From assembly GCF_003751635.1 (NCBI RefSeq), contig NZ_RJVI01000002.1, positions 186,001 through 250,000 of the forward strand: a DNA stretch of 64,000 nt, given 5' to 3'. Below are positions 1-64,000 of the stretch, piece after piece. Numbering within the stretch: position 1 is the stretch's first letter; every line of letters begins with the position of its first letter. This DNA comes from Inmirania thermothiophila (GTDB lineage: Bacteria > Pseudomonadota > Gammaproteobacteria > DSM-100275). The translations under genes were made by a program, and so were the position numbers. The notes under the pieces were generated by a model. That model made no database searches. It was not told where the DNA came from and worked only from the letters and a program-made list of their open reading frames with translations.

Positions 1-202
1 CCTGGTGCCGCTGCTGGGCCTGCTCGCGGGCGGGATCGCCGTGGGGGCGGTGGCCGGCGGCGACGGGCCGGCGCTGGCCGGGGCGGCGGCGGGGTTCGCC
101 GCGGGCCTGGCGCTGGCGCGGGCCTACGCCGGGCGGTGGCGGCGGGGCGCCCGCGCCCAGCCGGTGATCGTGGCGCGCCGGCGCGATCTCTGCGGATGCT
201 GA
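1..202 (+). CDS. rseC: RseC/MucC family sigma-E regulator, C-terminal fragment
   Basis: Only the last 66 or so residues are in the window; the reading frame is open from base 2 and ends with TGA at 200-202. The fragment has two Gly/Ala/Leu-rich hydrophobic segments (about residues 1-18 and 25-40 of the fragment) separated by a short polar turn, then a basic tail ending in Cys-Gly-Cys. That is the two-helix C-terminus expected of RseC/MucC, an inner-membrane protein linked to sigma-E (AlgU) control and to the SoxR-reducing system. The call rests mostly on position: mucD and lepA follow directly, as in the algU-mucABCD-lepA order. The fragment alone would not identify it. Confidence 0.65.
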   Translation, partial: LVPLLGLLAGGIAVGAVAGGDGPALAGAAAGFAAGLALARAYAGRWRRGARAQPVIVARRRDLCGC

Positions 203-256
203 GGCGGCGGGACACCGCCGCCTCGATCGGGTTGAAGGAGGCGCCGGAACCGGCGC
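201..256 (+). terminator. tandem hairpins between mucC and mucD
   Basis: Two perfect inverted repeats lie in the 73-bp gap: GAGGCGGCGG at 201-210 with its complement at 215-224 (loop GACA), and GCGCCG at 241-246 with CGGCGC at 251-256 (loop GAAC). Neither is followed by a T-run, so they could be attenuators, processing sites or mRNA-stabilising stems. The first starts inside the rseC stop codon. Confidence 0.4.
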
Positions 257-275
257 AGGGTGCGTAGGAGGTGAG

Positions 276-1706
276 ATGAACGGGATGCGATACGGGACGG
301 CGGCGCTGGCCGCCGTGGCGGCGATGATGGCGGCCGGGCTTGCGCAGGCGGCGCGGGGCCTGCCCGATTTCACGAAGCTGGTGGAGGAGGCGAGCCCGGC
401 GGTGGTGAACATCAGCACCACCCAGAAGGTGGAGCGCAGGCGGCGTCTGCCGCCCGGCTTCAAGATCCCGGACATGCCCGAGGGGACGCCCTTCGGCGAC
501 CTCTTCCGCCACTTCTTCGGCGAGCAGGGCGAGACCGAGGAGGTCCCGACCCAGTCGCTGGGTTCGGGCTTCTTCATCTCGCCGGACGGCTATCTCCTCA
601 CCAACGCGCACGTGGTCAAGGGCGCCGACGAGATCGTCGTCCGGCTCAGCGACCGGCGCGAGCTGCAGGCCAAGGTGGTGGGCCTCGACGAGCGCAGCGA
701 CGTGGCGCTGCTCAAGGTGGAGGTGGATGAGCCGGTGCCGGCGGTGCGCATCGGCGACTCGCGCCGGCTCAAGGTGGGGGAGTGGGTCCTGGCCATCGGC
801 TCGCCCTTCGGCTTCGACCACTCCGTGACCGCGGGCATCGTCAGCGCCAAGGGGCGCAGCCTGCCGCGCGAGAGCTACGTGCCCTTCATCCAGACCGACG
901 TCGCCATCAACCCCGGCAACTCGGGCGGGCCGCTGTTCAACATGGACGGCGAGGTGGTGGGCATCAACTCCCAGATCTACAGCCGCACGGGCGGCTTCAT
1001 GGGGCTTTCCTTCGCCATCCCCATCGACGTGGCGATGGACGTGGCCGAGCAGCTCAAGGCGACAGGCAAGGTCACGCGCGGCTGGCTGGGCGTGCTGATC
1101 CAGGACGTCAACCGGGAGCTCGCCGAGTCCTTCGGCCTCGACAAGCCCACCGGCGCGGTGGTGGCTCGGGTGCTGCCCGACAGCCCCGCGGCCAAGGCCG
1201 GGATCCAGGTCGGCGACGTCATCCTCGAGTACGACGGGCGCGAGGTCCCGGACTCGGCGGCGCTGCCGCCCATGGTGGGGCGCACGCGCGTCGGGCGCGA
1301 GGTGCCGGTGACGGTGCTGCGCGAGGGCAAGCGGATCACCCTCCGCGTGCGCATCGGCGAGCTGCCGGCGGAGGAGGAGCTTGCGCGCGCCGCCGGGGAG
1401 CAGCCGGACAAGGCGCGCAGCGAGCGGCTCGGTATCGTCGTCGGCGAGGTGCCGGACGAGATCCGCGAGGCCCTCGACCTGCCCGAGGGCGGGGTCGTCG
1501 TCGAGGAGGTGGGCGACGGGGCGGGGCGGGCGGCCGGGCTGGAGCCGGGCGACGTCATCGTCCGCGTGGGCGGCGAGCCGGTGGAGGGGGTCGAGCAGTT
1601 CCGGAAGCTGATCAAGGAGCTGCCCGCGGGCAAGGCGGTGGCGCTGCTGGTGCAGCGGCGCAGCGGCCCCCTCTTCCTCGCCCTCAAGGTGCCGGCGGAT
1701 GAGTGA
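276..1706 (+). CDS. mucD: periplasmic DegP/MucD-type serine endoprotease
   Basis: This 476-residue protein is a Do-family (HtrA) serine protease that degrades or chaperones misfolded envelope proteins. A signal peptide (about residues 1-26, ending Ala-Gln-Ala) exports it. The trypsin-like catalytic triad is His112 (in TNAHVV), Asp142 (in RSDVALL) and Ser216 (in GNSGGPL). Two PDZ domains follow, at about 265-360 and 385-470. Length matches MucD/DegQ. The ATG start has a strong AGGAGG at 266-271. Its place between rseC and lepA is that of mucD, where it restrains AlgU/sigma-E signalling. The 3' end overlaps the next gene by 8 bp. Confidence 0.96.
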   Translation: MNGMRYGTAALAAVAAMMAAGLAQAARGLPDFTKLVEEASPAVVNISTTQKVERRRRLPPGFKIPDMPEGTPFGDLFRHFFGEQGETEEVPTQSLGSGFFISPDGYLLTNAHVVKGADEIVVRLSDRRELQAKVVGLDERSDVALLKVEVDEPVPAVRIGDSRRLKVGEWVLAIGSPFGFDHSVTAGIVSAKGRSLPRESYVPFIQTDVAINPGNSGGPLFNMDGEVVGINSQIYSRTGGFMGLSFAIPIDVAMDVAEQLKATGKVTRGWLGVLIQDVNRELAESFGLDKPTGAVVARVLPDSPAAKAGIQVGDVILEYDGREVPDSAALPPMVGRTRVGREVPVTVLREGKRITLRVRIGELPAEEELARAAGEQPDKARSERLGIVVGEVPDEIREALDLPEGGVVVEEVGDGAGRAAGLEPGDVIVRVGGEPVEGVEQFRKLIKELPAGKAVALLVQRRSGPLFLALKVPADE

Positions 1707-1953
1707 GCGGCGCCTGACCCTCTACGGGCACGGCTGGTGCCACCTGTGCGAGGCGATGGAGGCCGCCCTCGCGCCGTGGCAGGCCCGGCTCGGCTTCGCC
1801 CTCGAGGTGGTGGACATCGAGGGCGAGCCGGGGCTCGAGGCCCGGTACGGCGAGCGGGTGCCGGTGTTGACCGAGGGGGAGACCGAGATCTGCTTCGGAC
1901 GGCTCGACGAGGCGGCGCTGCTGCGCCACCTGGGCCACGAGGCCGCATCCTGA
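1699..1953 (+). CDS. glutaredoxin-family thiol protein (DUF836-like)
   Basis: An 84-residue single-domain thioredoxin-fold protein with a CxxC site, CHLC at residues 14-17, straight after the first beta strand (LTLYGHGWC). The cis-proline region is GERVPVL at about residues 52-58. This matches the short glutaredoxin-like DUF836 family, whose members are often annotated as glutaredoxin 2-like; the substrate is unknown. It is cytoplasmic, with no signal peptide. The start codon lies inside the end of mucD (8-bp overlap), so the two are translationally coupled. It may serve a thiol-redox function linked to envelope stress, but that is only inferred from position. Confidence 0.82.
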
Positions 1954-1996
1954 CCGGGGGCGGGCGGCCGTGCGCCGCCCGCCCCGCGGCGTCGGT

Positions 1997-2002
1997 TATA
2001 AT
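1997..2002 (+). promoter_or_regulatory. possible -10 element upstream of lepA
   Basis: A perfect TATAAT stands 45 bp before the lepA ATG in a GC-rich gap, where chance AT hexamers are uncommon. No good -35 hexamer is seen 16-18 bp upstream, so an internal lepA promoter is possible but weakly supported. Confidence 0.3.
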
Positions 2003-2047
2003 CCCGCGCCTTTGCGGCCGGCTCCATCGGCGGGGCCTCGAGCGTCC

Positions 2048-3844
<1,797 letters not shown>

Positions 3845-3855
3845 GGGAGGCGACG

Positions 3856-4665
3856 ATGCAGTTCGATTTTCCGACCGTCCTGTTCTTCGCCGTGGTGGCG
3901 AGCGGTCTGGTGTGGGCGGCCGACGCCCTGTGGCTGGCGCCGCGCCGGCGTGCACACGCCGCCGCGGTCGCGACCGGCGACGCCGAGGCGCGGCCGGCGC
4001 CGCGGGAGCCGGTGCTCGTGGAGTACGCGCGCTCCTTCTTCCCGATCCTGCTCGCCGTGCTGGTGTTGCGCTCGTTCCTCGTGGAGCCCTTCCGCATCCC
4101 CTCGGGCTCCATGATGCCGACCCTGCTCGCGGGCGACTTCATCCTCGTCAACAAGTTCGCCTACGGCATCCGCCTGCCGGTGATCAACGCCAAGGTGATC
4201 GATCTCGGCCGCCCCGAGCGCGGCGACGTGGTGGTCTTCCGCTACCCGCGCGACCCCTCGGTGGACTACATCAAGCGCGTCGTGGGCCTGCCGGGGGACC
4301 GCATCGAGTACCGCGACAAGCAGCTCTACGTCAACGGCCGCGCCGTGCCCCGGCGCTACGTCGGCGAATACGAGAACGGCGCCCGCCGCTACCGGGAGCG
4401 GCTCGACGGGCGCGAGCACGACATCCTCCTCGACCCCTATCCGGCGCCGCTGCGCTACCCTTGTCTGCGGGACGGCGCCTACGTCGTCCCTGAGGGGCAC
4501 TATTTCGTCATGGGCGACAACCGCGACAACAGCAACGACAGCCGCTTCTGGTGCGCGGTGCCGGATCGCAACCTCGTCGGCAAGGCGTTCCTGATCTGGA
4601 TGAACTGGAGCGGCGTCGACGAGGGGCTGATCCGCTGGCGGCGCATCGGGCGGCCGATCCACTGA
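3856..4665 (+). CDS. lepB: signal peptidase I
   Basis: A 269-residue inner-membrane serine protease that removes signal peptides from exported proteins. Two hydrophobic segments near the N-terminus (about 5-27 and 60-75) anchor it. The catalytic Ser85 lies in PSGSMMPTL and the general base Lys140 in DYIKRVVGLPGD, the Ser/Lys dyad of the family. Box E is GDNRDNSNDSRFW near residues 218-230. A GGGAGG precedes the ATG. Length is somewhat shorter than E. coli LepB (324) but normal for the pseudomonad type. It sits between lepA and a DUF4845 gene, the usual order. Confidence 0.97.
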   Translation: MQFDFPTVLFFAVVASGLVWAADALWLAPRRRAHAAAVATGDAEARPAPREPVLVEYARSFFPILLAVLVLRSFLVEPFRIPSGSMMPTLLAGDFILVNKFAYGIRLPVINAKVIDLGRPERGDVVVFRYPRDPSVDYIKRVVGLPGDRIEYRDKQLYVNGRAVPRRYVGEYENGARRYRERLDGREHDILLDPYPAPLRYPCLRDGAYVVPEGHYFVMGDNRDNSNDSRFWCAVPDRNLVGKAFLIWMNWSGVDEGLIRWRRIGRPIH

Positions 4666-4673
4666 GGGGCACC

Positions 4674-5069
4674 ATGGCACGAGGGCAGGGCAAGGGGGGC
4701 GGTCCGGCACGAGCGCGGGGGCTGACGCTGCTGGGGGCGCTTGCGGCGCTGCTCATCGGCGGCTTCTTCCTGCTGCTGGCGCTGCGGCTGATCCCGGTCT
4801 ATCTGGAGCACTTCGAGGTCAAGGCCTCGATGCGCTCGCTGATCCAGGACCCGGCCGCACGCGGGGCGGGGCCGGGCGAGATCCGCGAGCTCCTCATGCG
4901 CCGACTCGACATCAACGACGTCGACCGCGTCGGCAAGGACGCGGTCAAGGTGCTGCGCGAGCGGGGCGGTCACCGGGTGGTGGTGGCGTATCAGGTGCAG
5001 GTGCCGATCCTCGGCAACGTCGACGCCTTGGTGCGCTTCCACGACGAGGTCTTCATCGGCGCACCGTGA
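4674..5069 (+). CDS. DUF4845 single-pass membrane protein
   Basis: A 131-residue protein with a basic N-terminus, one transmembrane helix at about residues 18-42 (LTLLGALAALLIGGFFLLL) and a C-terminal extracytoplasmic domain of about 90 residues. This is the DUF4845 family, regularly found between lepB and rnc in gamma- and betaproteobacteria; its function is not established. The short N-terminus, hydrophobic start and small beta-rich domain resemble a pilin-like layout, but I see no prepilin cleavage site. The ATG is 8 bp after lepB and the stop overlaps the rnc GTG start by 4 bp. Confidence 0.85.
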   Translation: MARGQGKGGGPARARGLTLLGALAALLIGGFFLLLALRLIPVYLEHFEVKASMRSLIQDPAARGAGPGEIRELLMRRLDINDVDRVGKDAVKVLRERGGHRVVVAYQVQVPILGNVDALVRFHDEVFIGAP

Positions 5070-5746
5070 GCGGCGATCCCCTCGAGCGTCTCTGCGAGCG
5101 GCTCGGCCACCGCTTCCGCGACCGCGGGCTGCTGGCCGAGGCGCTGACCCACCGAAGTGCGGGCGGGCGGCACAACGAGCGCCTCGAGTTCCTGGGCGAT
5201 GCGGTGTTGAACCTCGTGGTGGCGGAGATCCTCCACGCGCGCTTCCCCGAGCTCGACGAGGGGGCGCTGTCGCGCCTGCGCGCCCGCATCGTGCAGGGCC
5301 GGACCCTGGCGGCGGTGGCGGCGGAGCTCGATCTCGGGCCCCACCTGCGGCTGGGCGCGGGCGAGCTCAAGAGCGGGGGCTTTCGCCGGCCCTCGATCCT
5401 CGCCGACGCGGTCGAGGCCCTCATCGGCGCCGCCTATCTCGAATCGGGACTGGAGGGGGCGCGGGGGGTGGTGCGGCGCCTGCTCGGCGAGCGCCTCGAC
5501 GCCCTGGCGCCGCAGGACGCGGTGAAGGATCCGAAGACGCGGCTGCAGGAGCGGCTGCAGGGCGCGGGGCGGCCGCTGCCGTGCTACGAGCTGGTCCGCG
5601 CCGAGGGCCCGGAGCACGCGCGCCGCTTCACGGTGCGCTGCCGGCTCGAGGACGGCGACCTCGCCGCCGAGGGCGGCGGCGGGAGCCGCCGCGAGGCCGA
5701 GCAGGCGGCCGCGGCGCGCCTGCTGGAGATGCTGGGCGATGGCTGA
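5066..5746 (+). CDS. rnc: ribonuclease III
   Basis: A 226-residue double-strand-specific endoribonuclease used in rRNA and mRNA processing. The signature ERLEFLGDAVLN spans residues 38-49, with metal-binding Glu41 and Asp45; the second pair, Asp114 and Glu117, lies in LADAVEALIG. A double-stranded RNA-binding domain occupies about residues 155-224. Length equals the E. coli enzyme (226). Translation starts at GTG 5066, overlapping the previous stop (GTGA), and the 3' end overlaps era by 8 bp. Confidence 0.97.
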   Translation: MSGDPLERLCERLGHRFRDRGLLAEALTHRSAGGRHNERLEFLGDAVLNLVVAEILHARFPELDEGALSRLRARIVQGRTLAAVAAELDLGPHLRLGAGELKSGGFRRPSILADAVEALIGAAYLESGLEGARGVVRRLLGERLDALAPQDAVKDPKTRLQERLQGAGRPLPCYELVRAEGPEHARRFTVRCRLEDGDLAAEGGGGSRREAEQAAAARLLEMLGDG

Positions 5747-6635
5747 GGCGCCCTTCCGCTGCGGCTACGTCGCCCTGGTGGGGCGGCCCAACGTGGGCAA
5801 GTCGACGCTGCTCAACCGCCTCGTGGGCGAGAAGCTCAGCATCACCGCGCCCAAGCCCCAGACCACCCGCCACGTCCTGCTGGGGATCCGCACCCGCCCC
5901 GATGCCCAGCTCATCTACGTCGACACCCCGGGCATCCACCGCCGCGCCCGCCGCGCGCTCAACCGCTACATGAACCGCGTCGCCGCCGGCGCCCTGGCCG
6001 ACGTGGACGTCGCGGCGATGGTCACCGAGGGCACGCGCTGGACCGAGGAGGACGAGCTGGTGCTGGAGCGGCTGGCGCCGGTGCAGTGCCCCGTGGTGCT
6101 GGTGATCAACAAGGTGGACCGGGTGCGCGACAAGCGCGCCCTGCTGCCGCACATCGACGCGCTGCGCGGCAGGCGCGCATGGGCCGAGGTGGTGCCGGTC
6201 TCCGCGCTCCGGGGCGACAACGTGGAGGCGCTGGAGGAGGCCCTCGTGAGGCTGCTGCCCGAGGGGCCGGCGCTCTTCGAGCCGGGACAGCTGACGGACC
6301 GCAGCGAGCGGTTCCTCGCCGCCGAGATCGTGCGCGAGAAGCTCACCCGCCGCCTCGGCGAGGAGCTGCCCTACGCCCTCACCGTGGAGGTGGAGCGCTT
6401 CGTCGACGAGGGGCGGCTCGCGCGCATCCACGCCGTCATCCTGGTCGAGCGCGAGAGCCAGAAGCCCATCGTGATCGGACGCGAGGGCGGCATGCTCAAG
6501 CGCGTGGGCATCGAGGCCCGCGAGGACCTGGAGCAGCTGCTGGGGCGCAAGGTGCACCTCGAGCTCTGGGTGAAGGTGCGCGAGGGCTGGAGCGACGACG
6601 AGCGGGTGCTGCGCAGCCTCGGCTACCGGGAGTGA
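5739..6635 (+). CDS. era: GTPase Era
   Basis: A 298-residue essential GTPase for 30S subunit assembly, binding 16S rRNA near its 3' end. The G1 motif is GRPNVGKST (15-23), G3 is DTPGIH and G4 is NKVD. The C-terminal KH domain contains [13 protein letters not shown], at about residues 246-258. Its start lies 8 bp inside rnc, and the rnc-era-recO order is standard. Where Era usually ends G3 with Leu-His, this protein has [16 protein letters not shown], which still matches the family. Confidence 0.97.
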
Positions 6636-6641
6636 GCGAGG

Positions 6642-7364
6642 GTGAGCGAGGGGCTGGAGCCGGCCTACGTCCTGCACGGGCGCGACTTCCGCGAGTCGAG
6701 CCGCATCGTCGAGCTGTTCGCCGCCGGCCATGGTCGCGTGGGGGTGGTGGCGCGCGGGGCGCGGGGGCCGCGCTCGCCGTGGCGATCTCTGCTGCAGCCC
6801 TTCCGCCCGCTGCTCGCGTCCTGGGGCGGGCGGGGCGAGCTCGCCACCCTGCGCCGGGCCGAGCCTGCGGGGGCGGCGCCCCTGCTGCGTGGCGAGGCCC
6901 TGCTCGCGGGGCTCTACGCCAACGAGCTGCTGCTGCGCCTGACGGTGCGGGGCGATCCGCATCCGGGCCTCTTCGCCGCCTATCACGCCCTGCTCGGGGC
7001 GCTGCCCGATGCCGGGCGGCGGCGCTGGGCGCTGCGCCGCTTCGAGGCGGCGCTGCTCGAGGAGCTGGGCTGGGGCCTGCCGCTGGAGCGCACCGCCGAC
7101 GGCGCGCCGGTGGTGGCGGAAGGCCGCTACCGGCTCGAGGGGGGGCAGCGGCTGGTGGCCGTGGCGCCGGAGGCCGCTGGTGCGGTCTCGGGGGCGACGC
7201 TGCTCGCCCTGCGCGGGGAGGAGCCGCCGCCCGGGGCGCACGCCGGCGAGGCGCGGCGGCTCCTGCAGCAGGCCCTCGCCCGCCACCTCGGCGGGCGGCC
7301 GCTGCGCAGTCCGGAACTGCTGGGCGGGCGCCGGGGCGCGCCCGCGGGGGAGGCCGAGGCATGA
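6642..7364 (+). CDS. recO: DNA repair protein RecO
   Basis: A 240-residue protein of the RecFOR pathway that loads RecA onto SSB-coated single-stranded DNA. The N-terminal OB fold starts with [21 protein letters not shown], and the helical C-terminal domain includes ANELLLRL and [16 protein letters not shown], both typical of RecO. It contains no cysteines, so the zinc site of some RecO proteins is absent, as in E. coli. Translation starts at GTG 6642, 6 bp after era, and the stop overlaps the pdxJ start (ATGA). Confidence 0.95.
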
Positions 7365-8110
7365 GCACCCACATCGAGGCCCCGCTGCTCGGGGTCAACA
7401 TCGACCACGTCGCGACGCTGCGCCAGGCGCGCGGGACCCGCTACCCGGACCCGGTGCAGGCGGCCTTCGTCGCCGAGCAGGCGGGGGCGGACGGGATCAC
7501 CGTGCATCTGCGCGAGGACCGTCGCCACATCCAGGAGCGCGACGTCGCCATCCTGGTGCAGACCTTGCGCACCCGGCTCAACCTGGAGATGGCGGTCACG
7601 GAGGAGATGATGGCCGTCGCCGAGCGCTACCGGCCGGCGCACTGCTGCCTGGTGCCGGAGCGGCGTGAGGAACTCACCACCGAGGGCGGGCTCGACGTCG
7701 CCGGGCAGCTCGCGCGGGTGCGTGAGGCGGTGGCGCGGCTCGGCGCCGCCGGGATCCGGGTCTCGCTGTTCGTGGATCCGGACCGGCGCCAGCTGGACGC
7801 CGCCCGCGAGGCCGGCGCGCCGGTGGTGGAGATCCACACCGGGCGCTACGCCGAGGCCGCGGATGAGGCGGCGCGGCGGCGCGAGCTCGCCCTCGTGCGC
7901 GAGGCCGTGGTCCACGCACGCGGCCTCGGCCTCGAGGTCAACGCCGGCCACGGCCTCGACTACCACAACGTCATGCCGGTGGCGGCCATCCCCGAGCTGG
8001 TGGAGCTCAACATCGGCCACGCCATCGTCTGCCGTGCGGTCTTCTCGGGGCTGGCGGCGGCGGTGGCGGAGATGAAGCGGCTGATGCGCGCCGCGCGCGG
8101 GCTGCCGTGA
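7361..8110 (+). CDS. pdxJ: pyridoxine 5'-phosphate synthase
   Basis: A 249-residue TIM-barrel enzyme that condenses 1-deoxyxylulose 5-phosphate with 3-amino-1-hydroxyacetone 1-phosphate to pyridoxine 5'-phosphate, the last ring-forming step of vitamin B6 synthesis. The N-terminal signature [16 protein letters not shown] is at residues 10-25; [14 protein letters not shown] and the C-terminal NIGHAIV phosphate-binding region are present. The start overlaps recO (ATGA) and the stop overlaps acpS (GTGA), giving a coupled recO-pdxJ-acpS block. PLP made here would also serve CysM, encoded at 15 kb. Confidence 0.97.
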
Positions 8111-8499
8111 TCGTCGGCCTCGGCACGGACGTCGTGCGGGTGGCACGCCTTGCGCGGCTGCACGCGCGCTGGGGAGTGCGCCTGGAGCGGCGCCTGCTCG
8201 CCCCCGAGGAGCGGGCGGAGCTTGCCCGCAGCGCCCGCCCCGCCCACTTCCTGGCGCGGCGCTTCGCCGCCAAGGAGGCGGCGGTCAAGGCCCTCGGCAC
8301 CGGATTCCGGGACGGCATCCGCAAGGCCGACGTGGTGGTGGGGCACGACCCGCGCGGCGCGCCGCGGCTGGAGCTGCGGGGCGCCGCGGCCCGGCGCGCG
8401 CGGGCGCTGGGGGTCGCCCGGGTGCATCTGAGCCTCTCCGACGAGGAGGACGTGGCCCTCGCGGTGGTGATCCTCGAGGCTCAGCCGCCCGCGTCCTGA
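8107..8499 (+). CDS. acpS: holo-[acyl-carrier-protein] synthase
   Basis: A 130-residue 4'-phosphopantetheinyl transferase that converts apo-ACP to holo-ACP for fatty acid synthesis. The motifs are [13 protein letters not shown] at the N-terminus, with the metal-binding Asp, and [14 protein letters not shown] in the middle. Length and fold match bacterial AcpS. The GTG start overlaps the pdxJ stop. The 3' end overlaps the convergent kinase gene by 19 bp, leaving no room for a separate terminator between the two operons. Confidence 0.96.
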
Positions 8500-11400
8500 G
8501 CCGGCGCGGGCTCGGCGAGGGCCTCGATGAGGGCCGCGAGCGCCTCGTGGCGGGCGCGGATCACCGCCCAGTCGCCGTCCTCGGCGGCCTCCTCGAGGGC
8601 GCGGGCATGGGCCGCGAGCGCGGCGTGGCCGGCGGCGAGGGCGGCCCCCCGCAGCCGGTGGGCGAGGGACTGCAGCTGCGCCGCGCGGCGCCCGCGCAGG
8701 GCGGCGGCGAGGGCCGCGGCATGTTCCGGGAGCTCGGCCACGAGCATGCCCAGCAGTTCCTCCCGCACCCCCGCCATGGCGCCCCCCGTCGCGGGGGCGG
8801 CGGTGCCGCCGAGGCGGGCGAGGACGCGGGCGAGGGCGTGCTCGTCCACGGGTTTGGCGACGAAGTCGTCGAAGCCGCGGCCGAGCAGGCGCTGGCGCTC
8901 GTCGCCGGCGCCGGCGGCGGTGAGGGCGATCACGGGGGTGGCGCGGTTGGGCCCCTCCGCGGCGCGCAGCCGCTTGAGCACACGCTCGCCGCTCATCCCC
9001 GGCATGTGCAGGTCCATGAAGATGGCGTCGAAGGGCTGCGCCGCGGCCGCGGCCAGCGCCTCCCGTCCGTCGGCGGCGAGGGTGACGCGGGCGCCCGCCT
9101 GGCCGAGGAGGAGCTCCATCAGGCGGCGGTTGACGGCGTTGTCGTCCACCACGAGGAGGTGCAGCCCCGCCGCGGGGGCAGTGGCGGGCCGCTCGGCCGC
9201 CGCCGGCTCCGGGGCGGTGGCGGCGCGCAGCTCGTCGTAGAGGATGTGGCTGACGAAGGGCTTGTCCCGGCAGCGCACCGTGCAGCGGGCGCAGGCCTGC
9301 TCGCGCTGGGCGGCGCTGCGGCCGCTGACGTAGGCGATCACGGGCAGGTCGAGGGCGCGCAGCGCGGCCACGGTGTCGCGGCAGCGTCCAGCGGCGGCCT
9401 CGTCGGCGCGGAAGGCGAGCACCGCCGCGTCCAGCGCGCGCCCGGAGGCGGCGGCGTGGCGCGCCGCGTCGGGGGCGGCGGCAAGATCCGCCACCTCCAG
9501 GGTCTCGATCCCCCAGTGGTGGAGCACGTGGCTCATGGAGAGGCGGGCGAGGCGGTGGCGCTCGCAGAGCAGCACCCGCCGCCCGTGCAGGTCCTGGCGC
9601 AGGTCCGGTGCCGCGGTGTCGAGGCGCAGGCGCAGGGTGAACCAGAAGGTGGATCCCCGCCCCGGCGCGCTCTCGACCCCGATGCGCCCGCCCATGTGCT
9701 CCACCAGGCGGCGGCAGATCGCGAGCCCGAGCCCGCTGCCGCCGTGGCGGCGCTCGGCCGCGCCGTCGAGCTGGGTGAAGGGGGCGAAGAGGCGCTCGAC
9801 GTCCGCGGCGCGGATGCCGATGCCGGTGTCGCTGACCTCGATGCGCAGGCGCAGGTCCTCGGTCTCCCCGTCGCCGGCGTCGTCGTTCATGACCCGCACC
9901 ACCACCTCGCCCTCGTCGGTGAACTTGATGGCGTTGCCCACCAGGTTCACCAGCACCTGGCGCAGGCGCACGGCGTCGCCGACGACGGCCTCGGGGACGT
10001 CGGCGTAGACCAGGTGGACGAGCTCGAGGCCCTTCTCGGCCGCCGCGGCGCCCAGCATCGAGAGCACCTCCTCCACCAGCTCGCGCAGGTGGAAGGGGCC
10101 TTCCTGCAGCTCCAGGCGGCCGGCCTCGACGCGGGAGAGGTCGAGGACGTCGTTGAGCAGGGTCAGGAGGTGGCGGGCGGAGCGGTCGATGGTCTCCACG
10201 TAGTGGCGCTGGGTGGGGTCCAGGCGGGTGCGCAGGAGCATGCCGGCGAAGCCGACGATGCCGTTCATGGGGGTGCGGATCTCGTGGGAGATGTTGGCGA
10301 GGAACTCGGACTTGGCCCGCGAGGCGGCCTCGGCGCGGTCGCGGTCCCGCACCAGCGCCCGCGCGGCGCGCTCGCGCTCGAACTCGAAGGCGGCACGGGC
10401 GGCCACGAGCCGCAGCAGGGCCCGCGCCGCGGGGGTCTCGGCGCGCGGCTGCGGATCGGCCACCCAGACCGCGCCCACGATGCGGCCCGAGGCGTCGCGC
10501 ACGGGCTCCCCGGCGTAGCTCTCCACCCCCATCGCCCGGCGCAGCGTATCGCCGGGGTGGCGGCGGGCGAAGCCCGCCTCGATGGCCACCGCGCGCCCCT
10601 CGAGACAGACCTCGGCGCAGGGGGTCTCGCGCAGCAGGTAGCACAGGTGCGGGGCCGGTGTACCCGCCTCGGCGCTGCCTGCGGTCTCGACCCAGTCGGG
10701 GCGGCCCTCCACCTCCCGGCAGAGGGCGGCCCAGCGCGCGTCGAGCCCGATGCAGAGCGCCGCGGCGAAGGCGTCGTAGAGCTCGGCGGGGCTGCCCCCC
10801 ACCTGGGCGAGGCGCTCCAGCGCCTGCTCCATGCGCCGCCGCTCGGTCACGTCCTGGCCCACCGCGATCACGCCCACGACGCGCCCGTCGGTCCCGCGCA
10901 GCGGGTGGTGGGACCAGAGCATGTGGACGATGCGCCCGTCGCGACGGAGGTTGGTGAGCTCGGCCACCGGATAGGACCGCGGGTCGCGCAGGATCCGGGC
11001 GAGCTGCTCGGCGTGGCCTCCCGGCAGCAGGGTGGCGAGCAGCGGCCGCCCCACGAGCTCCTCCTCCTCGTAGCCGAAGAAGCGGGCCGCGTGCTCGTTG
11101 ACGAAGGTGATGCGACCGGTGAGGTCCAGCTTGAGGATGGCGCTGTTGGCGTTCTCCACCAGCTCCCGGTAGCGGGTCTCCTGCGCTGCCAGCGCCTCCA
11201 GCGACTCGCGCAGCTCGGCGGTGGCGCGCTCGATGCGCGTCTCGAGCTCGCGCTGCGCCCGCTCCAGGGCCTTGGCCATGCGGTTGAAGCCCCGCCCGAG
11301 GGTGGCGAGCTCCTCCTCCCGGGCGACCCGCACCCGCGTGTCCAGGTGGCCGGCCTCGAGCCGCGAGACCGCCTCGGTCAGCTCCGCCAGCGGGCGCGTG

Positions 11401-11981
11401 ATGCGCCGTCCGAGCCACCAGGCGCCGGCGAGCCCGAGCAGCAGCACCCCCGCCGAGAGCAGCGCCGCCTCGCGGGCGAAGGCCCACTGCGCGTTGCGGG
11501 TGGCGGCGAGGGAGAAGCGGACGCTCACGAAGCCGGCGACGCCGGCGGGCTCGGCCTCGGCGGGGGCGAAGTCGTCCACCCGGATCCCGGTGGGGCGCAC
11601 GGGGACGGTGACCGTGAGGTCGTGGCGGGTGCGGCGCAGCCCCGCGGTGGGGGCCTCGGGCGGGCGGGGGTCCGGGCGGCCGAAGCGGGCCAGCACGCGG
11701 CCGTCGGCGCTGCGCACCTCGGCGCCCTCGAAGCCCGGGGTGGCGGCGAGCTGGCGGGCGAGGCCCAGGTCGTCGAGGTAGCGCAGGTTGCCGCTGTAGA
11801 CGCCGTACTCGGCCGCCACCGCGAGCTGCGCGGCGAGGGCGCGTGCGCGCGCCTCCAGGGAGGCCTCCTCGGCCTGGAACTGGCGGCGGACGAAGTGGCC
11901 GGTGAGCACCAGGGCGCTCAGGACCAGGGGCACCAGGGTGGCCGCCAGCAGGTGCCGGCGCAGGCTCGGTCCCCCCTTCAT
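8481..11981 (-). CDS. hybrid sensor histidine kinase (BarA/GacS-like N-terminus, PAS, GAF, two REC, HPT)
   Basis: A 1166-residue membrane sensor kinase. Order of parts: TM1 (10-30), periplasmic sCache-like region of the BarA/GacS type (35-165), TM2 (170-192), HAMP (193-250), PAS (265-380), GAF (395-530, with [10 protein letters not shown]), HisKA with phospho-acceptor His566 ([10 protein letters not shown]), HATPase_c (660-790, DTGIGI and GGSGLGL), a degenerate receiver (800-920) lacking the phospho-Asp, a true receiver with Asp990 (MDLHMPG), and an HPT domain with His1108. The ATG at 11981 overlaps the upstream binding-protein gene by 4 bp (ATGA), so the kinase probably reads that protein's ligand. 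BarA lacks the PAS and GAF parts, so I do not call it barA. Its output partner is not encoded next to it. Confidence 0.9.
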
Positions 11982-12895
11982 AGTGCGCCCACCTCCCGCT
12001 CCTCCAGCTCGCGCAGCTCCCGGGCCAGCACCGGCGCCCCCGGCAGGGTCAGGCCCAGGGCGTGCGCCACGTAGGGGTTGACGACGACGTCGAAGCGGCG
12101 CGGCGGGCGCGGCCCGGGGTCGGGGGCCTTGCCCGCCAGCGCCGCCTCCACCAGCGCCGCGAGCTCGCCGGCCATCTCCTCCGGCCCCGAGAATACCCCC
12201 GCCACGGCGCCGGCGCGAACGAGGGCCCGGGAGGGGCCCACCACGGGCACGCCGGCGCGGTAGGCGCGCAGCAGCAGCGGGCGGATGCCGACCCGGTTGA
12301 CCACCACCGGATCCGGAAGCAGCGCGAGCACCGAGACCTCGGGCAGCAGCTCGTCGAGGACGGGGATGAGGGCGCCGGCGTCGGGGACGAGGCCGATGCG
12401 CGGCACCCGCCCGAGGGCCCGCGCCGCCGCCTCCACCGCGGCGCGGGCGGCACCCGAGCGGGGACCGAGGAGGACGCCCACGTGGCGCGCCTCGGGTAGG
12501 GCGAGGGCGGCAAGGCGCAGGATCCGCGCCGGGGGTTGCTCGGTGGTGACGATCCAGAGCCGGTGCCGGCGCGGCGGCGGCAGCCGCGCGACGACGGCCT
12601 CGGCGTCGGCGCGCGGTACGAGCCCCGCCACCACGGGCAGCGCCGGCGGGAGGGTCGCGATGCCGGCGAGGGCGTCGCGGCCGAGGACCACGTAGGCCGC
12701 AGCGCCCGCGCGCACGGTCCCGGGTGCATCGGCCACCGGCTCGTGTCCGCCGGTGCGCAGGGCCGCCTCGACGAGGGCCGCCGTCTCCCGCGCGGCGGCA
12801 TCGCCCCCGCCCCACACCGCCACCTGCGCCGCCGGGGCGGCGGCCGCCGCCACCAGCAGCACCAGCGCGGCAGGGAGGCGGAGCGGCGCAGCCAC
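11978..12895 (-). CDS. periplasmic ABC-type substrate-binding protein (ABC_sub_bind family)
   Basis: A 305-residue protein with a signal peptide (about 1-23) and a type-1 periplasmic-binding fold. Features of the ABC_sub_bind family (PF04392) include an early strand with a GGG turn, a central [13 protein letters not shown] segment and late [22 protein letters not shown] and [14 protein letters not shown]. No permease or ATPase gene is near; instead the stop codon overlaps the start of the hybrid kinase. It therefore more likely presents a ligand to the kinase than feeds a transporter. The ligand is unknown. The start at 12895 is GTG without a clear ribosome-binding site, so the exact N-terminus is uncertain. 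Confidence 0.75.
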
Positions 12896-12911
12896 GGCGT
12901 GCTCGCGGCGC

Positions 12912-14942
12912 TCAGAGGGGCAGGGTCACGCCCGCCTGGAGGCGGGTGTCGAGGCGGTTGTCCGGCTGCAGGTCGGCATCGGCGCCGTCGACGTTTTGCA
13001 GCGCCAGGCGCCAGCGCGCACCCCGGCCGGCGCCGGCGAGCGGCCCCGAGAGGGTGAGGTCGAGGCGGCGGTAGGCGCCCACCGTCGCGCCCACGTCGAG
13101 GAAGCGCATGCCGCTCACGTAGTAGGCCGCCGCGCTCGCGCGCAGCCCGCCCGCGAGGCGCCGGGTGAGGAGCAGGGCGAGGTTTTGGCGCGGCACCGAC
13201 TCCTCCAGGTCCTGCGCATCCTCGCCGCTGGCGTCGGCGTCGGTGAGGGCGTAGGCGAGGTGGATGCGGTTGCGCCGCCCGGGGCGGGCGTCGAGCTGGA
13301 GCTCGAGCCCGTGCAGGCGCACGTCGTTGCGGTTGACGAAGACCCCGGTCTTGCCGTCGACGTTGTAGACACCGTCCTTGGCGGCGAGGGTCAGCTTGGT
13401 GGCGGCGACGAGGCCGTCGAGCCGCTCGGTGAAAAGCTTGAGGTCCCCCGCCACGGGGCCGGCGCGGAAGATCCAGCCGAGCTCCAGCGAGCGCATCTCC
13501 TCCGGGTCCGGCAGGCGGCGGGTGAGGAACTGGTGATCCATGACGAGGTCGCCGCGCACGTCGGTGCCGACGAGAGCATCGAGCACGCCGTCCAGCAGCG
13601 CCGCCTGCAGCGGGTCGGTGACGCGGCCGAAGAAGGCGAAGTCGCCTGCGGCCTCCACCGCCGAGGGGTTGCGGGTGGCGCCCGCGACGGTCAGGCGCAG
13701 GGCGTGGCCCGGGGCGATGCGCAGGTTGACCCCGAGGCGGGGGGCGATGCGGGTGCCGCTCACCCGGTTGGCCTCCGCCATGGCGCCGGCGTTCCAGACC
13801 AGGCGGCCGCCGCCGCCCTGCTCGAGGTTGCCGAACAGGCGCCAGAGGTCGTTGCTGAAGGACCCGCCGGCGAGGAGCCCGGGCGCCTCCACCTCGTCGT
13901 GGCGGGCCTCCAGGCCCCAGACGATGCGGGTTCCAGGGCGCGGCGCGACCACGTGCTGCAGCTCGAGGTCGGTGCGGCGGGCGTCGCGACCGAGGTCGGC
14001 CTCGACCTCGAGGGGAAGATCCCCGAGCCCGGGAAGCGGGATCGTGGCGGGTCCGCTCTCCCGGTCCCGGGTGCGCTCGCGGCGGTGGTAGGCGAGGAGC
14101 GTAAGCTCCTCCCCGGGGCCGAGGACGCGGCGCCAGCGCCCCTGGACGAACCCGGTGTCGGTCTCGTCGCTGCGGCGGTCGTCGAAGCCGAACTGGTCGA
14201 CGCCGTCGCCCTGGCCGTGGCGGCCGTGGTTGTAGCCCCCTTGCAGCTCCACCATCTCGGCGGGCCCCAGGGGCAGATCGGCGCGCAGGGCGAGGATCGC
14301 GGTCTCGGCATCGTCGTTGCGGCCGCTGAAGCCGTCGTCGCGCCGGTAGGCGAGGCTCGCGCGGAAGGCGCGCTCGCCGCGCGCGCCGGCGAGCCGCAGC
14401 ACCGCGCGGCGCCGCCCCGGCTCGCCCGCGGCGACGGCGGCGCCGTTGCGGGTCTCCAGGGCGGTCTCGGTGACGATGTTGACGATCCCCTGGAAGGCGT
14501 TGGGGCCGTAGGCGGCGGCGTTGGGGGCGCGGATGATCTCGATGCGCGCGATGTCCTCCATCACCAGCGGCAGGTTGCTCCAGCGCACGCCTCCGAAGGC
14601 CGGGGTGTAGACCGAGCGGCCGTCCACCAGCACCTGCATGCGGCGTGCGTAGGGGTCGAGGAGGCCGTGGTAGCCCACCGTGGCGTGATGGCCGTTGAGG
14701 TGGCCGACGAGGAACCCCGGGGCGAGGCGGAAGAGCTCCGGGAGCTCCGTCGCGCCGCTCGCCTCCATGAGCTCGCGGTCGATGACGGTGACCGAGACCG
14801 GGGCCTCCAGGGCGGGCTGGCGAAGGCGCGTGGCGGAGAGCACCACCGGCAGCTCGGCGGCGGCGGCGAGCAGCGGCGGCTCTGCGGCGCGGGCGGTGAA
14901 GGCGAGGGCAAGGGCAAGCAGCCAGCCGGCGGTTGCTCTCAC
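12912..14942 (-). CDS. TonB-dependent outer-membrane receptor
   Basis: A 676-residue outer-membrane receptor. A signal peptide (1-20, ending ARA) precedes a plug domain at about 30-150 (SVTVIDRELMEASGATELPE, then RMQVLVDGRSVY, then IEIIRAPNAAAYGPNAFQG). The rest forms the 22-stranded barrel. GTG at 14942 is chosen because GGGAGGA lies 7 bp upstream on this strand and it gives a proper signal peptide. It leads an operon with the binding protein (16-bp gap) and the hybrid kinase. The substrate cannot be read from sequence. The C-terminus ends Leu-Pro-Leu rather than in an aromatic residue, which is unusual for a barrel assembled by BAM. Confidence 0.9.
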   Translation of the reverse strand: MRATAGWLLALALAFTARAAEPPLLAAAAELPVVLSATRLRQPALEAPVSVTVIDRELMEASGATELPELFRLAPGFLVGHLNGHHATVGYHGLLDPYARRMQVLVDGRSVYTPAFGGVRWSNLPLVMEDIARIEIIRAPNAAAYGPNAFQGIVNIVTETALETRNGAAVAAGEPGRRRAVLRLAGARGERAFRASLAYRRDDGFSGRNDDAETAILALRADLPLGPAEMVELQGGYNHGRHGQGDGVDQFGFDDRRSDETDTGFVQGRWRRVLGPGEELTLLAYHRRERTRDRESGPATIPLPGLGDLPLEVEADLGRDARRTDLELQHVVAPRPGTRIVWGLEARHDEVEAPGLLAGGSFSNDLWRLFGNLEQGGGGRLVWNAGAMAEANRVSGTRIAPRLGVNLRIAPGHALRLTVAGATRNPSAVEAAGDFAFFGRVTDPLQAALLDGVLDALVGTDVRGDLVMDHQFLTRRLPDPEEMRSLELGWIFRAGPVAGDLKLFTERLDGLVAATKLTLAAKDGVYNVDGKTGVFVNRNDVRLHGLELQLDARPGRRNRIHLAYALTDADASGEDAQDLEESVPRQNLALLLTRRLAGGLRASAAAYYVSGMRFLDVGATVGAYRRLDLTLSGPLAGAGRGARWRLALQNVDGADADLQPDNRLDTRLQAGVTLPL

Positions 14943-15026
14943 GGCGGTGTCCTCCCGGGATGCGGTCCTCTTTGCGCCGTAGGGTAACCCGTCGGCCGCC
15001 GCCGCGCCTCGTGGTCGCCGCGGTGG

Positions 15027-15059
15027 CCATGCGCTACACTGTGCCGCGCCATGCGCTAC
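15027..15059 (+). repeat. direct 11-bp repeat spanning the cysM start
   Basis: CCATGCGCTAC occurs at 15027-15037 and again at 15049-15059, 22 bp apart (two helical turns). The second copy carries the cysM start codon; the ATG in the first copy is out of frame with it. It could be a tandem operator or a chance duplication. Confidence 0.5.
15035..15040 (+). promoter_or_regulatory. possible -10 of cysM
   Basis: TACACT at 15035-15040, with TGGTCG (3 of 6 matches to TTGACA) 17 bp upstream at 15012-15017. A start about 7 bp downstream would put the RNA 5' end within a few bases of the cysM ATG at 15051, which has no Shine-Dalgarno sequence. Confidence 0.35.
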
Positions 15060-15944
15060 GGGACCATCGAGGAGCAGGTGGGCAACACGCCGCTGGTGCG
15101 GCTGCAGCGCCTGCCCGGGGACAGCCCCAACACTTTCCTGGTCAAGCTGGAGGGGAACAACCCCGCCGGCTCGGTCAAGGACCGCCCGGCACTGGGCATG
15201 ATCCGCGGCGCCGAGGCGCGGGGCGAGATCCGCCCCGGCGACACCCTCATCGAGGCCACCAGCGGCAACACCGGCATCGCCCTCGCCATGGCCGCCGCCA
15301 TCCGCGGCTACCGGATGGTGCTGATCATGCCGGAGAACGCGAGCGCCGAGCGCGTGGCCACCATGCGCGCCTACGGCGCCGAGGTGGTGCTGGTCAGCCG
15401 CGAGGCGGGCATGGAGGGGGCGCGCGACCTCGCCGAGGCGATGGCGCGCGAGGGGCGCGGCCTGCTCCTCAACCAGTTCGCCAACCCCGACAACCCGCGG
15501 GTCCACTACGAGACCACGGGGCCGGAGATCTGGCGCGACACCGGCGGCGAGGTCACCCACTTCGTCAGCGCCATGGGCACCACCGGCACCATCATGGGGG
15601 TCTCCCGCTACCTCAAGGAGCGCAACCCCGCGGTGCAGATCGTCGGGGTGCAGCCCGCCGACGGCGCCAGCATCCCGGGGATCCGGCGCTGGCCGCCGGA
15701 GTACCTGCCGAAGATCTTCGACCCGGCCCGCGTCGACCGCATCCTCGACGTCAGCCAGGAGGAGGCGGAGGAGACGGCGCGGGCGCTGGCGGCGCGCGAG
15801 GGGATCTTCTGCGGCGTCTCCGCGGGCGGGGCGGTGGCGGCGGCGCTTCGCCTCGGCCGGGAGCTGGAGGGGGCGGTGATCGTCACCATCATCCCGGACC
15901 GCGGCGACCGCTACCTCTCCACCGGCATCTTCCCGACCCGCTGA
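15051..15944 (+). CDS. cysM: cysteine synthase B
   Basis: A 297-residue PLP-dependent O-acetylserine sulfhydrylase. The PLP lysine is Lys43 in NNPAGSVKDRPA and the substrate loop is TSGNTG (70-75). The GTTGT-type phosphate-binding loop is MGTTGTIMG. The CysM-type loop and length (about 300 residues) favour CysM over CysK; CysM can also use thiosulfate to make S-sulfocysteine, which would suit a sulfur oxidizer. No Shine-Dalgarno is visible and a possible -10 lies just upstream, so the mRNA may be leaderless. It is divergent from the receptor gene and 6 bp before the next gene. Confidence 0.95.
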   Translation: MRYGTIEEQVGNTPLVRLQRLPGDSPNTFLVKLEGNNPAGSVKDRPALGMIRGAEARGEIRPGDTLIEATSGNTGIALAMAAAIRGYRMVLIMPENASAERVATMRAYGAEVVLVSREAGMEGARDLAEAMAREGRGLLLNQFANPDNPRVHYETTGPEIWRDTGGEVTHFVSAMGTTGTIMGVSRYLKERNPAVQIVGVQPADGASIPGIRRWPPEYLPKIFDPARVDRILDVSQEEAEETARALAAREGIFCGVSAGGAVAAALRLGRELEGAVIVTIIPDRGDRYLSTGIFPTR

Positions 15945-15950
15945 GCGGCC

Positions 15951-16739
15951 GTGCTGCCGGCGACGGTCCTCGCCTTCGACATCGAGACCGTGCCCGACGT
16001 GGACGGGGCGCGGCGCCTGCTGGACCTCGAGGGCCTCGACGACCGCGCCGTGGGCGAGATCCTCTTCACCCGCCGCCGCCAGGCCACGGGCTCGGACTTC
16101 CTCCCCCACCACCTCCAGCGCGTGGTGGCCATCGCGGCGGTGCTGCGCCACGAGGGCCAGGTGCGGGTGTGGGCGCTGGGCGGGCCCGAGGCCGGCGAGG
16201 CCGAGCTCATCCGGCGCTTCTTCGACGGCATCGAGCGCTACGCTCCGGTGCTGGTCTCCTGGAACGGGTCGGGCTTCGACCTGCCGGTGCTCCACTACCG
16301 GGCGCTGGTGCACGGCGTGCAGGCCCCGCGCTACTGGGACACGGGCGAGGACGACCAGTCCTTCCGCTGGAACAACTATCTCAGCCGCTACCACCAGCGC
16401 CACACTGACCTCATGGACGTGCTCGGCGCCTACCAGGCGCGGGCGGGGGCGCCGCTGGACGAGGTGGCGGTGCTGCTGGGGCTGCCGGGCAAGATGGGGA
16501 TGCGCGGCGGCGACGTCTGGGGGGCGTGGCTCGCGGGCGAGATCGGGGCCATCCGCGACTACTGCGAGACCGACGCCCTCAACACCTATCTCGTCTACCT
16601 GCGCTTCGAGCTCCTGCGGGGGCGGCTCGATCCGGCGGGCTACGAGGCGGAGTGCGAGCGGGTGGCGCGGGCGCTCGCCGCCGACGGCCGCCCGCACCTC
16701 GCCGCCTTCCTCCGGCGCTGGCGCGGCGGGGCGGGCTGA
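15951..16739 (+). CDS. predicted 3'-5' exonuclease of the PolB exonuclease family
   Basis: A 262-residue DnaQ-fold nuclease. Exo I is FDIETVPD (residues 9-16), Exo II is the VSWNGSGFDLPVL region near 103-115, and Exo III is IRDYCETDALNTYLVY near 200-215. This matches the stand-alone PolB-related exonuclease family (PF10108, DNA_pol_B_exo2). The acidic residues needed for two-metal catalysis are all present. Its role is unassigned, presumably DNA repair or RNA trimming. It starts at GTG 15951, 6 bp after cysM, and is followed 3 bp later by rlmD, so the three probably share a transcript. Confidence 0.85.
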   Translation: MLPATVLAFDIETVPDVDGARRLLDLEGLDDRAVGEILFTRRRQATGSDFLPHHLQRVVAIAAVLRHEGQVRVWALGGPEAGEAELIRRFFDGIERYAPVLVSWNGSGFDLPVLHYRALVHGVQAPRYWDTGEDDQSFRWNNYLSRYHQRHTDLMDVLGAYQARAGAPLDEVAVLLGLPGKMGMRGGDVWGAWLAGEIGAIRDYCETDALNTYLVYLRFELLRGRLDPAGYEAECERVARALAADGRPHLAAFLRRWRGGAG

Positions 16740-16742
16740 GCG

Positions 16743-18068
16743 GTGGCGGCGAGGCGGCGCAGCCGGCGCGAACTGCTGCCCGAGCCGGTGGTGGTGGAGG
16801 CCCTCGCCCACGACGGGCGCGGCCTCGCCCGCATCGAGGGCAAGGCGGCCTTCATCGCCGGCGCCCTGCCCGGCGAGCGGGTGCGCTTCCTGCGCACCCG
16901 GCGGCACCGCCGCTACGACGAGGGCGAGTGCGCCGAGGTGTTGGTCCCCTCGGCCGAGCGGGTGGCGCCCCGCTGCCCCCACTTCGGGGTCTGCGGCGGC
17001 TGCAGCTTGCAGCACCTGGACCCGGCGGCGCAGGTGCGGGAGAAGCAGGGCTGGCTGCTGGACAACCTGCGCCGCATCGGCGGCGTGGCGCCGCGCGAGG
17101 TGCTGCCGCCGCTCACCGGCCCGGTCTGGGGCTACCGCCGCCGCGCCCGTCTCGGCGTGCGCGACGTGCCGGCGAAGGGGCGGGTGCTGGTGGGCTTTCG
17201 CGAGCGCGGCGGGCGGCTGATCGCCGATCTTCGCACCTGTCCGGTGCTGCACCCGTGGGTGGGCGAGCGCCTGGAGGCCCTCTCGGCCCTGGTGGGCTCG
17301 CTCTCGGTGCGCGCGCGCCTGCCCCAGATCGAGGTGGCCATCGGCGACGAGGCGGGGGCCCTGGTCTTCCGCCACCTCGCGCCCCTGGCCCCGGAGGACC
17401 GCGAGCGGCTGCGCGCCTTCGGCGCCGAGACCGGGCTGCAGGTGCTGCTCCAGCCCGGCGGCCCCGAGGCGCTGGAGCCGCTGGACCCCGAGGCCCCGCC
17501 CCTCGCCTACGCGGTGGACGGCGGCGCCGTGGTGATCCGCTTCCAGGCCACGGACTTCACCCAGGTCAACGCGGCGATCAACCGCGCCATGGTGGCGCAG
17601 GCGATGGAGCTGCTCGACCCGCGGCCGGGGGAGCGGGTGCTGGAGCTCTTCGCCGGCCTCGGCAACTTCACCCTCCCCCTGGCGCGCAGGGCCGGGGCGG
17701 TGGTCAGCGTGGAGGGCGAGGCCGGGCTGGTGGCCCGCGCGCGGGCCAACGCCGAGGCCCACGGCGCGTGCAACGTCGAGCATCACGTCGCCGATCTCGC
17801 CCGGGATCCCACCGGGGCGCCGTGGCTTGCCGGCGGCTACGACGCGGTCCTGCTGGATCCGCCCCGCAGCGGCGCCGAGGCGGTGGTGGGGCACCTCGGC
17901 GCCACCGGGGCCCGGCGCATCCTCTACGTCTCCTGCGGGCCGGCCACGCTCGCCCGCGACGCCGCCGTCCTCGCCGCCCAGGGCTACCGCCTCGCCGCCG
18001 CCGGGGTCATGGACATGTTCCCGCACACCGCGCACGTGGAGTCCATGGCCCTGTTCGAGCGCGCCTGA
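16743..18068 (+). CDS. rlmD: 23S rRNA (uracil(1939)-C5)-methyltransferase
   Basis: A 441-residue SAM-dependent RNA methyltransferase. The N-terminal TRAM domain (about 12-70) is followed by the Fe-S cysteines CPHFGVCGGC and, later, LRTCPVL, giving the four Cys of the [4Fe-4S] cluster of RlmD. The methyltransferase part has the SAM loop LELFAGLGNFTLPLA, then LLDPPRSGAE, and the catalytic Cys398 in YVSCGPATLARD. The GTG at 16743 is used. The last 85 bp overlap the reading frame of the convergent dehydrogenase gene. Confidence 0.95.
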   Translation: MAARRRSRRELLPEPVVVEALAHDGRGLARIEGKAAFIAGALPGERVRFLRTRRHRRYDEGECAEVLVPSAERVAPRCPHFGVCGGCSLQHLDPAAQVREKQGWLLDNLRRIGGVAPREVLPPLTGPVWGYRRRARLGVRDVPAKGRVLVGFRERGGRLIADLRTCPVLHPWVGERLEALSALVGSLSVRARLPQIEVAIGDEAGALVFRHLAPLAPEDRERLRAFGAETGLQVLLQPGGPEALEPLDPEAPPLAYAVDGGAVVIRFQATDFTQVNAAINRAMVAQAMELLDPRPGERVLELFAGLGNFTLPLARRAGAVVSVEGEAGLVARARANAEAHGACNVEHHVADLARDPTGAPWLAGGYDAVLLDPPRSGAEAVVGHLGATGARRILYVSCGPATLARDAAVLAAQGYRLAAAGVMDMFPHTAHVESMALFERA

Positions 18069-19189
18069 GGGGCCGCGTCCGCCCCCTCGTAGGCGATGCG
18101 GTAGACGGCCCCGGCGTGGTCGTCGGAGACCAGCAGCGCGCCGTCGGGCATCACCAGGAGGTCCACCGGCCGGCCCCAGACGCGACCGGCGGTGAGCCAG
18201 CCGACGGCGAAGGGGCGGTAGTCGTCGGCCCGCCCGCCCTCTACCCGCACCGTGGTGATGCGGTAGCCGATGCGCTCGCTGCGGTTCCACGAGCCGTGCT
18301 CGGCGATGAAGAGGCGGCCGCGCCAGGGCGGCGGGAAGGTGTCGCCGGTGTAGAAGCGCATGCCGAGCGCGGCGACGTGGGGGCCGAGCTCGAGCGCCGG
18401 GGGCGTGTAGCGGCGGCAGTCGGCGCCGCGGCCGAACTCGGGGTCGGCCAGCCCGCGCCCGTGGCAGTAGGGGAAGCCGAAGTGCAGGCCTGGCCGCGGC
18501 GCGCGGTTGAGTTCGTCGGGGGGCAGGTCGTCGCCGAGCCAGTCGCGGCCGTTGTCGGTGAACCAGAGCACCCCGGTGCGCGGATGCCAGTCGAAGCCCA
18601 CCGAGTTGCGCACGCCCAGGGCCCAGGGGGTGAGGCGGCCGTCGGGCTCGACGCGCACGATGCGGGCGGTGCCCGGGGCCTCGCAGACGTTGCAGGGGGC
18701 GCCGAGGGACAGCCAGGGGCGGCCCTGCGGGCCGATGCGCAGGTAGCGCCAGCCGTGGTGGCGATAGCGCGGCAGGCGCGCCAGCACCTCGGGCCGCGGC
18801 GGCGTGCCGGGGCGGGCGGCGAGCCCCGCATAGCGCACGAGGCGGTGGTTCTCGGCGACGTACAGGTCGTCGCCGCCGACGGCGACGCCGTTGGGGGTGT
18901 CGAGCCCCGCGAGCAGCACCTCCACGCGCTCGGCGCGGCCGTCCCCGTCGGCGTCGTGGAGGGCGTAGACGCGGCCCTCGCCGCGGCTGCCGACGAAGAC
19001 CGTGCCGCCGGGGCCGAGGGCGAGCGAGCGCGCACCGGGCACGGGCCAGGCGTAGACCGCGGCGCGAAAGCCCGGCGGCAGCGCGATGCGCGCCACCGGC
19101 GGGGCGGCGGCGGCGCTCAGGGCCGCCGCCAGCGCCCCGAGGGCAGCGGCCGCCCGCGCCGGCGGCCGCGCCAGGCGTAGGCAAGACAT
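17984..19189 (-). CDS. exported sorbosone/pyranose dehydrogenase-like beta-propeller protein
   Basis: A 401-residue secreted protein. After a signal peptide (about 1-30) comes a beta propeller with GWRYLRIGPQGRPWLSLG, GVRNSVGFDWHPRTGVLWFTDNGRD and AEHGSWNR, motifs of the PQQ-type sorbosone/soluble glucose dehydrogenase superfamily. Paired cysteines (APCNVCE; YCHG and DCRRY) suggest periplasmic disulfides. The sugar substrate and even PQQ use are unproven; no PQQ synthesis genes are in view. ATG 19189 has GGGAGGGAG just upstream but lies 73 bp inside the preceding gene. The propeller seems to end near 18095, so the last 35 or so residues, overlapping rlmD, look like a non-conserved tail. Confidence 0.75.
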   Translation of the reverse strand: MSCLRLARPPARAAAALGALAAALSAAAAPPVARIALPPGFRAAVYAWPVPGARSLALGPGGTVFVGSRGEGRVYALHDADGDGRAERVEVLLAGLDTPNGVAVGGDDLYVAENHRLVRYAGLAARPGTPPRPEVLARLPRYRHHGWRYLRIGPQGRPWLSLGAPCNVCEAPGTARIVRVEPDGRLTPWALGVRNSVGFDWHPRTGVLWFTDNGRDWLGDDLPPDELNRAPRPGLHFGFPYCHGRGLADPEFGRGADCRRYTPPALELGPHVAALGMRFYTGDTFPPPWRGRLFIAEHGSWNRSERIGYRITTVRVEGGRADDYRPFAVGWLTAGRVWGRPVDLLVMPDGALLVSDDHAGAVYRIAYEGADAAPQARSNRAMDSTCAVCGNMSMTPAAARR

Positions 19190-19491
19190 GGCAGCTCCCT
19201 CCCGTGCGCGAGCCGGGCGCGGGTGGCGACGCGCACGAACTCGCGCCCGGCCGGGTCCTCGTAGCGGTCGATCAGGGGCAGGGTCCAGCGCGCCCGCGCC
19301 AGGGCCAGCACCCGGCCGTGGACGCGCCCCGCGCCCTCGGGGATCCAGCCCGGCCACGGGCCGAGGTCCAGGAGGCGCCCGCGCACCGTGGCCGGTCCGA
19401 GGTCGCGGGCGTGGCGGGCCAGGACCCGGCGCAGCGCGGGCGGCAGCGGGCCCGAGGCGAGGGTGCCGTAGACGAAGAGGTGCGCGGTCAT
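19117..19491 (-). CDS. gamma-glutamylcyclotransferase-like (AIG2) protein
   Basis: A 124-residue protein of the GGCT/AIG2 fold. The substrate loop FVYGTLASGPL is at residues 6-16; GRVHGRV and IDRYEDPAG supply the later conserved parts, with the family's acidic residue in the latter or in WIPEGAG. Members cyclise gamma-glutamyl amines to 5-oxoproline, but many bacterial members have unknown substrates. The ATG at 19491 overlaps the end of the upstream hydrolase by 4 bp. The basic, Arg-rich C-terminus (about residues 108-124) coincides with the overlap with the dehydrogenase start. Confidence 0.75.
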   Translation of the reverse strand: MTAHLFVYGTLASGPLPPALRRVLARHARDLGPATVRGRLLDLGPWPGWIPEGAGRVHGRVLALARARWTLPLIDRYEDPAGREFVRVATRARLAHGRELPCLAYAWRGRRRGRPLPSGRWRRP

Positions 19492-20306
19492 CCCCCCAGG
19501 GTCTCGGCGAGGAAGCGCTCGAGGCCGGCGCGGTAGCGCCGCAGGGAGGCGAGGTGGGCCTCGGCGTGGGGGCCGTGCAGCGCGAGGAAGCGCTTCGGCG
19601 GCGGGGCCGCGCGGTAGAGGGCCCGGCCGAAGGCGCAGGGGACCACGGCGTCGTCGACGCTGTGGACGACGAGCAGCGGCACGTCGGCGAGGCGGCGCAC
19701 CGAGGCCAGGGTGTCGTAGCGGATGCGGGCGAGCCAGCGCACCGGCAGCCATGGATAATGGAGCCGGGCCATGTCCACCAGGCTCGTGAACGTGCCCTCG
19801 AGCACGAGCCCGGCCGGGCGCACGCGGGCCGCCAGCCAGGCGGCGATGGGCCCGCCGAGGGAGCGGCCGAGGAGCACGGTGCGGGCGGGGTCGGCGCCCC
19901 GCGTCTCCACGAGGTGGCGCCAGGCGGCGGCGATGTCGCGGTAGGTGCCGGCCTCGGAGGGACGGCCCTCGCTGCGGCCGTAGCCGCGGTAGTCCACGAT
20001 CAGGGTCGCGAGCCCCAGCTCGTGGAACAGGCGCAGGCTGTCCAGGCGGTCGGAGACGTTGCCGGCGTTGCCGTGGGCGAAGAGGAGGGTCCCGCGGGGC
20101 TCGGGGTGGGGGACCCACCAGCCGTGCAGGCCGACCCCGTCCTCGGCGGTGAGGAGGACGTCCTCGTAGGGGAGGCCGGCCTCGGCGGGGGTGGCGCGCA
20201 GGAGCCGGTCGGGGGCGTAGACCACGCGCTCCTGCACGGCGTAGACGTAGAGCGCCGCCACCAGGTAGGCGGCAAGCGGCAGGAGGAGCAGGGGCAGCGC
20301 GCTCAT
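19488..20306 (-). CDS. membrane-anchored alpha/beta hydrolase (BEM46-like)
   Basis: A 272-residue protein with one N-terminal transmembrane helix (about 3-22) and an alpha/beta hydrolase domain. The oxyanion loop is HGNAGN (78-83), the nucleophile Ser149 lies in GRSLGG, the acid is probably in HSVDDAVVP and the base His in HGPHAEAH. This is the BEM46/YfhR-like group of serine hydrolases, whose substrates are mostly unknown. The ATG codon at 20306-20304 physically overlaps the divergent ATG of the next gene. It probably leads a three-gene operon with the AIG2-like and dehydrogenase genes. Confidence 0.8.
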   Translation of the reverse strand: MSALPLLLLPLAAYLVAALYVYAVQERVVYAPDRLLRATPAEAGLPYEDVLLTAEDGVGLHGWWVPHPEPRGTLLFAHGNAGNVSDRLDSLRLFHELGLATLIVDYRGYGRSEGRPSEAGTYRDIAAAWRHLVETRGADPARTVLLGRSLGGPIAAWLAARVRPAGLVLEGTFTSLVDMARLHYPWLPVRWLARIRYDTLASVRRLADVPLLVVHSVDDAVVPCAFGRALYRAAPPPKRFLALHGPHAEAHLASLRRYRAGLERFLAETLGG

Positions 20307-21792
20307 GGAGGGGAGGATAGCAACGGCACGGGCCCGCGCGGGAGCCGTCCTGGGGCTGGCCCTGCTGCTCGGCGCCTGCGCCGGCGGTGATGCCGCGCCG
20401 CGGGCGATCCGCCTCGGGATCGCCGCCGCGCCGGCGACGTTGGATCCGCGCTTCGCCACCGACGCCGCCTCGGTGCGCCTGGTGCGGCTGCTCTATGCGC
20501 GCCTGACCGACTTCGACGCCGCGGGGCGGGCGGTGCCGGCGCTCGCGCGCTGGACGCGGGCGGCCCCGACCCGCTACCGCTTCCGCCTCGACCCCGAGCG
20601 GCGCGCCTTCGCCGACGGGCGCAGGCTCACCGCCGCGGACGTGGTGGCCACCTACCGCTCGGTGCTGGACCCGGCCACCGGGTCGCCGTACCGTGCCGGC
20701 CTCGAGGTGATCCGGGCGGTGGAGGCGGTGGACGAGGAGACGGTGGCGTTCGTCCTCTCGCGGCCCGATCCGCTCTTTCCGACGCGGCTCGGGCTCGGCA
20801 TCCTGCCGGCGGCGGCGGCCGGGCGCGGCGCGCCGGTGGCGGGGGCGCCGGGGAGCGGGCCGTTCCGGCTCCTCGCCCGCGAGCCCGGGCGCATGGTGCT
20901 GGAGCGGCGGGCGGACGGGCAGCGGGTGGAGCTGGTGGTGGTGCCCGACCCCACGGTGCGGGTGCTGAAGCTCCTGCGCGGGGAGCTCGACCTGGTGCAG
21001 AACGACCTGCCTCCGGAGCTCGTGGCCTACCTCCGGCGCCGCCCCGAGGTGCGGATCCTGCGCGCGCCCGGCACCACCTTCACCTACCTCGGCTTCAACC
21101 TGGAGGATCCGCTCACCGGGCGGCGGGCGCTGCGCGAGGCGGTGGCCCGCGCCATCGACCGCGAGGCCATCGTCCGCCATCTCTTCGCCGGCGCCGCCCG
21201 CCCCGCCGAGTGGATCCTGCCGCCGACGCACTGGGCCGGCGATCCGGGCCTGCGGCCCTACGCCCACGATCCGGCACGCGCGCGGGCGCTGGTGGCCTCC
21301 CTGGGGGCGCCGGTGCGCCTGAGCTACAAGACCTCCGCCGACCCCTTCCGGCTGCGGGTGGCGACGGTGATCCAGGCGCAGCTGCGCCGGACCGGGATCG
21401 AGGTGCGCATCGCCAGCCACGACTGGGGGACCTTCTACGGCGACATCAAGGCGGGGCGCTTCCAGATGTACAGCCTGAGCTGGGTGGGGGTGCGGAGCCC
21501 GGAGATCCTGCGCTACATCTTCCACAGCGCCTCGCTCCCGCCGGCGGGGGCGAACCGCGGCCGCTACCGCTCGCCGCGGGTGGACGGGCTGCTGGATGCG
21601 GCCGCGCGGGCGGCGACGCTGGAGGCGCTGGCACCCATCTACCGGGCGGTGGCGGAGGAGGTGCACCGCGACCTCGCCTACGTGCCGCTCTGGTACGAGG
21701 ATCACGTGGCGGCGCTGCGGGCGGAGGTGGCGGGCTATCGGCTCTCGCCCGACGGGAGCTGGGACGGGCTGGCGACGGTGCGCAGGCGGTGA
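20305..21792 (+). CDS. oligopeptide-type (family 5) substrate-binding lipoprotein
   Basis: A 495-residue solute-binding protein of the SBP_bac_5 family. The N-terminus has a lipobox, LLGACAGG, with Cys25 as the lipidation site. Family landmarks include TLDPRFATDAAS, FRLDPERRAFADGRRLTAADVV, TFTYLGFNLEDPL followed by REAVARAIDREAIV, and a late QMYSLSWVG segment. No permease or ATPase is adjacent; the next gene, overlapping by 4 bp, is an L,D-transpeptidase. A role in binding murein peptides, as with MppA, would fit but is inference. A good AGGAGG (20281-20286) is 18 bp from the ATG, rather far, so the start is not certain. Confidence 0.88.
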   Translation: MEGRIATARARAGAVLGLALLLGACAGGDAAPRAIRLGIAAAPATLDPRFATDAASVRLVRLLYARLTDFDAAGRAVPALARWTRAAPTRYRFRLDPERRAFADGRRLTAADVVATYRSVLDPATGSPYRAGLEVIRAVEAVDEETVAFVLSRPDPLFPTRLGLGILPAAAAGRGAPVAGAPGSGPFRLLAREPGRMVLERRADGQRVELVVVPDPTVRVLKLLRGELDLVQNDLPPELVAYLRRRPEVRILRAPGTTFTYLGFNLEDPLTGRRALREAVARAIDREAIVRHLFAGAARPAEWILPPTHWAGDPGLRPYAHDPARARALVASLGAPVRLSYKTSADPFRLRVATVIQAQLRRTGIEVRIASHDWGTFYGDIKAGRFQMYSLSWVGVRSPEILRYIFHSASLPPAGANRGRYRSPRVDGLLDAAARAATLEALAPIYRAVAEEVHRDLAYVPLWYEDHVAALRAEVAGYRLSPDGSWDGLATVRRR

Positions 21793-22277
21793 GCGAGGCG
21801 CCGCATCTCGAGGTCCGCGTGGCGGTGCAGCGGCTGGCGCTGGTCGCCGACGGGCGGGTGCTGCGCTCGTGGCCGGTCTCCACCGCGGCGCGGGGCCTCG
21901 GGGAGCGGCGCGGCAGCGAGCGCACACCGCGCGGCTGGCACGTGGTGCGGGCCAAGATCGGCGCCGGCTGCGCCCCGGGGACGGTCTTCGTCGGCCGCCG
22001 CCCCACGGGCGAGATCTGGACCCCGGAGCTCGCCGCCCGTCATCCCGGGCGCGACTGGATCCTCTCGCGCATCCTCTGGCTGAGCGGCCTCGAGCGCGGC
22101 CGCAACCGCCTCGGTGCGGTGGACACCATGCGCCGCTACATCTACATCCACGGCGCCCCCGACGACGCCCCCATGGGCGTGCCCGCCTCGCGCGGCTGCA
22201 TCCGCATGCGCAGCGCCGACGTCATCGAGCTCTTCGACCTGGTGCCGGCGGGGACGCGGGTCTGGATCGGCCGCTGA
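21789..22277 (+). CDS. L,D-transpeptidase (YkuD family)
   Basis: A 162-residue protein consisting of a YkuD catalytic domain. His121 (IYIHGAPDD) and Cys137 (SRGCIRM) are the catalytic residues, in the family spacing. Such enzymes form 3-3 peptidoglycan crosslinks or attach proteins to murein. No signal peptide is seen, so either export uses another route, the start is further upstream, or it acts in the cytoplasm like a few short YkuD proteins. The GTG start overlaps the stop of the binding-protein gene (GTGA), indicating coupled translation. Confidence 0.9.
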   Translation: MSEAPHLEVRVAVQRLALVADGRVLRSWPVSTAARGLGERRGSERTPRGWHVVRAKIGAGCAPGTVFVGRRPTGEIWTPELAARHPGRDWILSRILWLSGLERGRNRLGAVDTMRRYIYIHGAPDDAPMGVPASRGCIRMRSADVIELFDLVPAGTRVWIGR

Positions 22278-22284
22278 GGGCGCG

Positions 22285-23247
<963 letters not shown>

Positions 23248-23287
23248 TTATAATCCCTCCGATCGCACGCTTCCTGACCGGCGGGCC

Positions 23288-23316
23288 ATGGTACGGGAGG
23301 ACCCCCGCGAGGCCAA
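23288..23316 (-). promoter_or_regulatory. trxB: possible sigma-70 promoter of trxB
   Basis: Read on the minus strand: TTGGCC (23316-23311), a 17-bp spacer, then TACCAT (23293-23288); each hexamer matches 4 of 6 consensus bases. It lies 41 bp before the trxB ATG. Position and spacing are good, the match is moderate. Confidence 0.35.
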
Positions 23317-23414
23317 GCCTCTCCCGGCCGGAGCCGGTCCGTGGCGGTGGACAGCAAGGCCCGCAGAATGAAACAATTGCGGGCTGTTTCTCATACTGTA
23401 CGAGAGGTCGCTTC

Positions 23415-25712
23415 TTGCCCCAGGCGACACCGAAGCGGGGCCCGCGTCCGGCGGTCCGCATCCAGCTCTCGCGCCGGCTGCGCGAGGCGCTGCTGCTCGC
23501 GGGGCTGGCGCTTGCGGCCTACCTGCTGGTGGCGCTCGCCACCTACGATCCCGGCGATCCGGCCTGGTCCTACAGCGGCGACGGCGGGCCCGTGGACAAC
23601 GCCGGGGGCGTGGCGGGGGCCTGGTTCGCCGACCTCGCCCTCTACCTGCTCGGCCACCTCGCCTGGCTGATGCCGGCCATGGCGGCCTACGGGGCGTGGC
23701 TGGCGAGCCGCGAGGGCGAGGCGGGCGGGGCGCTGCTGCGCCCGCGCAGCCTCGCGGTGCGCGCGGCCGGGCTGGTGCTGCTGGTGGCGGGCGGCAGCGG
23801 GCTCGCGGCGGTCCACTTCACCCCGGTGCGCCTGCCCGAGGGCGTGGGCGCCGGGGGCGTGGTCGGCGGCGTGATCGCCAAGGCCCTGCTGCCGGCGGTG
23901 GGACCCCTCGGCACGACGCTCTTCCTGCTCGCGGCCTTCCTCGCCGGGGTGACGCTGTTTACGGGGCTGTCGTGGCTGGGGCTGATGGATCTCACCGGCT
24001 ACCTGACCCTGCGCGGCCTCCACCTCGCGCGCGCGGGGGCGGCGGCGGCCTGGGAGCGCTGGTGGGTGGGGCGGCGGCAGAGGCGCGAGCGCACGCGCCA
24101 GGTGCGGGCCGAGCGCGGCCGCATGGCGCGGCGTGCGCCGCCGCGCATCGAGCCGGTGGTGGATCAGGTGGCCGAGGGCGAGCGGCCGCAGCGCGAGCGG
24201 CAGGTGCCGCTCTTCGCGGAGCTGCCGCCGGACGGCGGCCTGCCGCCGCTCGCGCTTCTCGAGAAGCCCCAGGGGGGGCGGCGCGGCTACAGCAGCGAGG
24301 AGCTCACGGCGATGTCGCGCCAGCTCGAGCTCAAGCTCAAGGACTTCGGGGTCGAGGCCGAGGTGGTGGCGGTGCACCCGGGGCCGGTCATCACCCGCTT
24401 CGAGGTGCAGCCGGGGCCCGGGGTCAAGGTGAGCCGCATCACGGGGCTCGCCAAGGACCTGGCGCGGGCGCTGTCGGTGGTGAGCGTGCGCGTGGTGGAG
24501 GTGATCCCGGGCAAGTCCGTGATCGGCCTCGAGGTGCCCAACGCCGAGCGGGAGACGGTGCTGCTCGGCGAGATCCTGCGCTCGCGCGACTACGAGCGGG
24601 CGGGCTCGCCGGTGAGCCTGGCGCTGGGCAAGGACATCGCCGGCCACCCGGTGGTGGTGGACCTCGCCCGCATGCCCCACCTGCTGGTGGCGGGCACCAC
24701 GGGCTCGGGCAAGTCGGTGGCCCTCAACGCCATGCTCCTCAGCATCCTCTACAAGGCCTCGCCGGAGGAGGTGCGCCTGGTCCTGGTGGACCCGAAGATG
24801 CTGGAGCTTTCGGTCTACGAGGGCATCCCGCACCTGCTCGCGCCGGTGGTCACGGATATGAAGGATGCGGCCAATGCGCTGCGTTGGTGCGTGGCCGAGA
24901 TGGAGCGGCGCTACCGGCTGATGGCGGCGGTGGGGGTGCGCAACCTCGCCGGCTTCAACCGCAAGGTGCGGGCGGCGCTGGAGAAGGGCGAGCCCCTCGC
25001 CGACCCCACGGCGGACGCGGCCGAGGGGCCGGCGCCGCCGCTCGCCCCCATGCCTTTCATCGTGGTGGTGGTGGACGAGCTCGCCGACCTCATGATGGTG
25101 GCGGGCAAGAAGGTGGAGGAGCTCATCATCCGCCTCGCCCAGAAGGCGCGGGCCTCGGGCATCCACCTCATCCTCGCCACCCAGCGGCCCTCGGTGGACG
25201 TGATCACGGGGCTGATCAAGTCCAACATCCCGGCGCGCATCGCCTTCCAGGTCTCCTCGCGGGTGGACTCGCGCACCATCCTCGACCAGATGGGGGCCGA
25301 GCAGCTCCTCGGCCGCGGCGACATGCTCTACGTCGAGCCCGGCACCATGGTCCCGCGGCGGGTGCACGGCGCCTTCGTCTCGGACCAGGAGGTGCATCGC
25401 GTGGTGGAGCACCTGCGCCGGCAGGGCGGGCCGCGCTACGACGAGTCGGTGCTGGCGGGGGATGCCGCGGCGGGGGCGGAGACGGGCGAGGAGGAGGGCG
25501 GCGGCGGCGAGCAGGACCCGGTCTACGACGAGGCGGTCCGCTTCGTCACCGAGAAGCGCCGGGTCTCGGTGTCGCTGATCCAGCGCCGCTTCCGCATCGG
25601 CTACAACCGCGCCGCGCGCATCGTCGAGGCCATGGAGGAGGCGGGCGTGGTGGGGCCCATGCAGTCCAACGGCGGCCGCGAGGTGCTCGCGCCGCCGCCG
25701 CCGGAGGCCTAG
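23415..25712 (+). CDS. ftsK: DNA translocase FtsK
   Basis: A 765-residue septal DNA pump that moves the terminus region and activates XerCD at dif. Four transmembrane segments lie in the first 200 residues, followed by a short basic linker. The motor has Walker A GTTGSGKS at 427-434 and Walker [14 protein letters not shown], and the C-terminal gamma winged helix ([19 protein letters not shown]) reads KOPS sites. The start is taken as TTG at 23415: GAGAGG (23402-23407) is well spaced and no ATG or GTG lies near in frame. The short linker resembles SpoIIIE/FtsK of pseudomonads rather than the 1300-residue E. coli form. Confidence 0.95.
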
Positions 25713-25716
25713 GGTG

Positions 25717-26346
25717 ATGGGATGGTTCGGGACGGTGCTGATGCTGGCCCTCGCCGTGCTGCCGGCGGCGGCGCAGGAGGGCGATGCGGTGGCGCGGCTT
25801 GCGGCCTGGCTCGAGGGCACGCGGACCCTCGAGGGCCGCTTCGAGCAGGTGCTGCTGGATGAGCGCGGGCGCGAGGTGCAGCGCTCGGCGGGCACGGTGG
25901 CGATCCTTCGCCCCGGGCGCTTCCGCTGGGACTACGTGGAGCCCGCGCGCCAGCTCATCGTCGCCGACGGCGAGCGTCTGTGGTTCTACGACGCGGCCCT
26001 AGAGCAGGTCACGGTGCGGCCTCTGGACGAGGCCCTGGGGAGCGCGCCGTCGCGCCTGCTGAGCGGGGCGGCCACCCTCGCCGACGGCTTCCGCGCCGAG
26101 GCCGCGGGGCGGCGCGAGGGGCTCGCCTGGGTGCGGCTCGAGCCCCGCGACGGCAGCGACGACTTCGCCCGGCTCGAGGTGGGGCTCGGCGCCGAGGGGA
26201 TCGAGGTCATGGTGCTGGTGGACGGCTTCGGCCAGCGCACGCGCTTCCGCTTCTCGCAGGTGCAGCGCAACCGCGGGCTCGATCCGGGCCTGTTCCGCTT
26301 CGAGCCGCCGCCGGGCGTGGACGTGGTGGGGGCAGAGGCGCAGTGA
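25717..26346 (+). CDS. lolA: outer-membrane lipoprotein carrier LolA
   Basis: A 209-residue periplasmic chaperone that carries lipoproteins from LolCDE to LolB. The signal peptide (about 1-20, ending AAAQ) precedes a half-barrel with [29 protein letters not shown] and [12 protein letters not shown], all LolA hallmarks. The ftsK-lolA-rarA order is standard in gammaproteobacteria. The ATG at 25717 or the GTG at 25714 could be the start; both are served by GGAGG at 25703-25707. Its stop overlaps the rarA start. Confidence 0.95.
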
Positions 26347-27650
26347 CCGCCGCGCCCGAGCGCCCGCTCGCCGACCGGATGCGGCCGCGCGACCTGGACG
26401 AGGTCGTGGGGCAGGGGCACATCCTCGGTCCGGGCAAGCCCCTGCGCCGGGCCATCGAGGCCGGGCGGCTGCACTCCATGGTGCTGTGGGGGCCGCCTGG
26501 GACCGGCAAGACGACGCTGGCGCGGCTCCTCGCGCGGCGCGCAGGGGCGGAGTTCATCGCAGTTTCCGCGGTGCTCGCGGGGGTGAAGGAGATCCGCGAG
26601 GCGGTCGCCCGCGCGCGCGCCCTGAGGGAGCAGGGGCGGGCGACGATCCTCTTCGTGGACGAGGCGCACCGGTTCAACAAGGCGCAGCAGGACGCCTTCC
26701 TCCCCCACGTCGAGGACGGCACCCTCGTCTTCGTCGGCGCCACCACCGAGAACCCCTCGTTCGAGCTCAACAACGCGCTGCTCTCGCGGGCGCGGGTCTA
26801 TGTCCTGCGCCCCTTGGGCGAGCAGGACCTGGTTCGGGTGCTGGAGCGGGCGCTGGCCGACGGCGAGCGGGGCCTCGGCGGGCGCGGCCTGCGCGTCGAC
26901 GCGCAGCTTCTGCGCCTCATCGCGCGAGCCGCCGACGGTGACGCCCGCCGCGCCCTCAATCTGCTCGAGATCGCCGCCGATCTCGCCGAGCCCGAGGGCG
27001 AGGGGGCGCGCATCACCGAGGCGGCGGTGGCGGAGGTGGTGCGGGGCGGGGTGCGCCGCTTCGACAAGGGCGGGGACCTCTTCTACGACCAGATCTCGGC
27101 GCTGCACAAGGCGGTGCGCGGCTCGGCGCCGGACGCGGCCCTGTACTGGCTCTGCCGGATGCTGGACGGGGGGTGCGATCCCCGCTACATTGCCCGCCGC
27201 GTGGTGCGCATGGCCAGCGAGGATATCGGCAACGCCGACCCGCGCGGCCTCCAGCTCGCGCTCGCGGCGTGGGACGTCTACGACCGGCTGGGCAGCCCCG
27301 AGGGCGAGCTCGCCATCGCCCAGGCCGTGGTCTACCTCGCCTGCGCGCCCAAGAGCAACGCCGTCTACCGCGCCTTCGGCGCGGCGATGGAGGATGCGCG
27401 CCGCCACGGCAGCCTGGAGGTCCCGATGCACCTTCGCAACGCGCCGACCCGGCTGATGCGCGAGCTGGGACACGGGCGGGGCTACCGCTACGCCCACGAC
27501 GAGCCGGAGCGCTACGCCGCCGGCGAGCGCTACTTCCCGGAGGGCATGCCCGAGGGCCGCTACTACGAGCCGGTCGCGGACGGGCTCGAGCTTCGCATCC
27601 GCGAGCGGCTGGCGCGGCTGCGCCGCCTGGACCGGGAGCGGGGGCGGTGA
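26343..27650 (+). CDS. rarA: replication-associated recombination protein A (MgsA/RarA)
   Basis: A 435-residue AAA+ ATPase of the RarA/MgsA/WRNIP1 family, acting at stalled replication forks and interacting with SSB. Walker A is GPPGTGKTT near residues 50-58 and Walker B is [20 protein letters not shown]; sensor 1 is [12 protein letters not shown]. The C-terminal MgsA domain is complete ([30 protein letters not shown]). Translation begins at GTG 26343, overlapping lolA by 4 bp, and the end overlaps crcB by 4 bp. Confidence 0.96.
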
Positions 27651-28030
27651 CGGGGGCGGCCACCCTCGGCTCGGTCGCCGCCGGCGGCGCCCTCGGCGCG
27701 GTGCTCCGCTACGCGGTCTCCACCGCGGTCTACGGGGTCCTTGGCCGTGGCTTTCCCTGGGGGACCCTGGTGGTGAACCTGCTCGGCTCGCTGGCCATGG
27801 GGCTGCTGTGGGTGCTGCTGGTGGAGCGCCTGGCGAGCGGGCCCGCGCTGCGGGCCTTTCTCACCGTGGGGCTGCTGGGGGCCTTCACCACCTTCTCCAC
27901 CTTCGCCATCGAGACCCTGAGCCTGGCCGAGGAGGGGGCGTGGCTCGCGGCGGCGGCCAACGTCGTCGCCAGCGTCGTCCTGTGCCTGGCGGCGGCCGCG
28001 GTGGGGGTCTGGCTCGGGAGGTCGCTGTGA
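27647..28030 (+). CDS. crcB: fluoride ion channel CrcB/Fluc
   Basis: A 127-residue four-helix membrane protein that works as a dual-topology dimer exporting fluoride. The conserved [10 protein letters not shown] (pore Asn) and [13 protein letters not shown] (the Phe box and Na+ site) are present, and the N-terminal [10 protein letters not shown] is typical. It begins at GTG 27647 inside the end of rarA and its stop overlaps the following DUF190 gene. The crcB-DUF190 pairing recurs in fluoride-related loci. No fluoride riboswitch is possible upstream, because the gene is embedded in the operon. Confidence 0.94.
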
Positions 28031-28338
28031 AACGGATCGAGGTCACCGTGGTGCGCATCTACATCACCGAGGGCGGCGGGCTGCTGCGCGACCTGCTCCG
28101 GCGCCTCCATGACGAGGAGAAGGTCCGCGGGGTGACGGTGTTCCGCGGCATCACCGGCTTCGGCCGCTCCGGGCGGATGCACTCGGCGAGCCTCGTGGAC
28201 CTGGGCATGGACCTGCCGGTGGTGGTGGAGTTCTTCGACCTGCCGGAGCGGGTGGAGCAGATTCTGCACGACCTGCGGGACGTGATCCCGGCCGGGCATG
28301 CGGTCTGGTGGACCGCGCGGCTCAACGACGGCGAATAG
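28027..28338 (+). CDS. DUF190 family protein, PII-like
   Basis: A 103-residue DUF190 protein with a ferredoxin-like fold related to nitrogen PII signalling proteins. Conserved segments are VRIYITEGGG, VRGVTVFRGITGFGR and LPVVVEFFDLPERVE. Family members occur next to crcB and may sense a nucleotide or fluoride and regulate the channel; no direct function is established as far as I know. GTG 28027 overlaps the crcB stop (GTGA), and serS follows after 12 bp. Confidence 0.88.
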   Translation: MKRIEVTVVRIYITEGGGLLRDLLRRLHDEEKVRGVTVFRGITGFGRSGRMHSASLVDLGMDLPVVVEFFDLPERVEQILHDLRDVIPAGHAVWWTARLNDGE

Positions 28339-29628
<1,290 letters not shown>

Positions 29629-29678
29629 CCCTTCGGGCATATTGTCCGGGTGCGCAGCCCGGGAGAGGATCTGGAGCG

Positions 29679-31085
29679 ATGGACTTCCTGCCCATCTTCA
29701 TGAACGTGCGCGGCCGCCGCTGCCTCGTGGTGGGCGGCGGGGCGGTGGCCTCGCGCAAGGCGCGGCTGCTGCTCGAGGCCGGCGCCCGCATCGAGGTGGT
29801 GGCCCCGGCGCTGGCGCCGGCGCTGGCCGAGCTGGTGGAGGAGGGCCGGGTGAGGCACCGCCCCGGGCGCTTCGAGCCGGCACTCCTCGACGAGGCGCCG
29901 GTGGCGGTGGTGCTCGCCGCCACCGACGACGCCGAGGTCAACGAGGCCGTCTTCCGCGAGGCCGAGCGGCGCGGCATTCCGGTCAACGTCGCCGACCGGC
30001 CCGCGCTGAGCACCTTCATCCTGCCCTCCATCATCGACCGCTCGCCGGTGGTGGCGGCGGTCTCCACGGGCGGGGCCTCGCCGGTGCTGGCGCGGCTGAT
30101 CCGCGCCCGCCTGGAGACCCAGATCCCGGCCGCCTACGGCCGCCTCGCCGCCCTCGTGGAGCGCTTCCGCGACCGCGTCAAGGCGATGCTGCCCGACGTG
30201 CAGCGCCGGCGCATCTTCTGGGAGGAGGTCCTGCAGGGGCCCATCGCGGAGCGGGTCTTCGCCGGCAAGGAGGCGGAGGCCGAGGGGATGCTCGAGCGGG
30301 CGCTGGCGGCGGAGGCCGCGGGCGAGCGGAAGGTGGGCGAGGTCTATCTCGTGGGGGGCGGTCCCGGGGATCCGGACCTGCTCACCTTCCGGGCCATGCG
30401 GCTGATGCAGCAGGCCGACGTGGTGGTCTACGACCGGCTGGTGGCGCCGGCGATCCTGGAGCTGACCCGCCGCGACGCCGACCGCATCTACGTCGGCAAG
30501 GCGCGCAGCCGCCACGCCGTGCCCCAGGAGGAGATCAACGCGCTGCTGGTGCGGCTTGCGCGGGAGGGGCGGCGGGTGCTGCGCCTCAAGGGGGGGGATC
30601 CGTTCATCTTCGGCCGCGGCGGCGAGGAGATCGAGACCCTCATGGACGAGGGCATCCCGTTCCAGGTGGTTCCGGGGATCACGGCGGCCTCGGGCTGTGC
30701 CGCCTACGCGGGCATCCCGCTGACCCATCGCGACCACGCCCACGCCTGCGTCTTCGTCACCGGCCACCTCAAGGACGGTGCCGCGCTGGATCTCAACTGG
30801 CCGGCGCTGGCGCAGCCCGGCCAGACGGTGGTCTTCTACATGGGGCTGCACGGGGCGCCGGTGTTGGCGCGGGAGATGATCCGCCACGGGCGCGCCCCGC
30901 AGACGCCGGTGGCGCTGGTGCAGAAGGGGACGACCCCCGAGCAGCGGGTGGTGGAGACGACGCTGGAGGGGCTGCCGCGGGCGGCGCGGGAGTCGGGCCT
31001 GGAGCCGCCGACGCTGATCATCGTCGGCGAGGTGGTGCGCCTGCGCGAGAAGCTGGCCTGGTTCGAGCCCGCCCCCACCCTCTGA
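29679..31085 (+). CDS. cysG: siroheme synthase (trifunctional CysG)
   Basis: A 468-residue fusion enzyme. Residues 1-205 are the precorrin-2 dehydrogenase/sirohydrochlorin ferrochelatase, with the NAD loop [20 protein letters not shown]; residues 218-468 are the uroporphyrinogen-III C-methyltransferase, with [15 protein letters not shown] and [16 protein letters not shown]. It makes siroheme from uroporphyrinogen III. DsrAB, 20 kb away, uses siroheme (as its amide), so this enzyme probably supplies the cofactor along with assimilatory needs. The ATG at 29679 follows serS by 50 bp; GGAG is just upstream. Confidence 0.97.
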
Positions 31086-31096
31086 GCGGGGCGCGC

Positions 31097-31762
31097 TCAG
31101 CCGAGCAGGAAGAACTGCATCTTCGTCCCCACGAGTTCGATCACGTCCTGGTCCTTCAGGGGACGGCTTCCGGTGCCCACGGGGACGCCGTTGACCACCG
31201 GCAGGTCCGAGGCGCGGCGGAGCTCCTTGGCGCGGATGCCGTGGATGGTGTAGCCGCGGGGGCCGCGCGTGATCAGGGCCACCTTGAGGCCGCGGAACCC
31301 CAGCGTGTTGAAGGGCTTGCGCAGCTCCATCACCTTGCCCGCGTGGGGCCCGTCGAGGATGCGGATGGCGCCGAGGGGGGTGCCGCGCACGGGCCCGGCG
31401 GTGATCTCATCGGCGCCGAGGTGCATCGTCGGCTCGTACTCGGCGCGCAGGAACATGGTGGGCTCGTAGGGCTGGTCCGAGTCGGCGAGGAAGGTGATCT
31501 GGTGGCTGCCCACCTGGATCACGTCGCCGTGCTCGAGGATGGTCTTGCGGATGCGCTTGCCGTTGACCAGGGTGCCGTTGGTGCTGCCCAGGTCCTCGAT
31601 GTAGGTCCGCCGCAGGTGGGTGACCAGGGCGTGGCGCCCGCTCACCGCGAGGTCGTTGAGCTGGATGTCGTTGCCGGGCCTGCGGCCGATGCTCACGGTC
31701 TCCTTCTCCAGGGGGTATTCGCGGATCACCGCGCCGTCGAGGGTCAGGATCAGCTTGGCCAT
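31097..31762 (-). CDS. double FHA-domain protein
   Basis: A 221-residue cytoplasmic protein. The first FHA domain (about 20-90) is canonical, with SIGRRPGNDIQLND, SGRHA and DLGSTNGTLVNG, so it should bind phosphothreonine. The second (about 128-221) is degenerate: it keeps the VNGVPV and DQDVIELVGTKMQFFL end but lacks the Arg/Ser/His phosphate-binding set. The likely phospho-partner source is the Ser/Thr kinase encoded three genes upstream in the same direction. GGAGGG precedes the ATG, and the pilT-like gene ends 43 bp away. It is convergent with cysG. Confidence 0.9.
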   Translation of the reverse strand: MAKLILTLDGAVIREYPLEKETVSIGRRPGNDIQLNDLAVSGRHALVTHLRRTYIEDLGSTNGTLVNGKRIRKTILEHGDVIQVGSHQITFLADSDQPYEPTMFLRAEYEPTMHLGADEITAGPVRGTPLGAIRILDGPHAGKVMELRKPFNTLGFRGLKVALITRGPRGYTIHGIRAKELRRASDLPVVNGVPVGTGSRPLKDQDVIELVGTKMQFFLLG

Positions 31763-31805
31763 GGACTCGCTTCCCTCCTCGGTGTCGCAGCGGCCTGCGG
31801 CGCCG

Positions 31806-32888
31806 TCATTCCAGGTCCGGCTCCCGCAGGTGCTCGAACTCGGCCTTGCTGACGGCCTTGAGATAGGCCTCCTGGCCGCGCACGAGCCCGGCGTCGACGA
31901 GCCGGCGCAGGGCCGCATCGAGGCTCTGCATGCCCACCAGGGCGCCGCTCTGGATGACGTTGACGAGCTGCTCGCTCTTGCCCTCGCGGATGAGGTTGGC
32001 GGCGGCCGGGGTGTTGAGCAGGACCTCCACCGCGGCGACCCGTCCGCGCCCGTCGGCGCGGCGCAGCAGCTGCTGCGACAGCACCGCCACCAGCGAGGTG
32101 GAGAGGATGGTGCGGATGAGCGGCTGCTGGGTCGCGGGGAAGACGTTGATCATGCGGTCCACGGCGGCGGCGGCGCCGTTGGTGTGGAGGGTGCCGAGGA
32201 CGAGGATCCCGGTCTCGGCCGCGGTGGCGGCGAGGTGGATGGTCTCGAGGTCGCGCATCTCGCCCACCAGCAGCACGTCGGGGTCCTCGCGCAGGGCCGA
32301 GCGCAGGGCGGCGGCGAAGTCGCGGGTGTGCACCCCCACCTCGCGCTGGCTCACCAGGCAGCGGCGCCGGGTGTGCAGATACTCCACCGGGTCTTCGATG
32401 GTGATGATGTGGCCGCGCCGGCTGCGGTTGATGGCGTCCACCATCGCCGCCAGCGTCGTGGACTTGCCCGAGCCGGTGGGGCCGGTGACGAGGATGAGGC
32501 CGCGGCGCTGCTGGCAGAGCTGGCGCACCACCGGCGGCAGGCCAAGCTCGGCGAGGCTCGGGACCTCGTTGGGGATGACCCGCAGGACGGCGCCGACGCC
32601 GTCGAGGTGGCGGAAGACGTTGACGCGGAAGCGGGCGAGCCCGGGCACCTCGTAGGCGAAGTCCACCGAGAGCCGCTCGGCGAGGGTGCGCCGGGCGATG
32701 GGCGGGAGGATCTCGCCGATGAGTTCCTCGGTCTCGTCGGCGCCGAGGGTGCGGTACTTGACCTCGATGAGCTCGCCGTAGAGGCGGATCCGGGGCGGGT
32801 TGCCGGCCACCAGGTGGAGGTCGGAGCCGCCCTGGCGCACCACCAGCTCGAGGAAGCTGTCGATCCGATGTCCGCCTGCCTCCGCCAT
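31806..32888 (-). CDS. PilT/PilU-type twitching-motility ATPase (first copy)
   Basis: A 360-residue secretion-type hexameric ATPase that depolymerises type IV pili or modulates that step. The N-terminal PAS-like domain begins DSFLELVVRQGGSDLHLVAGNP. Walker A is GPTGSGKST, the Asp box is IEDPVEYLH, Walker B is VGEMRDLETI and the His box is LGTLHTNGAAAAVDR. The C-terminal tail is acidic and PilU-like (EFEHLREPDLE). It is 40% or so identical by eye to the next gene upstream. Canonical pilT and pilU usually sit beside yggS, so these may be extra copies dedicated to this signalling cluster. Confidence 0.9.
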   Translation of the reverse strand: MAEAGGHRIDSFLELVVRQGGSDLHLVAGNPPRIRLYGELIEVKYRTLGADETEELIGEILPPIARRTLAERLSVDFAYEVPGLARFRVNVFRHLDGVGAVLRVIPNEVPSLAELGLPPVVRQLCQQRRGLILVTGPTGSGKSTTLAAMVDAINRSRRGHIITIEDPVEYLHTRRRCLVSQREVGVHTRDFAAALRSALREDPDVLLVGEMRDLETIHLAATAAETGILVLGTLHTNGAAAAVDRMINVFPATQQPLIRTILSTSLVAVLSQQLLRRADGRGRVAAVEVLLNTPAAANLIREGKSEQLVNVIQSGALVGMQSLDAALRRLVDAGLVRGQEAYLKAVSKAEFEHLREPDLE

Positions 32889-32901
32889 GGTGCCGTTCCC
32901 C

Positions 32902-33996
32902 TCAGCCGCCGCCGAGGCTGACCGTGGGCAGCAGCGCCGGATCGGTGACGAAGCGCTGGAACAGCTTTTTGTCCGTCGCGTGCAGGTAGGCCTCGTCGGG
33001 GTCGATCTCCTTGGCCTGGAGCGCGGCGAGCAGGGCCTGGTCGAGGAGCTGCATCCCCTGCGCCCGGCCCATCTGGATCTGGCTCGGGATCTGGTGCACC
33101 TTGCCGGCCATGAGCAGGTGCGCGATGGCGGGGGTCATGACCATGACCTCGGCGACGGCGCGCCGTCCGCGCCCGTCCGGGGTGCGCACCAGGGTCTGGC
33201 TGATCACGTAGCGCAGGTTCTGGGCCAGCGCGCTCATGCCCTGCAGCTTCTGCTCCGGGGGCAGGGCGTCGATGATGCGGTCGAGGGTCTTGGCCGCGGT
33301 GCTGGTGTGCAGGGTGCCGAGGACCAGGTGGCCGGTATCGGCGGCGGTCATGGCCAGGGTGATGGTCTCGGTGTCGCGCATCTCGCCCACGAGGATGATG
33401 TCCGGGTCCTCGCGCAGGGCGGCGCGCAGGCCCTCGGCGAAGCTCGGCACGTGGGTGCCCACCTCGCGCTGGACCACCAGCGACCGCTCGCTGCGGTGGA
33501 CGAACTCGATGGGATCCTCGAGGGTGATGATGTTGAGGCGGCGGTGGCGGTTGATGTGATCGATGAGCGCGGCGAGGGTGGTGGACTTGCCCGAGCCGGT
33601 CGCCCCGGTCACCAGTACCAGCCCCTGGTGGAGGTCGGGGATGCGGCGCACCACCTCCGGCAGACCCAGCGCCTCGAGGCGGGGGATCTCGCTGGGGATG
33701 ACGCGGAAGGCGGCGGCGAGGCCGGCGACGGTGCGGTAGACGTTGACGCGGAACCGTCCGGCCTCCTCGCTGTGGTAGGCGAAGTCGAGATCGTCCCCGG
33801 CGGCGAGGCGCCGGCGCTGGTCGGGGTCGAGGATCTCGTCGAGGAGGGCGGCGAGCTCGTCGCTGCCGAGCTCCCGGTACTTCACCGGCTCGAGCTGCCC
33901 GTGCAGGCGCAGGAGCGGCGGCGCGCCGACGGCGAGATGGACGTCCGAGCAGCCCTGCTCGCGGCCGAGGCGCAGGAAGGCGTCGATGCGGCTCAT
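32902..33996 (-). CDS. PilT/PilU-type twitching-motility ATPase (second copy)
   Basis: A 364-residue paralogue of the neighbouring ATPase, with the same domain order. The N-terminal SRIDAFLRLGREQGCSDVHLAVGAPP corresponds to the PilT N-domain. Walker A is GATGSGKST, the Asp box LEDPIEFVH, Walker B VGEMRDTETI and the His box LGTLHTSTAAKTLDRI. All catalytic residues are intact, so it should be an active retraction-type motor. Its start overlaps the stop of the HEAT-kinase gene by 4 bp (ATGA), a strong sign that kinase and motor are made together. Confidence 0.9.
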   Translation of the reverse strand: MSRIDAFLRLGREQGCSDVHLAVGAPPLLRLHGQLEPVKYRELGSDELAALLDEILDPDQRRRLAAGDDLDFAYHSEEAGRFRVNVYRTVAGLAAAFRVIPSEIPRLEALGLPEVVRRIPDLHQGLVLVTGATGSGKSTTLAALIDHINRHRRLNIITLEDPIEFVHRSERSLVVQREVGTHVPSFAEGLRAALREDPDIILVGEMRDTETITLAMTAADTGHLVLGTLHTSTAAKTLDRIIDALPPEQKLQGMSALAQNLRYVISQTLVRTPDGRGRRAVAEVMVMTPAIAHLLMAGKVHQIPSQIQMGRAQGMQLLDQALLAALQAKEIDPDEAYLHATDKKLFQRFVTDPALLPTVSLGGG

Positions 33997-36389
33997 GCCC
34001 CCGCCTCGACCCGGGCGAGCACCCGCTCCAGCGCCCGCCCGAGGCTGTCCATGGTGTCGTAGCGGTCCTCCGGCCGGCGCGCCATGGCCTTGAGCACGAC
34101 GTGCTCGAGGGCCGGCGGGACGGCGGGGTTCGCCCGCGAGGGCGGTTCCGGCTCGCCCTCCAGGTGCTTGAAGAGGATGGCCATCGGGTCGTCGGCGACG
34201 TAGGGCGGCCGGCCCGTGAACATCTCGTACATCACCACGCCGAGGCTGTAGATGTCGGTGCGCGGGTCGACGCGGTGGCCGCGGATCTGCTCCGGCGCCA
34301 TGTAGCTCGGCGTGCCGAGGATGACCCCGGTGCGGGTCAGATGGGTCTCGCCCTCGCGGGCGGCGGCGGCGAGGCCGAAGTCGACGATCTTCACCAGGTC
34401 GCCCTCGCCGATGAGGATGTTGGAGGGCTTGAGGTCGCGGTGGACGAGGTTGCCGCGGTGGGTCACCGCCATGCCGCGACAGATCTGCAGCGCGATACGC
34501 ACGCCGCGGGCGATGTCCAGGGGCTTGGCGCCGCGCAGCTCCGCCGCCAGGGAGTGGCTCTCGAAGTACTCCATGGACATGGCGTAGCTGCCGCCGATGG
34601 CGACGAAGTCGTAGATGCGGATCACGTTCTCATGGGCGATGCGCCGCGCGTACTTGAGCTCGAGCACGAAGCGCTTGACCACGTCGGCGTTGGCCGTCAC
34701 CTGGGGGTTGAGGATCTTGAGGACGATGCGGTCCTCGATCGCCTGGTCCTCCACCAGCACCACGGTGCCGAAGGCGCCCCGCCCGACGCGGCGGACGACC
34801 TTGTAGCGCCCGCCGAGCACCGACCCCGCCTCGAGCGTGGCGGGGTCGATGGGCGGCTCGCGTGCCGGCGGCTCCACCCCCTGGACGAGGAGCGAGCGCG
34901 GCCCGTCCGCGGCCCCCGCCGGCCGCTCGCCGCCCCCCTCGGCGACGCGCGTGGGTTCCTCGCGGGCGACGCTCACCAGCGCCTGCAGCGTGGCCACGGT
35001 CTGGTCGGCGAGCTGGCGGATCTCCTCGTCGGCGGCCTCGCGCAGCGGGGCGGCGGCGGCCTCGATCTCGGGCGCGTGCTCGCCGTCGGCGAGCCGGGCG
35101 AGCGCCCGCAGGGCCTCTTTGCGCACGGCGCGGTCCTCGTCCTTCAGGCAGCGCATGAGGGCGGGTACGGCGCGGCGGTCCCCGAGGGCGGCGAGGGCGC
35201 GGATCACCACCGGGCGGGCGCGCCGGTCGCGCTCGAGGAGCCGGAGCAGGCTCGGGACCGCGCGGGTGTCGCCGAGGGAGGCGAGGGCGTCCACGGCGCG
35301 CTCGCGCACCCACCAGTCGGGGTCGTCGAGGGCGGCGACGAGGCGCTCGGCGGCGCGCGGGTCCTTGGTGGTGTTGAGGATCTCCACCGCGAGGCGGCGG
35401 ATGAACTCGTCCTCGTCGCGGATCAGGGCCAGCACCGCCTCCACCACCTTGGGGCCGCCGATGGTGCCGAGGGCGTCCGCGGCCCGTACCCGCACCCACC
35501 AGTCCTGGTCCCGCAGGGCGTTGAGCAGGTCCTTGACCGCGCGGGTGTCGCCGACGAGGTTGAGGACCTCCACCGCGGCGCGGCGCACGTACTCCGAGTC
35601 GTCCTGCAGGATCGGCAGCAGGTGCTGGATGGTCTCGGGCGAGCGGATGCGGCCGAGGGTCTCGATGGCCTTGCTCTGCACCGTGAGGTCCGGGTCGCGA
35701 AGCAGCGCGCAGATGGGGGCGACATCCACCGGGACCTTCTGCCGCGCCAGGCCCTCGAGGGCGGCGTTGCGGATCGCCTTGTGCTCGTCCTGGAGCAGCG
35801 GCAGGAGGGCGTCACGCACCGCCTCGCCGCTGAAGCGGCGCAGGATGCGGGCGGCGGCGAGCCGGATCGCCGGGTCGCGCGCCGCGCACAGGCGCGCAAG
35901 CTCCGGCACCATCGACGGCGAGGCCACGGCCTCGAGCAGGCGCAGCACCGCCGCCCGCCCCTCCTCGGGGGCCTGGGCGAGCAGCCGCACCAGGCCCCGG
36001 GCGTCGAGGCGCTCGCGCTGGGCCTCGAGGATGCGTGCAAGCGGCGCCTTCGGGATCGCCGGGTCGAGGTAGGCGGGCAGCAGCAGCGAGGGATCGTAGC
36101 GGCGGCTCTGCGCCAGCAGCCGGGCCACCGCGTCCCCCGCACGCCCGCCGCCGGCGAGGGCCTCGAGAAAGCGGGGCAGGGTGGCGTTGTCGAGGAAGGT
36201 GTTGAGGACCGCGAGCACGGTCTCCGGGTGTGCGGCCCCGTCCAGCGCCTCGAGCAGGGCCTCCACCGCGGCCTCGGGGACCTGCTTCAGGCGCAGCACC
36301 GCCTCCGCCACCCGCGGTGTGCTTGGGCTCGGCGAGGCGGCGACGGTGGCGACGGCCTTGCGGGTGCGCAGTCCGTCCAGCAGGCCCAT
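33993..36389 (-). CDS. HEAT-repeat / Ser-Thr protein kinase fusion
   Basis: A 798-residue protein. Residues about 90-470 contain roughly ten HEAT-like repeats, several with the pattern DPDWWVRERAVDALASLGD, forming a protein-binding solenoid. A linker (475-520) leads to a complete eukaryotic-like kinase at 522-795: glycine loop GRGAFG (536-541), Lys558, HRDLKPSN with catalytic Asp652, DFG Asp670, and APEQ. No transmembrane helix is seen, so unlike PknB-type kinases it is cytosolic. The repeats probably hold the kinase to a pilus or ATPase partner. It is flanked by a small unknown gene upstream and the coupled pilT-like gene downstream. Confidence 0.92.
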   Translation of the reverse strand: MGLLDGLRTRKAVATVAASPSPSTPRVAEAVLRLKQVPEAAVEALLEALDGAAHPETVLAVLNTFLDNATLPRFLEALAGGGRAGDAVARLLAQSRRYDPSLLLPAYLDPAIPKAPLARILEAQRERLDARGLVRLLAQAPEEGRAAVLRLLEAVASPSMVPELARLCAARDPAIRLAAARILRRFSGEAVRDALLPLLQDEHKAIRNAALEGLARQKVPVDVAPICALLRDPDLTVQSKAIETLGRIRSPETIQHLLPILQDDSEYVRRAAVEVLNLVGDTRAVKDLLNALRDQDWWVRVRAADALGTIGGPKVVEAVLALIRDEDEFIRRLAVEILNTTKDPRAAERLVAALDDPDWWVRERAVDALASLGDTRAVPSLLRLLERDRRARPVVIRALAALGDRRAVPALMRCLKDEDRAVRKEALRALARLADGEHAPEIEAAAAPLREAADEEIRQLADQTVATLQALVSVAREEPTRVAEGGGERPAGAADGPRSLLVQGVEPPAREPPIDPATLEAGSVLGGRYKVVRRVGRGAFGTVVLVEDQAIEDRIVLKILNPQVTANADVVKRFVLELKYARRIAHENVIRIYDFVAIGGSYAMSMEYFESHSLAAELRGAKPLDIARGVRIALQICRGMAVTHRGNLVHRDLKPSNILIGEGDLVKIVDFGLAAAAREGETHLTRTGVILGTPSYMAPEQIRGHRVDPRTDIYSLGVVMYEMFTGRPPYVADDPMAILFKHLEGEPEPPSRANPAVPPALEHVVLKAMARRPEDRYDTMDSLGRALERVLARVEAGA

Positions 36390-36395
36390 GGGGGC

Positions 36396-36875
36396 TCAGC
36401 CCTCGTCCCGGGGGATGACGGCGACGACGTAGGCCTTGTTGACGAGACAGGCCTCGCCGTCCTCGAGGCGGATGCGGGCGAAGCGCTCGCGCTCGAGGTT
36501 GAAAAAGTCGTAGAGGCGCGCGCGCTCCGGCGGCAGACTGTGCCGGACGGTGCCGCGCAGGACGGTGCCGTCCATGAGGTGCAGCTCGCAGGCCTGGGCC
36601 GCGGTGGCGGCCCACGCCTCCTCCTCGTCCGGGCCGCAGAGCACGCGCACGATGGCGCGCTTGTTGTAGAAGCGGATGGGATCGGCCGGGGCGCCCTCGC
36701 GGCGCACCACGATGAAGGGCGCGGGGCCGTTGAGCACCTCCAGCGGATCCTCCAGGGTGCCGGTCTCGCCCGACTCGGCCAGGAACAGGCAGCCCACCAC
36801 CGGACCCTCCGGATGGACCCAGAGGGTCACCGTCAGCGGCCGCTTCGGGATCCTCAGCTCCTCGCGCCCCGTCAT
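36396..36875 (-). CDS. uncharacterised protein with an internal duplication
   Basis: A 159-residue soluble protein I do not recognise with certainty. Its two halves look alike. The first (about 12-77) runs from TVTLWVHPEG through LEVLNGPAPFIVV to FYNKRAIVRV; the second (about 92-155) from ELHLMDGTVLRGTV through LYDFFNLERERFARI to LVNKAYVVAV. Each seems to be a small beta-barrel unit ending in an N-K-x-x-[IV]-V-x-V strand. It has no PilZ RxxxR or DxSxxG motif, so a c-di-GMP receptor is unlikely on this basis. It is the first gene of the minus-strand cluster, 6 bp before the HEAT-kinase, and divergent from the HD-GYP gene. Confidence 0.7.
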   Translation of the reverse strand: MTGREELRIPKRPLTVTLWVHPEGPVVGCLFLAESGETGTLEDPLEVLNGPAPFIVVRREGAPADPIRFYNKRAIVRVLCGPDEEEAWAATAAQACELHLMDGTVLRGTVRHSLPPERARLYDFFNLERERFARIRLEDGEACLVNKAYVVAVIPRDEG

Positions 36876-37027
36876 GCCGGCTCCTTCCGCGCGTCTCCTT
36901 CGCCCACCGCCGCACGCGGTCTTTCACGGATCTTACAATGGCCGCGTCGGGGCGGCCAGTGCGCCCGGGCCGCGAGGGGTGGCGTAGAATCGGGCGGGAT
37001 CAAGGACGGCGCGGAAAGGAGGGCGGC

Positions 37028-38947
37028 ATGGCCTACCTGGAGGTGGTGGTGGGGGCGCACACGGGCACCCGCTTCGCCCTGGGGGACGAGCTCCACCTCG
37101 GGCGCAATCCGGGCGCGGCGCCGGATCCGCGCACCTTCCTCCCCCTTTCGGACGCCGAGGTGAGCCGGGTGCACGCCCGCATCCGCCGCCTCGGGCGCGG
37201 CTACGTGGTGGAGGATCTCGACTCCACCAACGGCACCTGGCTGCGCGGCGAGCGCATCAAGCCCCACGTCCCGTATCTGCTGCGCGAGGGCGACGAGCTG
37301 CGCCTCGGCGGCACCGTGCTCCGCTTCCGCCTCGGCGGGCCGGCGGAGGAGGCGGGGATGCCGCGCTACGGCTCGGCCATCATGGCGAGACCGGCGGGCG
37401 TCGGCGCCGACACCGGCGTCGAGGTGCGCGAGGAGACCTCGGGCGAGCGGTCGGTGGTGATCGACCCGCGCGAGCTGGCCCCGCCGTCCGGGGCGGCGGA
37501 GGCGGTGATGCGGCGCCTGCAGGCGGTCTCGGCGGTCTCCCGCAGCCTCGGCGAGGTGCAGGACCTGCGCCGCCTCGCCGAGGGGGTGCTCGAGCGGATC
37601 TTCGAGATCTTTCCCACCGCCCGACGGGCGCTGATCGCCCTCGTGGGCGAGGGGGGGCAGGTGCGGCCCCTTGCCGTGCGCGGGCGCGACGGCGGCGGGG
37701 CGGGCAGGCTTGCGCTGTCCTCCACCGTGGTGCGCGAGGTGCTGAACAACCGCCGCGCGGTGCTCACGCTGGACGCCCGCAGCGATCCGCGCTTCCGGGC
37801 CGGGGAGTCGGTGGCGCGGCTGTCGCTGCAGAGCCTCATGTGCGCGCCGCTCCTGGTGGAGGAGCGGGTCGTGGGCCTGGTCCAGGTCGAGGGCGGCGCC
37901 GTCGAGGGCGCCTTCGACGAGGACGACCTGCGGGTGCTCGCCGGGGTGGCGGCGCAGATCGCGGTCGCGGTCCACAACGCCCGCCTCTACGGCGAGATCG
38001 AGGCCCTGTTCGAGAGCTTCATCCGCGCCTCGGTGCAGGCCATCGAGGCGCGCGATCCGGTCACCGCGGGCCATTCCTTCCGCGTCGCGGAGTTCGCCGA
38101 GCGGCTGGCGGAGGCGGCCGATCGGGCCGGGGTGGCGGGGCTCGGGCGGGAGGCGGTGCGGGAGCTGCGCTATGCGGCGCTGCTGCACGACTTCGGCAAG
38201 GTGGGGGTGCGCGAGCACGTCCTGACCAAGCCCACCAAGCTCTACCCGCACCAGATGGAGCTGGTGCGGATGCGCTTCCGCTATGCGCGGGCCGCCTTCG
38301 AGCGGGATGCCTACCGGCGGCTGCTGGATCTGTGGGCGCAGGGCGAGATCGACGCCGGCGCGCGGCGGCGCATGCGGGGCGAGCTGGAGCGGATGCTGCG
38401 TGAGGAGGCGGAGCGGTTCGAGCGCATGCTGGCGGCGGTGGAGGAGGCCAACCGGCCGGACGTCCCCGCCCATGCCCTGGCGCCGGGGCTGGAGGAGGCC
38501 GAGGCCTACCGCTTCCCCGGGCTCGACGGGGCCGAGGAGGCGCTGCTGACGCCGGGGGAGCTGCTGGATCTGCGCACGGCGCAGGGCAGCCTCAGTCCCG
38601 ACGAGCGGCTGCAGATCGAGTCCCACGTCAGCCACACCTACGCCTTCCTCAGCCTCATCCCCTGGCGCGGGGATCTCGCGCGCGTGCCGGAGATCGCCTA
38701 CGGCCATCACGAGAAGCTGGACGGCTCGGGCTACCCGCGGGGGCTTCGGGGCGAGGACATCCCGGTGCAGACGCGCATCCTCACCATCGCCGACATCTAC
38801 GACGCCGTCACCGCAGGCGACCGGCCCTACCGGCGGGGCCTGCCCCAGGAGCAGGCGCTGGAGCTGCTCGAGGCGCAGGCGCGCGCCGGCGCCCTGGACG
38901 CCGCGCTGGTGGGGGTCTTCATCGAGGCGCGGGTCTACGTCCGCTGA
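37028..38947 (+). CDS. FHA-GAF-HD-GYP signalling protein
   Basis: A 639-residue cytoplasmic protein. An FHA domain (1-100) has LGRNPG, SRVHARI and LDSTNGTWLRG, the phosphothreonine-binding set. A GAF domain (about 160-322) follows, then an HD-GYP phosphodiesterase domain (330-630). The HD pair is His387-Asp388 in LLHDFGKVGV; HHEKLDGSGYP near residue 565 supplies the GYP motif, and DIYDAVTAGDRPYR follows. A helical insertion of about 100 residues (405-520) lies within the HD-GYP domain. It probably cleaves c-di-GMP in response to FHA-recognised phosphorylation. AAGGAGG precedes the ATG; the shared 150-bp region with the divergent operon suggests co-regulation. Confidence 0.92.
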   Translation: MAYLEVVVGAHTGTRFALGDELHLGRNPGAAPDPRTFLPLSDAEVSRVHARIRRLGRGYVVEDLDSTNGTWLRGERIKPHVPYLLREGDELRLGGTVLRFRLGGPAEEAGMPRYGSAIMARPAGVGADTGVEVREETSGERSVVIDPRELAPPSGAAEAVMRRLQAVSAVSRSLGEVQDLRRLAEGVLERIFEIFPTARRALIALVGEGGQVRPLAVRGRDGGGAGRLALSSTVVREVLNNRRAVLTLDARSDPRFRAGESVARLSLQSLMCAPLLVEERVVGLVQVEGGAVEGAFDEDDLRVLAGVAAQIAVAVHNARLYGEIEALFESFIRASVQAIEARDPVTAGHSFRVAEFAERLAEAADRAGVAGLGREAVRELRYAALLHDFGKVGVREHVLTKPTKLYPHQMELVRMRFRYARAAFERDAYRRLLDLWAQGEIDAGARRRMRGELERMLREEAERFERMLAAVEEANRPDVPAHALAPGLEEAEAYRFPGLDGAEEALLTPGELLDLRTAQGSLSPDERLQIESHVSHTYAFLSLIPWRGDLARVPEIAYGHHEKLDGSGYPRGLRGEDIPVQTRILTIADIYDAVTAGDRPYRRGLPQEQALELLEAQARAGALDAALVGVFIEARVYVR

Positions 38948-38953
38948 CGGGGT

Positions 38954-39430
38954 TCAGCGGGCGGGGCGGGGGCCGAGCTGCTCCGGCGCGATGCGCGGGG
39001 TGAAGTAGGCGTCGGCGGCGGCGAGGGGGACGTGCTCGCCGCGCCCGTCCACCAGCGGCAGCTCGAAGTCGTTCCAGCCCTTGAGCCCGGATCGCAGGGA
39101 GCGCACGTCGCGGTAGCCCAGCTCGCGCATCACCGCCGCGGCGAGCAGGCTGCGGTTGCCGGAGCGGCAGACGACCACCACCGGACGCTCGCGCGCCTCC
39201 ACCAGCTCCGGCACCGTCTCCTCGTAGCCCCACTCGCAGGCCGGCTCAAGGATGCCGCGGGGGACGTTGAGGGAGCCGGCGATGTGCATCGCCTCGAACT
39301 CGTAGGGCTCGCGCACGTCCAGGAGCAGGATCGGACGCCCGGCGTCGAGCTCCTCCTGCAGCTCCCACGGGAAGAGCTCGCCCACGCGTTCCCGGCAGGC
39401 CTCCACCAGCTCGCTGTAGCGCCGGGCCAT
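38954..39430 (-). CDS. rhodanese-domain sulfurtransferase
   Basis: A 158-residue single-domain rhodanese. The active site is CRSGNRS with Cys88, and the conserved LLLDVREPYEFEAMHIAGSLN starts at about residue 35. It would carry persulfide sulfur in the cytoplasm. There is no signal peptide. It lies 4 bp after the narL-like gene and downstream of the dsr operon, so a role in feeding or sensing persulfide for sulfur oxidation is reasonable but unproven. It is not next to tusA or dsrE2, the usual rhodanese partners in sulfur oxidizers. Confidence 0.9.
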   Translation of the reverse strand: MARRYSELVEACRERVGELFPWELQEELDAGRPILLLDVREPYEFEAMHIAGSLNVPRGILEPACEWGYEETVPELVEARERPVVVVCRSGNRSLLAAAVMRELGYRDVRSLRSGLKGWNDFELPLVDGRGEHVPLAAADAYFTPRIAPEQLGPRPAR

Positions 39431-39434
39431 GCCG

Positions 39435-40097
39435 TCAGCCCTTGTCGGCGATGCGCGGCCGGTGCAGGCCGTGCTCCACCGCCATCACCGCCGCCTCGAC
39501 GCGGGAGTGGACCCCGAGCTTGCGCAGGATCGCCTTGACGTGGAGCTTGACGGTGCCGTCGGAGATGCCCAGGTGGCGGGCGATGACCTTGTTGGACTCG
39601 CCCTCGGCGAGATGGCAGAGGATCTCGCGTTCGCGGGGCGTGAGCCCGTCGAAGGGTGTCGCGCCGTGGCCCGGCTCGGGCTGCTCGCCGCGCACCACGC
39701 GCGCCAGCAGCCTCGAGAGCTCGGGGGCGATGACGGTCTCGCCGCGCACCGCATCGCGCAGGGCTCGGACCACCTCGTCGGGCTCCATGTCCTTGATCAG
39801 GTAGCCCTGGGCGCCGGAGCGCAGGGACTCCACGAGGTCCTGCTCCTCGGCGCTGGTGGTGAGCATCACCACCGGCATCTCCAGCCCGCGCTGGCGCATG
39901 GCGTGCAGGACCTGCAGCCCGTCCATGCGCGGCATGCGCAGATCCAGCAGGACGATGTCGGGGCGCAGCCGCTCGGCGAGCTCCATCCCCTCCACGCCGT
40001 CGCCGACGGCCCCCACCACCTCGATGCCGCGCCGCTCCAGCAGCTCCTGCAGGCCGACGCGGAAGAGGGCGTGGTCGTCGATGATCAGCACCCGCAT
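39435..40097 (-). CDS. NarL/FixJ-family response regulator
   Basis: A 220-residue transcription regulator. The receiver (1-120) begins VLIIDDHALFRVGL, with the phospho-Asp near residue 54 in VLLDLRMPRMDG, then the TT switch and the LIKD lysine. The C-terminal LuxR-type helix-turn-helix (about 150-215) has LTPREREILCHLAEGESNKVIA and SDGTVKLHVKAILRKLGV. It resembles NarL but its target cannot be deduced. It follows the cognate-looking kinase gene by 35 bp, and the next gene is a rhodanese. Confidence 0.9.
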   Translation of the reverse strand: MRVLIIDDHALFRVGLQELLERRGIEVVGAVGDGVEGMELAERLRPDIVLLDLRMPRMDGLQVLHAMRQRGLEMPVVMLTTSAEEQDLVESLRSGAQGYLIKDMEPDEVVRALRDAVRGETVIAPELSRLLARVVRGEQPEPGHGATPFDGLTPREREILCHLAEGESNKVIARHLGISDGTVKLHVKAILRKLGVHSRVEAAVMAVEHGLHRPRIADKG

Positions 40098-40132
40098 GGC
40101 GTCCTCACCTCCTCGTCGCCCGGGGCTCGGCC

Positions 40133-41716
40133 TCACTGGATGCGCACGGGCTCGGGGACGACCTCGCCGGGGTCGCGGAAGCGCAGGTCCACCCGCGTGC
40201 CCTCGCCCGGCTCGCTCTCGATGCGCAGCTCCCCGCCGAGGCGGCGCGCCCGCTCCTGCATGATGCTGAGCCCCACGTGTTCGCCCGGGCGGCCTTCGAG
40301 ATGGCGCCCCTCGAAGCCGACCCCGTCGTCCTCCACCAGGACGTGGTACTCGCCGTCGCGGCAGCGCATGAGGATGCGCACGGCATGGGCCCTGCTGTGC
40401 TTGCGGATGTTGGCGAGGGCCTCCTGGACGATGCGCAGCACCTGCAGCTCGTAGAGGGCGGGCAGGCGCGCCGCGCCGCATTCCTTCTGGAGGAAGGTGG
40501 CGATGCCGGTCTCGCGCCGGAAGCGCTCCACGGTTTCCTCGATCGCCGGCAGCAGGCCCCGATCGTCCAGCGGCGCACGGAAGTGGACGAGGAGCTCGCG
40601 CAGCTCCGTGTGGGCCTCGTCGAGGCCGTTGCGGATGCGCTCCAGCTCGCGCCGCCCCGCCGTGGCATCGCCCTGCTCCATCATCTCGGCCAGCATCCGC
40701 ACCTGGTAGCGCAGGCTCGCCAGGGTCTGGGCGAGGGAGTCGTGGAGCTCGTGGGCGAGCATGGTGCGCTCGCGCATGACGCTGAAGCGGCGCGCCTTCT
40801 CGTCGAGACGGGCCTTCTCGATGGCCATCCCGAGGTGGCGGCCGATGCTGGTCAGCAGCTCGCGCTCGTCGTCGTCGAGGCGGAAGCCGGGGCGGTCCAC
40901 GAAGAGGTTGTAGATCCCCAGCGTGCGGCCGCGGTAGTGCAGCGGCACCACGACGAGGGTCGCCTGCTCGCCCCCGAGGAGGGGACCGGCGAGGGCCTGC
41001 TCGCACGCCTGCAGGTCGGTGCGGCAGAGGAGGGCGCCGTCGGCGGCGGCGGCGCCGCAGAGGCAGTTGCGCACGTCCACGTGGCGCTCGCGCTCCTCGA
41101 GCTCGGGGTCGAGCCCGCGGCTGGCCACGAGTCGCAGGGTTCCGTCCTCGCCGCGCAGCCGCACGGTGGCGGCGCGGGCGCGCACCACCCGGATCAGGGT
41201 GTCGAGGAAGCGGCCCAGCAGGTCGTCCAGGTCGCGCGAGGCGTTGATGCTGGCGGCGACGTCGTAGAGAACCTGGAGCGAGCGCGTCTTCTGGGCGAGG
41301 GTGTCGGTGTGGCGGCAGATCTCCTCGTCCACGGCGCGGCTGACGCGCTCGAGGTCCTCGCCGATGGCGTTGATCTCGGCCGCCAGGGGGCTGTCGCCGG
41401 CCATGCGCGCGCCGAGGTCGCCGGCACGCACGCGCGCCGCCCACGCCGCCACCTCGCCCAGGCTGCGCGCAAGCCTTGCGTGGGCACGATGGCCGAGGTA
41501 GGCGAGCAGGGCGAGGGCCGCGCCCGCAAGGGCGGGGATCCAGGGACCCGCGCCGGTCGCAAGGGTCGCGATCAGGAGGGCACCGAGCAGGGCCGCGAGG
41601 AGAAGGAACGGCAGCAGCAGCCCCTCGCGCAGGAGGAAGGCGGCGACACCGGGCCTTCCCGGGCGCGCGGCCTGCGTCGGGTGCCGGTGATGCGCATCCT
41701 CGCCGATCGCGGCCAT
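40133..41716 (-). CDS. NarX-like histidine kinase with cysteine-bearing GAF domain
   Basis: A 527-residue sensor kinase if the ATG at 41716 is used; the frame is open 39 codons further. Two adjacent membrane helices (about 33-52 and 57-76) leave almost no periplasmic loop, so the nitrate-binding P-box of NarX is missing. HAMP (76-130) and a GAF domain (150-300) follow. The GAF carries Cys218, Cys220, Cys231 and Cys238 in an NCLCG...C...C arrangement, a possible Fe-S, heme or thiol sensor site. HisKA_3 has His325 in ELHDSLAQ, and the HATPase ends the protein. With the next gene it forms a two-component pair; being located after dsrR suggests control by redox or sulfur status. Confidence 0.85.
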   Translation of the reverse strand: MAAIGEDAHHRHPTQAARPGRPGVAAFLLREGLLLPFLLLAALLGALLIATLATGAGPWIPALAGAALALLAYLGHRAHARLARSLGEVAAWAARVRAGDLGARMAGDSPLAAEINAIGEDLERVSRAVDEEICRHTDTLAQKTRSLQVLYDVAASINASRDLDDLLGRFLDTLIRVVRARAATVRLRGEDGTLRLVASRGLDPELEERERHVDVRNCLCGAAAADGALLCRTDLQACEQALAGPLLGGEQATLVVVPLHYRGRTLGIYNLFVDRPGFRLDDDERELLTSIGRHLGMAIEKARLDEKARRFSVMRERTMLAHELHDSLAQTLASLRYQVRMLAEMMEQGDATAGRRELERIRNGLDEAHTELRELLVHFRAPLDDRGLLPAIEETVERFRRETGIATFLQKECGAARLPALYELQVLRIVQEALANIRKHSRAHAVRILMRCRDGEYHVLVEDDGVGFEGRHLEGRPGEHVGLSIMQERARRLGGELRIESEPGEGTRVDLRFRDPGEVVPEPVRIQ

Positions 41717-41770
41717 GGCGATCCGCCCCGCGGCCGGGGCGCAGGTGGGACCTGGCCCCGAGTTTACCAC

Positions 41771-41798
41771 CGCGGCGGCGAGGGCGGCCGCCGCCGCG
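41771..41798 (-). terminator. GC hairpin after dsrR
   Basis: CGCGGCGGC (41771-41779) pairs perfectly with GCCGCCGCG (41790-41798) around a 10-base loop, in the 121-bp gap between dsrR and the kinase gene. No T-run follows on the minus strand, so it is at best a weak or Rho-assisted end point for the dsr transcript. Confidence 0.35.
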
Positions 41799-41837
41799 TC
41801 CCCCCTGTCGCCGATGCGGCGGCGGCCTGCCATTGCG

Positions 41838-42149
41838 TCAGTCCTCCGCCGGGGGCTCGTGGCGCGGGTCGTTGGGGTTGTAGAAGATGAAGCGGTGCTC
41901 GCCCGGCGCGTACTCCACGTAGTCGATCACCATGCCCTCGACGATGTCCTCGGTGTCGCGGGTGACCAGCACGGTGACCCCGTGAAGCTCGATTAGGTGG
42001 TCGGTCTCGCGCGGCTCGTCGAAGCCGATGGCGTAGTCCATGAGCCCCTGGGGGCCCACCTTGACCGCCAGGCGCAGCACCGCAGGCAGGCCCTGGCGGT
42101 CCGCCTCGCTGCGGATCTGCGCGGCGGCGCGTTCGGTGAGCTGGATCAT
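41838..42149 (-). CDS. dsrR: DsrR, IscA-like protein without cysteines
   Basis: A 103-residue protein with the A-type iron-sulfur carrier fold (LTERAAAQIRSEADRQG; LRLAVKVGPQGLMDYAIGFDE). None of the three IscA cysteines is present; the protein has no cysteine at all. This is the defining property of DsrR from Allochromatium vinosum, which is known to affect dsr expression or maturation post-transcriptionally rather than to carry clusters. Its ATG overlaps the end of dsrN by 4 bp. It closes the canonical dsr order; no dsrS follows. Confidence 0.93.
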   Translation of the reverse strand: MIQLTERAAAQIRSEADRQGLPAVLRLAVKVGPQGLMDYAIGFDEPRETDHLIELHGVTVLVTRDTEDIVEGMVIDYVEYAPGEHRFIFYNPNDPRHEPPAED

Positions 42150-43540
42150 GGCGCGCTCCTCCTGCTGGCGGCGGCGGCGCGGGCGCGCACGAAGGCGAGG
42201 AAGCGCTGCACCCAGGGATTGGCGCGGGTGTGCCGCTGGTGGGCGTAGCAGGCCAGGAGGTTGCGCACCACGATGCCGTCGCGTCCTCCGCCGATGCCGG
42301 TGCCGCGGACGACCTCGTAGGCGCAGAGCGTCGCCGGCGGCAGGTCCACGAGGGCGGAGTAGTGGAACTCGTGCACCGGGATCTCGCCGGGACCGTCACC
42401 CAGGCGCGGCCAGGGCGCCGCGGCGGTCTCGCGCAGGCGGCCGTAGCCGCGCCCCACGGGGCGCCCATGCATGCGGGCGGTGGCCGGGATGACGCCGCAC
42501 ATGGGGGCGCGGGTGCCCCGCCACGCGATGGCACGGGCGAGATACATGAGGCCGCCGCACTCGGCATAGGCCGGCAGCCCGCGCTCGAGGATGGCGGTGC
42601 GGATCTCGTGGCGCAGGGGCGCGTTGGCGGCCAGGGCCTCGAGATGGGTCTCGGGAAAGCCGCCGCCGATGAAGAGCGCGTCCACCTCGGGCAGGCGCGC
42701 ATCGCGCAGGGGGCTGAAGGGGACGATGCGCGCACCGGCCCGCTCGAGGGCCTCGAGATCGTCCGGGTAGTAGAAGCCGAAGGCGGCGTCCCGTGCCACG
42801 CCGATGCGCACCGCGCTGCAGGAGGGCAGGGGGCGCGGCGGCGGGGCGCGGCGCGGCACCGGCGCTGCCGCCGCAAGGAGCGCCTCCAGATCGACGCCGC
42901 GCTCGACGGCATCGGCCATGCGCTGCACCGCGTCCTCGGCCGCACCGTGCTCCTCCGCGGGGACGAGGCCGAGGTGGCGCTCCGGGATCCTGAGGCGGGG
43001 GTCCTCGGCCACCGCGCCCAGCACGGGCACCGCGGTGTAGGTCTCGAGGGCGCGGCGCAGCTTGGCCTCGTGGCGGGCGCCGGCGACGCGGTTGAGGATG
43101 ACCCCCGCGACGGGCACGTCGGGCTCGAAGCCGGCGAGCCCCTGCACCAGGGGGGCGACGCCGCGGGTCATGCCGCGGGTGTCGAGGACCAGCACCACCG
43201 GCGCCCCCAGGAGGCGGGCGAGCGCGGCGTTGCTGTCGGCGCCGTCGGCGGCCACCCCGTCGTGCAGCCCCTTGGTGCCCTCGACGAGGGCGACGTCGGC
43301 GTCGGTGCCGGCGGCGGTGCGGATCTCGTCCGGCGCCTGGGTGTGGAAGTCGAGGTTGCGGCAGGGCCGGCCCGCGGCGCGGCCGAGCCACATGGGGTCG
43401 ATGTAGTCCGGACCCTTCTTGAGGGGCTGCACGCTCAGGCCGCGCCGGCGCAGGGCGCGCACGAGGCCGACGGCGACGACGGTCTTGCCCGAGGACTTGT
43501 GGGCGGCGGAGAGGTAGACGAGCCGGGTGGGCTCAGGCAC
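42146..43540 (-). CDS. dsrN: DsrN, siroheme amidase (cobyrinate a,c-diamide synthase-like)
   Basis: A 464-residue glutamine-dependent amidotransferase related to CobB/CbiA. The P-loop is AAHKSSGKTVV (12-22). The C-terminal class I glutaminase domain has the nucleophile Cys in YAECGGLMYLA and the HEFHYS region with the acid/base His. DsrN converts siroheme to siroheme amide, the form found in DsrAB. Its neighbours dsrP (8-bp overlap) and dsrR (4-bp overlap) fix the assignment; a cobalamin role is less likely because no other cob genes are nearby. Confidence 0.93.
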   Translation of the reverse strand: MPEPTRLVYLSAAHKSSGKTVVAVGLVRALRRRGLSVQPLKKGPDYIDPMWLGRAAGRPCRNLDFHTQAPDEIRTAAGTDADVALVEGTKGLHDGVAADGADSNAALARLLGAPVVLVLDTRGMTRGVAPLVQGLAGFEPDVPVAGVILNRVAGARHEAKLRRALETYTAVPVLGAVAEDPRLRIPERHLGLVPAEEHGAAEDAVQRMADAVERGVDLEALLAAAAPVPRRAPPPRPLPSCSAVRIGVARDAAFGFYYPDDLEALERAGARIVPFSPLRDARLPEVDALFIGGGFPETHLEALAANAPLRHEIRTAILERGLPAYAECGGLMYLARAIAWRGTRAPMCGVIPATARMHGRPVGRGYGRLRETAAAPWPRLGDGPGEIPVHEFHYSALVDLPPATLCAYEVVRGTGIGGGRDGIVVRNLLACYAHQRHTRANPWVQRFLAFVRARAAAASRRSAP

Positions 43541-44762
43541 GCACCGCCTCCGTGGCCCCCGCCGCGGGCGCCGGGGCCTGCTCGTCCCCGAGGGCGGCGG
43601 GGAGGATGGCCAGCACCCGCAGGGCCAGCAAGGTGATCAGCCCGGTGATGCCGAGGCCCGACAGCCCCAGCAGGAGCTCCACCCCGGTGGGCCGGTAGGT
43701 GTGGATCACGCCGTCGAAGAAGCTGCTCGAGACCTCCATGCCGGGGAAGAGGATCAGCGGGTAGCTCTGTCCGCCGATGATGATGACGTAGATCTGGGCG
43801 AGCCCGCCCAGGAGGACGGCAAGCCCCGCGAGGGCGATGGCGCCGCGCTGCCGCCCGAGGGTGGGGTGGTAGACGAGGCCCAGCGGCACCAGGCCGCCCA
43901 CCAGCACCTGACCGACCCAGAACAGCGCCGTGACCGCGCCGCCTTCCACGAGGATGTAGCGCTCCACGCCGTGATGCTCGGCGGCGTAGAGGTTGGTCAG
44001 GTGCTGCACCGCCGTGAAGTAGAGCACCACGGCGACGAAGACGCCGAGCAGGTTCTTCAGGCGGTGCAGCAGATGGTCGCCGAGGGGGCGCCCGGTGGCG
44101 CGGAAGGCCCCGATGAGGACGAGCAGGAAGAGCGCGGTGCCGAAGGCGAGCGACATGGCGATGAAGAGCGGCGCCATGATCGCCGCGTCGTAGGCCTGCC
44201 GCGCCACGAGGAAGCCGAAGATGGAGCCCGTGCCGGTGGTCAGGATCAGCCGCCAGAGGAAGGCGACGGTGCCGGCGACGCGGCTGTAGCGGTTCATCCG
44301 CCGCTCCAGCATGAGCCAGAGATAGACCGCGGCGATGGCGAGGAAGCCGGTGTAGAGGTAGATGTTCCAGGCGAAGATGGAGCGGAAGTTGTACCGCGTC
44401 ATGGCCACGACGAGGCGGTCCGGCCGCCCCAGGTCCAGCACGAGGACCGCAAGCCCCCCCACCAGGCAGGCGATGGCGAGCACCGCCGAGAGCGGGGCGA
44501 GCGGCTTGTACGCCTTGCGGCCGAAGACCGAGGCCACCGAGGCCACGTTGAGGGCGCCCGAGGCGGTGACGATGAGGAAGACGGCGAAGACGTGCGGCAG
44601 GCCCCAGACGATCTGGTTGGTCATGCCGGTGATGGCGTGGCCGTGGTGCTCCATCTGCCAGGCCGCCCACAGCCCCGCGGCGACCAGCGCCCCGAGCAGG
44701 GCGGCGAGGGCGTAGAAGCCGCCGGAGCGGCCCTCGATGGCTTGCAGGCGCGGTTCCTTCAT
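43533..44762 (-). CDS. dsrP: DsrP, NrfD-like integral membrane subunit
   Basis: A 409-residue inner-membrane protein with about ten hydrophobic helices, in the NrfD/PsrC (polysulfide reductase) family. It is the quinone-interacting anchor of the DsrMKJOP complex and passes electrons between the quinone pool and the periplasmic DsrO/DsrJ. Typical segments are YNFRSIFAWNIYLYTGFL and GTGSIFGFLVARQAYD. The ATG lies 21 bp after dsrO, and the 3' end overlaps dsrN by 8 bp. Confidence 0.94.
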   Translation of the reverse strand: MKEPRLQAIEGRSGGFYALAALLGALVAAGLWAAWQMEHHGHAITGMTNQIVWGLPHVFAVFLIVTASGALNVASVASVFGRKAYKPLAPLSAVLAIACLVGGLAVLVLDLGRPDRLVVAMTRYNFRSIFAWNIYLYTGFLAIAAVYLWLMLERRMNRYSRVAGTVAFLWRLILTTGTGSIFGFLVARQAYDAAIMAPLFIAMSLAFGTALFLLVLIGAFRATGRPLGDHLLHRLKNLLGVFVAVVLYFTAVQHLTNLYAAEHHGVERYILVEGGAVTALFWVGQVLVGGLVPLGLVYHPTLGRQRGAIALAGLAVLLGGLAQIYVIIIGGQSYPLILFPGMEVSSSFFDGVIHTYRPTGVELLLGLSGLGITGLITLLALRVLAILPAALGDEQAPAPAAGATEAVRA

Positions 44763-44783
44763 GGGCTCCCTTCCCCCGAGCGG

Positions 44784-45527
44784 TCAGACGTTGAGACCGA
44801 GGTAGCGCACACCGGGATCGAGACCGAGGTCGGCGCGCAGCGCCTCGCCCCCGAGCTCGCGCACGCTTCGCGCGATCTCGCTCGCCGGGTCCGCGAGGTC
44901 GCCGAAGACGAGGGCGGCGTTGCCCGTGCGACGGCAGGCCTCGACGCAGGCCGGCTCGCGGCCTGCGTCCACGCGGTGCACGCACAGGGTGCAGGACTCC
45001 ACCGTGCCCTTGCCGCGCGGCGCCCAGGGGCGCGGGTCCTCCACCGCCTCGTGCTCGAGCGAGCGCGCCTTGTAGGGGCAGGCCATCATGCAGTAGCGGC
45101 AGCCGATGCAGCGGTGGCGGTCCACCAGGACGATGCCGTCGGCGCGGCGCATGGAGGCCCCGGTGGGGCAGACGTCGACGCAGGGCGGGTGCGCGCAGTG
45201 CTGGCACATGACCGGCAGGGAGAAGCTGCGGCCGCTGCGCGGGTCGCGCACGCGCACCTTGCGGATCCACTGCGGGTCGGTCTCGGGCCGGCCGCGCCCG
45301 CCCCAGCCGTTTTCCTCGCGGCAGGCGCTGACGCAGGCGTCGCAGCCGTCCGCGCAGCGGCGGGTGTCCACCAGCAGGCCCCAGCGCTGCCGGGACGAGG
45401 CGGGCTCGCCGGCGGGGCGGGCCGCCGCCGGCCCGAGGAGGAAGACGCCGGGCGCGAGCAGCACGCCCGCCGCGAGGGCGCCGCCCGCCCGCAGGAAGTC
45501 CCGTCGTGTCGCAGCTTGCTCGGCCAC
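44784..45527 (-). CDS. dsrO: DsrO, Tat-exported ferredoxin-like subunit
   Basis: A 247-residue periplasmic iron-sulfur protein of the DMSO-reductase B/NrfC type, part of DsrMKJOP. The Tat signal TRRDFLRAGG (about residues 7-16) and hydrophobic stretch are followed by four cysteine clusters, including CADGCDACVSACR, CQHCAHPPCVDVCP and CIGCRYCMMACPY, for up to four [4Fe-4S] centres. The frame is open to a TTG at 45548, but I choose GTG 45527 because AGGAGG lies 8 bp before it and it gives a normal short n-region. Confidence 0.93.
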   Translation of the reverse strand: MAEQAATRRDFLRAGGALAAGVLLAPGVFLLGPAAARPAGEPASSRQRWGLLVDTRRCADGCDACVSACREENGWGGRGRPETDPQWIRKVRVRDPRSGRSFSLPVMCQHCAHPPCVDVCPTGASMRRADGIVLVDRHRCIGCRYCMMACPYKARSLEHEAVEDPRPWAPRGKGTVESCTLCVHRVDAGREPACVEACRRTGNAALVFGDLADPASEIARSVRELGGEALRADLGLDPGVRYLGLNV

Positions 45528-45544
45528 CTCGTGAACCCTCCTTC

Positions 45545-45961
45545 TCAACGGCCCGCGGCGAGCTCACCGGCGATGCGCCGCGCCGCCGCCTCGGCCTCGG
45601 GATCCGGACGCCCCGAGTGGCACTGGAAGCAGTCGATGCGCACCGCGGCGTAGCGGTGGCAGCTCTCGCAGAACTGCCCGGGCGCGGCCACGCTCACCGG
45701 CTGCCCGCGCTCGTCGCGGCCGGCATGGCAGGCGATGCACAGCCGGAGGCTGAAGCGCTCGCCGCGGATGCCCTGCCGCACCGTGCGCGCGCGCTGGTGG
45801 CGCAGCAGCTCCATGTGCTCGCGCCGCATCTGCTCCGCGGGGAGGACGCAGCGCGGACCCACGGCCGGGGCGACGATCTCGGGCAGCGGCACCGCCCGGG
45901 CGGCGGTCGAGGCCGCCAGGGCGGCGAGGCCGGTCAGCAGCGCGGCGAGCAGCCTGGCCAT
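45545..45961 (-). CDS. dsrJ: DsrJ, triheme cytochrome c
   Basis: A 138-residue periplasmic cytochrome with a signal peptide or anchor at 1-23 and three c-type heme sites: CIACH, CESCH and CFQCH. Cys38 (GPRCVLP), ahead of the first site, corresponds to the conserved cysteine that can ligate one heme in DsrJ. EQMRREHMELL supplies likely Met/His ligands. It is the electron entry or exit point of DsrMKJOP on the periplasmic side. It lies 7 bp after dsrL and just before dsrO. Confidence 0.94.
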   Translation of the reverse strand: MARLLAALLTGLAALAASTAARAVPLPEIVAPAVGPRCVLPAEQMRREHMELLRHQRARTVRQGIRGERFSLRLCIACHAGRDERGQPVSVAAPGQFCESCHRYAAVRIDCFQCHSGRPDPEAEAAARRIAGELAAGR

Positions 45962-45968
45962 GGTCCGG

Positions 45969-47939
45969 TCACTCCCCCAGCCCCATCTGGATGTAGCCCG
46001 TGGGGCAGACGTCGTGGCAGATGTGGCAGCCGATGCAGCGGGTGTAGTCGGTGTAGACGTAGCGGCCCGTGGTGCGCTGCGACTTCGGCACCCGGTGCAC
46101 CGCATCCTGCGGGCAGAAGACGACGCAGTTGTCGCACTCGAAGCACAGCCCGCAGCTCATGCAGCGGCTCGCCTCCTTCTGCGCCTCCTCGTCGGTGTAG
46201 CGCTCGAGGCGGTCGGCCCCCTCCTCCTTGAGCACCACCTCCGGCGGCAGCTCCAGCTCCCGGCGCCGGATGCGCGGGGTGTAGGGGAAGTGCCCGAGGA
46301 AGAGCTCCTCGTGGGTGATGACCTCGAACTGGGAGCGGTCCTCGAAGTTGTGCACCGCGAAGTCGCTCTCCGAGGTGCCGCGCACCGGCTCGTGGACCTC
46401 GGCCGGGGCGTGGCCGGTCTCGGCGAGCTTGTTGAGGAGGTTGAAGTGGTGCACGTCCACCTTCGGCCGCTTCGCCATGGGCTCGCCGCGCAGGTAGTGG
46501 TCGATGCTCTCGGCGGCGATGCGGGCCTGGCCGATGGCGGTGGTGAGCAGATGCGGGCGGATGATGTCGCCGGCGACGAAGTGGCCGGGCTTGCCCTTGA
46601 CCTGGAAGTTGCGGTCGGGGTCGATGAAGCCGCGGCCGTTGTTGAGGTCCTCGTACCCGGTGAAGTCGCCCTGCTGGCCGATGGCGGCGACGATGAGGTC
46701 GGCCTCGATCTCCTCCTCGCTGCCCTCCACCGGCACCACCTGGCCGTCCTTGAGCTCGGTGCGCACCACGCGCAGCGCCTTGGCCCGGCCGTCCTCGCCC
46801 ACCACCACGGCCACCGGCTGGAGCCGGTCGCGGATCTCGACGCCGATGCGCAGCGCCTCCTCCACCTCGTGGCGCTGGGCCGCCATCTTGTCCACCGGGC
46901 GGCGCGTGATGAGGACGACGTCGGCGCCCTCGGCGCGTGCGGTCTCGGCGACGTCGTGGGCCATCTGGCCGAAGGCGGAGCGCTCCGGGTGGTCCACCGG
47001 GTTCTCCTTGGTGATGTGGCCGAGGCGGCGGGCGACGGTGGCGACGTCGATGGAGGTGTCGCCGCCGCCGATCACCACGACGCGCCCCTGGATGGCGCGC
47101 ATGCGGCCATCGTTGTAGGCGTTGAGGAAGGCCACGCCGGTGATGACGTTGGGGGCGTCGCCGCCCGGGACGTCCAGGGCGCGGCCGCTCTGGGCGCCGA
47201 TGGCCCAGAAGATGGCGTCGAACTCGCGCTCGAGCTCGGCGACGCTGACGTCGGTGCCGACGCGGGTCCGGGTGCGCACCTCGACGCCCATGTCGAGGAT
47301 GCGCTGGATCTCGGCGTCGAGCACCGTGCGCGGCGTGCGGAAGCCCGGGATGCCGTAGCGCATCATGCCGCCGAGCTTCTCGTGCTCGTCGAAGATGGTG
47401 CAGGCATGGCCCATGCGGCGCAGGTGGTAGGCGGCGGCGAGCCCCGCCGGGCCGCCGCCGATGATGGCCACCTTCTTGCCCGTCTCCTTCGCCGGGGGAT
47501 CGAAGCGGTAGCCGGCGGCGATGGCGTAGTCGCCGATGTAGTGCTCGACGGCGTTGATGCCGACGTGGTCCTCCACCTGGTTGCGGTTGCAGCCCGACTC
47601 GCAGGGGGCCGGGCAGACCCGCCCCATGATGGCGGGGAAGGGGTTGGCCGCGGTGGCGCGGCGGAAGGCGTACTCCTGCCAGCTCATCCCCTCGGCCGGC
47701 TTCTCCATGCCGCGGACGATGTTGAGCCAGCCGCGGATGTCGTGCCCGGAGGGGCAGGATGCCGAGCAGGGCGGCGTCCGCAGCACGTAGGTGGGGCACT
47801 TGTGGGACCAGCCGGACTGGAAGATCTTCTCGCTGAGCCGGCGATAGCGGCTGTCGCCCTCCCGGAAGCGGCGGAAGGTGCGCTCCTCGGGGCTCTTCGC
47901 CGGCGCTGCGGGGCTCGCGTTGTCACGTGCCGTGGCCAT
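45969..47939 (-). CDS. dsrL: DsrL, iron-sulfur flavoprotein NAD(P)H oxidoreductase
   Basis: A 656-residue GltD-like flavoprotein. The N-terminal cysteines (CPTYVLRTPPCSASCPSG) form a glutamate-synthase-type Fe-S site; FAD (IIGGGPAGLAAAYHLRRMG) and NAD (VIGGGDTSIDVATVARRLG) folds follow. A C-terminal ferredoxin pair (CMSCGLCFECDNC and CIGCHICHDVCP) ends it. In A. vinosum DsrL is essential for sulfur oxidation and couples DsrAB to NAD+. Its presence with DsrEFH marks this operon as the oxidative type. It starts 21 bp after dsrK. Confidence 0.95.
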   Translation of the reverse strand: MATARDNASPAAPAKSPEERTFRRFREGDSRYRRLSEKIFQSGWSHKCPTYVLRTPPCSASCPSGHDIRGWLNIVRGMEKPAEGMSWQEYAFRRATAANPFPAIMGRVCPAPCESGCNRNQVEDHVGINAVEHYIGDYAIAAGYRFDPPAKETGKKVAIIGGGPAGLAAAYHLRRMGHACTIFDEHEKLGGMMRYGIPGFRTPRTVLDAEIQRILDMGVEVRTRTRVGTDVSVAELEREFDAIFWAIGAQSGRALDVPGGDAPNVITGVAFLNAYNDGRMRAIQGRVVVIGGGDTSIDVATVARRLGHITKENPVDHPERSAFGQMAHDVAETARAEGADVVLITRRPVDKMAAQRHEVEEALRIGVEIRDRLQPVAVVVGEDGRAKALRVVRTELKDGQVVPVEGSEEEIEADLIVAAIGQQGDFTGYEDLNNGRGFIDPDRNFQVKGKPGHFVAGDIIRPHLLTTAIGQARIAAESIDHYLRGEPMAKRPKVDVHHFNLLNKLAETGHAPAEVHEPVRGTSESDFAVHNFEDRSQFEVITHEELFLGHFPYTPRIRRRELELPPEVVLKEEGADRLERYTDEEAQKEASRCMSCGLCFECDNCVVFCPQDAVHRVPKSQRTTGRYVYTDYTRCIGCHICHDVCPTGYIQMGLGE

Positions 47940-47960
47940 GCCTCGCTCTCCTCTGATGGC

Positions 47961-49454
47961 TCATTCCTTGGTCCCGAGCTGGATGGCGTTGCTCACCAGC
48001 TGATGGACGCTCACGATCATGTCCATGGGGAGGTCGTAGTAGGGCAGCACCTTGGTGAACTGGCTCTTGCAGATGGCGCAGATGGCCGCCATGTGGGTGA
48101 CGCCCTCGCGCTCCACGACCTCCTTGAGGGCCTGCATCCGCGGCAGCGCCCCCTTGACCCGGATCTCCATGAGGTCGTCCGTGAGCAGCCCGCCGCCGCC
48201 GCCGCAGCAGAAGGTGCGCTCCATGGTGGTGGCCGGGTCCATCTCGACGAACTTGTTGACGCTGGCCTTGATGACCTCGCGCGGGATGTGGAACTGCCCG
48301 CCCGGCATGTCGCCCATACGGGAGGCGCGGGCCACGTTGCACGAGTCGTGGAAGGTGACCGTCATGTGGTCGTTGGCCGAGGGGTCGAGGTTGAGCGCGC
48401 CGCGCCGGATGAGGTCGTAGGTGACCTCGCACATGTGCTGCGGCACCGGGTAGCGCTTGTCCAGGAAATCCCAGGGGCCGGCCAGCGTGTTGAGGAAGCT
48501 GTAGGCGACGCGCCAGGCGTGGCCGCACTCGCCGAAGACGATGCGCTTGACCCCGAGGTCCTGCGCCGCCTTGCGGATGCGCAGGGCGATCCGGCGCATG
48601 TTCTCGTAGCTGCCGATGAACATGCCGAAGTTGGCCGCCTCGGAGGCGTAGGTGCTGAGGGTCCAGGAGATGCCGGCCTGGTGGAAGACCTTGGCGTAGC
48701 CGATCAGGCCCTCCACATGCGGTTCGGCGAAGAAGTCGGCCGACGGGGTGACCAGCAGCACCTCCGCCCCCTCCACGTCGAGCGGGAAGCGGACGTCGAC
48801 GCCGGTGTCCTCCTTGACCTCCTCCTCGAGCCCCTCGAGGGTGTCCTCCAGCGCGGGGCCGGGCAGCCCCAGGTTGTTCCCGATCTTGTGGACCTTGGCG
48901 ATGATCTCGTTGCAGTACTTCTGCCCCTGGCCGACGTGGTCCATGATCTCGCGCGCGGCCATGGAGATCTCGGCGGTGTCGATGCCGTAGGGGCAGAAGA
49001 CCGAACAGCGGCGGCACTGCGAGCACTGGTGGAAATAGGTGTACCACTGGTCCAGCATCTCGCGGTCGAGCTCGCGCGCGCCCACGAGGGCGGGGGCGAT
49101 CTTGCCGCCGAGGGTGAAGTGGCGCCGGTAGACGCTGCGCATCAGATCCTGCCGCGCCACCGGCATGTTGCGCGGGTCCTGGGTGCCGAGGAAGTAGTGG
49201 CACTTGTCCGTGCAGGCGCCGCAGCGCACGCAGGCGTCGAGGAAGACCTGCAGCGAGCGGTACTTGCCCAGCAGGTCGCCCATCTTCTCCAGCGCCCGCG
49301 CCTGCCAGTCCTCCACCAGTTCGCCCGGGAAGCCCAGCGGCTCCTGGTGCGCCGGCGCGGCGGGGAAGGGGCGGACGTGGGCGGTCGCGCCCGGCCGCAG
49401 GGGCGGGATCTCGTCCGGATACTCGCGCAGTGCGGGGGTCTCGAAGTCGGCCAC
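47961..49454 (-). CDS. dsrK: DsrK, heterodisulfide-reductase-like Fe-S subunit
   Basis: A 497-residue cytoplasmic subunit of DsrMKJOP related to HdrD. Two [4Fe-4S] motifs are present, Cys75/78/81/85 and Cys144/147/150/154, and CCG-type cysteine segments (ECGHAW, DSCN, CCGGGGG, CAICK) form the non-cubane catalytic cluster thought to act on the DsrC trisulfide. GTG 49454 is chosen because AGGAGG lies 6-8 bp upstream; the frame is open 40 codons further, inside dsrM. It follows dsrM by 16 bp. Confidence 0.95.
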   Translation of the reverse strand: MADFETPALREYPDEIPPLRPGATAHVRPFPAAPAHQEPLGFPGELVEDWQARALEKMGDLLGKYRSLQVFLDACVRCGACTDKCHYFLGTQDPRNMPVARQDLMRSVYRRHFTLGGKIAPALVGARELDREMLDQWYTYFHQCSQCRRCSVFCPYGIDTAEISMAAREIMDHVGQGQKYCNEIIAKVHKIGNNLGLPGPALEDTLEGLEEEVKEDTGVDVRFPLDVEGAEVLLVTPSADFFAEPHVEGLIGYAKVFHQAGISWTLSTYASEAANFGMFIGSYENMRRIALRIRKAAQDLGVKRIVFGECGHAWRVAYSFLNTLAGPWDFLDKRYPVPQHMCEVTYDLIRRGALNLDPSANDHMTVTFHDSCNVARASRMGDMPGGQFHIPREVIKASVNKFVEMDPATTMERTFCCGGGGGLLTDDLMEIRVKGALPRMQALKEVVEREGVTHMAAICAICKSQFTKVLPYYDLPMDMIVSVHQLVSNAIQLGTKE

Positions 49455-49470
49455 GGCTACCTCCTGCCCC

Positions 49471-50205
49471 TTACCGGCTCTGCTCCAGCGCCGCCGCCCA
49501 GGGCGCCAGGTGGCGCCGCTCGCGGGCGTCGTCCACCTGGTTGCGGGTGGGGCTGAAGAAGACGCCCGGGGCATGCAGGAGCTTGCTGAAGGGGAAGACG
49601 GCCATCAGCACCAGGACCAGCAGCAGATGCGCCATCACCAGCGGATCGTGCGGGATGGGCTGCGGGTCGAGGCGCAGCAGGCCGAGGACGAAGGCCTTGA
49701 AGGCGACGATGTCGGTCCGGGCGGCGAAGCGGGTGGCGGCGCCGGTGAGGCCGATCGCCACCAGCAGCGCCAGGATGAGGTGGTCGCTCGGCCCGGTGAT
49801 GTAGCGCACACGCTCCACCGCAAGGCGCCGGATCCAGAGGCCGGCCAGCCCCGCGAGCATGGCCAGCCCCGCATACTTGCCGAAGGGCTGGATCAGGACC
49901 ACCCAGCCCCAGACGGGCTCGGTGAAGTAGCGCAGGTGCCGCGCAAGGACCAGCGCCAGGGCGGCGTGAAACACCCAGCCGAAGAGCCAGGTCCACTTCT
50001 GGCCCTTGAAGAGGCTCTCGAAGAGGACCACCTCGCGCGCCATGCGCGCCACCACACCGGCGCGGCTGGTGGGCGCCGGCATGGTGGGGATCTTGAGCGG
50101 CGCGGGGACGCGGGCGTAGCGGTAGATCCGCCAGGCGAGCCCACCCAGGAAGAGGAGGGTGGCGGCGTAGGACAGGATCACGAACAGAAGGTCCACGGCA
50201 CCCAT
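49471..50205 (-). CDS. dsrM: DsrM, NarI-like cytochrome b subunit
   Basis: A 244-residue membrane protein with five or six hydrophobic helices, in the NarI family. Histidines in FHAALALVLARHLRYF and in MAHLLLVLVLMAVFPFSKLLH are likely axial ligands of heme b. It anchors DsrK and links it to the quinone pool. It lies 88 bp after dsrC, the longest gap within the dsrCMKLJOPNR part, and that gap carries a strong hairpin. Confidence 0.95.
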   Translation of the reverse strand: MGAVDLLFVILSYAATLLFLGGLAWRIYRYARVPAPLKIPTMPAPTSRAGVVARMAREVVLFESLFKGQKWTWLFGWVFHAALALVLARHLRYFTEPVWGWVVLIQPFGKYAGLAMLAGLAGLWIRRLAVERVRYITGPSDHLILALLVAIGLTGAATRFAARTDIVAFKAFVLGLLRLDPQPIPHDPLVMAHLLLVLVLMAVFPFSKLLHAPGVFFSPTRNQVDDARERRHLAPWAAALEQSR

Positions 50206-50225
50206 GCGCGCGCTCCCGTGCTCCG

Positions 50226-50258
50226 GTGCGGCGGGGCGCCGGGGGCACCCCGCCGCAC
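50226..50258 (-). terminator. hairpin between dsrC and dsrM
   Basis: GTGCGGCGGGG (50226-50236) and CCCCGCCGCAC (50248-50258) form a perfect 11-bp stem with an 11-base loop. There is no T-run. It may act as a partial terminator or as a 3' stabiliser of the upstream dsrABEFHC messenger. Confidence 0.5.
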
Positions 50259-50293
50259 GATGGCCCGAAACCGATCCCGCCGGGGGACCGGGC

Positions 50294-50626
50294 TCAGATG
50301 CAGCCGGTCGGCTTGGGCAGGCCGGCGATCTTGCAGGCCTGCTTGGCCGGGCCGTAGGGGAACAGCTCGTAGAGGTACTTGCTGTTGCCCTTGTCGGGGC
50401 CGAGCTTCTTGCCGATGGCCTTGGTGAGGACGCGGATCGCCGGCGCGATCTGGTACTCCTCGTAGTACTCGCGCAGGAAGTTGATCACCTCCCAGTGGGC
50501 GTCGGTCAGCTCGATGCCCTCGTCCGCGGCCAGCTTCTTGGCCACGTCCTCGTTCCAGTCCGACAGGTTGACGATGTAGCCCTCCTCGTCGGTCTCGATG
50601 ACCTTGCCGTTGACCTCGATCGCCAT
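50294..50626 (-). CDS. dsrC: DsrC, sulfur carrier / DsrAB partner
   Basis: A 110-residue DsrC/TusE-family protein. The flexible C-terminal arm KQACKIAGLPKPTGCI carries both redox cysteines, Cys98 and the penultimate Cys109, ten residues apart as required for a true DsrC. These form the DsrC trisulfide that links DsrAB to DsrMKJOP and accept sulfur from DsrEFH. The protein is complete and typical in length. It lies 43 bp after dsrH and has AGGAG upstream of the ATG. Confidence 0.97.
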   Translation of the reverse strand: MAIEVNGKVIETDEEGYIVNLSDWNEDVAKKLAADEGIELTDAHWEVINFLREYYEEYQIAPAIRVLTKAIGKKLGPDKGNSKYLYELFPYGPAKQACKIAGLPKPTGCI

Positions 50627-50669
50627 GGTGCTCTCTCCTCTCGCTCGTCGTCTCGGGTTGAAGAAGCCT

Positions 50670-50975
50670 TCACAGCCAGGCCTGGAAGGCGTCGTGCTCG
50701 GCCACCAGGTCCACGAAGCCGCCGTAGTCGACGCGCTCGATGCCCTCGATGACCCGATCGGCGACGCCGCGCGCCTCCAGGTCGGGCTCCAGCACGCAGA
50801 TGCGGAACTCCTGCATCGCCTGGCGGATGCGGTCGCTGACGCGGGTGCCCTCGAGGGCGGCGTAGACCCCGTCCTCGATGAGCAGGATGGTGCTGCCCTT
50901 CTTGGCCAGGCGCAGGCAGGAGTCGAGGGTGTTGCGCTCGAAGGGCGACTTGTTCACGGTGTGCAGCATCGGCAT
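50670..50975 (-). CDS. dsrH: DsrH sulfurtransferase subunit
   Basis: A 101-residue member of the DsrH/TusB family and subunit of the DsrE2F2H2 hexamer. The conserved Cys20 (NTLDSCLRL) matches the position known in A. vinosum DsrH. STILLIEDGVYAAL is the family core. The complex hands persulfide sulfur to DsrC. It follows dsrF by 13 bp. Confidence 0.95.
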   Translation of the reverse strand: MPMLHTVNKSPFERNTLDSCLRLAKKGSTILLIEDGVYAALEGTRVSDRIRQAMQEFRICVLEPDLEARGVADRVIEGIERVDYGGFVDLVAEHDAFQAWL

Positions 50976-50988
50976 GGCATCCCCCGCC

Positions 50989-51396
50989 TCAGAAGCTCAG
51001 GACCACGTCCTGCTGCTCCATGAGCTCGCGCAGCTCCTCGGAGCTCAGGACCTCGACCGGGACCAGCAGGTCCTCCTCGGTCAGCCCCCGGGCCTCCAGC
51101 GACTCGCGCTCGACGTAGAGCTTCTCGATGTCGTAGCCCTCGAGGGCGCGGTAGGTGGGGGAGAAGTTCTTGACGTCGATGCCCTTGGTGTTCTGCCCCT
51201 TCTTGAGCTGGTAGACGCCGTCGTCGACGAAGACGAGGCTGACGTCCTGGTCGAAGGCGGCCGCGATCAGGACCACCTCCAGGGCCTCGAGGGCATAGAT
51301 GGTGCCGTAGGGGGCCTTGCGGTTGACGTACATGAACCGCTTGACCTTGCCCCCCACCTCCTCCTCGAAGTCCACGCCGCCCGTGGTCTCCACCAT
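50989..51396 (-). CDS. dsrF: DsrF sulfurtransferase subunit
   Basis: A 135-residue DsrF/TusC-family subunit. The core YGTIYALEALEVVLIAAAFDQDVSLVFVDDGVYQL is typical. It has no cysteine, as expected, because the active cysteines of the DsrEFH hexamer reside in DsrE and DsrH. It lies between dsrE (12-bp gap) and dsrH (13-bp gap). Confidence 0.95.
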   Translation of the reverse strand: MVETTGGVDFEEEVGGKVKRFMYVNRKAPYGTIYALEALEVVLIAAAFDQDVSLVFVDDGVYQLKKGQNTKGIDVKNFSPTYRALEGYDIEKLYVERESLEARGLTEEDLLVPVEVLSSEELRELMEQQDVVLSF

Positions 51397-51408
51397 CGGT
51401 GATCCTCC

Positions 51409-51768
51409 TCAGTCCCCGAACACCACCAGGCGGTCGGCCTGGATCCCGGACTCGATGAGCTGGCCGAGGCCCGAGATGCGGAAGCGCGGGGCGAGGTTCT
51501 CCTCGACCAGCCCCCGGCGCAGGCCCGCGGCGACGCAGACCACGAGGTCGATGTCGTGCTCCTCGGCGAGCTTGATCCAGCGGTTGACGATGTGACGGTC
51601 GTCCTGCGGCGGCTCGGTGAGCTTGGACGCGTTGTGGACGCCGTCGTGGTAGAAGAACACGCGGTGGATCCGGTGCCCCTTGGCCAGCGCCGCCTTGCAG
51701 AACTGGTAGGCGGTGTCGGCGGCCTGATGCTGATAGGGGCCCTCGTTGACGAGGATGCCGAACTTCAT
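51409..51768 (-). CDS. dsrE: DsrE, active-site sulfurtransferase subunit
   Basis: A 119-residue DsrE/TusD-family protein. The active Cys78 lies in DLVVCVAAGLRRGL, the same position as the essential cysteine of A. vinosum DsrE, which binds the persulfide sulfur passed to DsrC. The start FGILVNEGPYQHQAADTAYQF is characteristic. It is separated from dsrB by 57 bp that contain a long palindrome. Confidence 0.96.
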   Translation of the reverse strand: MKFGILVNEGPYQHQAADTAYQFCKAALAKGHRIHRVFFYHDGVHNASKLTEPPQDDRHIVNRWIKLAEEHDIDLVVCVAAGLRRGLVEENLAPRFRISGLGQLIESGIQADRLVVFGD

Positions 51769-51793
51769 CCGATTCCCCTCACCCCTCGTTGCG

Positions 51794-51817
51794 GGGGCCG
51801 GCCCGCGGGCCGGCCCC
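51794..51817 (-). terminator. palindrome between dsrB and dsrE
   Basis: A 24-base perfect palindrome: GGGGCCGGCCCG (51794-51805) followed by its own complement (51806-51817). As RNA it could form a stem of ten or more G-C pairs. With no T-run it may serve as an attenuator, an mRNA-end stabiliser for dsrAB, or an RNase stop. Confidence 0.5.
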
Positions 51818-51825
51818 GCGTGCGG

Positions 51826-52905
51826 TCAGAAGCGCAGGTGCGCCGAGGCGTTGAGGCTCGCCCGCGCGCCGCGCCAGTCGTCGATGTGGTACTTGGTGAA
51901 CGGCAGGCCGGTGAGCTCGAAGAAGCGCGGCCAGCCGATGCGCTCGATCCACTCGCCCATGCGCTCCCAGTCGCGCGCATCCTCCTTGTAGGCGCGGAGG
52001 ATCTTCTTCACCACCTCGGCGACCTCCGGCCAGCGCGGCGGATTGTTGGGCAGGTCCGCCGCCACCAGCTTGTGGAAGGTGGGCTTGCTGCGGGCGTTGG
52101 AGTTCTTGCCGCCCACCCAGACCGCGAGCTTGGTGTGCACGGGGTCGTTGATCTGCATCGGCGGGCAGGGCGGGAAGCAGGCGCCGCAGCAGACGCACTT
52201 CTTCTCGTCCACCTCCAGCGAGGGCTTGCCGTTGACCAGCGCCGGGCGGATCGCCGCCACCGGGCAGCGGGCCACCACCGCCGGGCGCTCGCAGACGTTG
52301 GCCACGAGGTCGTGGTTGATCCGCGGCGGCTTGGTGTGCTGGACGTTGATGGCGATGTCGCCCTGGCCGCCGCAGTTGATCTCGCAGCAGGAGGTGGTGA
52401 TGCGCACGCGGTTGGGCATCTCCTCGCGGATGAACTCCTCGTAGAGCTCGTCCATGAGGGCCTTGACGACGCCGGAGGCGTCGGTGCCCGGGATGTCGCA
52501 GTGGAGCCAGCCCTGGGTGTGGGCGATCATGGACACCGAGTTGCCGGTGCCGCCCACGGGGAAGCCCTCGGCCTCCAGCTTCTCGATGAGGGGCTGGACC
52601 TTGGCCTCGTCGCTCACCAAGAACTCGATGTTGCTGCGGATGGTGAAGCGGACGTAGCCCTCGGCGTACTCGTCGGCGATGTCGCACAGCTTGCGGATGG
52701 TGTGGACGTCCATCTGCCGCTGCGTGCCGGCGCGCACGGTCCAGATCTCGTCGCCGCTCTCGGCGACGTGATGGAGGACGCCCGGCCGCGGGCGTTCGTG
52801 CCACTTCCACTTGCCGTAGTTCTTCTTCATCACCGGGTGGAGGAAGGGCATCACGTCGACGACGCCGCTCTCCACCGGCGGACGGGGTTTTGCTGCCTCG
52901 GCCAT
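51826..52905 (-). CDS. dsrB: dissimilatory sulfite reductase subunit beta
   Basis: A 359-residue siroheme/Fe-S protein, beta subunit of DsrAB. The siroheme-[4Fe-4S] region is TTSCCEINCGGQGDIAINVQ, and the inserted ferredoxin domain has CVCCGACFPPCPPMQI plus RCPVAAIRP. In this operon DsrAB works in the oxidative direction, taking sulfane sulfur from DsrC to sulfite. The coding end is at 51826, and the ATG is 45 bp after dsrA. Length matches known DsrB (about 357). Confidence 0.97.
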   Translation of the reverse strand: MAEAAKPRPPVESGVVDVMPFLHPVMKKNYGKWKWHERPRPGVLHHVAESGDEIWTVRAGTQRQMDVHTIRKLCDIADEYAEGYVRFTIRSNIEFLVSDEAKVQPLIEKLEAEGFPVGGTGNSVSMIAHTQGWLHCDIPGTDASGVVKALMDELYEEFIREEMPNRVRITTSCCEINCGGQGDIAINVQHTKPPRINHDLVANVCERPAVVARCPVAAIRPALVNGKPSLEVDEKKCVCCGACFPPCPPMQINDPVHTKLAVWVGGKNSNARSKPTFHKLVAADLPNNPPRWPEVAEVVKKILRAYKEDARDWERMGEWIERIGWPRFFELTGLPFTKYHIDDWRGARASLNASAHLRF

Positions 52906-52950
52906 GGATCGATCTCCCGTGACGTCGCTGTTGCTGACCCCGGTGCGGCC

Positions 52951-54201
52951 TCAGCCGGCGGCCTTGGCCTTGCGCTCCTCCCACTTCTTCGCCTCCTCGG
53001 CCCAGCCGTCGAGGCGCACGTAGGGGTTGGTGCGGGGGTGGTTGATCATGTTCGGATCCGGGTCGACCCCGACCCCCTCGAGGAAGTTGGCGAGCCCGAT
53101 GCGCTCGATCATCTCGCCGGTGCGCTCGTGCTCGAGGGCGTTCTCGGCGAAGAACTCGATGACGCGGCCGGCGAACTCCTCGAGGCGCTGCCAGTCCTCC
53201 TCGGTCTCCAGCTTCATGAAGGGGATGATGACCGTGCCCATGAGGTCGCCGATCTTGAGCGTGCGCTTGCCGCCGATGAGGATCGTGACGCCGCGGTCCT
53301 TGCCCGGGGAGAGGGCCTTGGTCATGACGTTGATGCAGTGCATGCAGCGCACGCAGTCCTTGTTGCGGATCTCGAGGGTGTCGTCGTCGCGCAGGCTGAT
53401 GGCCTTGGTGGGGCAGCGGTTGACGACGTTGTCGATGACGTACTGCCGCCCCTTGGAGGCGATGTAGTTCTTGACCTCGGCCTGGTCGATCTGGATGTCG
53501 TCGCGCCAGGTGCCGATGACGGCGAAGTCCGAGCGCTGGATCGAGTTCATGCAGTCGTTGGGGCAGCCCGAGAACTTGAACTTGAACTTGTAGGGCAGGC
53601 TCGGGCGGTGCATGTCGTCGAGGAAGGCGTTGATGAGCTGCCGGTTGGCGCGGTGGGTGTCGTAGCAGGCCTGCTCGCAGCGCGCCGGGCCGACGCAGGA
53701 CATGCCGGTGCGCAGGGCCGGGCCCGCACCGCCCAGGTCGAAGCCCATCTCGTTGATGGCGTCGAAGGCCTTCTGCACGTTCTCCGTGCGGCAGCCCTGG
53801 AACATGATGTCGCCGGTCTGGCCGTGCAGGGCGATGAGGCCGGAGCCGTACTGCTCCCAGATGTCGCAGAACTTGCGCAGGGTGGCGGTGTCGTAGTGCC
53901 AGCCCGGCGGGGGCATCACGCGCAGGGTGTGGAACTCGGCCGCCTCCGGGAACTTGGGCTTGCCGTTCTCGTCGAGGAGCTCGGTGAAGCGGGGGATGAC
54001 GCCGCCGCCGTAGCCGAAGACGCCCACGGTGCCCCCCTTCCAGTAGCCGAGCCGGGTCTCGTAGGAGGTCTCGAGCTGGCCCAGCAGGTCGACCATCATG
54101 TCGTTGTTCTGGGCGAGACGCTTGAGGCCCTTGACGAAGCTGGGCCAGGGTCCCTTCTCGAGCTCGTCGAGCAGCGGCGTCGGATGCATCGGCTTGGCCA
54201 T
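52951..54201 (-). CDS. dsrA: dissimilatory sulfite reductase subunit alpha
   Basis: A 416-residue alpha subunit of DsrAB. The cluster-binding cysteines are in QGCRTENVQ, MSCVGPARCEQACYDTHRA and SGCPNDCMNS, and the ferredoxin domain has RCPTKAIS and CVRCMHCINVM. It is the first gene of the dsr operon, which runs leftward for 12 kb. GAGGAAGAGGAGAG is just upstream of the ATG, an adequate ribosome-binding site. The upstream 415 bp are non-coding. Confidence 0.98.
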   Translation of the reverse strand: MAKPMHPTPLLDELEKGPWPSFVKGLKRLAQNNDMMVDLLGQLETSYETRLGYWKGGTVGVFGYGGGVIPRFTELLDENGKPKFPEAAEFHTLRVMPPPGWHYDTATLRKFCDIWEQYGSGLIALHGQTGDIMFQGCRTENVQKAFDAINEMGFDLGGAGPALRTGMSCVGPARCEQACYDTHRANRQLINAFLDDMHRPSLPYKFKFKFSGCPNDCMNSIQRSDFAVIGTWRDDIQIDQAEVKNYIASKGRQYVIDNVVNRCPTKAISLRDDDTLEIRNKDCVRCMHCINVMTKALSPGKDRGVTILIGGKRTLKIGDLMGTVIIPFMKLETEEDWQRLEEFAGRVIEFFAENALEHERTGEMIERIGLANFLEGVGVDPDPNMINHPRTNPYVRLDGWAEEAKKWEERKAKAAG

Positions 54202-54616
54202 CGCGCTCTCTCCTCTTCCTCTTCGCTGCGCCGGCGCCTCCCCCGAACCGGCAAGGCAGCTAAAGGTTTAGAATATGCTGAAATGCTCTCCGGCTACGAT
54301 AATCAGCGTGCCGGGTGGAGACCATGCCCCCGAAGGGGTAACGGGTTTCGATCCGGACTATCCCGTTCGGGATAGATCCGGGCTAATACCCGAGGGTGAT
54401 GGTCAACATCGGCCCCGTGGGTCATCCTAGGCGCCTCCGAGGGTGGGGCGTATCCCGCCGATGGGGGGTCGGCACCGCCCGGGTGGGATAGGGGGGCGGG
54501 GCGCCTATACTGGGGGGCGGCGACCCCCGGCGGAGGGACGGCGTGAGGCACGAGAAAGGCGGCGTGATCGCGCGCACGGGGCGAGCGGCAACGCCACCGG
54601 CTACAGGGGTGCACCC
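54202..54616. other. 415-bp intergenic region between dsrA and the divergent 71-residue gene
   Basis: This stretch should hold the promoters of dsrA (-) and of the right-hand operon (+). It includes a relatively AT-rich patch at 54260-54305 that could carry the dsrA promoter (TATTCT on the minus strand near 54276), though I find no convincing -35. It also holds repeated TATCCCG/CGGGATA motifs (54359-54374, 54451-54457, 54485-54490) and a possible -10 TATACT at 54506-54511 for the plus strand. A hairpin GGGGG/CCCCC lies at about 54513-54528. No convincing gene is seen in it. Confidence 0.6.
54350..54383. promoter_or_regulatory. palindrome flanked by direct repeats, possible dsr operator
   Basis: TATCCCG (54359-54365), TT, CGGGATA (54368-54374) is a perfect 7-bp-arm palindrome. 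It is flanked by GATCCGGAC (54350-54358) and GATCCGGGC (54375-54383), a near-perfect direct repeat. It lies about 150-180 bp before the dsrA ATG, a plausible activator or repressor site. Half-sites recur at 54451 and 54485. Confidence 0.5.
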
Positions 54617-54832
54617 GTGAGCGCGGAGCAGGAGATCCGGGACCTCGGGCGGCTGCAGGCGCCGTACGGGCGCGAGGTGCAGGTGCGCGAGCTGGTCTAC
54701 GACAACGGCTTCCGGATGCTGCGCCTGATCATCCGGGAGGGGCGGCGCTTCACCACGGTGGATCTCGACCCGGTCTCGGCCCGGGCGTGGGCGGCGCTGC
54801 TGCAGCGCTGGACGGAGGCGCAGCCGAAGTGA
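54617..54832 (+). CDS. small uncharacterised dsr-adjacent protein
   Basis: A 71-residue soluble protein from GTG 54617. The sequence DLGRLQAPYGREVQVRELVYDNGFRML starts near residue 8 and RRFTTVDLDPVSARAWAALL ends it, suggesting a three-stranded sheet with a C-terminal helix. I do not know its function; small proteins of this kind occur in other sulfur oxidizers as far as I recall, but I cannot verify that here. It is the first gene of the operon divergent from dsrA, and its stop overlaps the start of the Cas6-like gene by 4 bp. Confidence 0.65.
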   Translation: MSAEQEIRDLGRLQAPYGREVQVRELVYDNGFRMLRLIIREGRRFTTVDLDPVSARAWAALLQRWTEAQPK

Positions 54833-55527
54833 GCGGGGAGGAGCTCTTCTGGGCCGAGGAGGCGCCGCCCCAGGCGGCCCCGGCGGCGAGCACGCGCGCC
54901 CTCGACCTGCTCTTCGCCCTCGAGGGGCGGATGCTGCCGGTGGACCACGCACTCGCCCTGGGACGGGCGCTGCGCGAGGCCTGTCCGGCGCTCGCGGACG
55001 ACCCCCTCGCCGGGCCCCATCTGATCCATCCGGCGGCCTCGGGCAACGGCTGGACGAGCCCCCAGGACGGGGGCGTGGAGTGGATCTACCTGCCGCGCCG
55101 GGCGCGCCTGAGGCTGCGGGTGTCGGCGGCGACGCGCACCGCGGCCGAGGGGCTCGCGGGTCGCCGGCTGACGCTTTGCGGCCATGCGGTGCGGCTCGGG
55201 CGGGTCGAGGCCCGGCCCCTGCGTCCGGCCCGCACCCTCTACTGCCGCTACCTCGCCACCGCGGCCGCGGACGAGCCGGCCTTCCTCCGCGAGGCGGCGG
55301 CGCGGCTCGCGGGCATGGGCATCCGGCCGCGGCGCATGCTGGGCGGGCGCGAGCATGCCTTCACGGGCCCGGAGGGGGCGGTGGCGGCGCGCAGCCTGCT
55401 CGTCACCGACCTCGCTCCGGAGGCGTCCCTGCGGCTTCAGGAGGAGGGGCTGGGACCGCTGCGCGCCTACGGCTTCGGCCTCTTCCTGCCCTACAAGGAG
55501 GTGGGCGGGGGCGGGGCCGAGGGCTGA
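54829..55527 (+). CDS. Cas6/Cmx6-like RAMP protein (no CRISPR array present)
   Basis: A 232-residue protein resembling the MYXAN-type Cas6 variant (Cmx6). Shared features are LEGRMLPVDHALAL near residues 31-44 with a candidate catalytic His40, HLIHPAASGNGW (64-75), RRARLRLRV, LTLCGHAVRLG followed by RPARTLYCRYLA (132-143), and the RAMP glycine-rich end GLGPLRAYGFGLFLPYK (207-223). Cas6 enzymes cut CRISPR repeat RNA. No repeat array or other cas gene is in the window, and it is coupled to a dsr-adjacent small gene, so it probably has another RNA-binding or processing job. It overlaps the convergent Sfum_1244 gene by 37 bp. Confidence 0.72.
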   Translation: MSGEELFWAEEAPPQAAPAASTRALDLLFALEGRMLPVDHALALGRALREACPALADDPLAGPHLIHPAASGNGWTSPQDGGVEWIYLPRRARLRLRVSAATRTAAEGLAGRRLTLCGHAVRLGRVEARPLRPARTLYCRYLATAAADEPAFLREAAARLAGMGIRPRRMLGGREHAFTGPEGAVAARSLLVTDLAPEASLRLQEEGLGPLRAYGFGLFLPYKEVGGGGAEG

Positions 55528-56564
55528 GGGGCCGGCAGCCGCAGGGCGGCGAGGGCGGCGGGTCCGCGAAGGTGCGAGGCGAGCGCGGAGGCGGGCTCGG
55601 CGAGGAGCCCTCTGGCCGTGGCCAGCCAGTGTGCCCGTCCCGCGGCGGCGGCCTCGTGCAGGGGGCGCCAGTCGCCGGGGTCGGCGAGCCAGCGCCGGTA
55701 GGCGGCCTCGAACCGCGCGAAGAGCGTGCGCCGTGGCCCCTCGAGACGCGCCGCGTAGAGGTGCAGGTGGAGGGGGCGGCGGTCCCCGATCAGCACCGGA
55801 AGCACCCGCAGGCAGTCGGCGAGGAGGTCGCGCACCGCGCGCAGGACGTGCTCGGCGGGGGTGCCGGCGAGGGCCGCGAGATGCGCCTCCCAACCCGGCC
55901 CCAGAAGCCGTCCCGCCGCCGCCTCGCCCAGCTCGTGCAGCAGCGCGAGCTCCTCCTGGGCCTCGGCGAGGGTCGCGAGGGCGTCCCCCGACCCCGCCGC
56001 CGCCGCGGCCCGCGCCATGGGGGTCGCCGCCGGCCGCCGCCCGGCCAGGCCCAGCTCGTCCCACACCATGGCGCGGATCTGCTCGCGGCGCAGGAAGACG
56101 TAGCCGGAGCGGGTCATGGCGGGGGCGCCGGCGACGTCCCGGGCGTGCTCGCGCCCCAGGCGCAGGATGCGCAGCCCCTCGCGCGCCTCGGCCGCGTCCA
56201 GCTCCGCGAGGAGGAAGCTCGGCTTGCCGCCGACGCCGACCCCGGCGGCATAGGCGAGGCCGGTGGCGGCGAGGCGGCGGTTGGCGGTCTCGATGTCGAA
56301 GGGGTCCACCGGCCCGCCGAGGGGCAGGGGGCGGTAGTCCTTCCCGGCGAGCCGCGCCCAGCGCCGCTCCTGGGCCTCGATCCAGGCGCCCACCTCGTCG
56401 CCCGGCAGCGGGTCGGCGAGGGCACGGCCGTGCGCCCAGCGATACTGGGCGCGCATGCGCAGCAGATAGGTGCAGATGGAGGCGTCGCGCGCGTGGCGCG
56501 CGTCGGAGACGTCGCAGTTGTGCTGCACCGTGCGGCGCAGGGTGTCGAGATCGATGGCGGCCAA
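55491..56564 (-). CDS. Sfum_1244-family protein
   Basis: A 357-residue soluble, mainly helical protein. The N-terminus LRRTVQHNCDVSDARHARD, then ICTYLLRMRAQYRWAHG matches my memory of the Sfum_1244 family, named from a Syntrophobacter gene and of unknown function. A MTRSGYVFLRREQIR segment lies near residue 155. The best start in frame is TTG 56564, without a Shine-Dalgarno; an AT-rich stretch (56570-56605) immediately upstream could hold the promoter, so the mRNA may be nearly leaderless. It faces the Cas6-like gene tail to tail and the next gene head to head. Confidence 0.7.
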   Translation of the reverse strand: MAAIDLDTLRRTVQHNCDVSDARHARDASICTYLLRMRAQYRWAHGRALADPLPGDEVGAWIEAQERRWARLAGKDYRPLPLGGPVDPFDIETANRRLAATGLAYAAGVGVGGKPSFLLAELDAAEAREGLRILRLGREHARDVAGAPAMTRSGYVFLRREQIRAMVWDELGLAGRRPAATPMARAAAAAGSGDALATLAEAQEELALLHELGEAAAGRLLGPGWEAHLAALAGTPAEHVLRAVRDLLADCLRVLPVLIGDRRPLHLHLYAARLEGPRRTLFARFEAAYRRWLADPGDWRPLHEAAAAGRAHWLATARGLLAEPASALASHLRGPAALAALRLPAPQPSAPPPPTSL

Positions 56565-56624
56565 GCGTTCAGCACATGGTAATATGATCAAAATGATAGC
56601 AGCCCGCGGGGACGGAGGTGGGGC

Positions 56625-57185
56625 GTGGTCCGTCTGAAGTCGCGCTGGCACCGCAAGGATGCGCCGAGGCGTGCCGAGGAGGTGGGCTCGGCGGTGGCCT
56701 TCTCGGCCTGGAAGGTGGCCCTGGAGGGGGTCAGGCGTCTGCTCGGGGCGGGCTACGAGCTGGAGAGCGACCCGCGCCGCTTCGCCATCCTGGGCGAGTT
56801 CGCCGCCTTCCTCCTGCAGATGGCGGACCGCTACGCCTATGGGCGGCTGGAGGACGAGCAGCGCCGGCGCATGATCGTGGCCGCCGGGCGCCGCATGGCC
56901 GAGGTCATGGAGGAGAACCAGCGCGAGCGCCTCGGGCCGGGCGACTACCGCGCCGCCTTCATCGACCACCTCAACCGCCGCCTGCAGGAGTACGCGGAGC
57001 TGAGCTTCGTCGGCGAGGAGCCGGGCTTCAGCAGCATCCGCTACCTCGGCGAGGTGGTGTGCGAGCACGCCGGCGACTGGGACCGGCGCTGGCTCAAGGA
57101 GCAGGTGATGGAGGTGGAGGCGCCGGAGGCGGTGCGCGCCTTCCGGCGGGCGCTGGCGAACCTGCTCGCGGTGCAGGTCTGCTGA
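56625..57185 (+). CDS. uncharacterised helical protein
   Basis: A 186-residue soluble protein, largely alpha-helical by eye. It has a basic N-terminus and FSAWKVALEGVRRLL, GEFAAFLLQMADRYAYGRLEDEQRRRM, and a C-terminal WLKEQVMEVEAPEAVRAFRR. The last residues are Val-Cys. I do not recognise the family. GTG 56625 has GGAGG at 56614-56618. It is divergent from the Sfum_1244-family gene across 60 bp, so the two may be co-regulated, and it is followed by a strong hairpin. Confidence 0.65.
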   Translation: MVRLKSRWHRKDAPRRAEEVGSAVAFSAWKVALEGVRRLLGAGYELESDPRRFAILGEFAAFLLQMADRYAYGRLEDEQRRRMIVAAGRRMAEVMEENQRERLGPGDYRAAFIDHLNRRLQEYAELSFVGEEPGFSSIRYLGEVVCEHAGDWDRRWLKEQVMEVEAPEAVRAFRRALANLLAVQVC

Positions 57186-57203
57186 GGGGCGGGACGGCGA
57201 AGG

Positions 57204-57228
57204 GAAGCCCCCGCGGGGCGGGGGCTTC
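57204..57228. terminator. bidirectional terminator-like hairpin
   Basis: GAAGCCCCCG (57204-57213) and CGGGGGCTTC (57219-57228) form a perfect 10-bp stem with loop CGGGG, lying between the ends of two convergent genes. No T-run follows on either strand beyond the TTC of the stem. Confidence 0.65.
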
Positions 57229-57243
57229 GAGCCGGCGGGGACG

Positions 57244-57915
57244 TCAGTCGTCGCCGCGGAAGGCCCCCAGCAGGTGCAGCAGGCTCGTGAACAGGTTGAA
57301 GAGGCTCACGTAGAGCGAGACGGTGGCGAGGATGTAGTTGGTCTCGCCGCCGTGGACGATCTGGCTCGTCTCGTAGAGGATCATCCCCGCCATCAGCAGC
57401 ACGAACAGGGCCGAGACCGCCAGCGCGAGCCCCGGCAGGGAGAAGATCACCGCCCCGATGCCCGCGAGGAAGGCGACCAGGATGCCGGCGAAGAGGAAGC
57501 CGCCGACGAAGCTGAAGTCCTTGCGGGTGACCAGTGCGTAGGCCGAGAGCCCCAGGAAGATCGCCCCGGTGCCGCCGAGGGCGGTCATGACGAGCTGGGG
57601 GCCGTTGGGCAGCCGGAGATAGGCGCTGAGGATCGGCCCCAGGGTCAGGCCCATGAAGCCGGTCAGGGCGAAGACGAAGAGGATCCCGAGGGCGCTGTTG
57701 CGGAAGCGCTGGATCAGGAACAGCAGCCCGAAGTAGCCCACCAGCGTGATGAGCAGGCCCGGGTGGGGCAGCCCCAGGGCCATGGACGCCCCCGCGGTGG
57801 CGGCGCTGAAGAGCAGCGTCATCGACAGCAGCAGATAGGTGTTGCGCACCACCTTGTTGACGGGGGTCGCCGCCGCGGTGGCGCGCGTGCTCGGAATCGG
57901 TCGGACCTGTGCCAT
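57244..57915 (-). CDS. Bax inhibitor-1 / YccA family membrane protein
   Basis: A 223-residue integral membrane protein with seven hydrophobic helices, matching BI-1/YccA (UPF0005). Typical segments are VVRNTYLLLSMTLLFSA at the N-terminus, LTGFMGLTLGPILS in the middle and YETSQIVHGGETNYILATVSLYVSLFNLF at the end. Bacterial members may act as pH-dependent Ca2+ leak channels or modulate FtsH; neither can be inferred here. GAGGAGGT lies just before the ATG at 57915. Confidence 0.93.
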   Translation of the reverse strand: MAQVRPIPSTRATAAATPVNKVVRNTYLLLSMTLLFSAATAGASMALGLPHPGLLITLVGYFGLLFLIQRFRNSALGILFVFALTGFMGLTLGPILSAYLRLPNGPQLVMTALGGTGAIFLGLSAYALVTRKDFSFVGGFLFAGILVAFLAGIGAVIFSLPGLALAVSALFVLLMAGMILYETSQIVHGGETNYILATVSLYVSLFNLFTSLLHLLGAFRGDD

Positions 57916-58018
57916 GCGTACCTCCTCGTTGGGCGTAGCCAGACTTCGCCTTGGACCGCCGCCGCCGGCGGCGGTTCCTGCGCGCACAGTGTAGCGGCCC
58001 GCCCGGGGCCGGCAAGCC

Positions 58019-58046
58019 TTGCCGGGGCCCGGCGGCGCGCTATCCT
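58019..58046 (+). promoter_or_regulatory. promoter of tRNA-Ser
   Basis: TTGCCG (58019-58024), a 16-bp spacer and TATCCT (58041-58046), each 4-5 of 6 consensus, ending 9 bp before the tRNA. An 8-bp inverted repeat (CCGGCAAG/CTTGCCGG) overlaps the -35. Confidence 0.55.
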
Positions 58047-58055
58047 AGCGGCGCC

Positions 58056-58146
58056 GGGGAGGTGGCTGAGCGGTCGAAAGCGGCGGACTTGAAATCCGTT
58101 GGCGGGCGCCGCCCGTCCGGGGGTTCGAATCCCTCCCTCCCCGCCA
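58056..58146 (+). tRNA. tRNA-Ser(UGA)
   Basis: A 91-nt class II tRNA. The acceptor GGGGAGG pairs with CCTCCCC; the discriminator is G and CCA is encoded. The anticodon loop CTTGAAA gives TGA (58090-58092), reading UCA. A long variable arm (GGCGGGCGCCGCCCGTC region) and the T loop TTCGAAT are present, and the D arm begins TGGCTGAG, as in bacterial tRNA-Ser. Confidence 0.96.
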
Positions 58147-58325
58147 GCTCGCCCGGCGCCGCTCCCGCGGCGGCGCCCGCCGCGATCCGGCCGCGGCTTG
58201 CCGCCTTGCCGCGTGGCGCGCTAATCTGCGCGGATCCCGCCTTCCGCCGCGGCTTCGGGCGCGGTCGTGTCGGCGGTCGCCGGGGCCCGCGGGCGGCGAG
58301 GGCGGCGAGGGCAAGGGGGGCGGCC

Positions 58326-58973
58326 ATGATCAAGGTGATGCTGGTGGACGATCACGCGCTGGTGCGCACCGGCATCCGCCGCATCGTCGAGTCGGCGCCG
58401 GACATGGAGGTGGTGGCCGAGGCGGGCAGCGGCGAGGAGGCGGTGGAGATCGCGCGGCGCGACCCGCCGGATGTGGTCCTCATGGACATCCACATGCCCG
58501 GCGTCGGGGGGCTGGAGGCCACCCGCAAGCTCCTCCACTACGTGCGCGGCATCCGCATCCTGGTCCTCACGGTGCACGGCGGCAACTCGTTTCCGGTCCA
58601 GTTCCTGCGCGCCGGGGCCATGGGTTTTCTCACCAAGGGCTGCGAGGCGGAGGAGATGCTGAGGGCGATCCGCCAGGTCCACCGGGGCGAGCGCTACGTC
58701 AGCGCGGACATCGCCCAGCAGCTGGCCATCGCCGCGGTCACGGGCGAGCAGACCTCGCCCTTCGAGAAGCTCTCGGCGCGGGAGATGCAGGTGCTGCTGA
58801 TGGTGGCGCAGGGGCAGAGCATCCGCGAGATCTCGGACCGGCTCTGCCTCAGCCCCAAGACCGTGAGCACCTACCGCTACCGCCTGCACGAGAAGCTCGG
58901 CGTCGACAACGACGTGGAGCTGACGCGCCTGGCGATCCAGCACGGCGTCATCGATCAGAGCGCCGGCGTCTGA
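58326..58973 (+). CDS. uvrY: UvrY/GacA-type response regulator
   Basis: A 215-residue NarL-family regulator equal in length to GacA/UvrY. The receiver starts VMLVDDHALVRTGIRRIVES and has phospho-Asp54 in VLMDIHMPG. The LuxR helix-turn-helix carries LSAREMQVLLMVAQGQSIREISDRLCLSPKTVSTYRYRLHEKLGV, nearly diagnostic for GacA. GacA drives the small RNAs that titrate CsrA/RsmA. The uvrY-uvrC-pgsA order confirms it. The cognate BarA/GacS kinase is not adjacent; the hybrid kinase at 8.5-12 kb has a BarA-like N-terminus and is one possible partner. Confidence 0.95.
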   Translation: MIKVMLVDDHALVRTGIRRIVESAPDMEVVAEAGSGEEAVEIARRDPPDVVLMDIHMPGVGGLEATRKLLHYVRGIRILVLTVHGGNSFPVQFLRAGAMGFLTKGCEAEEMLRAIRQVHRGERYVSADIAQQLAIAAVTGEQTSPFEKLSAREMQVLLMVAQGQSIREISDRLCLSPKTVSTYRYRLHEKLGVDNDVELTRLAIQHGVIDQSAGV

Positions 58974-59007
58974 CAGCGGGGCCGCGCCCGCCGCGGCGCA
59001 GGGGCCC

Positions 59008-60840
59008 ATGGGCGAGCAGGAACCCTTCGATCTCGAGGCCTTCCTCCGGGGCCTGACGCGCCGCCCCGGCGTCTACCGCTTCCTCGACGCCGAGGGGCGG
59101 GTGCTCTACGTGGGCAAGGCGCGCAGCCTCCGCAACCGCGTCACCAGCTACTTCCGCGGGGGGGTCCACGACCGGCGGCGCCAGCTCCTGCTGGCGCGGA
59201 TGCGGCGCATCGAGGTGACGGTGACCCGCACCGAGGCCGAGGCGCTGATCCTCGAGAACGAGCTCATCAAGCACCACCGCCCCCGCTTCAACGTCCTCCT
59301 GCGCGACGACAAGAGCTATCCCTACATCCACCTCTCGGACCACCCCCGCTACCCGCGCCTGTCCTTCTACCGCGGCCCGCGCCGCCGCGACGGGCGCTAC
59401 TTCGGCCCCTACCCCAGCGCCGCCGCGGTGCGCGAGAGCCTGCAGCTGCTGCAGCGCCTGTTCCGGGTGCGCCAGTGCGAGGACGGCTTCTTCCGCAACC
59501 GCACGCGGCCCTGTCTGCAGCACCAGATCGGGCGCTGCTCGGCCCCGTGCGTGGGCCTGATCAGCCCCGAGGACTACGCCCGCGACGTGGCCCACACGGT
59601 GATGGTGCTTGAGGGGCGCGACGCCGAGGTGGTGGAGGCGCTGGGGCGGCGGATGGAGGCGGCGGCCGAGCGGCTCGACTTCGAGGAGGCGGCGCGGCTG
59701 CGCGACCTCATCCGCGCCCTGCAGCAGGTGCGCGGGCGGCAGTACGTCGCCACCGGCGGCGGCGACCTGGACGTGGTGGCCTGCCACGTGGAGGGTGGCG
59801 CCGCCTGCGTGGAGCTGCTGGCCGTGCGTGGCGGCCGCGTCCTGGGCAGCCGCAGCCACTTCCCGCGGCTGCCCGAGGGCGGCGCTGGCGAGGAGGTCCT
59901 CGCCGCCTTCCTCGCCCAGCACTACCTCGGCCGGCCGGCGCCGCCGGAGATCGTCGTGGCGCGCCGCCCGCCCGGGTGCGAGGCCCTGGAGGAGGCCCTC
60001 GGCGGCGCCGTGCGTATCCGCAGCGGCGTGCGCGGGGTGCGCCGGCGCTGGCTCGAGATGGCCGAGGCCAACGCCCGCGAGGCCCTGCGGGCCCGCGTCT
60101 CGAGCCGCGCCGGGCTGGCGGCGCGGCTCGCCGCGCTGGAGGAGGCGCTGGAGCTGGAGGGTCCCCTGCAGCGCATCGAGTGCTTCGACATCAGCCACAC
60201 GGCGGGGGAGGCGGCGGTGGCGGCCTGCGTGGTCTTCGACCGCGAGGGAGCGCGAAGCGCCGACTACCGCCGCTACAACCTCCGCGGCATCGCCCCCGGC
60301 GACGACTACGCCGCCATCCGGCAGGCGGTGGCGCGCCGCTACCGCCGGCTGAGCGAGGAGGGGGCGCCGCTGCCCGACCTCGTCCTCATCGACGGCGGCC
60401 GCGGCCAGCTCGCCGCCGCCGTCGAGGCCCTGCGCGAGCTGCAGGTGGAGGGGCCGGTGCTGGTGGGCGTGGCCAAGGGCCCGGAGCGGCGGCCGGGGGA
60501 GGAGCGGCTCTTCTTGGTGGGGCGGGAGGCGCCTCTTATACTGCCCGCCACCTCGCCCGCGCTGCACCTGGTGCAGAGCGTGCGCGACGAGGCCCACCGC
60601 TTCGCGGTCACGGGCCACCGCCGGCGCCGGGCCCGCAGCCGCCAAGTCTCGGTGCTGGAGGCGATCCCCGGGGTCGGGCCGGAGCGGCGCCGGCGCCTGC
60701 TGCGCACCTTCGGCGGCCTGCGCGAGGTGGCGCGGGCGGGGGTGGAGGAGCTGGCGCGGGTTCCCGGGATCGACCGCGTGCTCGCCCGCCGCATCTACGA
60801 GGCCCTGCATGGGGACGAGGAGCCGTGCGCGCCGCGATGA
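59008..60840 (+). CDS. uvrC: excinuclease ABC subunit C
   Basis: A 610-residue nucleotide-excision repair nuclease, dual-incising with UvrB. The GIY-YIG domain (GVYRFLDAEGRVLYVGKARSL) begins near residue 20 and makes the 3' cut; a UVR motif (about 203-238) binds UvrB. The RNase H-like domain (ECFDISHTAGEAAVAACVVFD; LVLIDGGRGQLAA) makes the 5' cut, and the C-terminal (HhH)2 (LEAIPGVGPERRRRLLRTFGG) binds DNA. The ATG is 34 bp after uvrY, and the stop overlaps pgsA by 4 bp. Confidence 0.98.
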   Translation: MGEQEPFDLEAFLRGLTRRPGVYRFLDAEGRVLYVGKARSLRNRVTSYFRGGVHDRRRQLLLARMRRIEVTVTRTEAEALILENELIKHHRPRFNVLLRDDKSYPYIHLSDHPRYPRLSFYRGPRRRDGRYFGPYPSAAAVRESLQLLQRLFRVRQCEDGFFRNRTRPCLQHQIGRCSAPCVGLISPEDYARDVAHTVMVLEGRDAEVVEALGRRMEAAAERLDFEEAARLRDLIRALQQVRGRQYVATGGGDLDVVACHVEGGAACVELLAVRGGRVLGSRSHFPRLPEGGAGEEVLAAFLAQHYLGRPAPPEIVVARRPPGCEALEEALGGAVRIRSGVRGVRRRWLEMAEANAREALRARVSSRAGLAARLAALEEALELEGPLQRIECFDISHTAGEAAVAACVVFDREGARSADYRRYNLRGIAPGDDYAAIRQAVARRYRRLSEEGAPLPDLVLIDGGRGQLAAAVEALRELQVEGPVLVGVAKGPERRPGEERLFLVGREAPLILPATSPALHLVQSVRDEAHRFAVTGHRRRRARSRQVSVLEAIPGVGPERRRRLLRTFGGLREVARAGVEELARVPGIDRVLARRIYEALHGDEEPCAPR

Positions 60841-61415
60841 ACGTGCCCAACGTGCTGACCCTGGTGCGCATCGGGCTGGTGCCCGTGTTCTTCGTCGTCT
60901 TCTTCCTGCCCGTGGCCTGGGCCAACGAGGTGTGCACAGCGCTGTTCGGGCTCGCCGCGGTGACCGACGGCCTCGACGGGTGGCTCGCCCGCCGGCTGGG
61001 GCAGAGTTCGCGCTTCGGCGCCTTCCTCGATCCCGTGGCGGACAAGCTGATGGTGGCGGTGGCGCTGGTGGCGCTGGTGGCGCGCGACCCCGGCGGTTGG
61101 CTGGCGGCGCCGGCGGCCATCATCATCGGGCGCGAGATCGCGGTCTCGGCCCTGCGCGAGTGGATGGCGGAGGTGGGCGAGCGGGCGCGGGTGGCGGTCT
61201 CCATCATCGGCAAGCTCAAGACCATCGCCCAGATGGTGGCCCTGGTGCTGCTGCTCTACGGCGAGCCGGTGGGGCAGTTCCCGACCTGGATCGTCGGCGT
61301 GATCTTCCTCTACCTCGCCGCCGCCCTGACCCTCTGGTCCATGGCCGTGTACCTGCGCGCGGCGTGGCCTGCGCTGTCCGCGCCCGGGGCCGGTCGGGGC
61401 GCGGGGAGTCCTTGA
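60837..61415 (+). CDS. pgsA: CDP-diacylglycerol--glycerol-3-phosphate 3-phosphatidyltransferase
   Basis: A 192-residue inner-membrane enzyme that makes phosphatidylglycerol phosphate, the first committed step to PG and cardiolipin. The CDP-alcohol motif is DGLDGWLARRLGQSSRFG followed by AFLDPVADK, with all catalytic Asp residues. Four to six hydrophobic helices are present. The start ATG overlaps the uvrC stop (ATGA). The -35 of the following tRNA promoter lies inside its stop codon region. Confidence 0.96.
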   Translation: MNVPNVLTLVRIGLVPVFFVVFFLPVAWANEVCTALFGLAAVTDGLDGWLARRLGQSSRFGAFLDPVADKLMVAVALVALVARDPGGWLAAPAAIIIGREIAVSALREWMAEVGERARVAVSIIGKLKTIAQMVALVLLLYGEPVGQFPTWIVGVIFLYLAAALTLWSMAVYLRAAWPALSAPGAGRGAGSP

Positions 61416-61439
61416 CAGGCTTGGGCGCGCGCATAGAAT
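61412..61439 (+). promoter_or_regulatory. sigma-70 promoter of the tRNA-Gly-Cys-Leu cluster
   Basis: A consensus TTGACA (61412-61417), a 16-bp spacer and TAGAAT (61434-61439), 13 bp before tRNA-Gly. It is the best promoter match I noticed in the window. The -35 overlaps the pgsA stop codon. The GC-rich stretch between -10 and the tRNA (GGCGCCG) could be a stringent-control discriminator. Confidence 0.85.
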
Positions 61440-61452
61440 AGGCGCCGTCCAA

Positions 61453-61528
<76 letters not shown>

Positions 61529-61591
61529 GATCTGCACCACGGACCTGCAGGCACCGTCCGCGGCCGCGGCGGTGCCTTTCAAGTTCCCCCG

Positions 61592-61665
61592 GGCTGGGTG
61601 GCAGAGTGGTTATGCAGCGGCCTGCAAAGCCGTGTACCTCGGTTCGATTCCGGGCCCAGCCTCCA
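61592..61665 (+). tRNA. tRNA-Cys(GCA)
   Basis: A 74-nt tRNA: acceptor GGCTGGG/CCCAGCC, D arm TGGCAGAGTGGTTATGCA, anticodon GCA within CTGCAAA, T loop TTCGATT, discriminator T and encoded CCA. It is 63 bp after tRNA-Gly and probably on the same transcript. Confidence 0.97.
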
Positions 61666-61718
61666 ACCCCCTCCCCGCACCGCGCCGGCGGTCCCCTGCC
61701 GGTGGCGCGCCGCTCTGC

Positions 61719-61800
61719 GCCCGGGTGGCGAAACAGGTAGACGCAGGGGACTTAAAATCCCCCGGCCACGGCCGTGCCGGTTCGAGTCCGGCCCCGGGCA
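61719..61800 (+). tRNA. tRNA-Leu(UAA), CCA not encoded
   Basis: A class II tRNA with acceptor GCCCGGG/CCCGGGC, anticodon TAA in the loop CTTAAAA, a variable arm (GGCCACGGCC region) and T loop TTCGAGT. The discriminator A at 61800 is followed by CTC rather than CCA, so the 3' end must be added by the CCA-adding enzyme, unlike the other three tRNAs here. Confidence 0.95.
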
Positions 61801-61821
61801 CTCCCTGCGCCGCGGCGGCCC

Positions 61822-62742
61822 TCAGGCGCCGCCGGCGGCGGCCGCGCGCAGGCGGGCGAGCAGCCGCCCGTCCATGACCGCGAGCCCGGCGGCGATCACC
61901 GCCATGCCGGCGAGCTGGTGCGGCGCCAGGGCCTCGCCGAGGAAGGCGGCCCCCAGCAGGATCGCGGTCACCGGGATGAGGAAGGTGACGAGCAGGATGT
62001 TGGTCGCCCCGGCGCTCGCCAGGATGCGGAAGTAGAGGATGAAGGCGAGGGCGGTGGAGAGCAGCGCGAGCCCCGCTACCGCGGCCCAGGCGGTCGCGGG
62101 CGGCGCGGGGAGGGTCCAGGGCCGCTCGAGGACGAGGGCGAGGGGGGCGAGGAGCAGCGCCGAGGCGCTCACCTGACCCGCTGCGGCCGCCGCGGGGGCG
62201 ATGCCGAGGCGGTGGAAGCGCCGCCCGAAGAGGCTCGCGAAGGCGTAGCAGAGGGAGGCGGCGAGGACCGCAAGCTCCCCCAGGAGATGGGCGTCGAGGC
62301 CGCCCAGGGCCTCCGGGCCCACCACCAGCACCACCCCGAGGAAGCCCGCCGCCACGCCGGCGAGGCGGTGCGGGCGCAGCCGCTCGTCGCGGGTGAGCCG
62401 ATGTGCCACCAGCACCCCGAAGAGGGGGGTGGTCGCGTTGAGGATGGAGGCGAGGCCGCCGGTGATCTGCGTCTGCCCCCAGACGATGAGGCTGAAGGGC
62501 AGGGCGTTGTTGAGCAGACCCATGCCGAGGTAGGCGGCGAGGGCGCGCCGGTGGGCGGGCGGCGGCCGGCCCTGCAGGCGCAGCACCAGGTGGAGGGCGA
62601 GGGCGGCGAGACCCACCCGCAGCACCACCAGCGTCAGCAGCGGGAAGGCGGCGAGCCCCACCTCCACGAAGAAGAAGGAGCCGCCCCAGAGCACGGAGAG
62701 GAGCAGCAGCAGGCCCCACTGCCCGCCGGTCATGGACGGCAT
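61822..62742 (-). CDS. EamA-family (DMT) transporter
   Basis: A 306-residue membrane protein with ten hydrophobic helices in two EamA repeats (about 8-140 and 150-295). Characteristic segments are LSVLWGGSFFFVEVGL near the start, ATTPLFGVLVAHRL at the end of repeat one and LIPVTAILLGAAFLGEALAPHQLAGMAVI in repeat two. Such proteins export amino acids or other small metabolites; the substrate is unknown. Start codons at 62742 and 62733 are both possible, neither with a clear ribosome-binding site. It lies 18 bp after the thiamine-diphosphate enzyme gene in the same direction. Confidence 0.92.
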   Translation of the reverse strand: MPSMTGGQWGLLLLLSVLWGGSFFFVEVGLAAFPLLTLVVLRVGLAALALHLVLRLQGRPPPAHRRALAAYLGMGLLNNALPFSLIVWGQTQITGGLASILNATTPLFGVLVAHRLTRDERLRPHRLAGVAAGFLGVVLVVGPEALGGLDAHLLGELAVLAASLCYAFASLFGRRFHRLGIAPAAAAAGQVSASALLLAPLALVLERPWTLPAPPATAWAAVAGLALLSTALAFILYFRILASAGATNILLVTFLIPVTAILLGAAFLGEALAPHQLAGMAVIAAGLAVMDGRLLARLRAAAAGGA

Positions 62743-62760
62743 GTCACGAACCCCGTCGGC

Positions 62761-64000
62761 TCAAGGTGTTGCATTGGGAAGTGCATCCTCCGGGTGAGGT
62801 TGCGGCGCCGGGTCCTCGAGCCCGGGGGCGAGCACCTCGGGGGGCACGGGGACGTGGATGAGGCTGGGGCCCGGATGGGCGAGGGCGCGGCCCAGGGCGG
62901 CGCGGAAGGTCTCGGCGTCGGTGGCGCGCTCGGCGCGGGCGCCGAAGGCCCGGGCCCAGGCCACGAAGTCGGGGTTGGCCAGCGTGGTGGCGAAGGGGGC
63001 GCCGCCGTAGCGGCGCATCTGGTGCATGCGGATGGTGCCGTAGCGGCCGTTGTCCACCACCACGACGACGAGGGCGAGGCGATGGCGCACCGCGGTGGCG
63101 AGCTCCTGGCCGGTCATGAGCAGGCAGCCGTCGCCGGCGAGGCAGAGCACCGCCCGCTCGGGGTGGGCGAGGCGCGCGGCGATGGCGGCGGGCAGTCCGT
63201 AGCCCATGGAGCCGCTGGCGGGGGCGAGCTGCGACGGGAAGGGCCCGTAGCGGTGGTGGCGGTGCAGCCAGATGGCGTAGTTGCCGGCGCCGTTGGTGAC
63301 GATGGCATCCGCGGGCAGGCACGCGCGCAGGGAGGCCATCATGGCGGCGAGGGTGCTGCCCGCCTCGCCCGCGGCCGGCACGGCGCGCCAGGCGAGGGCA
63401 TCGGCGCGGGCGGCTTCGCGCCAGGCGGCCCAGGGGCCGGGGCGCAGCGGCGCGCGGGCGAGGGCCTCGAGGAAGGGCTCCGGGTGGGCGCAGAGCGCGG
63501 GGTCGGCGTGGAAGACGCGGTTGAGGGCGGCGGGCTCCGGGAGCACGTGGATGAGGCGCGGGCGCGGCCGCGGCGGCTCCAGGAGGCGGAAGCCGGCGGT
63601 GGTGATGTCGTCGAGGCGGGCGCCGACGGCGAGGACGAGGTCGGACTCGGCGATGCGCCGGGCGAGCGCCGGATCCATTCCGAGGCCTGCGACCCCGGCG
63701 TAGCAGGGGTGGTCGTTGTCCAGGTGATGCTGGCAGCGGAACTCCACCACCACCGGGAGGTCGAGCCGCCCGGCGACCTCGGCCAGGCGTTCCGAGGCCC
63801 GCGCCGACCAGGCCTGGCCGCCCGCCAGCAGCAGCGGCCGGCGGGCGCGGGCGAGCGCGTCGAGCACCCGCCCCAGGGCGGCCTCATCCGGCCGCGCCGG
63901 CGCGGGGGCCGGCGCGGGCACCACCGCGGCGCGCGCTGGCGCCTCCAGTACGTCTTCCGGGAGCGCCAGCACCACCGGCCCGGGACGGCCGTTGCGGGCC
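62761..64000 (-). CDS. thiamine-diphosphate-dependent enzyme, acetolactate synthase-like (5' end cut by window)
   Basis: The last 413 or so residues of a large-subunit-type TPP enzyme; the frame is open to the window edge, so the N-terminal domain lies outside. RPGPVVLALPEDVL ends the first domain; the central domain (PLLLAGGQAWSARASERL) and the TPP domain with GDGCLLMTG and, about 26 residues on, DNGRYGTIRMHQM are present. GSMGYGLPAAI is the family's pyrimidine loop. It resembles ilvB-type thiamine enzymes of unassigned substrate more than true IlvB, and no ilvN follows. It is in line with the EamA gene. Confidence 0.88.
   Translation of the reverse strand, partial: ARNGRPGPVVLALPEDVLEAPARAAVVPAPAPAPARPDEAALGRVLDALARARRPLLLAGGQAWSARASERLAEVAGRLDLPVVVEFRCQHHLDNDHPCYAGVAGLGMDPALARRIAESDLVLAVGARLDDITTAGFRLLEPPRPRPRLIHVLPEPAALNRVFHADPALCAHPEPFLEALARAPLRPGPWAAWREAARADALAWRAVPAAGEAGSTLAAMMASLRACLPADAIVTNGAGNYAIWLHRHHRYGPFPSQLAPASGSMGYGLPAAIAARLAHPERAVLCLAGDGCLLMTGQELATAVRHRLALVVVVVDNGRYGTIRMHQMRRYGGAPFATTLANPDFVAWARAFGARAERATDAETFRAALGRALAHPGPSLIHVPVPPEVLAPGLEDPAPQPHPEDALPNATP

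Follow-up and report, generated by a model that had tools for sequence, protein, structure and literature searches.

A Cas6-family protein associated with the dsr sulphur oxidation genes of Gammaproteobacteria

Introduction

Known members of the Cas6 family cut CRISPR RNA. The closest described relatives of the protein considered here are the Cas6 proteins of type I-MYXAN and type I-B systems (Cmx6; solved structures 8fcj and 8fcu). Members of the same Pfam family, PF09559, that are linked to CRISPR occur in cyanobacteria, where their genes lie beside cas3, cas8/cmx8, cas7 and cas5. A further type of the same fold class, Cas6e (Cse3/CasE), belongs to a different family. In the sulphur-oxidizing Dsr system, DsrEFH and DsrC are homologous to TusBCD and TusE of the tRNA 2-thiouridine pathway (PMC3397948).

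Here, we analysed a Cas6-family gene that lies head to head with dsrA in a 64-kb window, by which we mean the whole stretch of DNA under study. The association of cas6 with dsr is much more general than the observation in this single window implied, and our comparison of proteins and gene neighbourhoods demonstrates, at the level of sequence, the recruitment of a Cas6-fold protein to dsr sulphur oxidation. In the open-access literature that we searched, we found no report of a link between Cas6 and dsr.

Materials and methods

The main sample comprised 274 genomes of Gammaproteobacteria, drawn evenly over the class, and a second, phylum-wide draw comprised 398 genomes. Presence of dsrA was scored as a strong or clear partial match to the dsrA model, and Cas1 matches were counted at a threshold of 1e-12. 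The structure of the window protein was predicted with AlphaFold2, using 26 homologues as input, and compared with the PDB using Foldseek. We refer to the dsr-associated proteins as dsr-type and to the CRISPR-linked cyanobacterial proteins (n = 4) as CRISPR-type.

Results

The Cas6-family gene of the window matches the Pfam Cas6 model PF09559 with an E-value of 2.4e-47 and 161.8 bits (cut-off 26.7), seven Cas6 models of PADLOC and, barely above the cut-off of 98.85, the TIGR02807 cas6_cmx6 model (100.9 bits). Homology to the type I-MYXAN/I-B proteins extends over the whole length of the dsr-type protein (profile 7e-26). The predicted structure is confident (mean pLDDT 87.6, pTM 0.83) and adopts the RAMP (double ferredoxin-like) fold of Cas6. 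Indeed, its top match in the PDB is the Cas6 of a type I-B CAST Cascade (8fcu_B, E 1.3e-14, TM 0.73/0.79), and the remaining matches with E <= 1e-3 are Cas6, Cas6e and related CRISPR/Cascade entries. The initial annotation had read the gene as encoding a Cas6/RAMP protein; judged by its profile matches and its predicted fold, the product is a bona fide Cas6-family protein.

The residues that had been singled out in the window protein are conserved among its relatives as well. The C-terminal glycine-rich loop, G207-x-G209...G215-F-G217, which had been noticed as the glycine-rich end of RAMP proteins, is nearly invariant in 129 dsr-type homologues (G207 129/129, G209 128/129, G215 127/129, G217 129/129) and is shared with the type I-MYXAN/I-B Cas6 proteins. 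His40, claimed to be conserved, is kept in 127 of the 129 dsr-type proteins, the exceptions being L163 (Asn) and L140 (Tyr). All four CRISPR-type proteins have both this histidine and the glycine loop. His40 is located immediately before the predicted helix 41-51, the first helix of the model; in Cas6 enzymes, this is the seat of the general base. Judged by its conservation and position, His40 would be the catalytic histidine of this Cas6 superfamily member. Arg91 and Arg97 are invariant (129/129). Other features set the dsr-type proteins apart: an insertion at about residues 66-80 (GNGW-RP) is conserved in them and absent from the CRISPR-type, and Arg91, Glu149 and Lys223 are conserved positions in the dsr-type proteins and not so in the four cyanobacterial relatives. 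In the tree, a branch with support of 100/96 splits the CRISPR-linked cyanobacterial members from the dsr-type clade.

The gene neighbourhood (Table 1) is arranged as first described. The divergent orientation of dsrA is borne out, and the GTG start codon of the Cas6 gene overlaps the TGA stop codon of the preceding 71-residue gene as GTGA, in agreement with the coupling proposed for this pair; the small gene, previously without a name, belongs to DUF6967. The Sfum_1244/DUF6866 gene recognized behind this pair is convergent with the Cas6 gene, overlaps its 3' end by 37 nt and is present in 33 of 80 related loci. The helical gene that follows has no match among profile family models; its orthologues occupy the same neighbourhood in 34 of the 80 loci.

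Table 1. Coordinates of genes and sequence elements in the dsr-cas6 region of the window.
Feature	Position	Strand	Evidence or remark
dsrC, both C-terminal cysteines present	50294..50626	-	PF04358 1.8e-50
dsrE	51409..51768	-	
GC hairpin GGGGCCGGCC-cgcg-GGCCGGCCCC in the dsrB-dsrE gap	51794..51817	-	candidate substrate or stability element
dsrB	51826..52905	-	
dsrA	52951..54201	-	TIGR02064 578.6 bits; divergent from the DUF6967-Cas6 pair
Palindrome TATCCCGTTCGGGATA, predicted operator	54359..54374	.	conserved upstream of dsrA in gammaproteobacterial loci
DUF6967 protein (PF22295), 71 aa	54617..54832	+	Pfam 2.9e-27; translationally coupled to the Cas6 gene
Cas6-family protein (dsr-type), 232 aa	54829..55527	+	PF09559, TIGR02807, AlphaFold2, Foldseek, conservation in 129 homologues
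Sfum_1244/DUF6866 protein, start codon uncertain	55491..56564	-	NF045620 332 bits, PF21739/PF21740
Uncharacterised protein (helical gene)	56625..57185	+	no family match; orthologues in the same neighbourhood

Is the proximity of cas6 and dsrA a common arrangement? In the main sample, the PF09559 family is present in 90 of the 274 genomes, always as a single gene copy (in G263 the single gene is split into two matches), and dsrA was found in 93. Both genes occur together in 86 genomes, cas6 alone in 4, dsr alone in 7 and neither in 177 (Fisher 4e-57, uncorrected for phylogeny). In all four genomes with cas6 only, the contig that carries the surrounding module ends at the expected place of dsrA, and in six of the seven with dsr only, a contig ends before or inside the module. 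The sole clear absence of cas6 among these seven is G210 (86% complete); G206 (99% complete), one of the six with a contig end, may also truly be without the gene. Where both genes are on one contig, 64 of 65 pairs are divergent, at distances of 0.7-4.5 kb. Among the best 80 named loci, whose labels mostly point to sulphur bacteria or to Gammaproteobacteria without further classification, dsrA lies within a few kb in 57. The phylum-wide draw yielded five genomes with the family, each time beside dsrA; four of these finds are from other Gammaproteobacteria families, whose proteins branch outside the main dsr-type clade. This draw also contained about 47 genomes from other classes with dsrA, and none of them had cas6. 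Genome-wide co-occurrence and synteny with dsrAB strongly support the suspected tie to the dsr side rather than to CRISPR.

Linkage by itself could be inherited, and cas6 might accordingly be a passenger, a fixed neighbour of dsr without a functional tie. The gene is kept, however, in at least eight families (f10, f33, f43, f58, f97, f109, f125 and f164) in which it is unlinked from dsrA, being either 40 kb away or placed on a different contig, with ample flanking sequence, and also in genomes of only 1.0-1.1 Mb (G039, G141 and G254), so its retention is not due to linkage. Moreover, in families of mixed composition, some members having dsr and others not (f2, f107 and f134), cas6 tracks dsr. 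We therefore regard a passenger as very unlikely.

Alternatively, the protein could be a solitary Cas6, processing CRISPR RNAs in trans. Such a role would fit the annotation of the family as type I-MYXAN Cas6/Cmx6, and the host does have a CRISPR array. This array is part of a type I-E locus on contig C2 near 806-815 kb, which encodes Cas7e, Cas6e, Cas1e and Cas2e, contains at least 67 repeats and looks complete. Since the locus has its own Cas6e, a separate gene, the dsr-type protein is not needed by the host CRISPR system. The direct-repeat scan of the 64-kb window found no CRISPR-like repeats, as the initial annotation had stated, and the only Cas1 of the genome is 570 kb from the Cas6-family gene. 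Unlike the type I-MYXAN and cyanobacterial genes, the dsr-type gene has neither cas3, cas8a1/cmx8, cas7 and cas5 nor a CRISPR array alongside; its neighbours are dsr and the module. Nor does its occurrence follow CRISPR-Cas: Cas1 is found in 33 of 90 genomes with dsr-type cas6 versus 55 of 184 without (Fisher p 0.27), and 57 of the 90 carriers have no Cas1 match at the threshold used. The gene thus tracks dsrA independently of Cas1, and its neighbourhoods follow dsr rather than CRISPR arrays. Of the two outcomes that would have spoken against the initial annotation, a protein without structural similarity to Cas6 and a gene that accompanies CRISPR, neither was obtained. Given the host Cas6e and this independence, we reject processing in trans as hardly credible. 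As judged from gene content and synteny, cas6 has a near-obligate tie to dsr in Gammaproteobacteria, and the CRISPR functions have gone from its surroundings; a non-CRISPR role connected with Dsr is almost certain. A viral origin or spread of the dsr-type protein was considered as well and rejected, as no relatives were found in a viral contig collection.

The block of four genes that had been described is correct for the window, but the corresponding module is larger elsewhere. In the best 80 named loci, the typical order is dsrA on the minus strand, followed by a TauD-like oxygenase, a protein of about 65 aa, sometimes a protein of about 235 aa, cas6 and a DsrC-like protein; PKHD and other 2OG-Fe(II) oxygenases, Sfum_1244 and the helical gene are more distal. 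In most genomes, the module includes TauD, the protein of about 65 aa and a DsrC paralogue without cysteines, none of which adjoins the window cas6. For TauD and the DsrC paralogue, this holds beyond the neighbourhood: the window genome has no TauD anywhere, and none of its three DsrC-family genes is of the cysteine-less module type. In most loci, the gene downstream of cas6 belongs to the DsrC/TusE family (PF04358), but in all 93 readable cases its product is without the two C-terminal cysteines; the DsrC of the dsr operon keeps both in 86 of 90. This paralogue corresponds to the Rsp group of the DsrC literature.

In alphaproteobacterial rdsr loci, TauD, the ~65-aa protein and DUF6967 adjoin dsrA, followed by a CysG-like gene, and there is no cas6; DUF6967 lies beside dsrA in L221-L223. 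Because DUF6967 adjoins dsrA in these loci without cas6, it would be part of an older dsr-side module that cas6 joined later, in Gammaproteobacteria. The high-confidence model of DUF6967 consists of four strands and a helix, and among its best Foldseek matches are Pur-alpha repeat III, Borrelia Pur-alpha, YdbC and SP_0782 (TM <= 0.75, probability <= 0.99, E >= 0.7). PUR/PC4-like nucleic-acid-binding domains are the most consistent structural matches, at E about 0.7 and with no match in sequence.

These neighbours bring up the question of whether Dsr proteins use the Cas6 fold as a scaffold or as a maturation factor, RNA being irrelevant. The TauD-like oxygenases, the CysG-like siroheme enzyme of the alphaproteobacteria and the conserved insertion that is absent from CRISPR-type proteins would suit such a role. 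However, the general-base histidine and the glycine loop are kept as in Cas6 nucleases, and Dsr systems outside the Gammaproteobacteria mature without a Cas6 protein. We consider a scaffold improbable; that the dsr-type protein acts through RNA appears likely.

Which RNA could this be? The initial annotation had pointed to strong hairpins in the dsr transcript. The window does have one between dsrB and dsrE (60 nt, MFE -32.2), and its dsrA-dsrB gap has no strong hairpin. Across 85 gammaproteobacterial loci, strong dsrA-dsrB hairpins occur in 35, compared with 0.2 in shuffles, and no common sequence was found among them. Of five alphaproteobacterial rdsr loci that have no cas6, four carry such hairpins too; they are thus a property of the operon and lend no support to a Cas6 substrate. 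We therefore reject the dsr hairpins as a specific substrate, so that of the earlier claim the hairpins stand and their link to Cas6 is not supported as stated. In the gap between Cas6 and RspA, no hairpins above shuffles were found. The inferred dsrA leader, about 142 nt long, is modestly more structured than controls (mean z -1.0 versus -0.2 and -0.3 for two controls). In A. vinosum grown on sulphide, the transcripts of dsrEFH and dsrC are reported to be more abundant than that of dsrA (Grimm et al. 2010, as cited in PMC3397948); such unequal levels would fit segmental processing of the mRNA, and internal promoters fit equally.

The protein might also act on another RNA, be it tRNA, an sRNA or a different mRNA of the sulphur regulon, and could in this way connect a sulphur relay (Tus/DsrC-like) to RNA. 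The DsrC/TusE-like protein 3' of cas6 in most loci, the homology of DsrEFH/DsrC to TusBCD/TusE (PMC3397948) and the retention of cas6 apart from dsr would agree with this. On the other hand, the module paralogue lacks both cysteines and is therefore no usual sulphur carrier, and the strict head-to-head synteny with dsrA favours a local or regulatory relation. We judge another RNA substrate unlikely, to about the same degree as a scaffold.

Discussion

Our preferred reading is that a Cas6-family protein departed from CRISPR immunity and now serves the oxidative (reverse) Dsr system of Gammaproteobacteria as a dedicated accessory; we assign a probability of roughly 0.5 to this reading as a whole. 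The Cas6-family protein would bind, and probably cut, structured RNA. Its target would most plausibly lie in the dsr transcript, either in the long dsrA leader or in intercistronic hairpins, and its action would tune the expression of dsr segments. DUF6967, the ~65-aa protein and the cysteine-less DsrC paralogue would aid targeting or couple Cas6 to sulphur status. For dsr mRNA as the substrate, we see the odds as even at best: the hairpins have no sequence in common and are also present without cas6, and Dsr chemistry works without the gene, as in dsrA-positive genomes of other classes. Still more tentatively, we speculate that a CRISPR-derived or CRISPR-ancestral Cas6 endoribonuclease could have been fixed as a post-transcriptional regulator of reverse Dsr, together with a small nucleic-acid-binding protein and the cysteine-less DsrC as a sensor of the sulphur state. 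From the interpretation first given to the window, the Cas6 fold, His40 and the recruitment to dsr are thus retained, and the connection with dsr hairpins, as originally put, is not supported.

A single-copy and near-universal Cas6 homologue in dsr-positive Gammaproteobacteria amounts to a non-CRISPR family that has been concealed by a CRISPR name in automatic annotation. It points to a second job for the RNA-cutting Cas6 fold, in sulphur energy metabolism, and there may be an overlooked RNA-level component in one of the core pathways of the sulphur cycle. The proposal is open to direct test in culturable dsr-positive bacteria such as Allochromatium vinosum and relatives of the Thioalkalivibrio and Thiorhodococcus in which we found the gene.

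A separate observation concerns the region upstream of dsrA. If one mismatch is allowed, a palindrome of the form TATCCC-N4-GGGATA occurs there in 52 of 91 gammaproteobacterial loci versus 1 of 91 shuffles; it is absent from alphaproteobacterial dsr loci. The 2.6-Mb host genome contains one perfect copy, the one listed in Table 1. We considered it as an RNA target of Cas6 and rejected this, since the palindrome accompanies dsrA rather than cas6 in genomes in which the two genes are split, and its position in the window is upstream of both inferred promoters. As a sequence motif, it is probably a regulator binding site at the dsr promoter, that is, a predicted operator.

Sequence elements upstream of and within dsrAB

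A palindrome, of which the host genome holds a single perfect copy, was found 5' of dsrA (see table). About 36 nt past it lie an element resembling CACCCCATnGGTAGGGT and a -10 element that resembles CCTAGACTT, and this arrangement is kept upstream of dsrA across the gammaproteobacterial loci. Where cas6 has been relocated, the palindrome remains with dsrA, and it is likely to be a dsr operator.

Strong hairpins of 10-18 bp, roughly 30-40 nt 5' of dsrB and without sequence conservation, occur in ~40% of the dsrA-dsrB gaps of 85 loci; alphaproteobacteria likewise have strong hairpins there.

Features located in the host genome
Feature	Position	Strand	Remark
Palindrome TATCCC-N4-GGGATA	window 54359-54374		conserved upstream of dsrA in gammaproteobacterial loci
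Type I-E CRISPR-Cas locus	L245 (G000:C2:800500-820000), ~6300-15000		host genome

Genes accompanying cas6 and dsrA

The host type I-E locus, 570 kb from the window, encodes its own Cas6e and carries an array in which a 29-nt repeat occurs at least 67 times.

In most of the 80 best named cas6 loci, the gene directly 3' of cas6 encodes a member of the DsrC family in which both cysteines of the C-terminus have been lost. One gammaproteobacterial dsr/cas6 locus stands in a record labelled Halobacteria archaeon (L089), probably a mis-binned MAG.

Cas6 is absent beside dsrA in the alphaproteobacterial rdsr loci L220-L223, where genes for TauD, the ~65-aa protein and a CysG-like siroheme protein adjoin dsrA; DUF6967 was identified beside dsrA in L221-L223. 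The TauD/65-aa/DUF6967 set looks like an older dsr companion. DUF6967 is not exclusive to dsr loci, since it also occurs as an unlinked gene (L228-L230) in genomes G105 and G222, from both of which dsr is absent.
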